Shown here piece by piece: positions 1 to 64,000 of a DNA stretch of 64,000 nucleotides. The DNA is taken from contig NC_088340.1 in NCBI RefSeq assembly GCF_036884655.1, positions 25,615,001 through 25,679,000 on the forward strand, read 5' to 3'. Each line of letters opens with the position of its first letter. The first letter of the stretch is position 1. The notes under the pieces are model-generated. The model searched no databases. It had not been told where the DNA came from and saw only the letters and a list, made by a program, of their open reading frames with translations. The translations under genes and the position numbers were made by a program. Origin of the DNA: Musa acuminata AAA Group (Eukaryota; Streptophyta; Magnoliopsida; Zingiberales; Musaceae).

Positions 1-1104
1 ATGAGTAGGGAGCTTACCGAAGGGTTTTTCGGAAGCTCGCCGGAAGGTTCGTTGGAAGTTCGCGGAGCTCACCGAGAATGATCGGAGCTTTCCGAAGAAG
101 CTCGTTGGAACTCGCCAAGATCAAATCATGAAGTCTAGGAGCTTGTCGGGAGTCCGCAGAATGGTTTCCGAGAGTTTATCGAAAGACCGTCGGAAGTTCG
201 CCGAAAGCTCGCCGGAAGAAGTCTTGACTTATGGACTTTGTAATAGCTTATAAAATGTCTTTAAATTCGTAGTTATCATGTTAATTAGAGTTAAGATTAG
301 GTGTTAATCCTATAACCCAAGTAGGGGCTAATTGGGCCCGAGTTCGGACTGGTTTGGGCCAAGTTTGGAGCTCAACCAGTGAGCTGATTTGGCCTAGGCG
401 GTGGCACCGCCTAGACTGGCGGTGGCACCACCCAGCACCCAAGAGCTGGGCGGTGACACCTCCTAGGCTGGGCGGTTGCACCGTCCAACACCCGAGCACT
501 GGGCGGTGGCACCGCTTGGCTAGGCGGTGGCACCTCCAGCATCGGGAACCCTAAGAGAATTCAAATTTTGGAGCCCAAATTTGAATCCTCTTGAGGCCTA
601 TAAATACCCCTCAAATCTCAGCTGAGATTACAACTTTTTGAGCAGCAAGTGTTTGAGAGAAAGGCCTTAGAAAAGTGTTAGCTTGTCTTGTTTTCAATTT
701 GCTAGTGTTCACCTCCTTCCTTCTTTCTGAAAATCTGTAAGAGAGTGAACCGCTTGTAAAAGTTGTAAGAGGGGTATTCACCCTTCACTTTCAAGAGATT
801 TGCTAGTGGAAGGTGGGAGCCTCATCGAAGAGGGGCCTCGCAAGTGGATGTAGGTCACTTGACCGAACCACTTTAAAAACGGCGTAATCTCTGGTTTGCA
901 TTTCTTATTATCATTTACATTACTGCAAACCTTCTTACTTGCTTTATTTCATCATTATCTTTGCTGCTCAACTTTGCGAATACGCTTTCAAGTTAATCAC
1001 TTCCGATTCTGATTTTTATCGTACGAAAGATTTGTCGAAATCAATGTTTTAATCTGCTGCACTAATTCACCCCCCCCCCTCTTAGTGCCGCTCCGATCCT
1101 AACA
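1..1104 (+). mobile_element. SIRE/Maximus-type copia LTR, 3' part (element C)
   Basis: This is the 3' part of a long LTR whose start lies outside the window. It has a TATA box (TATAAATA, 599-606) and ends in CCTAACA at 1104 after a run of C's. The same end structure occurs at 22084 and, on the minus strand, at 31667, where a primer site follows directly. Here gypsy G1 coding sequence resumes at once, so this is a 3' LTR or a solo LTR inserted into G1. Positions 1-240 are filled with degenerate short units around GGAAG and CTCGCCGG. The lineage name rests on the LTR ends and on the gag of element A, not on pol. Confidence 0.7.
395..545. repeat. Array of GC-rich palindromic units in the LTR U3
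   Basis: Six variants of the self-complementary unit GGCGGTGGCACCGCC lie at about 398, 418, 449, 471, 501 and 524, ending some 55 bp before the TATA box. Related but diverged units (GGTGGTACCACC) occur at the matching place in the LTR of element A (about 32217-32325) and near 22086. The position suggests a cis-regulatory array; that role is inferred. Confidence 0.6.
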
Positions 1105-1107
1105 TGA

Positions 1108-2217
1108 ACATCTAAAAGAGAGCCTTGAACATGAAGAAGAAGATGCAGAAAAAGAGCCACAACCGACCAAAGTTATGGTACATACACTAGTTGGCTACTC
1201 AATCCCACAAACGATGAAAGTTGGAGGCCTTCTCAAACAACAACCGATCACTGTTCTCATCGACACGGATAACACTAATAACTTCCTAAATAGTAAGGTT
1301 GCTATCTATATGAACTTACCTATTGAGTATTGCAGCAGGTTTGTCGTTAAGGTCGCCAACTGACGGATTTTGAAGTGTGATCATAGGTGCCCGCAGGTGA
1401 AACTGTTGTTGCAGGACCAAGAGATAATTGCAGATTTCTTCCTCCTCCCTCTTGATGATCATGAGGCCATACTCAGAATTAAATGGTTGATGACATTAGG
1501 TGATATTTCTTGGAATTTTATGCAACTAATTATAAAATTTTACAGTAAGGAGAAACCGGTGATACTGCATGGGAAACGTGAGGGCGACGTAATGACGATT
1601 TGCACACAACAAATAGAGAAGGTTTTGCATAAAGCATGCAGCAGTTTTTTGGTACAACTTGAGCAACAAACTAAGGGAGAGCCAACAAAATTTGAAGATC
1701 CAAATCTACTTCCTTTGCTTGTTGAATTTTCGGATATATTTGACGAACCGCGCAACCTACCTCTTACCCATCGGCATGATCATTGTATAATGATTCTTCC
1801 AGGCAAATCTCCAGCAAATGCTCAGCCATATCAGTATCCACATCTCCAAAAGGATGAAATAGAAAGGATTGTAAAAGAGATGCTCAAAACAGGAGTTATT
1901 CGGCCAAGTTGCAGCCCCTACTCTTCATCGGTGCTCCTCATACGAAAGAAGGATGGAATATGGTGATTATGTGTTGATTACCGAGCTCTCAATGGCATAA
2001 CCATCAAGGATAAATACCCTATTCCAGTAGTAGATGAGTTGCTAAGGGAGCACAAATCTTCACAAAGCTGGACCTTCGATCCGGGTATCATCAAATACGA
2101 GTATGCGAAGAAGACATACCGAAAACCACCTTTTGAATACACAACAACCACTATGAATTTTTGCTTTCTTCATAAGAAGGTGGAATATCTTGGGCATATC
2201 ATATCAGAGGAAGGTGT
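1108..2217 (+). pseudogene. G1 gag end, protease and N-terminal reverse transcriptase remnant
   Basis: The reading frame carries an aspartic protease core with LIDTDNTNN at about 1250; G2 has LIDTGSTNN, so the active-site Gly is changed to Asp here. The N-terminal reverse transcriptase follows (GVIRPSCSPYSS, then [21 protein letters not shown]). In-frame stops lie at about 1361 and 1964. After VVDELL the frame shifts, and the fingers-palm part is joined straight to NFCFLHKKVEYLGHII near 2129-2180, so the YxDD active site is missing. The same junction occurs in G2. The sequence is cut at 2217 by copia D. It cannot code for an active polymerase. Confidence 0.85.
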
Positions 2218-3130
2218 TGCTAGTCATAGGTGCCCAGCAAGCCAATCACGTGAGTGATGGCACGTGTGACTTGATACAGAATCTTTTTGCTTATTATATT
2301 TTGGCGTATATCACTTTATAACTATTGCATAAATGCATATATATATTGTGATGTCCTTGGATTTGTGCAATGGGAATCGGATCGTGATGAGATCACGATA
2401 ATGAGATCGATTCACCTTTAAACACATATCCTAAATAATCCCGGTCATAGGTTACTCGAGAAGGACATCGTGATAACCGGATAGACTGGTGTGCTGTATA
2501 CCCGTCCATATGATGGATGCAGTTGGTCTCATAGTTGCTCATGTAGGGACACTAGGGATACAGTACAGGTGCTCATTGGAGAATGAGTTCACTGATTGAT
2601 CCGCTTACGGAATGCTGGATGGTTGATGATGCCTTATTGTCAGACAGCGATTCCGTAGTCCTAGTGGTGTATCTGGTCCTTAGACTTGAGACACCAAGGA
2701 TGTCCTGTATGAGTGCTCCACTCTTTGATACCAGACTTATAGGTTTGGCTGTTCCCAGATCTAGTACAGCTGGTCATTGGGAGTGGTAGTCGACCTTACG
2801 AGGGCTATTGAGTGTCGATAGAGGATCATCCACTCTCGGTATCATGAGAGGAATATCCCATGTGTTCTTGCTCAGACAAATCCCTGGCCAGGGTCATTCG
2901 GGTTGAGAGAGAAAGAGTTCTCCGGGAGAATCCGATTAGAGCGAGACTCGAGTAGAAACCGTATGGGTCTGACAGCACCATGCTCGATATACGGTCTCTG
3001 GGATATTAGATGGATGAGGGACTATAGGTACATGGTAACTGAGGACAGACAGGTCCAATGGATTGGATTCCCCTGTATCGTCTGGGGATTACGGCGTAGT
3101 GGCCTAGTACTTCCGTAGTCGATGAGTCGA

Positions 3131-3158
3131 GTGAATTATTACAGAGATAATAATTCAC
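3131..3158. other. Perfect 11-bp inverted repeat in the copia LTR
   Basis: GTGAATTATTA (3131-3141), a 6-base spacer, then TAATAATTCAC (3148-3158). The hairpin is kept in the young LTRs. It is recognisable with a changed spacer or a few arm changes in the old fragments near 33477, 34986 and 38507. Confidence 0.75.
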
Positions 3159-3352
3159 TTAGTTAGAAGGAGTTCTGACAGGTATGACTCACGGCCAGCT
3201 CGATATTGGGCCTAGAGGGTCACACACATATGGTAGGCATTGCGATGAGTAGAGGTTCGGATATGAGATATCCGACGGAGCCCTTGTCTTATTGGATGCA
3301 GATCCAATACCCACTAGGGAAAAGGACCCATTAGGGTTTAGACACGGGATCT

Positions 3353-3360
3353 CTATAAAT
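3353..3360 (+). promoter_or_regulatory. TATA box of the copia D 5' LTR
   Basis: CTCTATAAATAGG lies about 355 bp before the LTR end. The same box is found in every related LTR in the window. Confidence 0.75.
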
Positions 3361-3714
3361 AGGAGGGATTCACAGCCTCATAGGCTAGAGTCTTTGCTTG
3401 CCCTTCCTATTCTCCTCTCCCTCTCCACCTCAGAGTAGGCCTGGAGTTTTGAGGAGCGTCGTCGTAACCCTGCTGTGTGGATCACCGCTAGAGAGGAGGA
3501 CGCTTGACCTCCTTCACCCTCTCCTGAGGATCTGCAAGGAAACAGGGATATACGATCTCCCTAGGTAACACAATCTCTATACGCAGTTTTGTGTTTTGCG
3601 GATTTTGCGCACCAATCTTCGCACGACGACGAACATCTTTTTGGGAATCGGGGATTTTTGTTTTCTTGTTCTTCCGCTGCGCATATGATGTCGCCCCCCA
3701 TGATTTCCCAACAG

Positions 3715-3726
3715 TGGTATCAGAGC
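3715..3726 (+). other. Primer binding site of copia D (tRNA-iMet type)
   Basis: TGGTATCAGAGC begins two bases after the LTR end. It is the usual complement of the initiator methionine tRNA 3' end in plant LTR retrotransposons. Confidence 0.9.
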
Positions 3727-5565
3727 TAGGTTGTTCATGCGAATGATTGGTTTTTGAACTGCGTGTGTTGTGTTTAGGAAGAATATTGACGTCAAAATCG
3801 TTGACGCAAAAGCAAGGAAGGGCAGCAACAGTTGCTGCCCTCGATCTGCATGCCTGCAGCCAGCCGCAGCCGCAGCCAGGCAGCACAGCGCCGGCGCATA
3901 CGCAAGCGCTGTGCTTGCAGTAGCCGGCCGGCGATCTGCTTGCAGCAGGCTTGCGGCCGGCGGGGCTGGGAGCCCGCTCGGTAGAAGCGCCTGCGGCCAC
4001 TGAGCCCGCGGGCAGAGGCGCCGCGGGGCAGCAGCGCGGGCTGAGGCACCGCAGGGCAGCGGCGCCTGTGGCCGCTGCTCCCACGGGCAAAAACCCCGCA
4101 GGGGCGGCCGCCAGCGAGACAGCACCACCTGCGGGCGCTGACTCGCGGGCAGAACCGCCCGCGAAGGCGGCGGCGCCCGCGGGGGCGCCCACCTGCAGCG
4201 GCAGCGACCCCAGCGGGCGTGCCACCTGCAGGCGAGGGCAGTGCCCTCGCCCTCGCCGCACAGGCCGCCGCCAGCAGGGTGGCGGCGGCGGCGGCGCAGC
4301 AGCGAAAAGGGGAAAGGGTATTAGGGTTTTCTACGCAAAAGACAGTTTTGCCCCTCGGAATTTGAGAAATTCCAGTTTCTGTCTTTTGTCCAAATTACGA
4401 AAATACCCTTAGGAATTGAGAAATTCCCTATATATCCCTGATTTTAGAAAATATTAATTAATTAAAAGGTTTAGTTGATTATTATTTTTATTATCTAGTA
4501 GTCCTACATAATGACGATTATTTATACATGTGATGTATGATGAGTGGACGGATGATCATGGACCGTGTGATGTGTGTACTTGTGATTATTATTATTGAGG
4601 TCTGCGAACCTCCATTATATTTCTCGTTTATTGTCGGGCCTGCGTGCCTATGATTAGGTTGTAATCACATGAGGAGGCGCAGCGGGAGCGTGGAAGCCAT
4701 AGCGGGACTCACGAGACGGACGATCGTGATGCATGAAGATGCATCAAGATGTCGACGGAACCAACGAGGACGAGATGGACGATCACAAGGCATGGAGATG
4801 CACCGTTGCACACATAGATCTTGATGTGAGTGATTAGGCCTACTGGCTCGGGCCTAATCATATTAGGTTGTGGTCCATGATCATCTGGTGTGATTGCTTA
4901 TACACATACTAGATATGTATATATATTTGCATGCGATATAGATATATATTAAATATGTACATGTGTGACATGTCATATTAGGAGACCAAATCATAGAAAC
5001 ATCTCTCGATAATATTAAGTCGGTAAACGTGAGGCAATTAGATTGACCCACGTGGCCTTCCATCGTTATGAGTAGGAACCGAATCCCGGTGTAGGTTGAG
5101 TTGGTCGAGTCCCTCGAGACTCACCTATATCGCGATTCGTTATCTTGCTTACGACATAGAGATGTCACCGGTGACCTGAGGGCATGATATGCTTGGTCGA
5201 GTCCCTCGAGGGTATATCATCAAATCAGACTCATCTTGTAACGAAGGTGTTGACTTAACCGAGCATCATGGTTGGTCGAGTCCCTCGAGGCCATGGTGAT
5301 TCGGAGGCCGAACAGGACGGGAATCACAAGGAGTTGTGATCGGCAAGAGTTGTCTACCTTTTAGGCTTAGTGTGATTGGTCGAGTCCCTCGAGGTTACAC
5401 TAAGACGCTGATTGGATCCTGATCCCCACTAGAAGTCTGCCGGAGACTTCCGTTTCACGTGCTGAGGGTGTCGCGTGACTCGTTAGTAAAATAGTGGGAG
5501 CATATTAAGATAGAAGTCCATATCTTGATTGTTTATTTCTTGCAAAATCTGCATGTTATTCATTT
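3727..5565 (+). other. Long 5' leader of copia D
   Basis: About 1.8 kb separates the primer site from gag. Positions 3833-4310 are extremely GC-rich (simple Ala/Gly/Pro/Arg codon-like repeats such as GGCGCCCGCGGG), and open frames there exist on both strands only because stop codons are rare. The rest is AT-rich and ends with the four-hairpin array at 5091-5404. I see no gene in it. Confidence 0.8.
5091..5404 (+). other. Four-hairpin array with an invariant apical motif
   Basis: The motif TTGGTCGAGTCCCTCGAG occurs four times (5101, 5193, 5272, 5376), 79-104 bp apart. Its core can fold as TCGAG-TCC-CTCGA. Each copy is flanked by a different pair of complementary arms: 5091-5100 with 5120-5128 (one bulge), 5184-5192 with 5212-5220, 5259-5271 with 5291-5304, and 5366-5375 with 5395-5404. 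The arms differ between units but pair within each unit, with several G-T pairs. The array sits between primer site and gag, where packaging, dimerisation or translation signals are expected; its role is unknown. Confidence 0.8.
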
Positions 5566-8500
5566 TTGCTACATCTTTATTTTCAGAAAATGTCGCTTTC
5601 AAATCCCTTACGTGGCATACTTGATGTCAACCGCCTCACTGGTCCAAATTATACGGACTGGCTCCGTAACTTGAGAATTGTTCTCACAGCGGAGAATATC
5701 GTGTACGTCCTTGATACAGTGATGCCTACGCCCGAAGAAGGGGCAAGCGAGGATGAGATCGCTCGCTACGTGAAGTACATTGATGACTCCACTCTTGCTC
5801 AGTGCTATATGTTGGGCTCTATGACTCCAGAGTTATAGAGACAACATGAAAAGATGGATGCCAGATCCATTCTCCTACATGTCCGTAAATTGTTTGAGGA
5901 ACAGGGAAGGACTCAACGATATGAGATATCCAAGAGCCTTTTCCGCGCTAGGATGACTGAGGGGACACCGGTTCAGAACCATGTCCTAAAGATGATTGAG
6001 TGGATAGAGAAACTCACAGGTCTAGGAATGGTCCTAGAGGATAACTTGTGTGTGGACATTGTGCTTCAGTCCCTACCAGATTCCTTTTCACAGTTCATAA
6101 TGAACTTTAATATGAACAAGCTTGAGGTGACTCTCCCAGAGCTCCTCAATATGTTGAGGGAGGCAGAGAGTACTATTAAGAAAGAGAAGCCAGTTCTCTA
6201 CACTGGTGAGACCAGAAAGAAAAGGAAAGCAGAAAGGTCCCTTAAGAAGGGAAAGGGCAAGGGCAAACAAGGTAAAGCAAAGGTTGCTAAGAAAGACCCA
6301 ACAAAGGACAAAGGCCAGTGCTTCCACTGTGGTAAAGATGGGCACTGGAAGAGAAACTGCAAAGAGTACCTTGCAGAAAGGGCGAAACAAAAGCTTGATG
6401 AAGCTTCAGGTACATTCATGATCGGTCTCCATTTGTCAGACTCTTATGATAACACATGGGTATTAGATACCGGTAGTGCTTATCATATATGTAATTCGTT
6501 GCAGGTTCTGGCAAGGCCTAGGAGACTAGAGAGAGGCGAGATGGACCTCAAGATGGGTAATGGAGCAAAAGTTGCTGTTTTAGCTGTTGGCGAGGTCGCC
6601 CTACATCTGCCTAGTGGAGCTTTTATTGCATTAGATGCATGTTATTTTGTTCCTTCTATTATCAAAAACATTATCTCCATTTCATGTTTAACAGTTAGTG
6701 GATATAAATTTGTTTTTGAGAACAATGGTTGTTCGATATTATTAGATGATAAGATCATCACGAAAGGAACATTGCATAATGGTTTATTTATGTTAGACAC
6801 CACTCCACATATCATGAATATAAATATGTCCAAAAAGGAAACGAGATGAGTTGAACAGTGCATACCTGTGGCATTGTAGGCTAGGTCACATCCATGAAAG
6901 AAGGATTCAAAAGTTGCTAAATGATGGATATCTAGATCCATTCGACTATGTGTCATATACAACTTGTGAGCCTTGCATTCGTGGAAAACTGACCAACTCT
7001 CCATTTAGTGGAACTGGAGAGAGAGCCACTGAGTTGTTAGAACTCATACATAGTGATGTATGTGGACCCATGTCAACTCATGCCATTGGAGGTTACTCCT
7101 ACTTCATTACATTTACTGATGATTTCTCAAGGTATGGATATGTGTACTTAATGAAGTACAAGTCCGAGGCCTTTGAGAAATTCAGAGAGTATAAGAATGA
7201 GGTGGAGAACCAGACTGGAAAGAGTATCAAAACTCTTCGATCAGATCGAGGAGGTGAGTACTTAAGTACAGAGTTTACTCACTTCCTCAAGGACCATGGG
7301 ATATTATCCCAATGGACACCTCCTTATACACCTCAGCTCAATGGTGTCTCTAAAAGAAGAAATCATACATTATTAGATATGGTACGGTCCATGATGAGTT
7401 TCGCTGACCTACCCATCTCATTCTGGGGATATGCCCTAGAAATCGCAGCTTACCTTCTGAACAGAGTTCCAACTAAGTCGGTGGTGTCTACACCATATGA
7501 GATATGGAAAGGGAAGAAGCCTGATCTTAAAATAGTTAAGATTTGGGGCTGCTCTGCCCATGTTAAAAGACACAACCCCGATAAGTTAGAATCAAGGACA
7601 GGGCGATGTAAATTTGTGGGATACCCCAAGGAAACTTGTGGGTATTACTTCTATCATCTCGAGGACCAAAAGGTCTTTGTAGCTAAGAGAGCAGTGTTCC
7701 TTGAGAAGGAACACATTCTTGACGGAGACAGTGGGAGAATGATAGAATTGAGCGAGGTTGGAGAACCAAGCTCAAGCACCACTCTACAGCCCGAGTCTGT
7801 TCAGGTATCTAATACACAAGTTTCAACTTTACGCAGGTCTGATAGAGTATCCCATCCTCCTGAGAGATATGTGGGATATATTAGAGCAGAGGATGTAGAG
7901 GATATTGATCCTCAGACCTACGAGGAGGCTATTATGAGTATAGACTCCGGGAAGTGGAAAGAAGCCATGAATTCTGAGATGGATTCTATGTACTCCAATA
8001 AGGTTTGGAACCTAGTTGATGCACCCGAAGGTATTGTACCCATCGGTTGCAAGTGGATCTTTAAGAAAAAGATCGGAGTAGATGGAAAGGTAGAGACCTA
8101 TAAAGCAAGGCTAGTGGCTAAGGGGTATCGTCAAAGGCAAGGTGTTGACTACGACGAAACTTTCTCACCCGTAGCAATGCTAAAATCCATCAGAATTCTA
8201 TTGGCTATTGCAGCACACTATGATTATGAGATCTAGCAGATGGATGTGAAAACCACATTCCTCAACGGGAACCTGGAGGAGGAGGTGTATATGATGCAAC
8301 CTGAGGGATTCGTGTCCAAGAACTGCCCAGATAAGGTGTGTAGGTTGCTTAGATCCATTTATGGACTAAAGCAAGCTTCCCGAAGTTGGAACATAAGATT
8401 TGATGAGTCAATCAGATCTTATGACTTCGTTAAGAACGAAGATGAGCCTTGTGTGTACAGGAAGGTAAGTGGGAGCGCTATCACCTTTTTGGTGTTATAT

Positions 8501-9152
8501 GTGGATGACATCCTCATCATTGGGAATGATGTAGGAATGCTATCCACAGTAAAGACTTGGTTATCTAGACACTTCTCCATAAAGGACTTAGGGGAAGCAT
8601 CCTATATCTTGGGGATTAGAATCTATAGAGATAGATCCAAGAGGATGCTTGGCTTGTCCCAGTCCAGGTACATAGAAATCATTGTCAAAATGTTTGGCAT
8701 TGAAAATTCTAAGAAAGGGCGAACATGGATATGATACCTTATGCCTTAGCAATATGGTATATCATGTATGCCATGCTATGTACTAGGCCTGATATAGCGC
8801 ATGCTCTGAGTGTCACGAGCAGGTATCAGGCGGATCCAGGCTTGGAGCACTGGAAAGCAGTAAAGTGTATCCTTAAGTACTTGAGAAGGACTAAGGATTT
8901 TTTACTAGTATATGGAGGTAATAGCCTTAAGGTTGAAGGCTTCACTGACTCAAGTTTTCAGTCTGATGTCGATGATAGCAAGTCGAATTCAGGGAATGTG
9001 TACACCTTGAATGGAGGAGCAGTGTGCTAGAAGAGTTCCAAGCAAGATACCACTGCTAACTCGACCACAGAGGCGGAGTACATTGCTGCATCGGATGCAG
9101 CAAAGGAGGGAGTCTGGGTGAAGAAGTTCATCACAGATTTGGGAGTCGATAC

Positions 9153-10645
9153 TGTTGGGAAATCATGGGGGCGACATCATATGCGCAGCGGAAGAACAAG
9201 AAAACAAAAATCCCCGATTCCCAAAAAGATGTTCGTCGTCGTGCGAAGATTGGTGCGCAAAATCCGCAAAACACAAAACTGCGTATAGAGATTGTGTTAC
9301 CTAGGGAGATCGTATATCCCTGTTTCCTTGCAGATCCTCAGGAGAGGGTGAAGGAGGTCAAGCGTCCTCCTCTCTAGCGGTGATCCACACAGCAGGGTTG
9401 CGACGACGCTCCTCAAAACTCCAGGCCTACTCTGAGGTGGAGAGGGAGAGGAGAATAGGAAGGGCAAGCAAAGACTCTAGCCTATGAGGCTGTGAATCCC
9501 TCCTATTTATAGAGATCCCGTGTCAAAACCCTAATGGGTCCTTTCCCTAGTGGGTATTGGATCTGCATCCAATAAGACAAGGGCTCCGTCGGATATCTCA
9601 TATCCGAACCTCTACTCATCGCAATGCCTACCATATGTGTGTGACCCTCTAGGCCCAATATCGAGCTGGCCGTGAGTCATACCTGTCAGAACTCCTTCTA
9701 ACTAAGTGAATTATTATCTCTGTAATAATTCACTCGACTCATCGACTACGGAAGTACTAGGCCACTACGCCGTAGTCCCCAGACGATACAGGGGAATCCA
9801 ATCCATTGGACCTGTCTGTCCTCAGTTACCATGTACCTATAGTCCCTCATCCATCTAATATCCCAGAGACCGAATATCGAGCATGGTGCTGTCAGACCCA
9901 TACGGTTTCTACTCGAGTCTCGCTCTAATCGGATTCTCCCGGAGAACTCTTTCTCTCTCAACCCGAATGACCCTGGCCAGGGATTTGTCTGAGCAAGAAC
10001 ACATGGGATATTCCTTTCATGATACCGAGAGTGGATGATCCTCTATCGACACTCAATAGCCCTCGTAAGGTCGACTACCACTCCCAATGACCAGCTGTAC
10101 TAGATCTGGGAACAGCCAAACCTATAAGTCTGGTATCAAAGAGTGGAGCACTCATACAGGACATCCTTGGTGTCTCAAGTCTAAGAACCAGATACACCAC
10201 TAGGACTACGGAATCGTTGTCTGACAATAAGGCATCATCAACCATCCAGCATTCCGTAAGCGGATCAATCAGTGAACTCATTCTCCAATGAGCACCTGTA
10301 CTGTATCCCTAGTGTCCCTACACGAGCAGCTATGAGACCAGCTGCATCTATCATATGGACGGGTATACAGCACACCAGTCTATCCGGTTATCACGATGTC
10401 CCTCTCGAGTAACCTATGACCGGGATTATTTAGGATATGTGTTTAAAGGTGAATCGATCTCATTATCGTGATCTCATCACGATCCGATTCCCATTGCACA
10501 AATCCAAGGACATCACAATACATATGCATTTATGCAATAGTTATAAAGTGATATACGCCAAAAATATAATAAGCAAAAAGATTCTGTATCAAGTCACACG
10601 TGCCATCACTCACGTGATTGGCTTGCTGGGCACTTATGACTAGCA
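9153..10645 (-). repeat. 3' LTR of copia E
   Basis: On the plus strand it starts TGTTGGGAAATC and ends GACTAGCA; 1493 bp. The polypurine tract of E (reverse complement of ATCTCCCACTTGA) abuts it at 10646-10658. Confidence 0.95.
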
Positions 10646-10719
10646 ATCTCCCACTTGACCTAAAGCCAATCACCTATGTGTCTGATCCCCATCAGACCCC
10701 TGTGACGCTCAAAGACAAT

Positions 10720-13700
10720 CTAAGACAATGGCTTTGTTAGTGGATCTGCAATGTTATCTTCGGATGGAACTCTTTCCACTGCTACATCTCCTCGGGTCAC
10801 GATCTCTCTGATAAGGTGGAACCTCCTCAAAACATGCTTAGATTTCTGATGAGACCTAGGTTCCTTCGCTTGAGCAATTGCCCCGTTGTTGTCGCAATAT
10901 AGGGAAATCGGCTCCTCACTATCCGGCACGACTCCCAAATCTGTGATGAACTTCTTCAACCAGACTCCCTCCTTTGCTGCATCTGATGCAGCAATGTACT
11001 CCGCCTCTGTGGTCGAGTCAACAGTGGTATCTTGCTTGGAACTCTTCCAGCACACTGCTCCTCCATTCAAGGTGTACACATACCCTGAATTCGACTTGCT
11101 ATCATCGACATCAGACTGAAAACTTGAGTCAGTGTAGCCTTCAACCTTAAGGCTATTACCTCCATATACTAGTAAAAGATCCTTAGTCCTTCTCAAGTAC
11201 TTAAGGATACACTTTACTGCTTTCCAGTGCTCCAAGCCTGGATCCGCCTGATACCTGCTCGTGACACTCAGAGCATGCGCTATATCAGGCCTAGTACATA
11301 GCATGGCATACATGATAGACCCTATTGCTGAGGCATAAGGTATCATATCCATGTTCGCCCTTTCTTCTGGAGTCTTTGGGGACATACTCGTAGAAAGCGA
11401 TATCCCATGTCTCATCGGTATGAGACCTCTTTTGGAATTTTCCATGCCAAACCTTTTGACAATAGTTTCTATGTACCTGGACTGGGACAAGCCAAGCATC
11501 CTTTTGGATCTATCTCTATAGATTCTAATCCCCAAGATATAAGATGCTTCTCCTAAGTCCTTCATGGAGAAGTGTCTAGATAACCAAGCCTTTATTGTGG
11601 ATAGCATTCCTATGTCATTCCCAATGATGAGGATGTCATCCACATATAACACCAAAAAGCTAATAGCGCTCCCACTTACCTTTCTGTATACACAAGGCTC
11701 ATCTTCGTTCTTAACGAAGTCATAAGATCTGATTGCCTCATCAAATCTTATGTTCCAACTTCGGGAAGCTTGCTTTAGTCCATAAATGGATCTAAGCAAC
11801 CTACACACCTTATCTGGGCAGTTCTTGGACACGAATCCCTCAGGTTGCATCATATACACCTCCTCCTCCAGGTTCCCATTGAGGAATGCGGTTTTCACAT
11901 CCATCTGCCAGATCTCATAATCATAGTGTGCTGCAATAGCCAATAGAATTCTGATGGATTTTAGCATTGCTACGGGTGAGAAAGTTTCGTCGTAGTCAAC
12001 ACCTTGCCTTTGACGATACCCCTTAGCCACTAGCCTTGCTTTATAGGTCTCTACCTTTCCATCTACTCCGATCTTTTTCTTAAAGATCCACTTGCAACCG
12101 ATGGGTACAATACCTTCGGGTGCATCAACTAGGTTCCAAACCTTATTGGAGTACATAGAATCCATCTTAGAATTCATGGCTTCTTTCCACTTCCCGGAGT
12201 CTATACTCATAATAGCCTCCTCGTAGGTCTGAGGATCAATATCCTCTACATCCTCTGCTCTAATATGTCCCACATATCTCTCAGGAGGATGGGATACTCT
12301 ATCAGACCTGCGTAAAGTTGAAACTTGTGTATTAGATACCTGAACAGACTCGGGCTGTAGAGTGGTGCTTGAGCTTGGTTCTCCAACCTCGCTCAATTCT
12401 ATCATTCTCCCACTGTCTCCGTCAAGAATGTGTTCCTTCTCAAGGAACACTGCTCTCTTAGCTACAAAGACCTTTTGGTCCTCGAGATGATAGAAGTAAT
12501 ACCCACAAGTTTCCTTGGGGTATCCCACAAATTTACATCGCCCTGTCCTTGATTCTAACTTATCGGGGTTGTGTCTTTTAACATGGGCAGAGCAGCCCCA
12601 AATCTTAACTACTTTAAGATCAGGCTTCTTCCCTTTCCATATCTCATATGGTGTAGACACCACCGACTTAGTTGGAACTCTGTTCAGAAGGTAAGCTGCG
12701 GTTTCTAGGGCATATCCCCAGAATGAGATGGGTAGGTCAGCGAAACTCATCATGGACCGTACCATATCTAATAATGTACGATTTCTCCTTTCAGAGACAC
12801 CATTGAGCTGAGGTGTATAAGGAGGTGTCCATTGGGATAATATCCCATGGTCCTTGAGGAAGTGAGTAAACTCTGTACTTAAGTACTCACCTCCTCGATC
12901 TGATCGAAGAGTTTTGATACTCTTTCCAGTCTGGTTCTCCACCTCATTCTTATACTCTCTGAATTTCTCAAAGGCCTCGGACTTGTACTTCATTAAGTAC
13001 ATATATCCATACCTTGAGAAATCATCAGTAAATGTAATGAAGTAGGAGTAACCTCCAATGGCATGAGTTGACATGGGTCCACATACATCACTATGTATGA
13101 GTTCCAACAACTCAGTGGCTCTCTCTCCAGTTCCACTAAATGGAGAGTTGGTCAGTTTTCCACGAATGCAAGGCTCACAAGTTGCATATGACACATAGTC
13201 GAATGGATCTAGATATCCATCATTTAGCAACTTTTGAATCCTTCTTTCATGGATGTGACCTAGCCTACAATGCCACAGGTATGCACTGTTCAACTCATCT
13301 CGTTTCCTTTTGGACATATTTATATTCATGATATGTGGAGTGGTGTCTAACATAAATAAACCATTATGCAATGTTCCTTTCGTGATGATCTTATCATCTA
13401 ATAATATCGAACAACCATTGTTCTCAAAAACAAATTTATATCCACTAACTGTTAAACATGAAATGGAGATAATGTTTTTGATAATAGAAGGAACAAAATA
13501 ACATGCATCTAATGCAATAAAAGCTCCACTAGGCAGATGTAGGGCGACCTCGCCAACAGCTAAAACAGCAACTTTTGCTCCATTACCCATCTTGAGGTCC
13601 ATCTCGCCTCTCTCTAGTCTCCTAGGCCTTGCCAGAACCTGCAACGAATTACATATATGATAAGCACTACCGGTATCTAATACCCATGTGTTATCATAAG

Positions 13701-14577
13701 AGTCTGACAAATGGAGACCGATCATGAATGTACCTGAAGCTTCATCAAGCTTTTGTTTCGCCCTTTCTGCAAGGTACTCTTTGCAGTTTCTCTTCCAGTG
13801 CCCATCTTTACCACAGTGGAAGCACTGGCCTTTGTCCTTTGTTGGGTCTTTCTTAGCAACCTTTGCTTTACCTCGTTTGCCCTTGCCCTTTCCCTTCTTA
13901 AGGGACCTTTCTACTTTCCTTTTCTTTCTGGTCTCACCAGTGTAGAGAACTGGCTTCTCTTTCTTAATAGTACTCTCTGCCTCCCTCAACATATTGAGGA
14001 GCTCTGGGAGAGTCACCTCAAGCTTGTTCATATTAAAGTTCATTATGAACTGTGAAAAGGAATCTGGTAGGGACTGAAGCACAATGTCCACACACAAGTT
14101 ATCCTCTAGGACCATTCCTAGACCTGTGAGTTTCTCTATCCACTCAATCATCTTTAGGACATGGTTCTGAACCGGTGTCCCCTCAGTCATCCTAGCGCGG
14201 AAAAGGCTCTTGGATATCTCATATCGTTGAGTCCTTCCCTGTTCCTCAAACAATTTACGGACATGTAGGAGAATGGATCTGGCATCCATCTTTTCATGTT
14301 GTCTCTGTAACTCTGGAGTCATAGAGCCCAACATATAGTACTGAGCAAGAGTGGAGTCATCAATGTACTTCACGTAGCGAGCGATCTCATCCTCGCTTGC
14401 CCCTTCTTCGGGCGTAGGCATCACTGTATCAAGGACGTACACGATTTTCTCCGCTGTGAGAACAATTCTCAAGTTACGGAGCCAATCCGTATAATTTGGA
14501 CCAGTGAGGCGGTTGACATCAAGTATGCCACGTAAGGGATTTGAAAGCGACATTTTCTGAAAATAAAGATGTAGCAA
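10720..14577 (-). CDS. Copia gag-pol polyprotein of element E
   Basis: A single frame of 1285 residues encodes the whole retrotransposon polyprotein, normally cut by its own protease. Approximate order: gag (to about 240), CCHC knuckle [14 protein letters not shown] (about 252), protease LDTGSAYH (about 300), GAG-pre-integrase with CEPC (430-480), integrase with a DD35E triad ([22 protein letters not shown]; about 495-595), reverse transcriptase with [11 protein letters not shown] (about 890) and YVDD (about 978), and RNase H with a TDSS motif (from about 1140). A second ATG at 14553 (MSLSNPLRG) is an equally good start. The stop after TKPLS is TAG where copia D reads CAG and runs on for 20 more residues, so E probably lost a short C-terminal tail. 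All catalytic motifs look present; activity is not shown. Confidence 0.93.
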
Positions 14578-16427
14578 AAATGAATAACATGCAGATTTTG
14601 CAAGAAATAAACTATCAAGATATGGACTTCTATCTTAATATGCTCCCACTATTTTACTAACGAGTCACGCGACACCCTCAGCACGTGAAACGGAAGTCTC
14701 CGGCAGACTTCTAGTGGGGATCAGGATCCAATCAGCGTCTTAGTGTAACCTCGAGGGACTCGACCAATCACACTAAGCCTAAAAGGTAGACAACTCTTGC
14801 CGATCACAACTCCTTGTGATTCCCGTCCTGTTCGGCCTCCGAATCACCATGGCCTCGAGGGACTCGACCAACCATGATGCTCGGTTAAGTCAACACCTTC
14901 GTTACAAGATGAGTCTGATTTGATGATATACCCTCGAGGGACTCGACCAAGCATATCATGCCCTCAGGTCACCGGTGACATCTCTATGTCGTAAGCAAGA
15001 TAGCGAATCGCGATATAGGTGAGTCTCGAGGGACTCGACCAACTCAACCTACACCGGGATTCGGTTCCTACTCATAACGATGGAAGGCCACGTGGGTCAA
15101 TCTAATTGCCTCACGTTTACCGACTTAATATTATCGAGAGATGTTTTATATGATTTGGTCTCCTAATATGACATGTCACACATATACATATTTAATATAT
15201 ATCTACATCGCATGCAAATATATATACATATCTAGTATGTGTATAAGCAATCACACCAGATGATCATGGACCACAACCTAATATGATTAGGCCCGAGCCA
15301 GTAGGCCTAATCACTCACATTAAGATCTATGTGTGCAACGGTACATCTCCATGCCCTGTGATCATCCATCTCGTCCTCGTCGGTTCCGTCGACATCTTGA
15401 TGCATCTCCATGCATCACGATCGTCCGTCTCGTGGGTCCCGCTGTCGCATCCACGCTCCCGCTGTGCCTCCTCATGTGATTACAACTTAATTATAGACAC
15501 GCAGGCCCGACAATAAACGAGAAATATAATGGAGGTTCGCAGACCTCAATAATAATAATCACAAGTACACACATCACACGGTCCATGATCATCCGTCCAC
15601 ACATCATACATCACATGTATAAATAATCATCATCATGTAGGACTACTAGATAATAATAAAAAATAATAATCAACTAAACTTTTTAATTAATTAATATTTT
15701 TCTGAAATCAGGGACATGTAGGGAATTTCTCAATTCCTAAGGGTATTTTCGTAATTTGGACAAAAGACAGAAACTGGAATTTCTCAAATTCGAGGGGCAA
15801 AACTGTCTTTTGCCCAGAAAACCCTAATATCCTACTGCCCTTTGCTGCTGCCGTTGCCGCCGCCACCCTGCTGGCGGCGGCCTGTGCGGCGAGGGGCGGG
15901 GCGCTGCCCTCGCCTGAAGCGGCACGCCCGCTGGCGGCGCTGCCGCTGCAGGTGGGCGCCCCCGCGGGCGTCGCCACCTCCGCGGGCAGTTCTGCCGGCG
16001 AGGCAGCGCCCGCAGGCGGTGCTGCCTCGCTGGCGGCCGCCCCTGCGGGGTTTTTGCCCGTGGGAGCAGCGGCCACAGGCGCCGCTGCCCTGCGGTGCCT
16101 CAGCCCGCGCTGCTGCCCCGCGGCGCCTCTACCCGCGGGCTCAGCGGCCGCAGGCGCCTCTACCCGCGGGCTGCCAGCCCCGCCGGCCGCAAGCCTGCTG
16201 CAAGCAGATCGCCGGCCGGCTGCTGCAGGCACAGCGCTTGCGCATGCGCCGGCGCTGTGCTGCCTGGCTGCGGCTGCGGCTGCCGCTGCAGGTGGCTGCA
16301 GGCATGCAGATCGAGGGCAGCAACTGTTGCTGCCCTTCCTCGCTTTTGCGTCAACGATTTTGACGTCAAAATTCTTCCTAAACACAACACACGCAGTTCA
16401 AAACCAATCATTCGCACGAACAACCTG
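14578..16427 (-). other. Leader of copia E
   Basis: It is the same as the leader of D: the four-hairpin array, an AT-rich stretch, then a GC-rich block (about 15840-16325) next to the primer site. The GC-rich block differs from D by small in-frame-like repeat expansions. No gene is seen. Confidence 0.8.
14739..15055 (-). other. Four-hairpin array in the copia E leader
   Basis: On the minus strand the same four stem-loops as in D lie at about 14739-14777, 14839-14884, 14923-14959 and 15014-15053, each with the apical TTGGTCGAGTCCCTCGAG. Confidence 0.8.
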
Positions 16428-16439
16428 GCTCTGATACCA
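16428..16439 (-). other. Primer binding site of copia E
   Basis: GCTCTGATACCA on the plus strand is the reverse complement of the iMet-type site; one base separates it from the 5' LTR. Confidence 0.9.
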
Positions 16440-16440
16440 C

Positions 16441-17942
16441 TGTTGGGAAATCATGGGGGCGACATCATATGCGCAGCGGAAGAACAAGAAAACAAAAATC
16501 CCCGATTCCCAAAAAGATGTTCGTCGTCGTGCGAAGATTGGTGCGCAAAATCCGCAAAACACAAAACTGCGTATAGAGATTGTGTTACCTAGGGAGATCG
16601 TATATCCCTGTTTCCTTGCAGATCCTCAGGAGAGGGTGAAGGAGGTCAAGCGTCCTCCTCTCTAGCGGTGATCCACACAGCAGGGTTGCGACGACGCTCC
16701 TCAAAACTCCAGGCCTACTCTGAGGTGGAGAGGGAGAGGAGAATAGGAAGGGCAAGCAAAGACTCTAGCCTATGAGGCTGTGAATCCCTCCTATTTATAG
16801 AGATCCCGTGTCAAAACCCTAATGGGTCCTTTCCCTAGTGGGTATTGGATCTGCATCCAATAAGACAAGGGCTCCGTCGGATATCTCATATCCGAACCTC
16901 TACTCATCGCAATGCCTACCATATGTGTGTGACCCTCTAGGCCCAATATCGAGCTGGCCGTGAGTCATACCTGTCAGAACTCCTTCTAACTAAGTGAATT
17001 ATTATCTCTGTAATAATTCACTCGACTCATCGACTACGGAAGTACTAGGCCACTACGCCGTAGTCTCCGTAGTCCCCAGACGATACAGGGGAATCCAATC
17101 CATTGGACCTGTCTGTCCTCAGTTACCATGTACCTATAGTCCCTCATCCATCTAATATCCCAGAGACCGTATATCGAGCATGGTGCTGTCAGACCCATAC
17201 GGTTTCTACTCGAGTCTCGCTCTAATCGGATTCTCCCGGAGAACTCTTTCTCTCTCAACCCGAATGACCCTGGCCAGGGATTTGTCTGAGCAAGAACACA
17301 TGGGATATTCCTCTCATGATACCGAGAGTGGATGATCCTCTATCGACACTCAATAGCCCTCGTAAGGTCGACTACCACTCCCAATGACCAGCTGTACTAG
17401 ATCTGGGAACAGCCAAACCTATAAGTCTGGTATCAAAGAGTGGAGCACTCATACAGGACATCCTTGGTGTCTCAAGTCTAAGAACCAAATACACCACTAG
17501 GACTACGGAATCGTTGTCTGACAATAAGGCATCATCAACCATCCAGCATTCCGTAAGCGGATCAATCAGTGAACTCATTCTCCAATGAGCACTTGTACTG
17601 TATCCCTAGTGTCCCTACACGAGCAGCTATGAGACCAGCTGCATCCATCATATGGACGGGTATACAGCACACCAGCCTATCCGGTTATCACGATGTCCCT
17701 CTCGAGTAACCTATGACCGGGATTATTTAGGATATGTGTTTAAAGGTGAATCGATCTCATTATCGTGATCTCATCACGATCCGATTCCCATTGCACAAAT
17801 CCAAGGACATCACAATACATATACATTTATGCAATAGTTATAAAGTGATATACGCCAAAAATATAATAAGCAAAAAGATTCTGTATCAAGTCACACGTGC
17901 CATCACTCACGTGATTGGCTTGCTGGGCACTTATGACTAGCA
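16441..17942 (-). repeat. 5' LTR of copia E
   Basis: It is 1502 bp long, the partner of 9153-10645, with an extra 9 bp from a local TCCGTAGTC-type duplication near 17060. Target duplication GATAC follows at 17943. Confidence 0.95.
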
Positions 17943-18205
17943 GATACAGATAGCGACAAGTCGACTTCCTTATATTGCGACAACTATGGGGTGATTACTC
18001 AAATAAGGGAACCCGGGTCTCATCAGAAGTGTTCTGAGGAGGTTCCAGCTTATCAGAGAGATCGTAACCCGATGATATGTAGCAGTGGAAAGAGTTCCAT
18101 CCGAAGATAACATTGCAGATCCACTGACAAAGCCGTTGTCTCAGATTGTCTTTGAGCGTCACAAGAGTCTGATGGGGATCAAACACATAGGTGATTGGCT
18201 TTAGG

Positions 18206-18218
18206 TCAAGTGGGAGAT
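18206..18218 (+). other. Polypurine tract of copia D
   Basis: TCAAGTGGGAGAT directly precedes the 3' LTR start TGCTAG at 18219, the expected site for plus-strand priming. Confidence 0.8.
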
Positions 18219-19714
18219 TGCTAGTCATAGGTGCCCAGCAAGCCAATCACGTGAGTGATGGCACGTGTGACTTGATACAGAATCTTTTTGCTTATTATAT
18301 TTTGGCGTATATCACTTTATAACTATTGCATAAATGCATATATATATTGTGATGTCCTTGGATTTGTGCAATGGGAATCGGATCGTGATGAGATCACGAT
18401 AATGAGATCGATTCACCTTTAAACACATATCCTAAATAATCCCGGTCATAGGTTACTCGAGAAGGACATCGTGATAACCGGATAGACTGGTGTGCTGTAT
18501 ACCCGTCCATATGATGGATGCAGTTGGTCTCATAGCTGCTCGTGTAGGGACACTAGGGATACAGTACAGGTGCTCATTGGAGAATGAGTTCACTGATTGA
18601 TCCGCTTACGGAATGCTGGATGGTTGATGATGCCTTATTGTCAGACAGCGATTCCGTAGTCCTAGTGGTGTATCTGGTCCTTAGACTTGAGACACCAAGG
18701 ATGTCCTGTATGAGTGCTCCACTCTTTGATACCAGACTTATAGGTTTGGCTGTTCCCAGATCTAGTACAGCTGGTCATTGGGAGTGGTAGTCGACCTTAC
18801 GAGGGCTATTGAGTGTCGATAGAGGATCATCCACTCTCGGTATCATGAGAGGAATATCCCATGTGTTCTTGCTCAGACAAATCCCTGGCCAGGGTCATTC
18901 GGGTTGAGAGAGAAAGAGTTCTCCGGGAGAATCCGATTAGAGCGAGACTCAAGTAGAAACCGTATGGGTCTGACAACACCATGCTCGATATACGGTCTCT
19001 GGGATATTAGATGGATGAGGGACTATAGGTACATGGTAACTGAGGACAGACAGGTCCAATGGATTGGATTCCCCTGTATCGTCTGGGGACTACGGCGTAG
19101 TGGCCTAGTACTTCCGTAGTCGATGAGTCGAGTGAATTATTACAGAGATAATAATTCACTTAGTTAGAAGGAGTTCTGACAGGTATGACTCACGGCCAGC
19201 TCGATATTGGGCCTAGAGGGTCACACACATATGGTAGGCATTGCGATGAGTAGAGGTTCGGATATGAGATATCCGACGGAGCCCTTGTCTTATTGGATGC
19301 AGATCCAATACCCACTAGGGAAAAGGACCCATTAGGGTTTAGACACGGGATCTCTATAAATAGGAGGGATTCACAGCCTCATAGGCTAGAGTCTTTGCTT
19401 GCCCTTCCTATTCTCCTCTCCCTCTCCACCTTAGAGTAGGCCTGGAGTTTTGAGGAGCGTCGTCGCAACCCTGCTGTGTGGATCACCGCTAGAGAGGAGG
19501 ACGCTTGACCTCCTTCACCCTCTCCTGAGGATCTGCAAGGAAACAGGGATATACGATCTCCCTAGGTAACACAATCTCTATACGCAGTTTTGTGTTTTGC
19601 GGATTTTGCGCACCAATCTTCGCACGACGACGAACATCTTTTTGGGAATCGGGGATTTTTGTTTTCTTGTTCTTCCGCTGCGCATATGATGTCGCCCCCC
19701 ATGATTTCCCAACA
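18219..19714 (+). repeat. 3' LTR of copia D
   Basis: It is 1496 bp long, nearly identical to 2218-3713, and followed by the target duplication GGTGT. Confidence 0.95.
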
Positions 19715-19719
19715 GGTGT

Positions 19720-20872
19720 GGCAGTAGACCCCTTCAAAATTGGAGCAATGCAAAACTGGCTGACCCCGTGGAATATAAAATTGCTACATGGCTTTCTGGG
19801 TTTAACAGGCTACTACTGCAAGTTCGTGAAAAACTATGGAGAGATCAGTGCACCACTTACTTCCTTATTGAAAAAAGATGTCTTTTAATGGTCGGACAGA
19901 GCCTCCGCTGCCTTCGACAAACTTAAGGCAGCCATGACGACGATGCCGGTGCTAACACTACCAGATTTCAACCGACCCTTCATTATTGAGGCCGACGCAT
20001 CTGGAGTCGAAATTGGAGCCATTCTTACGCAAGATGGTCAACCACTCACATACACTAGCAAGACATTATCTCCCTCCCATCAAAATAAGTCAACATATGA
20101 TAAGGAGATGCTTGCCATTGTGCGCGCAGCAACGAGGTGGAGACCTTACTTGATTGGTCGACGATTTCAAATTAAAACCGACCATAAAAGCCTCAAGTAC
20201 TTTTTGGAGTGAAAGATATCATCCCTTGAGCAGAAAACATGGGTAACAAAACTTCTTGGATTTGATTATGAAATAACATACAAAAAGGGGAAAGAGAATG
20301 TTCTTGCAGATGTGCTTTCGCAGCTACCTGAGCAAGCTGAATTTTCGGTTGTTTTACTTCCAACCAGCAACTTCCTTGAGGATATTAAGATGGAATGGCA
20401 GGAAGATTCGGAGACTAGTAAGATCAAAAAAAAAAATTAGAGGAAGCACCAAGCTCCGTGGCTCATTACAATCGGGACTCAAAAGAATTATGCTATAAGG
20501 GACGCATTGTGCTTGTGACAAATTCTACTTGCATCTTCAAGAGCAGATTTTGGACAAAGTTATTCCATATGCAGGGTACTAAATTGAAAAGGAGTGCGAC
20601 ATATCACCCACAAATCGATGGCCAGATAGAAGTTGTAAATAGGTGCTTGGAGACAGCCCAAAGCCACCCACCAAATATGACTACCCAAAGAGAACTCCAG
20701 ACCCAGCCAAGTGCCATTATTGATCGACGGATCGTGACTCGATGACGACGACCCACTAATGAAGTGCTAATACAGTGGGCAAACCTACCAATAGAAGATG
20801 CCACTTGGGAGAACTATGACGACTTGAAGATCAAATTCCCAGAATTCACGAATCATCAGCCTCGAGGACAAG
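19720..20872 (+). pseudogene. G1 RNase H and residual integrase
   Basis: It resumes the G1 pol frame with the end of reverse transcriptase ([18 protein letters not shown]), then RNase H (EADASGVEIG near 19990, YDKEMLAIV, TDHKSLKYF). Integrase is reduced to SRFWTKLFHMQGTKL and HPQIDGQIE near 20550-20640, joined directly to a C-terminal tail ending EFTNHQPRGQG. The zinc-binding part and the first two catalytic aspartates of integrase are missing, with the same junctions as in G2. Stops lie at about 19886 and 20210, plus frameshifts. Confidence 0.85.
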
Positions 20873-20880
20873 GCTGATTT

Positions 20881-20894
20881 GAAGAGGGCGGGTC
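20881..20894 (+). other. Polypurine tract of G1
   Basis: GAAGAGGGCGGGTC precedes the 3' LTR start TGTTAGG. Confidence 0.7.
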
Positions 20895-21355
20895 TGTTAG
20901 GACTCTAGCTTGGAGAGTCCTAATTGAGAGGGACATTCATGTAAAACTGTTAGGACTAGCTAGGAGAGTCCTAATTGAGAGGGACATTCTGTTAGGACTC
21001 TAGCTAGGAGAGTCCTAATTGAAAGGGGCATTCATGTAGGAGGTTGTTTCTTAGAGAAGAATTAGGAGTTGTAAAGGAATAGGAGTCTTAAGAATTAGGA
21101 GTTGTAAAGAAATATGAGTCTTAAGTAGGAGTCATATTAGGAGTTGGTTAGAAGTAGGAGTCTTGAGTAGGAGTCCTATAAGGAGTTAGGGTTTAGAAGC
21201 CCTATAACTAGTCATGTATTCCTCCTCTTTTCATAATGAATCTTTTCTGCAGCCTTTGAGCAGCAACTTGGAGGGAGGAACCCCTATAGAGTTCCAAGGA
21301 GGCCGATCCCCTAAAGAGATCAACCCCAAGTTTAAAATCTGCAAGGGTTCTAACA
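20895..21355 (+). repeat. 3' LTR of gypsy G1
   Basis: It is 461 bp, from TGTTAGGACTCTAG to GGTTCTAACA. The first 40-50 bp are present three times in tandem (starts at 20895, 20948, 20990). A region of AGGAGTC-rich short repeats follows, then a diverged TATA region near 21200. Confidence 0.85.
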
Positions 21356-22084
21356 AATTAACAATTTTGAGCTCGGAATTCAAACTGGGTTGGGGCCTAT
21401 AAATACCCCACCCTTTCAGCACTGAAAGGGCACCCAAAAACCACCGAAATTCTGATTTTACTTTATGATTTTTAGAGCTCAAAAGCGTTGTATGAGTTGA
21501 AAGTTCTTCTTCCTCTTTTCTTCCAAGTTCTAATCTGTTAAGAGAGGAAAGGAAATTCTGTTAGGGTTGTCTCCTAAGCCCATCAAAAGGAGTGAAACTG
21601 TAAAAAGGTGGTTGGCCTTTGCCTATTGAAGGAAGGCCTCTAGTGGACGTCGATGACCTCGTTGGAGGAGGAAGCCAAAAGTGGATGTAGGTCAAGATTG
21701 ACCGAACCACTCTAAATCTTGGTTTGCATTTACTTTGAGCATCTTATCTTTACTGCAAACCTCCTCAAAAGCTTACTGCCTTCTGCGCATATACGATCGT
21801 GTTTCAAGCTCTGCATTTTCCGAATCGGCGTTTAGACGTAAATCGATTTTATCGTACGAACATCATATTTCAGTTTGCGTTTACGTTATGATTTCTATCA
21901 TAACTGCAAACTGCCTTTATGTCTTAGCTTTAATTGAATCTTGCTTGATTACAAGTTAAAGTGATTTACGAATCGGATTTTCTACCGAAATCGCTCTTAT
22001 CGTACGAGCGCGATTTTAATCGTCAAAAGTTTTTCGCTGCACTAATTCACCCCCCCCCCCCTCTTAGTGCTCTTAATCCTAACA
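21356..22084 (+). mobile_element. SIRE-type copia LTR, right part (element B)
   Basis: Plus-strand LTR remainder with TATAAATACC near 21400 and the end CTTAATCCTAACA at 22084. It lines up by eye with 560-1104. Gypsy G1 sits at its left edge, so the left half of this LTR is probably outside the window. It interrupts the 3' LTR of element A; the flank GGTAC (22085-22089) is the expected target copy. Confidence 0.7.
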
Positions 22085-22947
22085 GGTACCACCGCCTGAC
22101 ATAGTCTCGAAGACTGTGCCATGAAAATGCTATCTCTTGGGTCACTGTTTGGGCCTTTCATTGGGCCCAATTGGCCCCTAATTAGGTTGGGCCAAATCCA
22201 ATCCCAATTACATGCTAACTATGAATTCTAAGACATTTCCTAAGCTAAACAAGTCCGTTAGTCTAGTTTCTTCCGGCAAGCTTCTGGCGATCTTCCGGTG
22301 AACTTCCGACGATCTCTCAGCAATGTTCTAGTAGACTCCCGGTAAGCTCTTACACTTCACGATGATCTTCTTGGCGAGTTCCGATGAGCTTCTCTGGCAA
22401 GTTCTGAGACTTCTCGGTTGGTTCCTACAGAACTTCCGATGAACATTCGGACTTCCGACGAACTCTCGAACTCCCAACAAAATCGCGTTTTTGACTCCGG
22501 GACTTCATTTTGCTTTATGCCTTGCTATCGTATTTAATCCTGCAAATGTAAAAATATACTTCGATCTAGACAATTATTACTAAGCTTGAATCATATTGTC
22601 CGGTATGTCATTAGTCCATCGATGCTTCGTCCGATTCTTTGGTGCATCGTCCTCTCTTGCAGCATATTGCCCAATTAACTAGTTGACTCTACAACTCCGA
22701 TATTCTTAGTGCAATATCCGCTCTTCTTGGCCCGATGCCCGAATCCATGGCCCGAAGCCTTCTATTGATACGTCGACCGATCCTGTGGCCTGACGTCCAA
22801 TCTTTTGACATGTTTTCCTCCGGCCCAACATGATTTTTCCTGCTTTAATTATCTCTCCCTGATCGAAGCATCCTACGTCACTCAAAATGCAGATTAAATC
22901 ATAAACACTTATCAATTGGTTTCATCATCAAAATGCGATATTTAACA
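22085..22947 (-). repeat. 3' LTR of element A, truncated by B
   Basis: It matches 32275-33167 of the 5' LTR. The LTR start (minus strand) is TGTTAAATATCGC. It contains the field of CTTCCG-centred short repeats (22270-22490). Confidence 0.75.
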
Positions 22948-22962
22948 ATCTCCCCTTTTTTT
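22948..22962 (-). other. Polypurine tract of element A
   Basis: On the minus strand AAAAAAAGGGGAGAT runs straight into the LTR start. Confidence 0.75.
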
Positions 22963-25200
22963 ATGATGACAACAAATTGATGACGGAGTTAAAACAAACT
23001 CCCGGAGTTTAAACAAACTCCCCTTATCAATATGCCATATTGATAGAGACTCCTGGATTCAAAAATTCAAGCAACATGTTATCATAAACTTATGCATAAC
23101 ATCATCATAAACTTATGCATAACATCATACTTCTCCTCCTTTGTCATCAACAAAAAGAAGTGTAACTTTCTAGTGTATAGACATACAAGATCAAATCATT
23201 ACATTATAAATGTCAAGTTTGATCACCATACAAGCTATCAAATTTTATAATATTTTAAAACATGCAAGCTAGCAATTTTGAGATGTTTAAGAAAAACAAC
23301 TCTTGCTTCTTGAAATATACAAGTTTGTAAGTTTTGTTAGAAGTGTAAGTTAGCATGTTTTGCTCCTTGAGATAAGCAAGATAGCACTTCTTTCTCCATA
23401 CAATTTATAAGCTAGCAAATTTTTGCTTCCTTTGCAATGTTTGAGCTAGCAATTTTACTTCCTTTGCAAAGTGCCAGTTTCTAAATTTTGCAAGATGAGC
23501 TAGCAAAATTTCTTCCCCTTGTTAATGTCAAAAAGAAGGGAAGAATACAATGTTGTAATTCTTTTCCCTTTACAATAATTTTCAAAGCATGACAAAGGTA
23601 AACAACAAAAATAAATGTCAAAAGATTATATATCATTTTTGACAAGAAAGTATAATAGGAAAAATAATCTTGATTCAAAAAGAAGATTCAAGTCTAAAAT
23701 TTGAGAAATCAAGATCATGATCTGAAAAAGAATGTATAAGGAGAGTTTATGCATTTTTTTGTAATTTGGCTAAATTTAACATTCAAACTAGCAATTTTCT
23801 CTCCCCTTTATTGTAATCAAGAAAGAAGTAGAGTGGAAGAATATAATTTTTACATCAATGCTCTACTTTTAACATGAGGTTTACAATCACAAATACAAAG
23901 GAATTTACACATCATGTCATGAAAGATAATATCAAATATCATGTGAATACTGATAGACATGATTTATATAGTAAATCTCTTCTTTAAATAAAATATCAAG
24001 AATAAAAATCATAGGTGTACAAAGAAGAGATCTTAAAAAAATCTCAAGTAATAAATCCAAGAACTCACAAGAAAAATTAAAATTCATTTAGAAAATCTCC
24101 TCTTAAGAAGATAACAAGTAGAATCGTACGAGATCGATTAAAAAAATCTTGATTCATAATAAATCTTTCAAGTTATAATCAATTCATGAATACCGAAAGA
24201 ATATTCATGATTCATTTGGATAATTTTTCTGATCTGTAAATGACAAAAAGAAGCATAGGAGATATAAGATTTTGATTCATAAATCTCAAGAATATGTGAA
24301 AGATTTGGATAAAAAGTCATTCAAATTTTACTCATTAAAATCATTTTCATGGTCCAAGAGATTCATAAAAATAGATTCATTAGTATCTTCTTTTTGAAAA
24401 GTCGATAAAGTAGGGAAAAATAAATTTTTCAAGGAGAAACCTTTCCTCTTTTTAGTTGTTTCAATTCATGTAATTTATTTTATTTATGCCAAATAAAAAT
24501 ATGCGTCAATGTTAAAAAACCAAAAAAGCCACTTTAATTATCGTAAAAATCAATAATCTATAAATCTCAAGAATCATCATACATAATTTCGAAATTTATT
24601 AAGCATGATCATTATGCATAACATCAAAACATGATTTCAAAATATTTAATATTTTCATTACATAATTACATCATTATGCATCATCGAAATTGATTTCAAC
24701 AAACATAAAGCATTTTTCATCAAGATCATTTTGTTTGTTGTAGTCATGCATTTTTCTTTTTAGGTGAATCTAACTTTTCATGCTTAGTTTTCTATAAAAA
24801 AAGTCATGCATCATCATTAAGCATGATATCAAACTTCTTAATATTTTCATTAAGACATCAAGCATAGTTTCAATCAAAATAAAAAATCATCAAGATACAC
24901 ATTATTTCTTCTTGAAAAACAAACATAGGATCATTAGATTTAAATATAATATTTTATTCCATTAACATAAAACATATAATTTTCATTATCATTTTCAAAA
25001 TTACTAGCATGATCATGTTTTTTACATTTTTATTTTTAAATATGTAATTTTTAAGAAAAATAATTATTCTAAACTAAATTAAAAATAGCTCATGGAAAGT
25101 ATCATGTAATTTCGAAATAAATTAAAGGCATTTTGATTACCTCGTCATCGAAATTTGCTAAGGCGTAGTTTGCCACCTCGCCTTTGTTGATTTTCTCCTC
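22963..25200 (-). other. AT-rich non-coding interior of element A
   Basis: About 2.2 kb with no open frame of note. It holds many short A/T-rich repeats, including direct copies of CATAAACTTATGCATAACATC at about 23080-23130. The position between gag and polypurine tract is that of pol and the long 3' region of SIRE elements, but no pol motif is visible. Confidence 0.6.
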
Positions 25201-25201
25201 G

Positions 25202-25987
25202 TCTTCGGATGAGCTTGATTCATCCCAAAGTACTTACTTCTTCTTGCATTAATAGCAAGTAGTTGCGTCCTTTTTACTTTGGTTCTTTAACTTTTGTTTC
25301 ATGAACCTTTTAAATTTCATAGTGAGGAGTTTATGTTCACTATCATTTGAGCTTATGCTCGAGTGATCTTCAATTGTTCTAAGTTCAAAATCCCTCCTGT
25401 TAAAGAATAGGTTCTCATGTTCGTCAAGTGCCACATTAGTCATTTAATAGATCATTAAAGACCTGATAAGTTCTTCGATCAAAAAAGTATTCAAGTTTTT
25501 TAATTCTTGAATAGTCATTACTATCAAATTCCAATTTTTAGAAAGAGATCTTAAAATCTTATTAACGAGTTCGAAATTCAAAAAGCTTTTACCAAGAGCT
25601 TTTAAACCATTGACGACATCCGTAAAACGAGTGTACATGTCAATAATGGTTTTGCTCGACTTCATTCAAAAAAATTTAAAATCAAGTATTAAAAAGTTGA
25701 TTTTTGAATATTTAACTTTGCTAGTACCTTCATGTGTGATTTTGAGAGTGCGCCATATGTCAAAAGTCGTTTCGTACATAGGAACTTAATTGAACTCAGT
25801 TTTATCTAAGGCATAAAATAAGGCATTTATAGCCTTTGCATTTCGAGAAAAAGTCTTCTTCTCCAAATCATTCCAATGGTTCATTGGAAGAGAAGACCTT
25901 TGAAAACCAAATTCGACTATGTGCCATAAATCGAGATTCAATGAAAGCAAGAAAACTCTCATTCAAGTTTTCTAATAAGTGTAGTTT
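25202..25987 (-). pseudogene. Gag of SIRE-type element A, cut by G2
   Basis: Minus-strand fragments read as a UBN2-type copia gag: an EWNHLEKKTFSRNAKA-like segment near 25860, then MYTRFTDVVNGLKALGKSF (about 25650-25600) and VNKILRSLSKNWNLIVMTIQ, then a basic segment ending in a possible zinc-knuckle start (KDATTCY) near 25250. Stops and small frameshifts break it (for example at 25444). The N-terminal coding part should lie at 31552 and beyond, on the other side of G2. Confidence 0.7.
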
Positions 25988-26516
25988 TGTTAGGACTCTA
26001 GCTAGGAGAGTCCTAATTGAGAGAGACATTCATGTAAAACCTACTTAAGCCGACCCCTATTAAAGAGGTGAAGAGGCCGGTGTTAGGACTCTAGCTAGGA
26101 GAGTCCTAATTGAGAGGGACATTTATGTAAAACCTACCTAAACCGACCCCTATTAAAGAGGTGAAGAGGCCGGCTACGGTTAGGAGATTATTTCTTAGAG
26201 AAGAATAGGGAGTTGTAAAGGAATAGGAGTCTTGAGTTGGAGTCCTATTAGGAGTTGGTTAGAAATAGGAGTCTTGACTAGGAGTCCTATTATGAGTTGG
26301 TTAGAAGTAGGAGTCTTAAGTAAGAGTCCTATTATGAGTTAGGGTTTAGAAGCCCTATAAATAGTCATGTAATCCACCTCTTTTCATAAGTAATAGATGA
26401 ATCTTTTCTGCAGCCTTTGAGCAGCAACTTGGAGGGAGGAACCCCTATAGAGTTCCAAGGAGACCGATCCCCTAAAGAGATCAACCCCAAGTTTAGAATC
26501 TGTAAGGGTTCTATCA
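25988..26516 (+). repeat. 5' LTR of gypsy G2
   Basis: It starts TGTTAGGACTCTAG. The first 93 bp are duplicated in tandem (second copy at 26081). About 44-bp AGGAGTC-containing units repeat at 26218-26345, and TATAAATA lies near 26356. It ends CTATCA where the 3' LTR has CTAACA. Confidence 0.9.
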
Positions 26517-26518
26517 CC

Positions 26519-26530
26519 TGGTATCAGAGC
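26519..26530 (+). other. Primer binding site of G2
   Basis: TGGTATCAGAGC begins three bases after the 5' LTR. Confidence 0.88.
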
Positions 26531-27788
26531 AGCGCTCTTGACATCTCGCTGCCCTTCCACAACCATCCATCAACCCTCCACAACTGCTCAAAGCAATTCC
26601 CACAATTGCTTAAAAGATCGTCATCAAATTCTGTCGTCATCTCCACCACGGCGGATCATCCTTTGATCTCCCCGTGAATTGCAACAAGTTCTAGTTTTCT
26701 ACCTTACTGCTGCTGTAATTTAGTTATCCTTATTTGAAAATCTCAAAAAAACTATTCCTATATTTCTGCATAAACTTTTCGTCATAATGTTTTCATCTCT
26801 ACGACGAAAGATACATTGCAGAATTCCAACCGTATAGCACCGTCTGTTTGATCTTGCTACTATATTTTTTCTATCCAAATCTCTATGAAATTTTTATGAA
26901 ATCTTTGACACTTCCTAACAGCAGATTTTCCTTTGATTTTGTCAAAAAATTCTCAATATAAACTATTGATATTTTACATCTAATCTGCTATACTTGAAAA
27001 TCTGCACTGTAAAATTTCCGTCGCATAGCACTGTTTTTTTATCTTGATACTACGTTGTTTCTGTCCAAATCTCTACGAAATTTTTATGATAGCTTTGACA
27101 CTTCCTAACAGTGGATTTCCCTTTGGTTTCATCAAAAAATTCTCAATATAAACCACTGATCTTTTACGTCCAATCTGCTATACCTAAAAATCTGTGCTGT
27201 AGAAAATTTCAGCCGCATATTGTTGCCTTAACCCATCTATTTGTAATCTTTTTTGAATGAAATTTCTTATACACTTTATAGATCATCTTGGCTTCCATCT
27301 AAGATTGATCTATTAAGAAATTCATCTCTAAAATTGATTTTATGTTGCTGTAAATTTTCGTCGTAACCCGTTGAAATTTTTCGACGAGAATTCTGCAATC
27401 GCAAATTGCACCAATTTCCTTGCTGTTATACTGCCAAAATTTTCTTGATTAAATTAGATATCCTTGCTGTCATATAAACTGTGATTTTGCTATCAATTCC
27501 CTCCTCAATTCTCTCAAGTTTTTGGTGGAAATTACGTCGAGAAACCATTGTTTCTTCGACGACAATTCTACCCTTACAAGACAGCACATACTTGCTGCAA
27601 CTTCCACTGATTTCTATCAAACCTTTGCTACCATCTAGCACAGATCTAAAACATTCATCCACAGCCCTAAAACTCCACCAAACCACACCCTCAAACTGCA
27701 CCCAAAATAGCCACAAAACAAGCCTAAACCGTAGCCTACATCCACCAATCCACCAACCCTTTCGACCATCACCTCTCTCAACCAATAC
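26531..27788 (+). other. Leader of G2 with a 190-bp tandem duplication
   Basis: Non-coding leader. A unit of about 190 bp (containing ATCCAAATCTCT at 26873 and GTCCAAATCTCT at 27063) is present twice, moderately diverged, at about 26820-27200. No gene is seen. Confidence 0.6.
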
Positions 27789-28630
27789 ATGCCTTTAACC
27801 CGACAACAAAAGAGAGATCTTAACATCACAGATTTGGCAGCATATACTATGGCATCTGAGGAGGTAATCAATGCTAAATTTGAAGCCTTCGAGGTGCGAA
27901 TGGAGGATAAGATTCAGATGCTCTTTACCGAACTCAGATTGGGTCGACCACTAAGCCCGAAGAAATCACATCAAGGAGAGAGCTTTGCCCAATCACACCA
28001 AGCCCGAAGATCTGACTTCCAAGAGAGGGGAAGCTCTATGGCCAACTCCAACTATCCATGCATGAGAGTGGACTTCCCTGGATGGGAAGAAGGAGACCCA
28101 ATTGGTTGGATCTCGCGCGCGGAGTGATATTTTCGATACCATAAAACCGCGGATGCATCTATGGTGAAAATTACAGCTATATATCTTGAAGGGGATGCTA
28201 TATAGTGCTTTGACTGGTTTGAACATACTTATAGAGTCCTTTCATGGCGACAATTCAAAGAAGGACTACTGATCCGCTTCAGACCAACCGATTACGAGAA
28301 TATTGACGAACAACTAGCAAAGATCCGACAAACCTCTACCATTCAAGAGTACCAAATCAGGTTTGAAAGGTTATATAATTAAACTCATGATTGGTCTCAA
28401 AAATAGCTATTGAGGGCTTGAAGCTGGAGATCCGAGGAGAAGTTAAAGCGCGACAACCGTATACGCTTATGGCAGCCATCTCTTTCGCACGACATCAAGA
28501 GGAGCAATTGAACCATGAAACTCGGAGGACTAGGGTCGCTCCTCAACTAGTAATATTGAAGCCCTTAGCCCCCCCTACTGTCGACCAAGTCCCTACACTA
28601 AAGAGGTTAATAAGAGAAGAGTTTTGAGAG
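27789..28630 (+). pseudogene. Gypsy gag of G2
   Basis: It starts MPLTRQQKRDLNITDLAAYT. A capsid-type retrotransposon gag follows (MRVDFPGWEEGDPIGWISRAE, then FRPTDYENIDEQLAKIRQTS), with stops at about 28125, 28201 and 28378. A short cysteine-containing segment after 28635 (YVGIVTSREHRCSKG) is a decayed zinc knuckle. G3 has a related gag with the same PRWEDGDPTSWIS core. Confidence 0.8.
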
Positions 28631-28634
28631 CGAT

Positions 28635-30992
28635 ATGCGAAGGGGTTATGTTGGCATTGTGACGAGCCGTGAGCATCGCTGTAGTAAAGGGAGACTTCTT
28701 ATGATTGAACTGATAGAAGAAGAGGTCATTGAACATCCAAAAGAGAGCCTTGAACATGAAGAAGAAGATGCAAAAGAAGAGCCACAACCGACCGAAATTA
28801 CGGTACATACACTAGTTGGCTACTCAAACCCGCAAACGATAAAAGTTGGAGGCCTTCTCAAACAACAACCGATCACTGTTCTCATCGACACGGGCAGCAC
28901 TAATAACTTCCTAAACAGTAAGGTTGCTGTCCATATGAACTTACCTATTGAGAATTGCAGCAGGTTTGTCATTAAGGTCGCCAACGGATGGATTTTGAAG
29001 TGTGATCATAGGTGCCCACAGGTGAAACTATTGCTGCAGGACTAAGAGATAATTGCAGATTTCTTCCTCCTCCCTCTTGATGATCATGAGGCCATACTCA
29101 GAATTAAATGGTTGATGACATTAGATGATATTTCTTGGAATTTTATGCAACTAATTATGAAATTTTACAGTAAGGAGAAACAAGTGATATTGAATGGGAA
29201 ATGTGAGGGCGACGTAACGACGATTTGCACACAACAAATGAAGAAGGTTTTGCATAAAGCATGCAGCGACTTTTTGGTACAACTTGAGCAGCAAACTAAG
29301 GGAGAGCCAATAGAATTTGAAGATCCAAACCTACTTCCCTTGCTTGCTGAATTTTCAGATATATTTGACGAACCACACAACCTATCTCTTACCCGTCGGC
29401 ATGATCATTATATAACGATTCTTTCAGTAAAACCTCCAGCAAATACTCGGCCATATTAGTATTTATATCTCCAGAAGGATGAAATAGAAAGGATTATAAA
29501 AGAGATGCTCGAAATAGGAGTTATTTGGCCAAGTTGCAACCTCTACTCTTCACCGGTGCTACATGTACGCAAGAAGGACGGAACATGGCGAATATGCATT
29601 GATTACCAAGCTCTCAATGGCATAACCATCAAGGACAAATACCTTATTCCAATAGCAGATGAATTGCTAGATGAAAGGGAGCACAAATCTTCACAAAGTT
29701 GGACCTTTGATCCGGGAATCATCAAATACGAGTGTGCGAAGAAGACATACCGAAAACTACCTTTTGAACACACAACAACCACTACAAATTTTTGCTTTCT
29801 TCAATAGAAGGTGGAATATCTTGGGCATATCATATCAGAGGAAGGTGTGGTAGTGGACCCCTTCAAAATTGGAGCAATGCAAAACTGGCCGACCCCGAGA
29901 AACATAAAATTGCTACATGGCTTTCTGGGTTTAACAAGCTACTACCGCAAGTTCGTGAAAAACTATGGAAAGATCAGTGCACCACTTACTTCTTTACTGG
30001 AAAAAGATGTTTTTCAATGGTTGGACAGAGCCTCCGCTGCCTTCAACAAACTTAAGGTAGCCATGACGATGACGTCGGTACTAACACTACCAGATTTCAA
30101 CCGACCCTTCATTATTAAGGCCGACGCATCTGGAGTCGGAATTAGAGTCATTCTCATGCAAGATGGTCAACCACTCGCATACACTAGCAAGGCATTATCT
30201 CCCTCCCATCAAAATAAGTCAACATATGATAAGGAGATGCTCGCCATTGTGCGCGCAACAACGAGGTGAAGACCCTACTTGATCAGACGATACTTTCAAA
30301 TCAAGACCGACCATAAAAGCCTAAAATATCTCTTGGAGCAGAAGACATCTTCCCCCGAGTAGCAAAAATGGGTAACAAAACTTCATGGATTTGATTATGA
30401 AATAACTTACAAAAAGTGGAAAGAGAATGTTGTTGTAGATGCGCTTTCGCAACTACCTGAGCAAGCTGAATTTTCGGTCGTTTTACTTCCAACCAGCGAC
30501 TTCCTTGAGGATATTAAGATGGAATGGCAGGAAGATTTGGAGACTAGTAAGATCAAAAAAAAATTTGGAGGAAGCACCATGCTCCGTGGCTCATTACAAT
30601 TGGGACTCAAAAGATTTATACTATAAGGGATGCATTGTGCTTATAATAAATTCTACTTGCATCTTCACGAGCAGATTTTGGACAAAGTTATTCCATATGC
30701 AGGGTACTAAATTGAAAAAGTGTATGACATATCACCCACAAATCAACGGCCAGACAGAAGTTGTAAATAGTTGCTTGGAGACAACCCAAAGCCACCCACC
30801 AAATATGACTATCCAAGGAGAACTTCAGACTCAATCAAGTGCCATTATTGATCGATGGATCGTGACTCGACGACAACAACCCACTGTTAAAGTGCTAATA
30901 CAGTGGGTGAACCTACTAATAGAAGATGCCACTTGGGAGAACTATGACGACTTGAAGATCAAATTCCCAAAATTCATGAATTGTCAGCCTTA
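28635..30992 (+). pseudogene. Gypsy pol of G2 with three internal deletions
   Basis: Protease is recognisable (LIDTGSTNNF near 28885), then N-terminal reverse transcriptase (KDGTWRICIDYQALNGITIKD near 29575). The palm region with YxDD is missing: the sequence is joined near 29775-29790 to the thumb (KVEYLGHIISEEG). RNase H follows (KADASGVGI near 30120, TDHKSLKY near 30308). Integrase lacks its zinc-binding region and first two aspartates (junction STCIF/SRFWTKLF near 30665) and most of its C-terminal half (junction near 30785-30800), ending in a tail at 30992. Several stops add to this. Confidence 0.85.
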
Positions 30993-31008
30993 AGGACAAG
31001 GCTGATTT

Positions 31009-31022
31009 GAAAAGGGTGGGTC
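31009..31022 (+). other. Polypurine tract of G2
   Basis: GAAAAGGGTGGGTC directly precedes the 3' LTR. Confidence 0.7.
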
Positions 31023-31551
31023 TGTTAGGACTCTAGCTAGGAGAGTACTAATTGAGAGGGACATTCATGTAAAACCTACTTAAGCTGACCCCTATTAAAG
31101 AGGTGAAGAGGCCGGTGTTAGGACTCTAGCTAGGAGAGTCCTAATTGAGAGGGACATTTATGTAAAACCTACCTAAGCCGACCCCTATTAAAGAGGTGAA
31201 GAGGCCGACTAGGGTTAGGAGGTTATTTCTTAGAGAAGAATAGGGAGTTGTAAAGGAATAGGAGTCTTGAGTAGGAGTCCTATTAGGAGTTGGTTAGAAA
31301 TAGGAGTCTTGACTAGGAGTCCTATTATGAGTTGGTTAGAAGTAGGAGTCTTAAGTAAGAGTCCTATTATGAGTTAGGGTTTAGAAGCCCTATAAATAGT
31401 CATGTAGTCCACCTCTTTTCATAAGCAATAGATGAATCTTTTCTGTAGCCTTTGAGCAGCAACTTGGAGGGAGAAACCCCTATAGAGTTCCAAGGAGACC
31501 GATCCCCTAAAGAGATCAACCCCAAGTTTAGAATCTACAAGGGTTCTAACA
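31023..31551 (+). repeat. 3' LTR of gypsy G2
   Basis: It is 529 bp with the same internal tandem duplication of the LTR start as the 5' LTR, followed by target copy AGTTT. Confidence 0.9.
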
Positions 31552-31666
31552 AGTTTGTCACATTGAAAAAGGAAGGACGAATGAGAGAGTAACTCTCTTG
31601 AAAGTGAAACGAGCCATTTCTCTTTGGGTGTTAAACCAAATGAGAAAACGAGGCTCTGATACCAAT
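31552..31666 (-). other. Primer site and leader of element A
   Basis: On the minus strand the LTR end CCTAACA is followed by AT and TGGTATCAGAGCCTCG (31649-31664), an iMet-type primer site. The first bases of the leader/gag region follow, up to the G2 insertion. Confidence 0.8.
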
Positions 31667-33167
31667 TGTTAGGAAATGGGTTGACACTAAAAGGGGGGGT
31701 GAATTAGTGCAGTGGTAAAATATATCGGTTCTAAAAACTTCTTTGTACGATAAAAGCCGAACTCAGAAATGCTTAACTTGAAAGCATGTTCGTAAATGTA
31801 TTGAAGGCAGTAAGCAAGTAAAATGGTTTGCAGTAAAGTAAATTGCTCAAGAAGAAATACAAACTAGATTTTAGAGTGGTTCGATCATCACGACCTACAT
31901 CCACTTTGTCGATTCCTCTTTCGTCGAGGCCACCGGCATCCACTATCGGTCTTCCTTCAATAGGCGAAGACCAACTACCTTTTACAACTTGATTCTCCTT
32001 TTATCGGGTTTAGGAGATAACCCTTACACCTCCACTTATTCCTCTCTCAAACTATTCTAACACTTAGAACTTTTGAGAGGAGTTCACACAAGATTGCAGA
32101 AGTGTTTCTTTCTATTTTTACTCTTAAGTCTTGTGTATGTTAACTAGGGATGAGAGGAGTATTTATAGGCCTCAAGTTAATTCAAACTTAGAGCCTAAAA
32201 ATATCTTATCCTAGGTTTCCTAGGATCGGGCGGGACCATCGCCTGTGCTGGGTGGTACCACTGCCCAATCTAACGGTACCACCACCTGGCACTAGGCCAC
32301 TAGGCGGTACCACCACCTGATATAGTCTCGAAGACTGTGCTATGATGGTGCCATCTCTTGGGTCACTGTTTAGGCCTTTCATTAGGCCCAACTGACCCCT
32401 AATTGGGTTGGCCCAAATCCAATCCCAATTACATTCTAACTATGAATTCTAAGACATTTCCTAAGCTAAACAAGTCTGTTAGTCTAGTTTCTTCCGGCGA
32501 GCTTCCGGCGATCTTCCAGCGAACTTCCGACGATCTCTTGACAATGTTCCAGTAGACTCCCAGTAAGCTCTTGGACTTCACGATGATCTTCTTGGCGAGT
32601 TCTGATGAGCTTCTCTAGCAAGCTCTGAAACTTCCGGCTGGTTCCTACAGAACTTCCGATGAACGTCCGGACTTCCGACAAACTCTCGAATTCCCAACAA
32701 AATCGCGTTCTTGACTCCGGGACTTCATTTTGCTTTATATCTTGCTATCGTAGTTAATCCTACACATGTAAAAACACACTTCGATCTAAACAATTATTAC
32801 TAAGCTTAAATCATGTTGTCTGGCATGTCATTAGTCCATCGATGCTTCATCCGATTCTTTGGCACATCGTCCTCTCTTACGGCCTATTACCCAATCGGTT
32901 AGTTGACTCTACAACTCTGATATCCTTGGCACAATATCCGCTCTTCTTGATTTGATGCCCGAATCCATGGCCCGAAGCCTTCTATCGATACGTCAACCGA
33001 TCCTCCGGCCCAACGTCCAATCTTCTAACATGTTTTCCTTTGGCCCAACATGATTTTTCCTACTTTAATTGTCTCTCCCGAATCGAAGCATCCTGCGTCA
33101 CTCAAAATACAAATTAAATCATAAACACTTATCAATTGGTTTCATCATCAAAATACGAGATTCAATA
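31667..33167 (-). repeat. 5' LTR of element A
   Basis: About 1501 bp. On the plus strand it opens TGTTAGGAAATGGG with a G-run near 31690 and closes GAGATTCAATA. It contains GGTACC-type palindromes (32217-32325) and the CTTCCG short-repeat field (32480-32700). The target copy should be GCATC (33168-33172); its partner is outside the window. Confidence 0.75.
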
Positions 33168-34341
33168 GCATCATCTGCTCTCGATATCATGAGAGAAATA
33201 TTATATGTATTCTTGCTCAAACAAATCCTTGGCCATGGTTATTCGAATTGAGAGAGAAAGTGTTCTACGGGAGAATCCGATTAGAGCGAGACTCGAGGAG
33301 AAACCATATAGGCCTAATAGTACCATATCCGGTATATGGTCTTTGGGATATTAGATGGATAAGGGACTATAGGTACGTAGTAATTAAGGATAGATAGGTC
33401 TAAAGGATTAGATTCCCCTGTATCGTTTGGGGCCTACAACTTAGTGGCCTAGTACGTCCATAGTTGATGAGTCGAGTGAATTATTATGGAGATAATAATT
33501 CATTGAGCTAGATGGAATTCTCATAGGTATGACTCACGGCCAGCTCGATATTGGGCATAGAGGGTCACACACATTTGGTAGGCATAGTGACGAGTAGCGG
33601 TTCGGATATGAGATATTCGTTAGAGCCCTTATCTTATTAGATAACCAATAAGCCCCTAAATTATTAGATCCTATAGAGGAGATCAAATAAGAGCTAATGA
33701 GAGAATATTTGATAGAGATACACTAATCTAAGAGGCTTGGGTAGTTGGATGGAGATCCAATACCCAATAGGGCAGGATCCATTATGGTTAAGTTTACAAG
33801 GGGCCTCTATAAATAGGATGGAACCAAACACCCATAGGCTAGAGGTTTCTTGGCTGCCACCTCCTATTCTCGTCCCCCCTTCTCCTCCTCAGATAATGGG
33901 TGTGGAGAATCGGGTAGTTGGATGGAGATCCAATACCCAATAGGGTAGGATCCATTAGGGTTAACTAGAGGCCTCTATAAATAGGAGGGAACTAAAGGCC
34001 CATAAGCCGGGGCTTCTTAGTTGCCACCTCCTATTCTCCTCTCCTTTTCTCCTCCTCAGATAGCAGGCCTGGAGATTTTATGAGCGTCGTTGCAGCCCTG
34101 CTGTGTGTATCACTGCTAGAGAGGAGGACGCTTGACCTCCTTCATCCACTCCTACAGATTTATAGGGATTCAGGGATATATGATCTCCCTAGATAACATA
34201 GCTATCTCACACATGGTTTTCTATTTCGTGGGTTTTTATGCACCAATCTGCGCATGACAATGAACATGTATTAGGAAATTTAGGATTTTTTTTTTATGTT
34301 CTTCCGTTGCACATGTGATGTCGCCCTAATATTTTCCAATA
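33168..34341 (+). mobile_element. Old copia D/E-family LTR fragment
   Basis: Diverged 3' three-quarters of the D-type LTR, starting mid-LTR where element A was inserted and ending TTCCAATA at 34341 (compare CCCAACA). It contains a tandem promoter duplication. Confidence 0.75.
33739..34078 (+). repeat. Tandem duplication of the LTR promoter region
   Basis: Two copies of about 170 bp start GGGTAGTTGGATGGAG (33739 and 33912), each with its own TATAAATAGG box (33808 and 33976). They differ by scattered changes. Confidence 0.8.
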
Positions 34342-35696
34342 ATGAGTGATGGCATGTATAACATGTTATGCATTCTTTTTTCTTATTATATTTTGCCATT
34401 TCTATCTCTTTACATTGCTTGTTGCATATATGCATATATATTGTCATATCTGTTGATTTGTGCAATGGGATTCGAATCGTGATGAGATCATAATAATGAG
34501 ACTGGTTTACCTTTAAACATAGACCCTAAATAATTATGGTCATAGGTTACTCGAGAGGGACATCGAGATAACTAGATAGACTGGTGTACTATATACCCAT
34601 CCATATGACGGTAGCAGTTGGTCTCATAGCTGCTCGTGTGGGGACACTAAGGATACATTGCAGGTGCTCATTAGAGAATGAGTTCACTGATTGATCCACT
34701 CATGGAATGCTGGATGGTTGATGATACCTCGACAGTGATTCCATCATTTGAGTATGTACCTAGTCCTTAGACTTGAGACACCAAGGATGTCTTGTATGAG
34801 TACTCCACTCTTTGATATTAGTCTTACAGATTTGAAAGTTTCAGATTAGCACAGTTGGTTATTGAGATGGCAGCTAACCTTACGAGAGCTATTAAGTATC
34901 AATAGAGGATCAGGATTGGATTCCTTTGTTCGTTTGGGGACTACGGCGTAGTGGCCTAGTACATCCGTAGTCGATGAGTCGAGCGAATTATTATGGAGAT
35001 AGTAATTCACTGAGCCAGAAAGAGTTATGATAGGTATGTCTCACGGCCAGCTCGATATTAGGCCTAGAGGGTCATACACATATGGTAGGTGTTGCGACGA
35101 GTAGAAGTTCGGATATGAGATATCTGTTGGAGCCCCTATCTTATTGGATATCCAATAAGCCCTTGAATTATTGGATCCTATGGATGAGATCCAATAAATG
35201 CTAATGAGAGATTATTAGATAAAGATCAGCTAATCTAATAGGCTTGGGTTGTTGGATGAAGATCCAATACCCAATAGGATAGGATCTATTATGGTTAAGT
35301 TGATAGGGGGCCTCTCTAAATAGGAGAAAACTAAATACTCATAGGCTAGGGGTTTCTTTGTTATCACCTCCTATTCTCCTCTCCCCTTCTCCTCCTTAGA
35401 TAACAGGTGTGGAGATTTGGGTAACGATTGGAGGAGCGTCATCATAGCCCTGTTGTGTGGATCACCGCTAGAGAGGAGGACACTTGACCTCCTTCATCCT
35501 CTCCTATAGATCTATAGGGATTCAAGGATATATGATCTTCCTAGGTAAAACATAATATTTCATATATGTAGTTTTTAATTTTGTGAATTTTGTGTACCAA
35601 TCTTCACACGATGACGAACACATCATTGGAAAATTTAGGGTTTTTGTTTTCTATTCTTCCGTTGTGCATGTAATGTCGCCCCTAGAATTCTATACA
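34342..35696 (+). mobile_element. Second old copia D/E-family LTR, lacking its first bases
   Basis: It begins inside the family LTR at GAGTGATGGCATG, about 33 bp after the normal start, directly after the previous LTR end. It has a deletion of about 200 bp near 34914 and an extra ATTGGATCC-rich segment (35150-35270) that D and E lack. It ends TATACA at 35696, followed by a decayed primer site. Confidence 0.7.
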
Positions 35697-36249
35697 GTGA
35701 TATCATTGTCAGGTTGTTCGTGTGAAAGAATGGTTTTGAACTACGTGTATTTACTTGCAGTAGTAGCCACAAGGGTAGCGGCCATAGGCAAGCGACACAA
35801 TGCCAACACAAGCACAACAATTATTGCTGTGTGCAGGCACTGTGCCTACAGCAGCAAGCTGACGACCTACTTGTAGCAGGCTTACGACCGACATGTGCTA
35901 CCTACGGGCATAGCGCTCGTAAGGGTGGCATCGCTCGCGGGCGAGCAGCCCGTAGGGTTGATCGCCACTTGCAGTGGCGCCTGCAAGGGCAAACGGTGCC
36001 CACAGCAGTGCTCGCCCGCAAAGGGACCACCGGCTTGCTACGGGCACTACCCCCGCAAGAGCGATGCTTACTAACGAGGACGAGATGAACGATCACAAGG
36101 CATGGAGATACACCGCTGCATACATAGATCTTGATATGATTGATTAGGCCCACTAGCTCGGGCCTTATCATATTAGATAGTGGTCCATTATCATTTAGTG
36201 TGATTACTCATGTGATGTGTGATTGCTTATACACCTACTAGATATGTAT
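35697..36249 (+). mobile_element. Old copia leader fragment
   Basis: Decayed primer site (TGATATCATTGT, 35698), a GC-rich block (35860-36060), then sequence matching the D leader around 4755-4920 (AACGAGGACGAGATG onwards). Nothing coding. Confidence 0.65.
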
Positions 36250-36305
36250 CATATCACACATGTCATCACTCATATGATTGGCTTGTATGACACCTATGAC
36301 TAGCA
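36250..36305 (-). mobile_element. Short inverted piece of copia LTR start
   Basis: These 56 bases match the first bases of the family LTR on the minus strand and end GACTAGCA. They correspond to the stretch missing at 34342, in opposite orientation. Confidence 0.55.
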
Positions 36306-36310
36306 ATTAG

Positions 36311-39300
36311 TATAGAAAAATCTTAGGGGGCAACATCACATGCGTAGTGGAAGAATAGAAAATAAAAATCCCTAAATTTTCTATAAATTGTATTCATCGT
36401 CATGCGAAAATTGGTGCATAAAATCTGTAAAACTGAAAACCACATGTGAGATAGTTGTGTTATCTAGGGAGATCGTATATCCCTGAATCCCTACAGATCT
36501 GTAGGAGAGGATAAAGAAGGTCAAGCATCCTCCTCTCTAGGGGTGATCTACATAGTAAGGCTGCGACGACACTATTAGTAACGAGTCGACACTAAGAGGG
36601 GGGGGGTGAATAAGTGTAGTAGTAAAAATTACATTGGTTTGAAAATCTCATTGCGATTAAACCCATTTCGAAAGATGTTAACTTGAAAGTATATGAAAAA
36701 GTGTAGTGGATGTAAAGCAAGTAAAGAAGGGTAGTTTGTAGTAAATGTAAATTGCAAGAAGTAAATGCAAACTGAGTTATAGTGGTTCGGTCGTCATGAC
36801 CTACATCCACTCCACCGATTCCTCTTCCGTCGAGGCCATCGACATCCAATAATGATCTTCCTTTAATATGTAAAAATTAACCTTCTTCTTACAACTCTAT
36901 TCTCCTTTTGTAGGCTCAGGAGAGAACCTCTACGCACCCTTTTTACAAAGCTTCCCTCATATTCTCTCTTAAAATGGTCTGTAAACTTTAGGAGGAGGGA
37001 CTCTATACTTTACAAGGGTTTTAAACTATAGAAACACAGAGTTTTTGTTCACTTTTATTACTTCTCTATGCAGGAATAGCTTGGGTATTTATAGACCCCA
37101 AATGGCTTCAAAAATAGAGCCAAAATTTAAATCCCCTGAAATTTTAGGGTACGGGTGGTACCACTGCCTAGAAGAGTGTGTTTGGGCAGTACCACCACTT
37201 GACATAGTCTTAGAGATTGTGCCACGAGGATTTCACCTGTTTGATCACTGTTTGAGCCTTTCTCTTGGCCCAACACAACCTAAACTTGGGCCCAATTATC
37301 CCCTAATTGGGTTGGCCCAATTCTAATCCCAATTATGTGATAACTATGAATTTTAAGATATTTACTAAGCTAAATAAGTCTGTAAGTCTAGGTTTCTTTC
37401 TGGTGAGCTTCCGACGATCTTCTAGTGAACTTCTGATAATCTCTCGGCAATGTTCCAGCGGACTCCCGACATGCTCATGGACTTCACGACGATCTTCTTG
37501 GCGAGTTCTGACGATCTTCTTGGTGAGTTCCAATGAGCTTCTTTGGTAAACTCTTGGACTTCTCGGTTGGTTCCTGTAGAACTTCTAATGAACGTCTAGA
37601 CTTCCGACGAACTCTCGAACTCCCAACAAAATCGTGTTCTTGACTCCGGACTTCATTTTGCTTTATGCTTTGCTATCGTAGTTAATTCTGCATACATAAA
37701 ACACACTTCGATCTAGACAATTATTACTAAGCATAAATCATGTTGTCTGGTATGTTACTGATCCATCGACGCTTCGTCCGATTCTTCGACGCATCATCCT
37801 CTCTTGCGACCTATTGTCCAATCAGCCAATTGACCTCCACAACTCTGATATCCTTGCGCAATATCATCTCTTCTTGGCTAGATGCCCGAAACCATAGCCC
37901 AAAGCCTTTTGTCGATACATCGACCGATCCTCCAACGCGACGTCCAATCTTCTGACATGTTTTTCTCCGACCTAACATGATTCTTCCTGCTTTAATTCTC
38001 TCTTTGATTAAAGCATCATGCGTCACTCAAAACACAGATTAAATCATAAATACTATCAATTGGTTTCATCATTAAAATCTAAGATTCAACAAATGCTCCT
38101 AAAATCTTTAAGCCTACTATCTGAGGGGGACAAGGGGAGAGGAGAATAGGAGGTGGCAACCAAGAAAACCTCTAGCCTATGGGTGTTTAGTTCTCTCCTA
38201 TTTATAGAGGCTCCCTTTCGACTTAACCATAATGGATCCTGCCCTATTAGGTATTGGATCTCTATCCAACTATCCAAGCTTAGATTAGTAGATCTCTATC
38301 CAATAATCTCTCATTGGCTCTTATTGGATCTAATCTATAGGATCCAATAATTTTAGGGCTTATTGGATATCCAATAAGATTAGGGGTCTAATGGATATCT
38401 CATATCCGAACCTCTACTTATCGTAACGCCTGTCATATATATGTGACCCTCTAGGCCCAATATTGAGCTAGCTATGAGTCATACCTGTCATAACTCCTTC
38501 TGGCTCAATGAATTATTATCTCTATAATAATTCACTCGACTTATCAACTACAGATGTACTAAGCTATTACGCCACAGTCCCCAAACGATATAAGAAAATC
38601 TAATCCTTTGGACCTATCTATCCTCAATTACTATGTATCTATAGTCCCCTATCCATCTAATACCCTAGAAATTGTATACCGGGCATGGTATTGTTAGGCC
38701 CATATAGTTTCTACTTGAGTCTCGCTCTAATTGGATTCTCTTAGAGAACTCTTTCTCTCTCAATCTGAATGACCCTGTTTAGGGATTTATCGGGGCAAGA
38801 ACACATGAGATATTCCTCTCATGACATGAGAGCAGATGATCATCTATTGACACTTAATAGCCCTCGTAAAATTGGCTACTACTTTCGATGATCGGTTGTA
38901 CTAGATCTGAAATCTTTAGACCTATAAGTTCGGTATCAAAGAGTAGAGTACTCATACAGGACATCCTTGGTGTCTTAAGTCTAAAGACCATATATACTAT
39001 TGGGAAGACGGAATCACTGTTTGACAATAAGGCATCATAAACCATCCAACATTTCGTGAGTAGATTAATCAGTGAACTTATTCTCCAATAAACACCAGCA
39101 CTATATCCCTAGTGTCTTTAGACGAGCATCTATGAGACCAACTGCATCTATCATATGGACGGGTATACAGCACACCAATTTGTCCATTTATCTTGATGTC
39201 CCTCTCGAGTAACCTATGATTAGGATTATTTAGGATCCGTGTTTAAAGGTGAATCTGTCTCATTATCGTAATCTCATCACGATTCGATTCCCATTGCATA

Positions 39301-39445
39301 GATCCACGGACATCATAATATATTCATGCAACATGCAATATAAAGTGATAAAATAGCAAATAATAATAATAAGCAAAAATACCGTGTGTCAAGTCACACA
39401 TGTTATCACTCATGTGATTAGCTTATAGGACACCTATGACTAACA
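36311..39445 (-). mobile_element. Solo LTR of the copia D/E family, itself interrupted
   Basis: Minus-strand LTR in two pieces (36311-36572 and 38092-39445) flanked by target duplication ATTAG (36306-36310 and 39446-39450). No internal sequence remains, so the two LTRs of the original element recombined. It is clearly diverged from D and E and carries the same extra ATTGGATCC-rich segment as 35150-35270. Confidence 0.85.
36573..38091 (-). mobile_element. SIRE-type solo LTR inside the solo copia LTR
   Basis: About 1519 bp, with LTR start (minus strand) TGTTGAATC at 38091 and a G-run next to the other end (36600). The flanks GACAC (36568-36572) and AATGC (38092-38096) fit a decayed duplication of GACGC, the sequence at this point in intact LTRs. 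Confidence 0.75.
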
Positions 39446-39450
39446 ATTAG

Positions 39451-39940
39451 TTCATGAAGATGAAAAAGAAGAGATTATGAGCTTATTGTTAAAGGAGTTA
39501 TATTTGCCACAATTATCGTCGACTGGAGAGGGAGGCTCTAGAAGGCTGGTAGACGAGCAACTACCGAGCTCCCAATGGACGTATCTAGCAATGGTAGAAA
39601 AATATGGGTCATACAATTCGATGTTGAGTACACCACTACTAATTTGAATATTAAAATTATCTTTTTAATTTTTATTTTTATATTTCAATTGATATAACCG
39701 ACGATATTAGAGTAAATGGAAATATATGTTTCAGTTACAAATATGTGGAGAAAAAAAAGATAAGTATATTTTTATCTATTTATAAAAAGATAATTTAAAA
39801 ATATTAAAAATTTAAAATAAAGTATAAATAATATAAAAGGGATGGTAAATGATAATATGCAAACTGATTAAACGTTCATTAGTAATTATTTTTTTCGATA
39901 AATTACCCGTATTCGTCGCGAAGGGGAAACGGACCCTGAT
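39451..39940. other. No gene seen: flank of the host gene
   Basis: A short mixed stretch to 39600, then AT-rich sequence. No repeat family was recognised. Confidence 0.5.
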
Positions 39941-39950
39941 TCTCCGATAC

Positions 39951-39957
39951 TATAAAC
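39951..39957 (+). promoter_or_regulatory. Possible TATA box of the host gene
   Basis: TATAAAC lies 170 bp before the likely ATG, followed by a GC-rich, purine-rich 5' leader typical of plant genes. Confidence 0.4.
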
Positions 39958-40122
39958 GCCCTGCTCATCGATCCCGTACGATTTGCCCGTGGCGAAAGAG
40001 GAGGGAAGGGGAGGGAAGGGGCGCCTCACAAACCGCCGCCTACTTCTGCTCTCTACCGCACCTCGCAGAGACGGTGGCCGACGCTGGAGCCCTCGTGCGA
40101 TCGTCCTGCGATCGTCCTGCCG

Positions 40123-43100
40123 ATGGCCTCGACTGGCACCATCGCCGTCAGCGGCGCCACCGACGATCCGGTTCGTCTTGATCTCACTCTATTCGTTTTC
40201 CGCCGCTCGCGCGGATCTTGATGCTATTGTTCACCTGCCAACTTCAACGCGTTTCTGACAAGAAAAAAGGAAAGAACAAAACCCTAATGACTTTGTACCT
40301 CCAAAATCTCGCCTTTGCAGGTTTTGAAAAGGAAGTATGAGCTGGAGAAAATTCACTGTGAATTGGGTGGAAATATAACCAGAATCTTTTTAGACTTCAT
40401 GACAAAGTAAGCACAAAAAATAGCTTTTACTTAGACACAGTATTGTTTGCAATAATATTATCATTTTCCATTGCAACTGTCCATGAGATGTGGCAGCTTT
40501 CCCCTGCCTCTATACCTCGTTGTTCCACTAATAGTAATTATTTCACACCTTCTAACTGCAGTCTCACTACAGTATGTATAGGTCTCTTTAGCACATGTCT
40601 GAACCATGTTAAATGATTCTTCTTCCTCATTTTATCTTCGAAGGCACACCTAACAATTTACGAAGATAACATTTTTTTCCTATCTTTCCTACAAATTCTA
40701 CATATCCACCCCAATATATATGGTTTGTTAACTACCCAACATTCAGATCCATAATATCATTGGTCTAACAATAGTCTTATAGAATTTTTTAATCTAAAAG
40801 GTATGTATCACAGAAAACTCCTGATGTCCATCTCCAGTTGGACCATTTAATTTTTATCTTATGGATAATATATTAATCGATGTCTTCAGCTTGTTGAATA
40901 ATTGATCCAAGACACCTAAGCCCTTTACTTAAGGAAATTTCTTATTTGTCAACTTTTCTGTATATACTAATCAACTTGTCTATATATCTTTTAACACTAT
41001 ATCATTAGGTCTACTAGTGATTTTATTACTATCTTATATATCTTTTATAACATCAATATAATTAGTAGATACATCCTTCTTTTGTACAATCCACAATTAT
41101 AAATCTCTATGAACTCTATCATAAACCTTCTCTAAATTAATAAAGACCATACTCATATCTTTCCCTTTCTCTCTATACTTTTTCATAAATTGTTTTAATA
41201 AATAAATAACTTCAATTATTGATCTTCCAAGCCTAAAATCAAATTGTTTTTTTGGAAATATTTGTTTCACATCTTATTCAACTTCCAATGATTGTCCCAA
41301 ATTTTCATAGTGTGACTCATAATCTTTATTGCTCTATAACTAGAACAACCTAGGATTTCACCCTTATTCTTATAAATTAGTACTAAAATGATCTTCCTCC
41401 ATTCGTGAGGTATGTGATGACCATATTATTATATGAATTAAATGCCTAAATTCAAGTGCAAGAGCTATGCTTGAAGATTAACTCCATTTTGTCCATAAAA
41501 GTTTCTGATCCATTCCTTTGTGTCAATATCTTAGCATGGGATTGCAGTCATTAATGTATTCACTAATGAAGGTGGCATGAGAATTTCATGCATTTATGGG
41601 TGGTGAGGACACATCAACCATCATGAATCTTTTCTTCTAGCAACTGCATATGTTTCCTTTGTTAATTCCAGTTATTGCAGCTACGCCCGATGTGGCTCAT
41701 TCTGACTGGTATTTACCAATCCGAGCCTGAATCGAGACGTGGACTGCCTCCATTTCAGGCGGTCTGATCTGTTCTATTAAAAGAAGAAAAACTTTAAGTG
41801 TACATCTGATTCAATTAGGCTCGCATTCTCTTCTTCCTCTTCCTTCTCCTCTTGCCCCACCGCGTCCTCTTCTTCCTCGATTGCGACCTCTTCTTCCATC
41901 CTCTTCCTCCTTACTCCGTTTCCTCGATTGCCTCCTCTTCTTCCTGTTCCTCCTCCTCCTCTTCCCCCATGTTCTCTTCTTCCTTCCCCTTCCTTCTTCC
42001 TTCTTCCATCTCTTTCTCCACCTCCTCTTCTTCCTTCTGTGTCACAGCTTCTTCCTCTTTGGTATAGACACAATGTACCAGTCCTACCAAGGACTGATAC
42101 AGTACCAGTCCAACAAGGGACTGGTACAGAACCAATCCGACCAGGGACTGGTACAGTACCTGTTACGAGATTGCAATTTTTTGTTAATTCATCATCAATT
42201 TTGTTCTTTTGCAAAAAATTCTCAAGAAAAAGGATGTTCATTAAAAATGGAATCCTAATAACCAATATATTTCTCCTGATGCTTTCTGTTTCTCTATGTT
42301 TTTGTGTCTATTTGTTTGTTATTAGCAACAAGATATATTTTATGTTCCATATTGTTGAATTAACAACAAATTCTTCAAAATTCTAGTTAGTAGATACAAT
42401 TAGGACGATATACATCAATTTTATAAGTTTTTTATTTCCTGTTTTAACAAAAAAGAATAGGATTTTAATAGTAGAAAGATAGGAATTCTTATTGTCTGAC
42501 AGTTTTTCAACATTTGCATAAATCTATCAGTTTAATGTAATCATGAGTAAGAGAGTTTATATCACAACAATGAATGACTGACATGAAAGCTCAGATTCTA
42601 TAATCTTGATAACAAGATTAGGGAGCAAAACAATATTCTAATTGGACTTTGATTCTAGTTTCGTGCTTATGCCAAAGAAAAAAAACCATATATCTACCAA
42701 AGAAAATAAAAATAAAACTATTTCTCATCATCATATCCAAATGACTTGTCAAAGAAATTCATGAAAAGTTGGTTCCTAAGCAATATGCATTACCAAAAAC
42801 ATCCATGCCTTTTCTTATTCGCCTTTAGTTGAAAAATGTACTTTTGAGTTCCTCATTTCACACATGTAAGAATTAAACTGACCTTAAAGCATATCTGTAT
42901 CTGTTCTAAGACCATTTGTGGCTAAATTTATTTTTCTAGTACAATGAGCATCATATACATTTTTCTAGCAGAAGCTGATGCATTTTCCTAATGAGACATT
43001 GAAAAGACTACCAATAATAGAGCATTCCATGACTGTAATGAGTTACTTTTTCATAAGACAAATGTTTAGCTAAATAAGCAACTCATGTTTATCTTGATAG

Positions 43101-46100
43101 TCTATTTGCTCATTTCTTTGAGGCATTAATTAAATAAGCAATTTTTATATAAATAGGGGATTGATATTAGGAGGCCCAACCTTACTATATTATGGTATGC
43201 TTTTGTGGGATTCCATCATTGGGTATGAGTTCCTGCAGGGGAAAGTTCATGGGTCTGTCCAACTGAAAATCTTGAGATTTTGAATTAATAATGTTGAATC
43301 TAGTCTACAACTTCTTATAGTTAGTTTTAGAAAATCCTAGCATTTTACTATAACAATAATTTTCTTTATGATTTTAAGTCACTGGAGAGGCAAAATTCTT
43401 TCAATTGTCTCTAATATCATACTACATATAGTTGTTTTTTAAATGACTCATTACAATCTGACTGAGACGTTGTCTTGTGTCTAACTTGGTAATTAAAAAC
43501 TTGACAGGGTATGCACTTTTTCTGTCATATATCTTCTAGCCATTGAGTGGATTTAGACAGTGATTTCAATAGGCGCTCGGGCGCTCGCCTAGGCGCTCGG
43601 GCGAGGCGAGGCGAGGCCCGAGCGCCTCGCTTCATGTCCAGGCGTCGAGCGCTTCGGGCGAGCGCCTGGGTTAAACCAGGCGACCGAACCAGATTTTTAG
43701 GTCTGGTTGGTCTCAGGTGCCTTTGTTGGTTCAATCGAACCAACTAAATCACCGATATCATGCTCTCTTTCGTGATTTACCCGACTTTCCCAACCCTAAC
43801 ACTCACGATTTTACCGTCGAGATTTCTTCTCCGTTGTCGCTGCTCTCTACTGCCGCTACAACTGTCGCTGCTCGCCGCTACTATCGCTACTCGCCGCTGC
43901 CACAATCGTTGCTCGCCGATTGCTCGCCGCTGCCACAATCACTGCTCGTCGCTGCTGTCGTCGCTCGCCGCTGTTGTTGCTACTACCGCTCGCAGCTCCC
44001 GCTCCCACTCCCGCTGTCGCCGTCACTAGCCGCTTCCGCTCCCGCTCCCGCTCCAGCTATGGCTGTCGCTTGTTACCGTTGCCTCAGCAGCCTCGGTCTT
44101 CTCACACTCTTCTTACTATACTGTCGACAGTATATTAACAGTATACTGCTAATTGTATACTAATAATAGTATTTTTATTTATTAGATTACTAATATATTA
44201 TTTTTATTTTAATATTATTAATTTTTATTTATTTAATAGTATTTTTATTTAAAAAATAAAAATATACTATTATGATTTATTTATTTATTTATTTATTATG
44301 ATTTTGTACCTAATTTTCTTAATTTAATAGCATATTTTTATTTAAATAATTATATTTATTAATTATATTATATATTTTTATATTTTAGCGCATCGCTTCG
44401 CTCGGGCGAGCGCCTAATGCCTCAGGCGTTTTTGGACCTTAGCGCCTATTGGCGCCTAACGCTTTTGAAATCACTGGATTTAGAGAGTAATCATTGTATT
44501 TACAACAAGAGGGAACAAGCTTTGGTTGTCAAACTGGAATTCTTGACTTTGTTTGATATACTAGTCTATATTAATACCTAACTTATTATCAGATTGAGTA
44601 ACATTCTCTTAAAAACAAAATGTATCTATTTACTAAAGTGTATTATTTTGAAGTTGAACGGGGGATAATGTTTCATATCAATTTGTCAAATGATAATGAT
44701 AGTGATGATTCACATGCCCCTTTATTCTTTTGACATTTCAAGACCCCCTTAACTTCTGAAGTGCTTGATTTTGGAATTTTGCTTGTTTACATGCACTTTT
44801 TTGGTGCCTACTTCAATAATATGGATAAAATCAGTAGGTGTGACATTGTGATTGTTCTTTTACTGTTATATCACTTGGTGGAATCTCAAGTAAACTGTCA
44901 TTTTATTTATTGTTCTTACTTCTTATTAAGTTTTGGTGCAACAATCAACGTGAAATGTTGCAAATTTTCAGTTACCATGTGATAAAATAAAAGTTACCAT
45001 TTGATGATGATGTTTCTTATGCATCAAAAGCCTTTGTTAAGTACTTTGAGAAAGAATTAATAGGAACACAAAGAATTTACATCTTCTGCAACTGCCATAA
45101 TAAGTACATCTATTTGGATGCCTTTATGCTGTATAATTCATTGCAAGTACTTCCGTTGGTACAAATTTTATGTCTTTCTCAGTTCTCATTCCAAAACTAG
45201 CAATCTCGGATCAGTGCGTTGTGTCAACTTATTATATTTATTTGATGAGTGCTTCTTATTGTAACATAATCATGAGATCAAGAGGAGATAATCTTGCAGA
45301 ACTGCAAAATATGAGGAGCTGGTTGATGTGGGAAAGAGGTTTCTTATTGGATTTCATGGATCGATAGGTATGCCTACTCTTTTATATCTTTATAGATGCA
45401 TACCATTTAGTAGATCTGTGGAAGGGTGAGGTTTTGATCCTGTACAATTTCGGGGTTCTAAATCCTGATGGGGTTATAATTTAGAGTCTCAGATTACTGG
45501 TATTTAGAAACACCTCAAAGCTTGAAAAAGATAATTGTCACTGTTTACTAGCCATGCTTTATTTCTATATAGTATGCTGACAAATTACTATTTGCTTGTC
45601 TTCCTTTCTTATTCTAAATGCTTTTTTGTCATGATATATATACCCGTGGTGCCAAGGTTCTATATTTCAGCTCTGGCACAGACCACCGACTTGCTCTGTT
45701 CTGGTCTGTGTTCATGTGCCGGCAAACGATATGCCGACATGCACTGTGGTCCCAAGAAAAGATGGGGGTGGGAGGAGGGGGAGGGCGGAGGAGAAGATGA
45801 GGAGGAAAGACAGGACAAGAGGAGGTGGAAAGAAAGGGGAGGAGGAGTCTGTGGCAGAGGAGGACAGTAGTACCAGGCTTATTGACGGCATTAGGTTGTA
45901 GACTGTGGGTGGTGTCATGGAGGTGAGCACAAGGGAGATGGAATAGGGTGGGTTATGAGATCAGAGTTGATTAAAGCAAAAACTGAACTAGGCTTATCAC
46001 ATGGTTCAAGCCCGTTATCAGGCCCAAACCAGCGGAGGTCTACACCGAATGTGGATTGTCTGAAGTTGAGCAGTCTGCAACTGCGCATTTCAGTTGAGGC

Positions 46101-46661
46101 CCAGATTTATATGTACCACATGACATGTACCAGTTCAGGGGAAATGTTAAAATTGCTTGTTGCACCAAATGTGGATTGTCTGAAGTTGAGCAGTCTGCAA
46201 CTGCGCATTTCAGTTGAGGCCCAGATTTATATGTACCACATGACATGTACCAGTTCAGGCGAAATGTTAAAATTGCTTGTTGCTCTTTTCTTAGGTGCAG
46301 GTTTTCTGGCTTAATTAACTTGTTCCTCTTTTTTTGGTATTTTTACTTGCTTAATCTTTGTTTTATTTCTCTTTTGATTTCATATCTTCTGAAAATGCTA
46401 GTCCCTGCCTTTTTTTGATAAAACATGAATAATATGCTTAGAAATTTGCCCTATTCTGCTGTTACAATTCTATCTTACAGATGAAGTTCATATTTTTTAT
46501 GTTTTTCTTCTTTTGTACAGAAAAGTTTAGGAGTTCAGAATTTCAGAAGACATCAGAGAATGTTGCTGTCACAATTGGTGCCAATTGGAATGAGCGAATG
46601 AAGGCTTATGTTGAAGCTGGGTACAGACATCACCAAGAAAGTGTACAAAATATATCTAACT
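40123..46661 (+). CDS. Host gene, first four exons, function unknown
   Basis: Four exons join in frame with GT-AG introns: 40123-40170 (MASTGTIAVSGATDDP), 40321-40406 (VLKRKYELEKIHCELGGN...), 45300-45367 (KYEELVDVGKRFLIGFHG) and 46521-46661 (FRSSEFQKTSENVAVTIGA...). The split codons agree at all three junctions, which chance alignments would not give. The predicted 114 residues are mostly polar and probably helical, without a signal peptide or membrane segment. I do not recognise the family. The last exon ends at GTAAGT (46662) and I find no further exon before the transposons, so the gene continues outside the window or was cut off. Intron 2 is 4.9 kb and full of transposon sequence. Confidence 0.65.
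40470..41400 (-). mobile_element. RTE-type LINE fragment in intron 2
   Basis: The minus strand reads as broken non-LTR reverse transcriptase: a YRAIKIMSHTMKIWD-like segment near 41340, FINLEKVYDRVHRDL near 41130 and YGSECWVVNKP near 40740. The order and motifs are those of plant RTE LINEs. It has many stops and no intact ends. Confidence 0.7.
41820..42165. repeat. Pyrimidine-rich tract and palindromic ACTGGTACAG units
   Basis: CTTCTTCC-type repeats fill 41825-42060. Three near-copies of GGACTGGTACAGTACCAGTCC-like half-units follow (42075-42155). Open frames here are low-complexity. It could be part of a non-autonomous transposon; ends were not found. Confidence 0.5.
43558..44476. mobile_element. 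Non-autonomous hAT element in intron 2
   Basis: 919 bp with terminal inverted repeat CAGTGATTTCAA and 8-bp target duplication GATTTAGA (43550-43557 and 44477-44484). The subterminal regions are dense in GGCGCTCGGGCG; the middle is AT-rich. No transposase frame, so it depends on an element elsewhere. Confidence 0.88.
45730..45880. repeat. Purine-rich tract in intron 3
   Basis: A G/A-rich run (GGAGGAGGGGGAGGGCGGAGG and similar) with low-complexity open frames. It mirrors the pyrimidine tract at 41825-42060. No gene. Confidence 0.5.
46044..46283. repeat. 120-bp tandem duplication before exon 4
   Basis: Two nearly identical units, with GTGGATTGTCTGAAG at 46051 and 46171. Few differences, so a recent event. 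Confidence 0.85.
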
Positions 46662-46779
46662 GTAAGTTGCTACTTGCCACATAAACTAAACAGGGCCAAA
46701 GTTGTTTCAATAACTACTGAAGGTATACAATTACTGTATGTTTCAGTATAAATCAAGAACTGAATATATTTTTCCATAT

Positions 46780-46969
46780 GAAGTTGCTTTAATGGTGCAT
46801 CATAACTGAAGATAATCAGCAACACATGGCGTAATTGGCACAAAAATTATCAAACATATCTGATCAGCCATGTTGAAGTTGCTTTAATGGTGCATCATAA
46901 CTGAAGATAATCAGCAACACTTGGTGTCATTGGCACAAAAATTATCAAACATATCTGATCAGCCATGTT
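46780..46969. repeat. 95-bp tandem duplication after exon 4
   Basis: Two nearly identical units, with AAGTTGCTTTAATGG at 46781 and 46876. Confidence 0.85.
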
Positions 46970-47567
46970 GATGTGTTAGCCAAGCGTTTGGCATGGTTGC
47001 CTTGATACATGCCTACGTCTTTGTAGAATGGTATATTCCAACCATGCCAATCGGAAAACAATTCCTTGTTTGATGCAACCACAAAAGTGAATCATAGATA
47101 TTTCAGTGTTTCTTATTACATACATAACTATATCAAATGATGCAAAGACTAGACATCTTGGATTATTTGTACAAATAACTTAATAATGACCTTGGAAACT
47201 ATATCCTTTCGCAGAAGATCCATCAGATTCATATCCAAATGCATAAAAATTTAGAGACTGAGAATTGAGATATTTCTCTTAAGGAGATGGATATTAACTT
47301 GTTCATGTAAATTCAAACATATAATTTCAGCAAAAAAGCTTGAACACATTATAATAATATGTGGCTCTAGTAACCAGTAACCACAGGTCAAAAATGCTAC
47401 TGTCATTCCTTCCCTTTGTCGACACTGGTTATTTGCTTATTCCAATTATTGAAACAAAATCTGGGGATGTTTCAGTTTCCAAAAGTGGAACAAGACGGTG
47501 ATCCGATCCAAGAGGTTCCAAGCAATATGGGGTTTGGGGAAGGTTAATTAATGTACAAAACTTTATC
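46970..47567. other. No gene seen: intron or intergenic
   Basis: Ordinary AT-rich sequence without a recognisable repeat or exon. Confidence 0.4.
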
Positions 47568-47652
47568 CTTGCAAGCAAGGATTGATAAACCAAAGCGTAC
47601 CACTCGGTATGGGCGGTATGCACTAGTCTGACAGAGGACCTATACGAGTGGT

Positions 47653-47962
47653 TGTTAGGATCCCTTTATTTTCTAAGCTTTTGAATAATGTTTTGTTGAG
47701 TTTTTTTAGTTTGGTAAGAGTCGGATAGGGGTTTATTTAATATTTATTTATTATCAAGAGTCCAAGTCCCGGTGGATTTTGTGTGGAATTCTATAAATAG
47801 AGATGTATCTGTTTCTTTTAACCTATCAATGAAATATTATCTAGTCTTTTGACAAACCCTAGGAGGCCGATCCCCTCGAAGTGATCAAGGAGGTCGATCC
47901 CCTCGAAGCAATCATCCATTTTTTCCCTCTTCTTCTACGATAAAACCCCAGGGGTCTTATCA
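47653..47962 (+). repeat. 5' LTR of G3
   Basis: 310 bp, from TGTTAGGATCCC to GGTCTTATCA, with TATAAATAG near 47792. It is followed by the primer site at 47965-47976. Confidence 0.9.
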
Positions 47963-47976
47963 TTTGGTATCAGAGC

Positions 47977-48866
47977 AACGATCCTCAGTGTTCTCATTGT
48001 AATTTCTCACAATACTTCGTCGTAGCCATCATCATAATAAAAAAAAAAAAACAGAGAAAAGAAGAAGTCGTGGTCCTCAGCAGCCTTTGTTTCCTAACCG
48101 CGGTCCTCGGCATCTCTACAATCGCCTCAGCCACGCCTCCATCGGAGACAGCACTGCCAGCATCTCCTTCCAGCAGCGCGCCTTCCAGCCCTCAGTAGTT
48201 GCCGCGCCTCCTAGCCGAGAGCAGCGTGAGGGCAGTGCGCCTCCCAGCCCGCTTGAGCGAGAAAGGGCCGCCGCCGTTGTTCCCGGCCAACGGACAACCC
48301 CCCTCGCCACGCTTAGCCTCTACGACCCTTTGCTACTTCTCATCCTCGGCGACACTGCTCCTAGTCGCACCGTCACTGTTGCCTCTCAACCTCGGTAGCA
48401 ACCTTCCCTCCTCGCAACAACCGAAACAAGGAAACCACCCACCCCCACCCCCCCGCCTCCTCACACCTTCTGTCATAACCATCGATCATCGTTGCTTCCT
48501 TCTCCCTTCGATATCGTCATCGGCAGTAGCTGCCACAGCCTGAAACAAAGAATTATTGCCAGTCGTGCCGCCAACGTTGCTCCTAGCGTCTCATCCCGCG
48601 GTGCCTCCCAGCCTCGGTAGCAATAGCCTCCTAGCCTCGGTAGCGGCAGCCTCCCAACCTCGGCAACAGCAGCCTTCCAGCCTCCCAGCCTCGGTTGCAG
48701 CCCCGACAGCTACTCCCAACCGTGTCGCCATCATTGTCTCCCAACCACGCCCTTAACACTGCCTCGGGCCGACGTCACTGAAAATTGCACTGAATAGGCA
48801 GTGCTGATGCCCTTGACCAGACATTAGAAATAAGAACTGGGGATTACAGATCTGCAGTCTTACGTA
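47977..48866 (+). other. Leader of G3, Pro/Ser/Ala-type repeats
   Basis: C-rich leader. A unit of about 24 bp around CCCAGCCTCGGTAGC repeats at 48600-48710. Overlapping low-complexity open frames on both strands are by-products. No gene. Confidence 0.6.
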
Positions 48867-49660
48867 ATGGCTATCGACAACTCAGTGAAAGCCCAATTAA
48901 AAGCCTTGGAAACCAGAATTGAGAATCGACTATAAGAAACCCTTAACAATTTCAAAAAGAGTTTATTGGAGAGCTTCAAGAAGTTTCAACAACATGAAAG
49001 TTCAAGTCTTACATTGAATCGATCTGGAGACACAGGAAAAAGGAACCAAGAACAGGACACAAGCTACCCACGCATGAAGTTGGAATTTCCAAGATGGGAA
49101 GATGGAGATCCGACTAGTTGGATCTCTACGGCAGAAAATTTTTTTTGTTTTCACAGAACCCTAGAAGAATCTACGATGGAAATAACCTTAATCCAGCTAG
49201 ATGGAGATGCAATCCAATAGTCTGATTAGTACAAAACTTGCCATGGGGTTCCCTCGTGGGAGCAATTCAAGAGAGGACTTCTTATTCGTTTTGGGCCATC
49301 CGAATACGAAAATATTGATAGGCAGCTCGTCAAAATTCGTCAGACTTCCACAATGTTAGAATATCAGAGCAGATTTGAACGATTGTTAAAACAAGTCAGA
49401 GATTGGTCCGAACGGCAACTAGTGGGTACATTTCTCGAAGGACATAATCCAGATATCCGGTGTGAAGTTAAAGCTCACCAACCCTACACTATGACAGCTA
49501 CAATATCATATGCACGTTTACATGAGAAAAAAATCAACAGGGAAAATCGTCGAAACATAAGTGACAACAAACATATGATCAACAAGCCACTCGCCCCATC
49601 TATTCCCAGTCGGAACCCTAACACCCGAAGACAAACCCGAGAATAACTTAAGGAAAGATT
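48867..49660 (+). pseudogene. Gypsy gag of G3
   Basis: It starts MAIDNSVKAQLKALETRIENR, with capsid region MKLEFPRWEDGDPTSWIST near 49075, then FGPSEYENIDRQLVKIRQTS near 49290 and RCEVKAHQPYTMTATISYA near 49460. Stops at about 48933, 49218 and 49644 break it. A CxxH-type remnant (LCWHCDEKWSREHRC-like, near 49675) is the old zinc knuckle. Confidence 0.8.
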
Positions 49661-49767
49661 AGCAAAGAGTTTGTGCTGACATTGTGATGAAAAGTGGAGT
49701 AGGGAGCACCGATGTAAACAAGGGCAACTTCTGATGATTGAACCAATTGGGGAAATAAGGGCAACTT

Positions 49768-50187
49768 CTGATGATTGAACCAACTGGGGAGGAATCAGAA
49801 GCTAACAATGTGGACTCGGATCATGAAGGTATGGATTCTGATGAAGATGTTGGACCTATCATACATACAGTGCATGCATTAGTCGGCTACTCTAACCCGC
49901 AAACTATGAAAGTTGGAGGAACTTTGAAACATCAGCATGTTATAGTTTTAATTAATACTGGTAGCACTAACAATTTTATGGACAGTAAAGTTGTTGACCG
50001 ATTGGCCTACCATATTGAAGGTTGTAACAAATTCGAAGTAAAGGTCGCTGATAGACGAATTTTAACTTGTGATAACAAATGTTCGAAGATAAAGTTGATT
50101 ATACAGGGCCAAGAGTTGCTTGTGGACTTCTTTTTGCTACCCTTGGAAGACTTCGAAGTGGTCCAAATGACTATCAACCCTGGGTGA
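49768..50187 (+). pseudogene. Gypsy protease of G3 with altered active site
   Basis: An open frame of 138 codons covers an aspartic protease domain: VHALVGYSNPQTMKVGG, then LINTGSTNNF where G2 has LIDTGSTNNF. The catalytic Asp is thus Asn, and the domain is likely inactive. After 50187 the frame shifts into KPVIL-type sequence, then jumps near 50330 to the last part of pol ending EKLPEFDVAQP at 50476. Confidence 0.8.
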
Positions 50188-50505
50188 TGTTTCTTGGAAT
50201 TTTTCTAAACTAATCATGAAGTTTTTTATTAATGGAAAGCAGGTGATCTTAAAGGGAAGACATGGAAGTAAGGTCACAACTATCACTAGCTATCGGATGG
50301 AGAGAGTTCTTCAGGAGACTACAATGACTACTACACCGAAAGGTCGACCTATTGCTTACACTATCAAGGAATGGAGACCGCACTTACTTGATCAATGGGT
50401 TGTGATGCGCTGCAAATACCCTGTGATTGAAGTGCTGAAAGAGAAACTCCCCGAGTTTGATGTTGCTCAGCCTTGAGGACAAAATTGATTTGAAGAGGGA
50501 GGAAT

Positions 50506-50816
50506 TGTTAGGATCCCTTTATTTTCTGAGCTTTTGAATAATGTTTTGTTGAGTTTATTTAGTTCGGTAAGAATCGGATAGGGGTTTATTTAATATTTTA
50601 TTTATTATTAAGAGTTCAAGTCCTGGTGGACTCTAGGTGGAACTCTATAAATAGAGATGTATCTGTTTCTTTTAACCTATCAATAAAATATTATCTATTC
50701 TTTTGACAAACCCTAGAAGGTCGATCCCCTCGAAGTGATCAAGGAGGTCGATCTCCTCAAAGCAATCATCCATTTTCTTCCTCTTCTTTTACGATAAAAC
50801 CCTAGGGGTCTTATCA
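50506..50816 (+). repeat. 3' LTR of G3
   Basis: 311 bp, partner of 47653-47962, followed by GTGGT. Confidence 0.9.
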
Positions 50817-50931
50817 GTGGTACATAGGTACACCCCAGTGTACCATCGTATGTTGATAAGCTCGGTAAGTATTGTATCGACAGCCGGTCGGTACATCGGA
50901 ATGGACCGGTAATACGAACCATGCTTGCAAG

Positions 50932-51862
50932 TAGATGGTTTTGTGACTTCGACTCTGCTCATTTAGTTTGCCAAGAAACAAACATAGTGTGGTTCCCAAA
51001 CAAGCCTACAAAATACTTGAGCAAGAAAACTAAATATGCTAGAGCAGAATCACTACTTGTCTGAAATTGTGATGTATGCTATGAGATGATGCTTTCAGAC
51101 AAATTTTAGTCGATTAGAGCTTGTTGCCATTAGTTTTTGTTATAAAGAGAACTAATGTTATACGAGCACAATGAAGTGTTTTCCCATTTGCTACCCATAA
51201 GAAGTGTGGTTGCTGTCAGGTTTCTCTTGGAGATTGAGCGAAAGAAAGTGTAACATTGGCTAAATGGGTCATTGAACCTCAAGTCTAGCTGTAGTATATT
51301 TAATAAATTTATAAAACAAGATGAGCAAGTCTTAGCAACTCACAGATGAGACCTAAAATAACATAGGACATGATGTTTTGGTACAAAGTTTAATGTAGGA
51401 TATGATGCAAGGTGAAGCTCATAGAGCAAAGAAGATATATATACTTTTTTTGAGGGTAATAATGATGATTGAGAAAAGAGGGATAAAAATCTATTAAATA
51501 ATTTATTAATAGAAAATGATAAATGCTTGACTCCCTCTAACTTAAAGATTGACTCTCCAGGATAAGACCTCACCTTTGTATGTCTTGCACATGGTTGATT
51601 AAATTAGTTTCAAGGAAGAAGATTTCTTATTATGTTCATAACTTCAAACATCATAACGTAACATGAGAAAAAGAGAAGAGACTAACTATATTTATAGAAT
51701 ATATAACTGTTTTTACTTTAGATGAAATAAACTAAGTAAATATTAGAAATAAATTTTAGATTTGTTTGTCATTTTTTCTCTCCACTTGAAAAACTTATAA
51801 AAATTATAGCTAATCATTTATTGGGTAAAGATGTACTCCAAATTTGCTTACAAGATAATCTG
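50932..51862. other. No gene seen: AT-rich, unassigned
   Basis: No exon, LTR end or transposon end could be supported. Confidence 0.4.
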
Positions 51863-51867
51863 AATTT

Positions 51868-52080
51868 AAATAGGCGCTTGGGCGCTTGGCTAGGCGCTCT
51901 GTGACGCAAGGCCCCAGCGACTCGTGTGTGGACCAGGCAATGTGCCTCAACGAGGCACGACCGCCTAGGTCGCGCCCAAACCCAAGCGTCGGGCGCTTTG
52001 GGCGAGCACTCGGTTCAAATAAGCCAATTGAACCAGACTTTTAACCGATTCAAATAAGTTACGTTCGGTTCAATAACGCG
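51868..52080. mobile_element. Fragment of the GGCGCTCGGGCG hAT family
   Basis: AATAGGCGCTTGGGCGCTTGG and later GGGCGCTTTGGGCGAGC resemble the left end of the element at 43558. The terminal CAGTG and the target duplication are lost. Confidence 0.6.
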
Positions 52081-52159
52081 GTTACTTACCCCCTGTGCAA
52101 CCCCGAGCCAACCCTCGTGCTGCTTTTGCCTCCGTCGCCGATGCTTTTTTCCATTGGCT

Positions 52160-52756
52160 TCGTCGTAGACGCAACGGACTGAGCCTTCCTCTATAAAAAG
52201 AGTAAGTTGATTAATTTGAAAGCATAGAGAAGTCCTAACATCTCATAAAGAGGGAAGCGTTACAAGTAATTTAGCAAACACTTTGAGTGTAAGAGAGAAA
52301 AGAGAGGAAGGAGAAAACAAGGACTTTATAAGGCAAAACAAATAGTTGCAAGTCTACAAATGACTGCTCATCGGGTGTCGGGCGTGATGGCAAATTTCCC
52401 GTCAAGTTAACGTGCGAACTTGTGTATACCGATCAACGCCCAACACTATCTCGAAGCCCCATCCACCCCTATGCCACTCGGGGGGTTCTAGGGGTTTGAG
52501 ATGGTTGACGTTCACGCGGTTGCGATCTGTAAAAAACAAACCGTGGCACACAAAAATGGAGCCATTTTAGGACAGTTTTGCTTAGCATGGTGAGCGGTCG
52601 CACTGCAATGCTACGAACTATTCTTGCTTACATTTTTCTAGAAAAACACACAAAACCAAGGCAAAATATGCTGCCAAGCATCTGTACAAGCATGCAAAAG
52701 CGATGAACGGTTCATTGAGCGAAGATGTTGCGAGTAATCGATGACCGTTCGTGACA
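52160..52756 (-). repeat. 3' LTR of G4 (left edge uncertain)
   Basis: It starts TGTCACGAACGG (minus strand) right after the polypurine tract. A possible TATA (CTTATAAAG) lies near 52330. The end CA was not located. Confidence 0.55.
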
Positions 52757-52770
52757 TTCTCCCCCACTTA
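52757..52770 (-). other. Polypurine tract of G4
   Basis: On the minus strand TAAGTGGGGGAGAA precedes TGTCACG. Confidence 0.75.
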
Positions 52771-54294
52771 AACTATCGACACCCTTGTCGACGCTTGCTG
52801 GTAGGCTTTGATGATTGCTTTTTAATGTCGTAGGGCATCTTCAGGCTCCCAACTAGCTTCTGTTCAAGGAAGCTTTCGCCACTTCACCAGGTATTTGGTT
52901 TGCTCCGCTTCGTTGGGTAGCTTTGTCTTGCGATCTGCTAAAATGGTTTCAACTCACTTCTAGTAGGAGGCTCTGGTGTGGGGTAGCCGAGTTGGAACAC
53001 TTCGGGAAGCATCTTGCGGATCTAAGTGGTAGGCTTTCAAGTTGTTTGCTTGGAAGACATTGTGAATTTTAAACCACGTCGACATTTGCAACTTATAGGA
53101 GACTTTGCCTACCCTACTGATAATTGAGAAGGGTCCTTCGTACTTGCGCACAAATCCCTTGCGCACTTTTTGCCTAAAGAACTGGAGTGATGTTGGTTGG
53201 AGCTTTACCAACACTAAGTCGCCAACTTTAAACTCCTGTGGTCGCCTTCCCAAGTCTACCCACTTCATCTTTTTGGCCGCCTTCTCCAAGTAAGCCCATG
53301 CAATATCTGTATTTCGGTGCCATTCCTTCACAAAGTAATATGCTGATGGACTACTCCCAGTATAACCGATCGCCAAGGCGTGAGGAGTCGATGACTACTG
53401 TCCCGTAATGATCTCGACGGGGCTCTTGTTGGACGCAAAACTCTGCTGCAAGTTGTAGGAGAATTGGACAATGTCCAACAGTTTCACCCAATCCTGTTGG
53501 TTAACATTATGTAGTGCTGAAGATATTGCTTAAGGAGCAAATTTAGTCTTTTAGTTTGGCCATTTGTCTGGGGGTGGAGGCTTGTGGAGAAGTATAACTT
53601 GGACCCTAGCAATTTGAATAGCTCGGTCCAAAATTGCCCTAATAACTAAGCATCTTGATCACTGATGATTTTGTGCGGGACTCTCCAATACTTCACCACA
53701 TTCTTCATTATCAACTTGGTCGCCTTATCTGCTAAACAGTGTAGGGGTGCAGCAATGAATGTTGCATACTTTGAAAATCGATAAACCACCACGAGTATCG
53801 ATCTGAGTCCCCTTACTACCGGCAAGTTTGATATGAAGTCTAAGAAAATGCTCTCCTACGACCTTTTTGGTACGGGCAACCAAGGTTCGCCGTACCGTAC
53901 CGTACCGGCGTTTCGACCCACGCTCGGTACGGTACGGTACGGGTGTACCGACCGGTATACCGAGGTGTACCGAGCGGTACACCCGATTTCACCGATTTAA
54001 CCCTCCGAAAATACCTGAAAATTAAAAAAAAAGTTAGGATAGGGTTTTCAAGTTACAAATAAATATAGTAATAGTATAAGTTTGGCAAAATCAATGTAAA
54101 TTAGGTAAGAATAGCATCACATATCTTTTTCGGGCTTTGAGGTAGTCTTGTTCGGGGTTCGTATTTCAGCTCGTTATAGATTGAAATATCTACAGAAAAA
54201 TTAGTTGAATTGTTAGACTATTTTGTTACAATATAAACTCTAAAATTCAAATGAATTAAATAATTATATATCTAGATATACTTGATTGTTAATT

Positions 54295-57200
54295 CTACCA
54301 CCAAAACGAACGACGGGCCTCCACGGGTGGTGGATCAGGGTCCTCGATCCGATACATATCAATATGATACGTTTGTTGGACCCAATCATGAAATTGATCC
54401 CATGACATAGTGTATTGATACACCGTATGCCATTGATGCATCAATGTGGTGCTGATCGTAGATTGATCGTCATGAATCATATTTGTCCGAGGCAGCTCTT
54501 GAGGCATATATTGATGTTGTTCTGTATCATGCTGTTGCTCAGAGAAGGATGACCAACTATCACCATACTGTTGTTGCCCATATGATTCTCCATAATATGA
54601 TTGCTGTGAATACGTTGAGTCTCTTTCTGTGTCTATATCATGTATGCTCTGTCGCATTTGTTCATATTCATCCACTGCCTTCCCCTTCCCCTTCCCCTTC
54701 CGCGCATAAACTTGACCAGTACCTTGTCGAGTTCCATGATCTGAATCTTGAGTGGCATGTGTAAAATATTGCTCCTCAGTCCATTCACCACCCTCAAGTT
54801 GTGTAGACGAGACCAACGACTGCCCGGCATCACCGCCATCATCTGTCGAGGCACTGCTGTCCGTGTTGCTGTCATGTCTCTGGACCGAGCGAGAAAGAGA
54901 ATGTGATTGTGAAGGTGTCTCGTCGCCCGACTCGATTCTTTCCAACGATGCAACTGATGCTACCGCCTTCCCCTTTGCCTTTGCACGTTGGGCGGACGAG
55001 TGTGACCGTTGGGTATCGGTAGTTTCTCGAGCAGTTTGACTCATACCATGTTGTAATCGAGGGGGATTTTCCACCTGTTGGGGTTGTGCTTCTTCTTCTT
55101 CTTCTATTGCCTCGGTGATAAAACGCGAAGGACTTTGAGGATCTCCCGCCTCATCAAGTAGAGGATCCTCTTGGTTCTCTGCTGCTTCAACCCAATCTAA
55201 CATTGGCTCTGAATCTTCGTTGTAGAATTGGAGGTCAATGGGATCAATATCTGGTTCCTCTGGCTCCTTATCCAACTCAGCACATCGCAATTTTAGCCGC
55301 ATGTTATAATGGACATATACTAGTTTCTCTAACCGTCTGTAGGAGAGTCTGTTGCGGACCTTCGTATGAATCAATGCAAACGTTGACCAATTACGTTCGC
55401 AACCACTAGATGTTGTCTGTGAAAGTATACGAACGGCAACCTTCCTTAAATGTGGTGCATCGCCTCCAAATTGTAGCCACCACTCGACTGCAAAATGATA
55501 TAAATAAGATTTTATTAGCATAACAAATAATCAACATTAAATATAATTGATAATCAATATGCATAACTTTTCCTCACTAGGATCCATAGTGTAACGGCAC
55601 GATACAGCTACAACGTCGGAGAATGAACCAATTGTTTCTCGAAATAATCGACCCTCCATAAGAGCATTGGTTGCCTCGGTAGTATTTGGCAAGAGCCGAT
55701 ATATAACATTTCGTAGTGTCATTAGGAAATTATTTTGCGTTCCGAGAGCATATCGATATTGAATTGCTGGGTTTAGATAATACGCTGCAAAACATAATTT
55801 TGTTAGTATGATTTTTTATTATCTAAATAATAATAAATTAAATTATTCTGAATATGAATTTACCTACATTATGGATATCTTGATCTATATGAACATCGGT
55901 CCGACGATCAATGATTCGTACATATTGGTCGACCTTAAAATCATCTTTGAATGCTTTTCTGACCTCCTCTCTTGCTGAAATCAACATATATTTAAGATAC
56001 GACATTTGTGGACGCTTGTCCATATCGACCTTACGGAGGACAGTATAAAGTGGTTCCACACCTTTTATGATTTATGCTATAGTATCCCAAAATCTAGAGG
56101 AAAGAATGGCCTTTTCTATCTTCTTTCCATCACTCAATTTTGAATATCTGGATTCAGACCACTCTTGTGAGCTAGCCATTGCCTTCAAGCCTTGCCTTTT
56201 TTGCTGTAATGACTTTAATGCAATAAAATTGGTAGCAAACCGAGTAATTCCAGGTCGAAGTACCTCACCATTTACATACTTTTGCATTAATGCGTGGACC
56301 CAATGATGATTATATATAAATTTTGTAATTGATTGTGCTCGAGCTACACATTTTTTGACCGCATCCAACTCACCAATATCCTTCAACATTAGATCTATGC
56401 AATGAGCTGCACATGGAGTCCAAAACAAAGTTTTTCTTTTTTCCATCAATTGCAAACCGGCCTTTTTGAAATTCGCTCCATTGTCGGTTATTATTTGTAC
56501 AACATATTGTGGTCCAATCTCCTCTACCATAGTGTCCATCAAGCTCTCAATGTAGTTTGCATCTTGGATCTTTTCAGAAGCATTAACGGACTTATGAAAC
56601 ACCACTCTTCTATTGCAATAAACAAGAAAGTTGATGATACTCATTCTTGTTGGTCCTGTCCAACTGTCACACATCAATGTCACCCCATATTCTTCCCATT
56701 GCCTCTTGAAGGATTTGATCCAATCCTTTATTTCTGCCACCTCCTCATCTAAGTACACGCCGTGAATCTCCTTTGGTGTTGGAGGTTGGATCCCCGTGCC
56801 AGACTTTTGAATAGAGGAGATCATGCTCTGATAATATGGACCTTTGGCTGTGTTGGCTGGAATCCTATGAAAGTTAAACCATTTTGAGATTGCTTTCCTA
56901 ATATCCCGTTTTTTTTCTTTTGTGTATGCATTGTCAATCCGTGTCTGTTTCGCTGTTTGTGGGGGATAGGCTTACGGATCAATATCAACAATATTTGGTG
57001 CGGACCTCCTGCCAAGACCTCTCATAAAACCACGGAGTCCACCATATCTCATGCTACTAGTTCGTCCTAGCTGAGAAGGAGCAGTTGGTTGCCTCATGCT
57101 GGTTGACCTTTGGATTCCACTACCAGTGCCATGCTCAAATTGTGAGTCAGGTCGTCGATGCCTCATTGCTTCATCGATCGTATACTGATGCTCCAATGAT

Positions 57201-57553
57201 GCACGAATCCCAACTGTGAGATCCGGGTCGACTTTATCGCCGCAACCCTCATACTGATCATAAACCGGTTCCTGTGTAGCCCTATGATATTCTTCCTCAA
57301 CTCTTGCCTTCTTTTTTAATGTATCTTCCTTTGTTTGTTTAAGCTTGCTTTGAAATAATTTACGGATTTCCGTTGGAACTTTCTTGCATTTTGCAACATC
57401 AGGATACCCACCAGCCAAATGCATTTTCATTCGAGTTATTCCTCCACCTTTGCCAATGTAGTCACAATAAATACATTGCCAATGATGACGATTTCCATCT
57501 AGCTTTCGGGCATGAACCCATGCATCATCATGTGGCTGTTCCTTTGGTGCCAT
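54295..57553 (-). pseudogene. hAT transposase, three exons, two in-frame stops
   Basis: Exons 57553-55864, 55784-55578 and 55487-54295 join in frame through GT-AG introns to 1029 codons. Order: BED zinc finger (WQCIYCDYIG, then KMHLAGG), an acidic linker, a DUF659-like domain (VTLMCDSWTGP, QIITDNGANF, WTPCAAHCIDLML), and the hAT C-terminal dimerisation domain (EWWLQFGGDAPHLRKVAVRILSQ, split at 20; then SSGCERNWSTF and LVYVHYN). A long Gln/Ser-rich tail ends RRSFWW. TAA codons at 56972-56974 and 56072-56074 interrupt exon 1; both lie in otherwise continuous coding sequence. Without readthrough the protein would be cut after the BED domain, so this copy is probably recently inactivated. Confidence 0.87.
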
Positions 57554-57559
57554 GATCCT

Positions 57560-58470
57560 ATCAAATTTAAATCAAATAAACTATAAAGTATAAACATATT
57601 AAATTGACCAAATATCGATCATAAATCACTAATCACAACATTAAGTAATTTTATTAAAACATAACTAATTATATTTTATTATCATAAATATGTTACATGC
57701 ATAAAATAAGTATTAACATCATTAGATATACTAATTACGCGATTAACATAGTTAATTTTTCACTAATTACTTCTCTTTCAATACTATAAACATGGCAAAC
57801 ACCCTAATAGATATTAAAGATATTAGATTCACATAAAATCAAATAAATTTCGATTAAATCATCGTTAAAATGACTAATTACAGTATTAAATAACTTTAAT
57901 AAATTATAATTAAACTTATTTTACCATCATATATATGTTAAATACATAAAAGAAACATTAAATATATAATTTTAATCCAATATGATTCAAATTATGATAA
58001 TTATCATTTATCTACACTAATTATACGATTAATATAGTTAATTTTTCACTAATTACTTCTCTTTCATCATTATAAACATGACAAATACCTTAATAGGTAT
58101 TAAAGACATTAAATTGATATAAAATCAAATAAATTTCGATTTAATCATCATTAAAATAACTAATCGCAGCATTAAATAATTTTAATAAAATTTAATTAAA
58201 CTTATTTTACTATGATAAATATTATTCAATATTTACTATGCATGAAAAACACTAACCATAATCTTAAATATCTTAATTACTCTCTAATTAAAGAAAACGA
58301 ATACATACCTCTTGATTAGAAAGTTCTTCCTATTAATCTTCCCAAATTAGCCTCAATTGAATTCACAAATCGTTATTTTATAGAGTTTAGGAGAGAAAAG
58401 AAAAGTTTGAGAGAGAGTTTAAGAGAGTATAATGAAATAGGGGAGAGAAGATTGGTTTATATAGGAGGAG
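57560..58470 (-). promoter_or_regulatory. hAT transposase promoter and 5'-UTR intron
   Basis: On the minus strand TATATAA (about 58464-58456) is followed by a purine-rich leader, a donor AGAG/GTATGT at 58308 and an acceptor TTGATAG just before the ATG at 57553. This implies an AT-rich UTR intron of about 750 bp. No other gene lies in it. Confidence 0.55.
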
Positions 58471-60979
58471 AAAGGGCTCCAACGGTCAATTTGACCGTTG
58501 GAGCACTGTAGCACTGCTACAGTGTGGTAACGGTCGATTTCGACCGTTACCGAGTGGTACCGGGCGGTAACGGTCGAAATTTCGACTGTTACCGCCCGAT
58601 ATTAGGTTTTTTGGGTGTACCGCCCGGTAGCGGGCGGTCCGCGTACCGGTCACTTATCGGACCGGTACGTACCGCCCGTACCGGGCGGTACGATTCGGTA
58701 AGTCAATCCTTGCGGGCAACGACTCCAAAAGTCCCATCGGCTTCCGCTGCTCTACCTTATCTTGTTGGTAAGTAAGGCACATTCGAATATATTCCTCCAC
58801 ATCAATCCCCATCTTCGGCTAATAGAAGGCCCTCTCCACGAGAGCCAATGTTCGGTGAATGCTTGGATGTCTAGCCCAAATGGAATTATGACACTCTCAA
58901 GAGTTCACGCCTCAAATTGTTTGCTCGAGGAACATAAACCCTATTTTCTTTGGTGTAGATGAATTCCTCCTGGACTCAAAATCATCGTGCCTTGCCTTCT
59001 TTGATTAGTTGCATCAGGGTTATTGCTTGGGGATTATTGTGCAGTCCATTCCTAATCTTGGAAAGGAAGTTGGAGTGCAACTGACTTACTTGGCCTCCGC
59101 CTTCCAATTGCATGGCATTCCCCAGCTCCACTTTCCGACTCAACGTATCGACCACGATATTTGCTCTTCCGGGCTTGTACTTCATTGCCATATCAGACTC
59201 AGCCAGGAAGTCATACCATCGTGCTTGCTTTGGGGAGAGTTTCTTTTGAGTATGTAACTCAAAGCGATGTTGTCCGTCCTTAGCATAAATCGTGATCCGA
59301 GAAGGCAGTGCCGCTAAACTCATAGACAATAGATCACCACTGTCATCTCCTTCTCGTGCACTGGATACCACCGCTTGATCTCGTTGAGCTTGCGGCTCTC
59401 GTAGGCCACCAGGTGACCCTCATGCATGAGTACTCCCCCAATAGCGAAGTCTGAAGCATTTGTATAGACTTCAAAAGGCTTCTTATAGTTCGGCAATTTG
59501 AGTATCAATTATTCCAACATAACAGTTTGTAGATCTTGGAATGCTACTTTGCATTTGTCGGACCATCGCCAAGGCTGCTCCTTTAGCAACTTCGTCAGTA
59601 GAGCTGTGCGCTTCGAATATCCAACTGATAAAGCGTCGATAATAGTTGACGAAACCAAGGAAGGATCTCAGCTCCGGCAACTTCTTTGGTGTTTGCCATT
59701 TCGCCATAGCTTGCACCTTTGATTTATCCATCTAAATAGAACCATCGCCAATTCGGTGCCCCAAGAACAAAATCTCCGTCTGAGTAAAGTAGCACTTCTT
59801 CCTTTTCACGAACAAAGTGTTCTTCCTGAGAACCTTGAAAATTGTTTGAAGGTGCTCAATATGCTCCTCGAGCGTTTTACTGTAAACGACGATGTCGTCC
59901 AAGTAGACAACCACAAACTCGTCCAAATACTCCTTGAATAGTTAGTTCATGAGAGTGCAGAATGTGGTTGGAGCGTTGGTTAAGCTGAAAGGCATAATCA
60001 AGAACTTGAACGCTCCATACCTGGTCACGTAGGTAGTCTTCACTTCATTGCCTTAAACAATGCGTATTTGCTAGTACCCTGACCGAAGGTCGAGTTTTGA
60101 GAAATACTTTGTTTTACCCAGTTGGTCGAACAAGTTACGATGAGCGCGATGGGGTACTTGTTCTTCACCGTTACCTTGTTGAGGGCTCAGTAGTCGACTC
60201 ATAATTGGAGGCTCCCATCTTGTTTCTTTTGGAAGAGGATTAGAGCTCCAAATGGTGCTTTGGAACTGCGGATGAGACCACTGCTTAGCAGTTCATCTAA
60301 TTGCTTCCTGAGCTCTGCCAACTTTGGAGGGGCCATGCAGTATGGTGGTTTCACTAGATGCTTCAGTTCCTGCTCTAGCTCGATACGATGATCCACGCCT
60401 CTGCGTGGTGGCAGAGTTTTTGCCACCACAGTAGGTTCATGAATGACATTCTCATCAAATGTCGCCAGCTTTACAATGGCCACGAAAGTTAAATTCACCT
60501 TTTCGTACCCGCTTCTTCAGTTGTAATACTGATAGATATTATGGGTCCTTGGTCCCTCCTTGAGAAACAGGAACCATGCAAGGGTTATTGCCTCTCATTA
60601 AACATAGGGAGTTTAGGAATGACATTGGCACAAACTTTGCCGCATGCATGAATTCCATTCCGAGAATCACTTGGAAGTTGTCCAGTGGCACCGCCATCAT
60701 GTTTGTGCTTCCGCTCTATGTCCCAATCTTGATGGGCACTACTTTTGCCAACTCAGAGATTCGCTTAGCCTCCGAGTTCACTGCCTTAGGTTTTTCTCCA
60801 AGTTTAGCCCAAGTTGCCTTGGTTCTCTATCGATAATGAAATTGTGGGTGGCACTTGTGTCCACCATCACACTATCACGGACAAAACTGTAAACAAGGTG
60901 TTTAGTGTAATGCTCATGTATGTTTATATCTTTTGGTTTGTTCATGCTTTGCACAACATATAGAGAGATGGTCAAAGGC

Positions 60980-61317
60980 TTAACAACCCCAATTTAGTTG
61001 GGTTTGGTGGCCATTTTAGGCTTGTAAATAAAGGTTGTGTCATGTTGACACTTGTGGGAGATCTCGGTCTGTAGTGGACATTTTGGATCCTTTGTTGTGC
61101 GATCGCTCAGAGCTTGTGAAGTCTGTTTGTAATTTGCATTGGTTATGAAGTGTTTTCTGAAATGTTTGCTTGTGGATCCCGAGTGAGGCACTTTCTCTAA
61201 CCCGTTTTATCTTTTGTAGGTCCTAAGGGATCATGAGAAGTTTCGAGGAGGCTGACCTTTGCGGACGGACATACAAGGGTGCCGCACGACTAGGCAAAAC
61301 CAACTAAGTCCGTGACA
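60980..61317 (+). repeat. Plus-strand LTR end (element H)
   Basis: The end CTAAGTCCGTGACA at 61317 followed by a primer site marks a 5' LTR. The left edge is not resolved; sequence changes character near 60980, after G4 protease. Confidence 0.6.
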
Positions 61318-61319
61318 GA

Positions 61320-61331
61320 TGGTATTAGAGC
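61320..61331 (+). other. Primer binding site of element H
   Basis: TGGTATTAGAGC differs by one base from the iMet-type site and lies two bases after the LTR end. Confidence 0.7.
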
Positions 61332-62790
61332 GAGACAAGCACTTATAGAAATACTTGGCATGTAAACGTGGGGGACCTAGCGGGGCTGTGTTGAGGGCAG
61401 CTAGCACGTGCGACCGTTTGAGGGAAAAACGAGCATGAAGATGTAGGGAAAATGAGTCGCTTAGAGGAGCAGACATCTGAGATTGACATTTAGAGGAATG
61501 GCCAACCCTTCGCGCAAGAGGCATTACGAGGACAAGCAAGCTGGGAAGAATACCTAGCGCACAAAGGTTGGGATGGCTGAGTTTGAGCTACGGCTCAATG
61601 TTGGCAACCATACTTGATGGTGCTCAAGGCAAGTGAGGCGCTTGATAAAGGATGAGCCCATGTAAGGTGGAATGAGTTGTTCAGCGACCGAAAGAGTTGT
61701 GCAAAGCTCATAGAGGTGAGGGAAATTGCTAACTCGAAGAATTCGGTACTCATGCAAAGGCTTGTATGCGAACGATGGAGTGTTCGTGGCCATCCCAAGG
61801 CGATCGAAACTCGGTGCCATGGAGCATTGAAACTTTCTCTTCAGCATGAGAAGGATACGTCTGTAGGAGGTTGAAGTGTGCAGCGAGTTCAACATGTTAC
61901 TAGGCCTTGAGGGGCGCAGTGGGTACTGTATTGACGTGGAGTCGCAATCTAGCAAGTGTGTTTGTGGGAGGCAGAACAATACACAGTTTGTTCAGCAGTG
62001 CGGAGTAGTCCAAGGGGATGGTGGTCTCCAAAACTTTCAGAGAGATGGAAGCGAAGAGAGAAGTTGCTCCAACGGGATAGATATCTAGGAGGGATAAGTC
62101 CCGACTCTCCAGAGGGAGAACCATGTGCAACGGACCGCACATGTTGAGGAGTACCTCAAAAATAACTTCACAAAGCTCAACGGATCGAGCGAGCGGCGAG
62201 GAGTCATCGCATGATCTCACTTTAGATAATGCATTGAGGAATGCATTGAGAGATCAAGTGGGGGAACGATCCAAGGCAACACAAATGAAGACACACTTAG
62301 AGTCGATATGGAGATCATGCTCAACGAAGGGCTGACCCGTGGAATGGTGGGCGCGAGGGCCACCATTAACTCAATGCAAAACGAGGAGCAGAGCAACTTG
62401 GGTGTAACTTGGCGAAGTACTCAAGCCGCATAAAGGTAGCTGACATAGAAGATGGAATATGGAGCGGAGGCACGGAGTTTTCCTTGGACAGAGATTAAGG
62501 ACATGAACTCTTGCAGAGGCAAGAGCGGGTTCATGTCGTTCCATGGGTCCCTCATTCTGATGGAGCGAGCTCATCCTGCATGGTGCCAAAGTCGAAGGGA
62601 GCCTCGAGGCGCATGCACCTTACCTCAGAGAAGCATTTGACGGAGGAACTGAGGCGACTCAACTTGCGGAGGCGAAGTTGGGTTCAGAAAGCCTTGGCAT
62701 GGGGCAAGAGGACGTAGAGGCGGGTACTTTTGAAGAATATACCACAGTGTTGCCATTCAAGTTGCCATGTAGGGAGTAGTGCGCAGCGGA
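61332..62790 (+). mobile_element. Long non-coding leader of element H
   Basis: About 1.45 kb after the primer site without a gag frame or zinc knuckle on either strand; the short ORFs overlap on both strands and show no known domain. It could be the non-coding interior of a large retrotransposon derivative (LARD) or a long leader. Its right edge is where the base composition turns AT-rich. Confidence 0.5.
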
Positions 62791-63470
62791 GATTGTGCTG
62801 CACACTAAAATTCATAACAAAATTTCATCAAGGAAATTAAAGTTTCTTGTAGATGTTCATTTTCAGTTAAAGTGATATAAATTCAACCCAAGAAATCTTC
62901 GTGAGGAGTCCCATGCCAAAAGTTTTGGTTCTTATAGGTCCACAAGAAAGAAACAAATATAATGCATGAACTTAATATTCTGCCAAATTTTGGCATTGGT
63001 CATGTTATCAACACAGAGAACTTAACATGTAATCAAAACTGTAAGATAAGGTTTCAACTAACTTCCCTGGTACCTTATTTTGCCCCTTCACCTCTGTAAC
63101 CTATTGCTTCCCCATCTTTACGAAACCTTTCAAGGAGAAGATAGACAATAGATTGTTGGGTATAACAAAATTCTTATCAAGTTGAAAGTGTGACCATATT
63201 CAAACTGCACTTGGACTACCAAGAAGGAATTATAGTGAATCAGCCTGAACTCTTTGAACACTTCTTTAGTATCCACTCGTTGAGAATAAATGCTTTCCAT
63301 ATGATCAGGGACAATCTCAACAACACACAACAGAATTGTTTAACCTTTATTGAAGGGCTTTTTGAAGCCTCAAAACCCTATCTAGCCAAGCAAAGCCCTT
63401 TTCACAGCAGTCCACTTACCCCAATCCAAATACTACTAGGACTAGGATTAGGACTGCCCTCACCCAAATA
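62791..63470. other. No gene seen: unassigned
   Basis: AT-rich sequence without recognised repeats, exons or RNA genes. Confidence 0.4.
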
Positions 63471-64000
63471 GGGGCATCCACAAGGAGAGGTTGGTGCCAA
63501 CTCCTAATAGGAGTAGGAATCCCATGCATGAGCCCTAAAACAAGTCCTAAAGGCACTAGGACTTTCCAAGACATATGGCATTAAGACTCTCTAAGTCCTA
63601 ATTGTTTTAGGATTCTCTTAAGTCCTAACCTAGTTAGGACTCCACCTCTTCCTCAGCTATAGAAGGAGGAGGAGAGACCCATCTAAGGCATCCCAAGGGA
63701 AACCAAGAATCCTCTAGCAAGTGCCTAGTTGGCCCTAGTTTTTCCAGTCTTAGAAGAGAGAAGAGAAAAGAGGAGAAGAGAGAGAGGAGGAATTTGGCAA
63801 GGTATAGCCAGTCCTTCCAACCATAGCCTTTTTCTTCGCATTTCAATAGTCAAGGCTTTGCATCAAGCTCCGCCCAGCTGCTATGAGAAGCCTCAAAGCC
63901 TGTTGCCTGCTGTCCAAACCTTAGGAGGAGGTTCCAATAGCGGAAACCGATAGCAATACACAAACTATCGAGAGTGCCCAGGTGCTGTCCAAAGACAACC
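63471..64000. repeat. TAGGACT/AGTCCTA-rich stretch, possibly an LTR
   Basis: TAGGACT and its complement occur many times at 63430-63650, followed by CTATAGAAGGAGG and a purine-rich block (63730-63800). The style recalls the LTRs of G1 and G2, but no LTR end or primer site is visible before the window ends. Confidence 0.35.

Follow-up and report, generated by a model that had tools for sequence, protein, structure and literature searches.

The untranslated leader of a banana Ty1/copia retrotransposon contains four hairpins that carry one identical 18-nt tip on four unlike stems and lie together in a predicted structured RNA domain of 366 nt. Tentatively, and with somewhat less than even confidence, we read this domain as a multivalent packaging or Gag-recognition signal, that is, as a cis-acting structured RNA that would present four copies of one candidate protein-recognition hairpin. 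The window analyzed here is a stretch of 64,000 nt and forms part of contig 14 of a 1.53-Gb assembly.

Host elements and the four hairpin units

We found two copies of one Ty1/copia family in the window, one nested in the other, and took their ends and target duplications from the flanking sequence. Element 1 lies on the plus strand at 2218-19714, as delimited by self-comparison and its flanks, between target duplications GGTGT (2213-2217 and 19715-19719); by the same means its 5′ LTR was placed at 2218-3713 (plus strand, TG...CA ends, TATA at 3354), and its second LTR lies at about 18219-19714 on the same strand. Element 2 (9153-17942, minus strand, target duplication GATAC in its flanks) sits inside element 1 in the opposite orientation and contains a gag-pol open frame of 1285 codons (10720-14577, minus strand) with Retrotran_gag_2, integrase core and RVT_2 domains. 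The Gag motif C-X2-C-X4-H-X4-C is present, and zf-CCHC scores 20.6 bits, just under the Pfam cut-off of 20.8. By its LTRs, its primer site, the order gag-integrase-RT and the copia Pfam domains, the host element is a Ty1/copia LTR retrotransposon. The primer binding site TGGTATCAGAGC, which we take to be of the tRNA-iMet type, is located at 3715-3726 on the plus strand in element 1 and at 16439 on the minus strand in element 2, where it adjoins that element's first repeat. Four gag-pol queries searched against the window gave nothing past 19.7 kb among the matches listed. A small LTR element is probably marked by two 319-bp repeats of 92% similarity at 47652-47969 and 50505-50822, with TGGTATCAGAGC present at 47965; a sequence within it differs from the tip core at three positions, a match that chance could give.

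The untranslated leader of element 1 spans 3715-5589 on the plus strand (1.9 kb) ahead of the gag ATG at 5590, and 37 upstream ATGs occur between 3380 and 5590, none of them within 3380-3684. A GC-rich part of this leader, 3740-4419, folds strongly on both strands, the most divergent part among the compared copies is 3900-4300, and a 14-nt perfect inverted repeat (4551-4564 and 4872-4885, 307 nt apart) lies upstream of the hairpin domain. Measured from the primer site, the hairpins themselves lie 1.4 kb downstream, and about 190 nt separate them from gag.

The 18-mer TTGGTCGAGTCCCTCGAG occurs four times exactly on the plus strand, at 5101, 5193, 5272 and 5376 (span 5101-5393), with tip-to-tip spacings of 92, 79 and 104. 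It occurs four times on the minus strand as well, at 14750-15042, in the matching places of element 2, which shows one difference from element 1 over 5080-5410. These eight sites are all the matches in the window at three mismatches or fewer, compared to 0.01 expected (100 shuffles). All 18 tip columns are identical across the units (18/18), and the flanking 12-nt arms share on average 32% identity, which is near chance. On the plus strand, unit 1 (5089-5130, tip 5101-5118) has an outer stem of 13 bp with one bulged base, unit 2 (5184-5220, tip 5193-5210) one of 11 bp, unit 3 (5264-5298, tip 5272-5289) one of 10 bp and unit 4 (5366-5404, tip 5376-5393) one of 12 bp. The predicted fold is common to all four and consists of the outer stem, a 5′-side GG bulge and an inner UCGAG/CUCGA stem of five pairs capped by a UCC loop, with three G-U pairs in every unit.

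We observed that the arms pair well with their own partners: the cognate duplexes of units 1-4 reach -16.5, -8.6, -18.2 and -12.1 kcal/mol, compared to -1.6 to -7.0 kcal/mol for the 12 non-cognate ones. The unit energies sum to -82.8, against -49.1 in 1000 arm shuffles (sd 5.0, minimum -69.5). Unit by unit, 3, 63, 0 and 14 of the 1000 shuffles matched units 1-4, so that this test lends little weight to unit 2 taken alone, which 63 shuffles equalled. Dinucleotide shuffles gave z values of -3.8, -3.0, -3.7 and -4.0 for units 1-4, with 0, 2, 0 and 1 of 200 shuffles as good. Since the arms are at chance identity between units yet complementary within them, simple duplication cannot produce them. 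Taken together, these results bear out the preliminary description of this DNA, which had claimed a tip present four times in the leader and able to pair with itself, arms complementary within but unrelated between units, several G-T pairs, and a location between the primer site and gag.

The same description had also suggested dimerisation through CTCGAG, a claim that the predicted folds weaken. In that case the tips of two genomic RNAs would open and pair with each other via the self-complementary UCGAG...CUCGA, which we consider distinctly unlikely. The tip is indeed self-complementary, and the homodimer of each unit exceeds two monomers in computed stability (e.g. -39.8 versus 2 x -17.8 for unit 4), but this is expected of any hairpin, and for six of six mixed-unit dimers the computation favors the separate monomers. 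A kissing loop is ruled against because the palindrome sits in predicted stem pairs, with an apical loop of only UCC, in all four units.

Extent and strand of the predicted RNA domain

The extent first proposed for the element, 5091..5404, takes in the units but forms part of a larger predicted fold at about 5060-5425. When this region is folded, as the preliminary description had recommended, all four units form in a plus-strand model of 366 nt and 145 bp at -146.7 kcal/mol (z -5.3); 100 shuffles averaged -116.2 (sd 5.8), none reaching that value. In the model, a closing helix of 9 bp (5060-5069/5238-5247, plus strand) encloses units 1 and 2, a basal helix P1 (5070-5077/5143-5150, plus strand) forms the base of unit 1, units 3 and 4 have separate stems of their own, and a 7-bp hairpin with a GGAG tetraloop (5323-5340, plus strand) stands between them.

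For a wider view of folding, we scanned 3380 to 6099 in 200-nt windows on both strands with 40 shuffles each. Among these windows 5060-5259 is conspicuous for its z of -7.4 in the sense direction, against -1.3 in antisense. Over units 3 and 4 the values are modest (5180-5379: z -2.2 sense, -1.0 antisense; 5300-5499: -2.9 and -2.6, respectively), and the GC-rich 4100-4419 also has low z values, on both strands. Searching Rfam with 3700-5700 up to an E value of 5 yielded 11 matches, all below the gathering score and none of them in 5060-5425.

The whole domain folds at -146.7 kcal/mol in sense versus -113.1 kcal/mol in antisense direction, and each unit also folds worse in antisense. On the basis of these computed energies and of the G-U pairs, the predicted four-hairpin structure belongs to the sense RNA. 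The strand difference also bears on a DNA-level explanation, in which the repeats would be, for example, sites of a host DNA-binding protein; the gypsy insulator of Drosophila is such a DNA-level repeat of binding sites. Exact 18-bp copies containing CTCGAG would suit this explanation, but complementary arms would be superfluous for DNA sites, and the 12 G-U pairs of the predicted stems are A-C mismatches on the other strand, so we regard it as highly improbable.

Tip and pairing among copies of the family

The exact tip is present 22,503 times in the 1.53-Gb assembly (10,953 on the plus and 11,550 on the minus strand) compared to two times for the reversed control; divided by four, this corresponds to about 5,600 sets. 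The first 100 of the 22,503 places, all on contig 1, often form sets spaced 92, 79 and 104, with some tips missing. A purine stands two bases before the tip in all four known contexts, and a pyrimidine was found there in 90 of the 22,503 places; this screen, which is blind to new contexts with a purine at that position, gave no sign of a fifth context.

For comparison we used 105 leaders (103 fetched loci, the window and element 2), of which 97 aligned over at least 180 nt, with 8 dropped, and 87 were distinct. The sample is biased: 21 loci were picked for an exact tip on contig 1 and lean to elements with tips lost (L119 and L123, obtained in the same search for the tip, are duplicates of two of these loci), and 30 loci were chosen by similarity to 5020-5440, one of these being the window itself. 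A less biased set, picked neither by tip nor by domain similarity, comprises 40 distinct rows, namely 22 (of 30) from a sister subfamily and 18 chosen by gag (20 picked from 150). One leader, L209, aligns with the hairpin region of the window through its last 197 nt alone; its first part looks LTR-like by eye, which suggests a rearranged copy.

We observed no common variant in the tips. Among the 87 copies, some of them chosen for the exact tip, common variants occupy 0 of 72 tip positions compared to 19 of 294 positions elsewhere (p 0.014); the corresponding counts in the less biased set of 40 are 0 of 72 compared to 30, 18 or 12 of 294, depending on the threshold (p 0.001, 0.017 and 0.069). 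CpG sites decay fast in plants; the tips hold such sites and yet are without common variants. Singly decayed tips are common, the exact tip being kept in 58/84, 67/85, 55/84 and 56/77 distinct copies for units 1-4. Between units, the inner stem is no less constant than the bulge and the loop, while the outer stems are free, so that the sequence of the tip and not its shape alone appears to matter. From this sequence comparison, the constant tip appears to be the mark of a candidate binding site.

Variants at paired sites were divided into those keeping and those breaking the pair, with the commonest base as reference. In the 87 distinct copies the ratio of keeping to breaking variants is 32:84 for singletons, 38:43 for variants in 2-5 copies, 23:22 for 6-15 and 12:0 for more than 15 copies. 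With the window as reference, the last class becomes 11:1 (p 1.5e-4 versus variants in 1-5 copies). The difference between common and rare variants is partly due to transversions, which occur among the rare ones and usually break pairs; for transitions alone we obtained 11:0 versus 68:40 (p 0.009). In the less biased 40 copies, common variants (at least 10 copies) compare to rare ones as 11:2 to 80:111 (p 0.003), and for transitions as 11:2 to 77:52, with p 0.067 at this threshold of 10, 0.46 at a threshold of 8 and 0.032 at a threshold of 12.

Changes on both sides that keep the pairing were counted in 60 cells compared to 25 in 300 shuffles (sd 4.7, maximum 40), a comparison that is inflated by the relatedness of the copies; with partners slid by 1-3 positions the count was 5-41 cells. 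Joint change was seen at p <0.05 in 5 of the 35 structure pairs in which both columns vary, and two of these survive correction for 35 tests. One is 5071-5149 in the basal helix P1, where A-U is replaced by G-C in 20 of 84 distinct copies and by G-U in six (top 0.7% of corrected mutual information); the other is 5372-5398 in unit 4, with a both-sided change in 3 of 78 distinct copies (p 0.001, top 1.8%). In the GGAG hairpin, pair 5327-5336 changed on both sides in 6 of 83 distinct copies (p 0.007) and ranks only in the top 13%; genome-wide, 279 copies have T at 5327, and 15 of the first 100 listed have A at 5336, a one-sided hand count that carries no claim. The model fares less well in the lower extension of unit 1, where 60 of 84 distinct copies have a mismatch at 5083-5136.

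Selection on structure and tip had been claimed from the outset, with covariation across copies and arms that pair in other members named as its checks. Common variants at paired sites keep the pairs (12:0), and the lower extension of unit 1 is not conserved. The youth and uniformity of the family leave little room for classical covariation, which is thin apart from the two pairs that survive correction. The strand specificity, the pairing-keeping common variants and the clean tips lend moderate support to an RNA fold maintained by selection, but not proof.

To judge by the leaders compared here, the family is indeed young and uniform: of 20 leaders chosen by gag, 18 reach at least 96.6% in the alignment, one of these 18 along just half of its length. 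The sister subfamily is more distant, its majority base differing from the window at 37 of 413 positions in 3300-3714. At least one tip with three mismatches or fewer was found in 12 of 13 sister loci on the plus strand, and all four tips stand in register in 7 of 13 (one-strand scan); the aligned sister rows show the units, some of them decayed or interrupted. The hairpins are still recognisable in sister copies in which the ATG aligned with the gag start is kept in only 6 of 19 scored cases (L180-L206), and the gag of this subfamily may start elsewhere or depend on other copies.

These data bear on three further explanations. The units could be the neutral residue of one ancestral repeat, alike only through the recent spread of the family, as the close identity of the gag-chosen leaders would allow; we regard this as very unlikely, given that arms of chance identity are complementary within units and that the sister subfamily, in spite of its 37 differences, still shows the hairpins and their spacing. 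According to a second explanation, which we hold to be rather unlikely, the domain would control translation as a ribosome shunt or internal entry element before gag. Structured leaders of plant pararetroviruses act as such shunt or entry elements, and here 37 ATGs from 3380 precede gag and the domain ends about 165 nt before the gag ATG. However, shunting requires a stem and not four identical tips, and the hairpins outlast the gag-start ATG in the sister copies (6/19).

It is also unlikely, in our view, that the tips serve RNA export or retention by recruiting a host factor that would carry unspliced genomic RNA out of the nucleus, in which case the units would belong to a leader intron that is spliced out of the gag mRNA. 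By an ad hoc scoring, the highest value for an acceptor in 3700-6400 falls on TTTATTTTCAG at 5586, its end 4 nt upstream of the gag ATG, and a donor-like TAG|GTAACA occurs at 3565, in the LTR end and before the first ATG, but this donor has only the fourth best score. Young copies keep the AG in 28 of 29 and the GT in 23 of 23 scored cases, compared to 14 of 19 and 14 of 18 in sister copies. The region 3380-3684 holds 1-6 ATGs in each of the 16 scored sister copies (0 and 1 in two young copies scored), which speaks against export, as does the spliced junction at the 5586 acceptor, for which the one exact pattern tried had 0 genomic matches; the weight of this last result is limited because spliced RNA without the primer site would rarely be copied. 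In favor of export, a structured leader is reportedly needed for the export of plant pararetrovirus mRNA, as stated in a recent review (PMC12786077).

Possible recognition of the tips and comparison with known systems

Packaging, dimerisation and translation had been named in the preliminary description as functions of this part of a leader; packaging now fits best, dimerisation is weakened, and translation stays a rival together with RNA export. By its predicted fold and the variant tests in one genome, 5060-5425 is a conserved structured RNA in the 5′ leader, as is characteristic of packaging signals. If the domain is a packaging or Gag-recognition signal, its most likely reader would be the Gag of the element itself, with the unpaired GG bulge and the UCC loop as possible contacts of the CCHC knuckle, and four sites might allow a cooperative choice of genomic RNA for packaging. 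With only the tip being read, the stems would be under no constraint to be alike. Unlike stems could moreover keep the repeats from mispairing with each other, in line with the stem-swap energies, in which non-cognate arms pair poorly, and might protect them from deletion by template switching in reverse transcription. Conservation alone does not single out Gag as the ligand.

We searched for the tip and its host outside the family. The exact tip gave 0 matches in viral_contigs, and no relative was found there with the gag-pol protein P0001 and the alignment A1. At least 118 stretches of genome_contigs, from bacteria and archaea, match the 15-mer core and were discarded, as about 480 would be expected by chance in 257 Gb by our estimate. 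Three gag ends (P0012, P0029 and P0105) compared with the same genome had nearly uniform identities of 55-58%, 48-50% and 40-42%, respectively, at the 150 places scored for each; 20 of 20 loci fetched from one gag-end search belong to the hairpin-bearing family itself. Other families with the hairpins were not reached among the 150 scored places per gag query, a result that does not deny their existence elsewhere in the genome. Four copies of one site close to gag, unseen outside the family in the searched data, suggest that the element recognises its own RNA.

It is possible, if doubtful, that plant LTR retrotransposons possess here a multivalent RNA recognition domain of a new class, in which four identical candidate protein-binding tips on unlike stems would let the coat protein count four sites while the copies would neither mispair nor be lost by template switching. 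The constant tip on unlike stems also points to a way in which repeats can be maintained in an RNA through reverse transcription, and the 366-nt domain with its four identical tips, of which one genome has 22,503 exact copies, is a defined RNA for study. Little seems to be known about the way in which plant retrotransposons select their own RNA for packaging. A 2025 review of their life cycle discusses packaging via capping, RNA pools and granules, and its main text has 0 occurrences of 'hairpin', 'stem-loop', 'secondary structure' or 'dimeriz' (PMC12786077). For barley BARE, likewise a plant copia element, conserved dimerisation and packaging signals are referred to in a paper whose main text does not contain the word 'hairpin', so that their form is not comparable to ours (PMC3735527). 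In literature titles and the starts of abstracts, no array of one tip on four stems was found among the matches listed, and a literature search for the core GGTCGAGTCCCTCGAG returned 0 papers. To our knowledge, no equal arrangement of one tip on four unlike stems is known. As a kind, the domain is a structured retroelement leader; its four-hairpin arrangement is real, and its function as a recognition signal is putative.

Repeated hairpins are known from retroviral packaging signals, such as the double GACG hairpins of gammaretroviruses and SL1-SL3 of HIV-1. These resemble the banana units in their place in the leader before gag, in the presence of several hairpins and in unpaired guanines at the tip, and SL3 of HIV-1 has a GGAG loop, as does the hairpin at 5323-5340 beside the units. 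In contrast to the retroviral hairpins, the banana leader has four copies of one 18-nt tip including bulge and inner stem, the stems are unrelated, the host is a Ty1/copia element, and the role is inferred from sequence. For yeast Ty1, palindromes have been proposed in the formation of dimers (PMC4974528), and the TIPIRT is a structured 5′ RNA with a pseudoknot and two kissing hairpins with complementary 7-nt apices, for which a role in packaging has been proposed (PMC5454406). Both TIPIRT and the banana domain are structured 5′ RNAs of copia-group elements; the banana domain differs in its four identical tips, its 3-nt loop and its position about 1.4 kb from the primer site.
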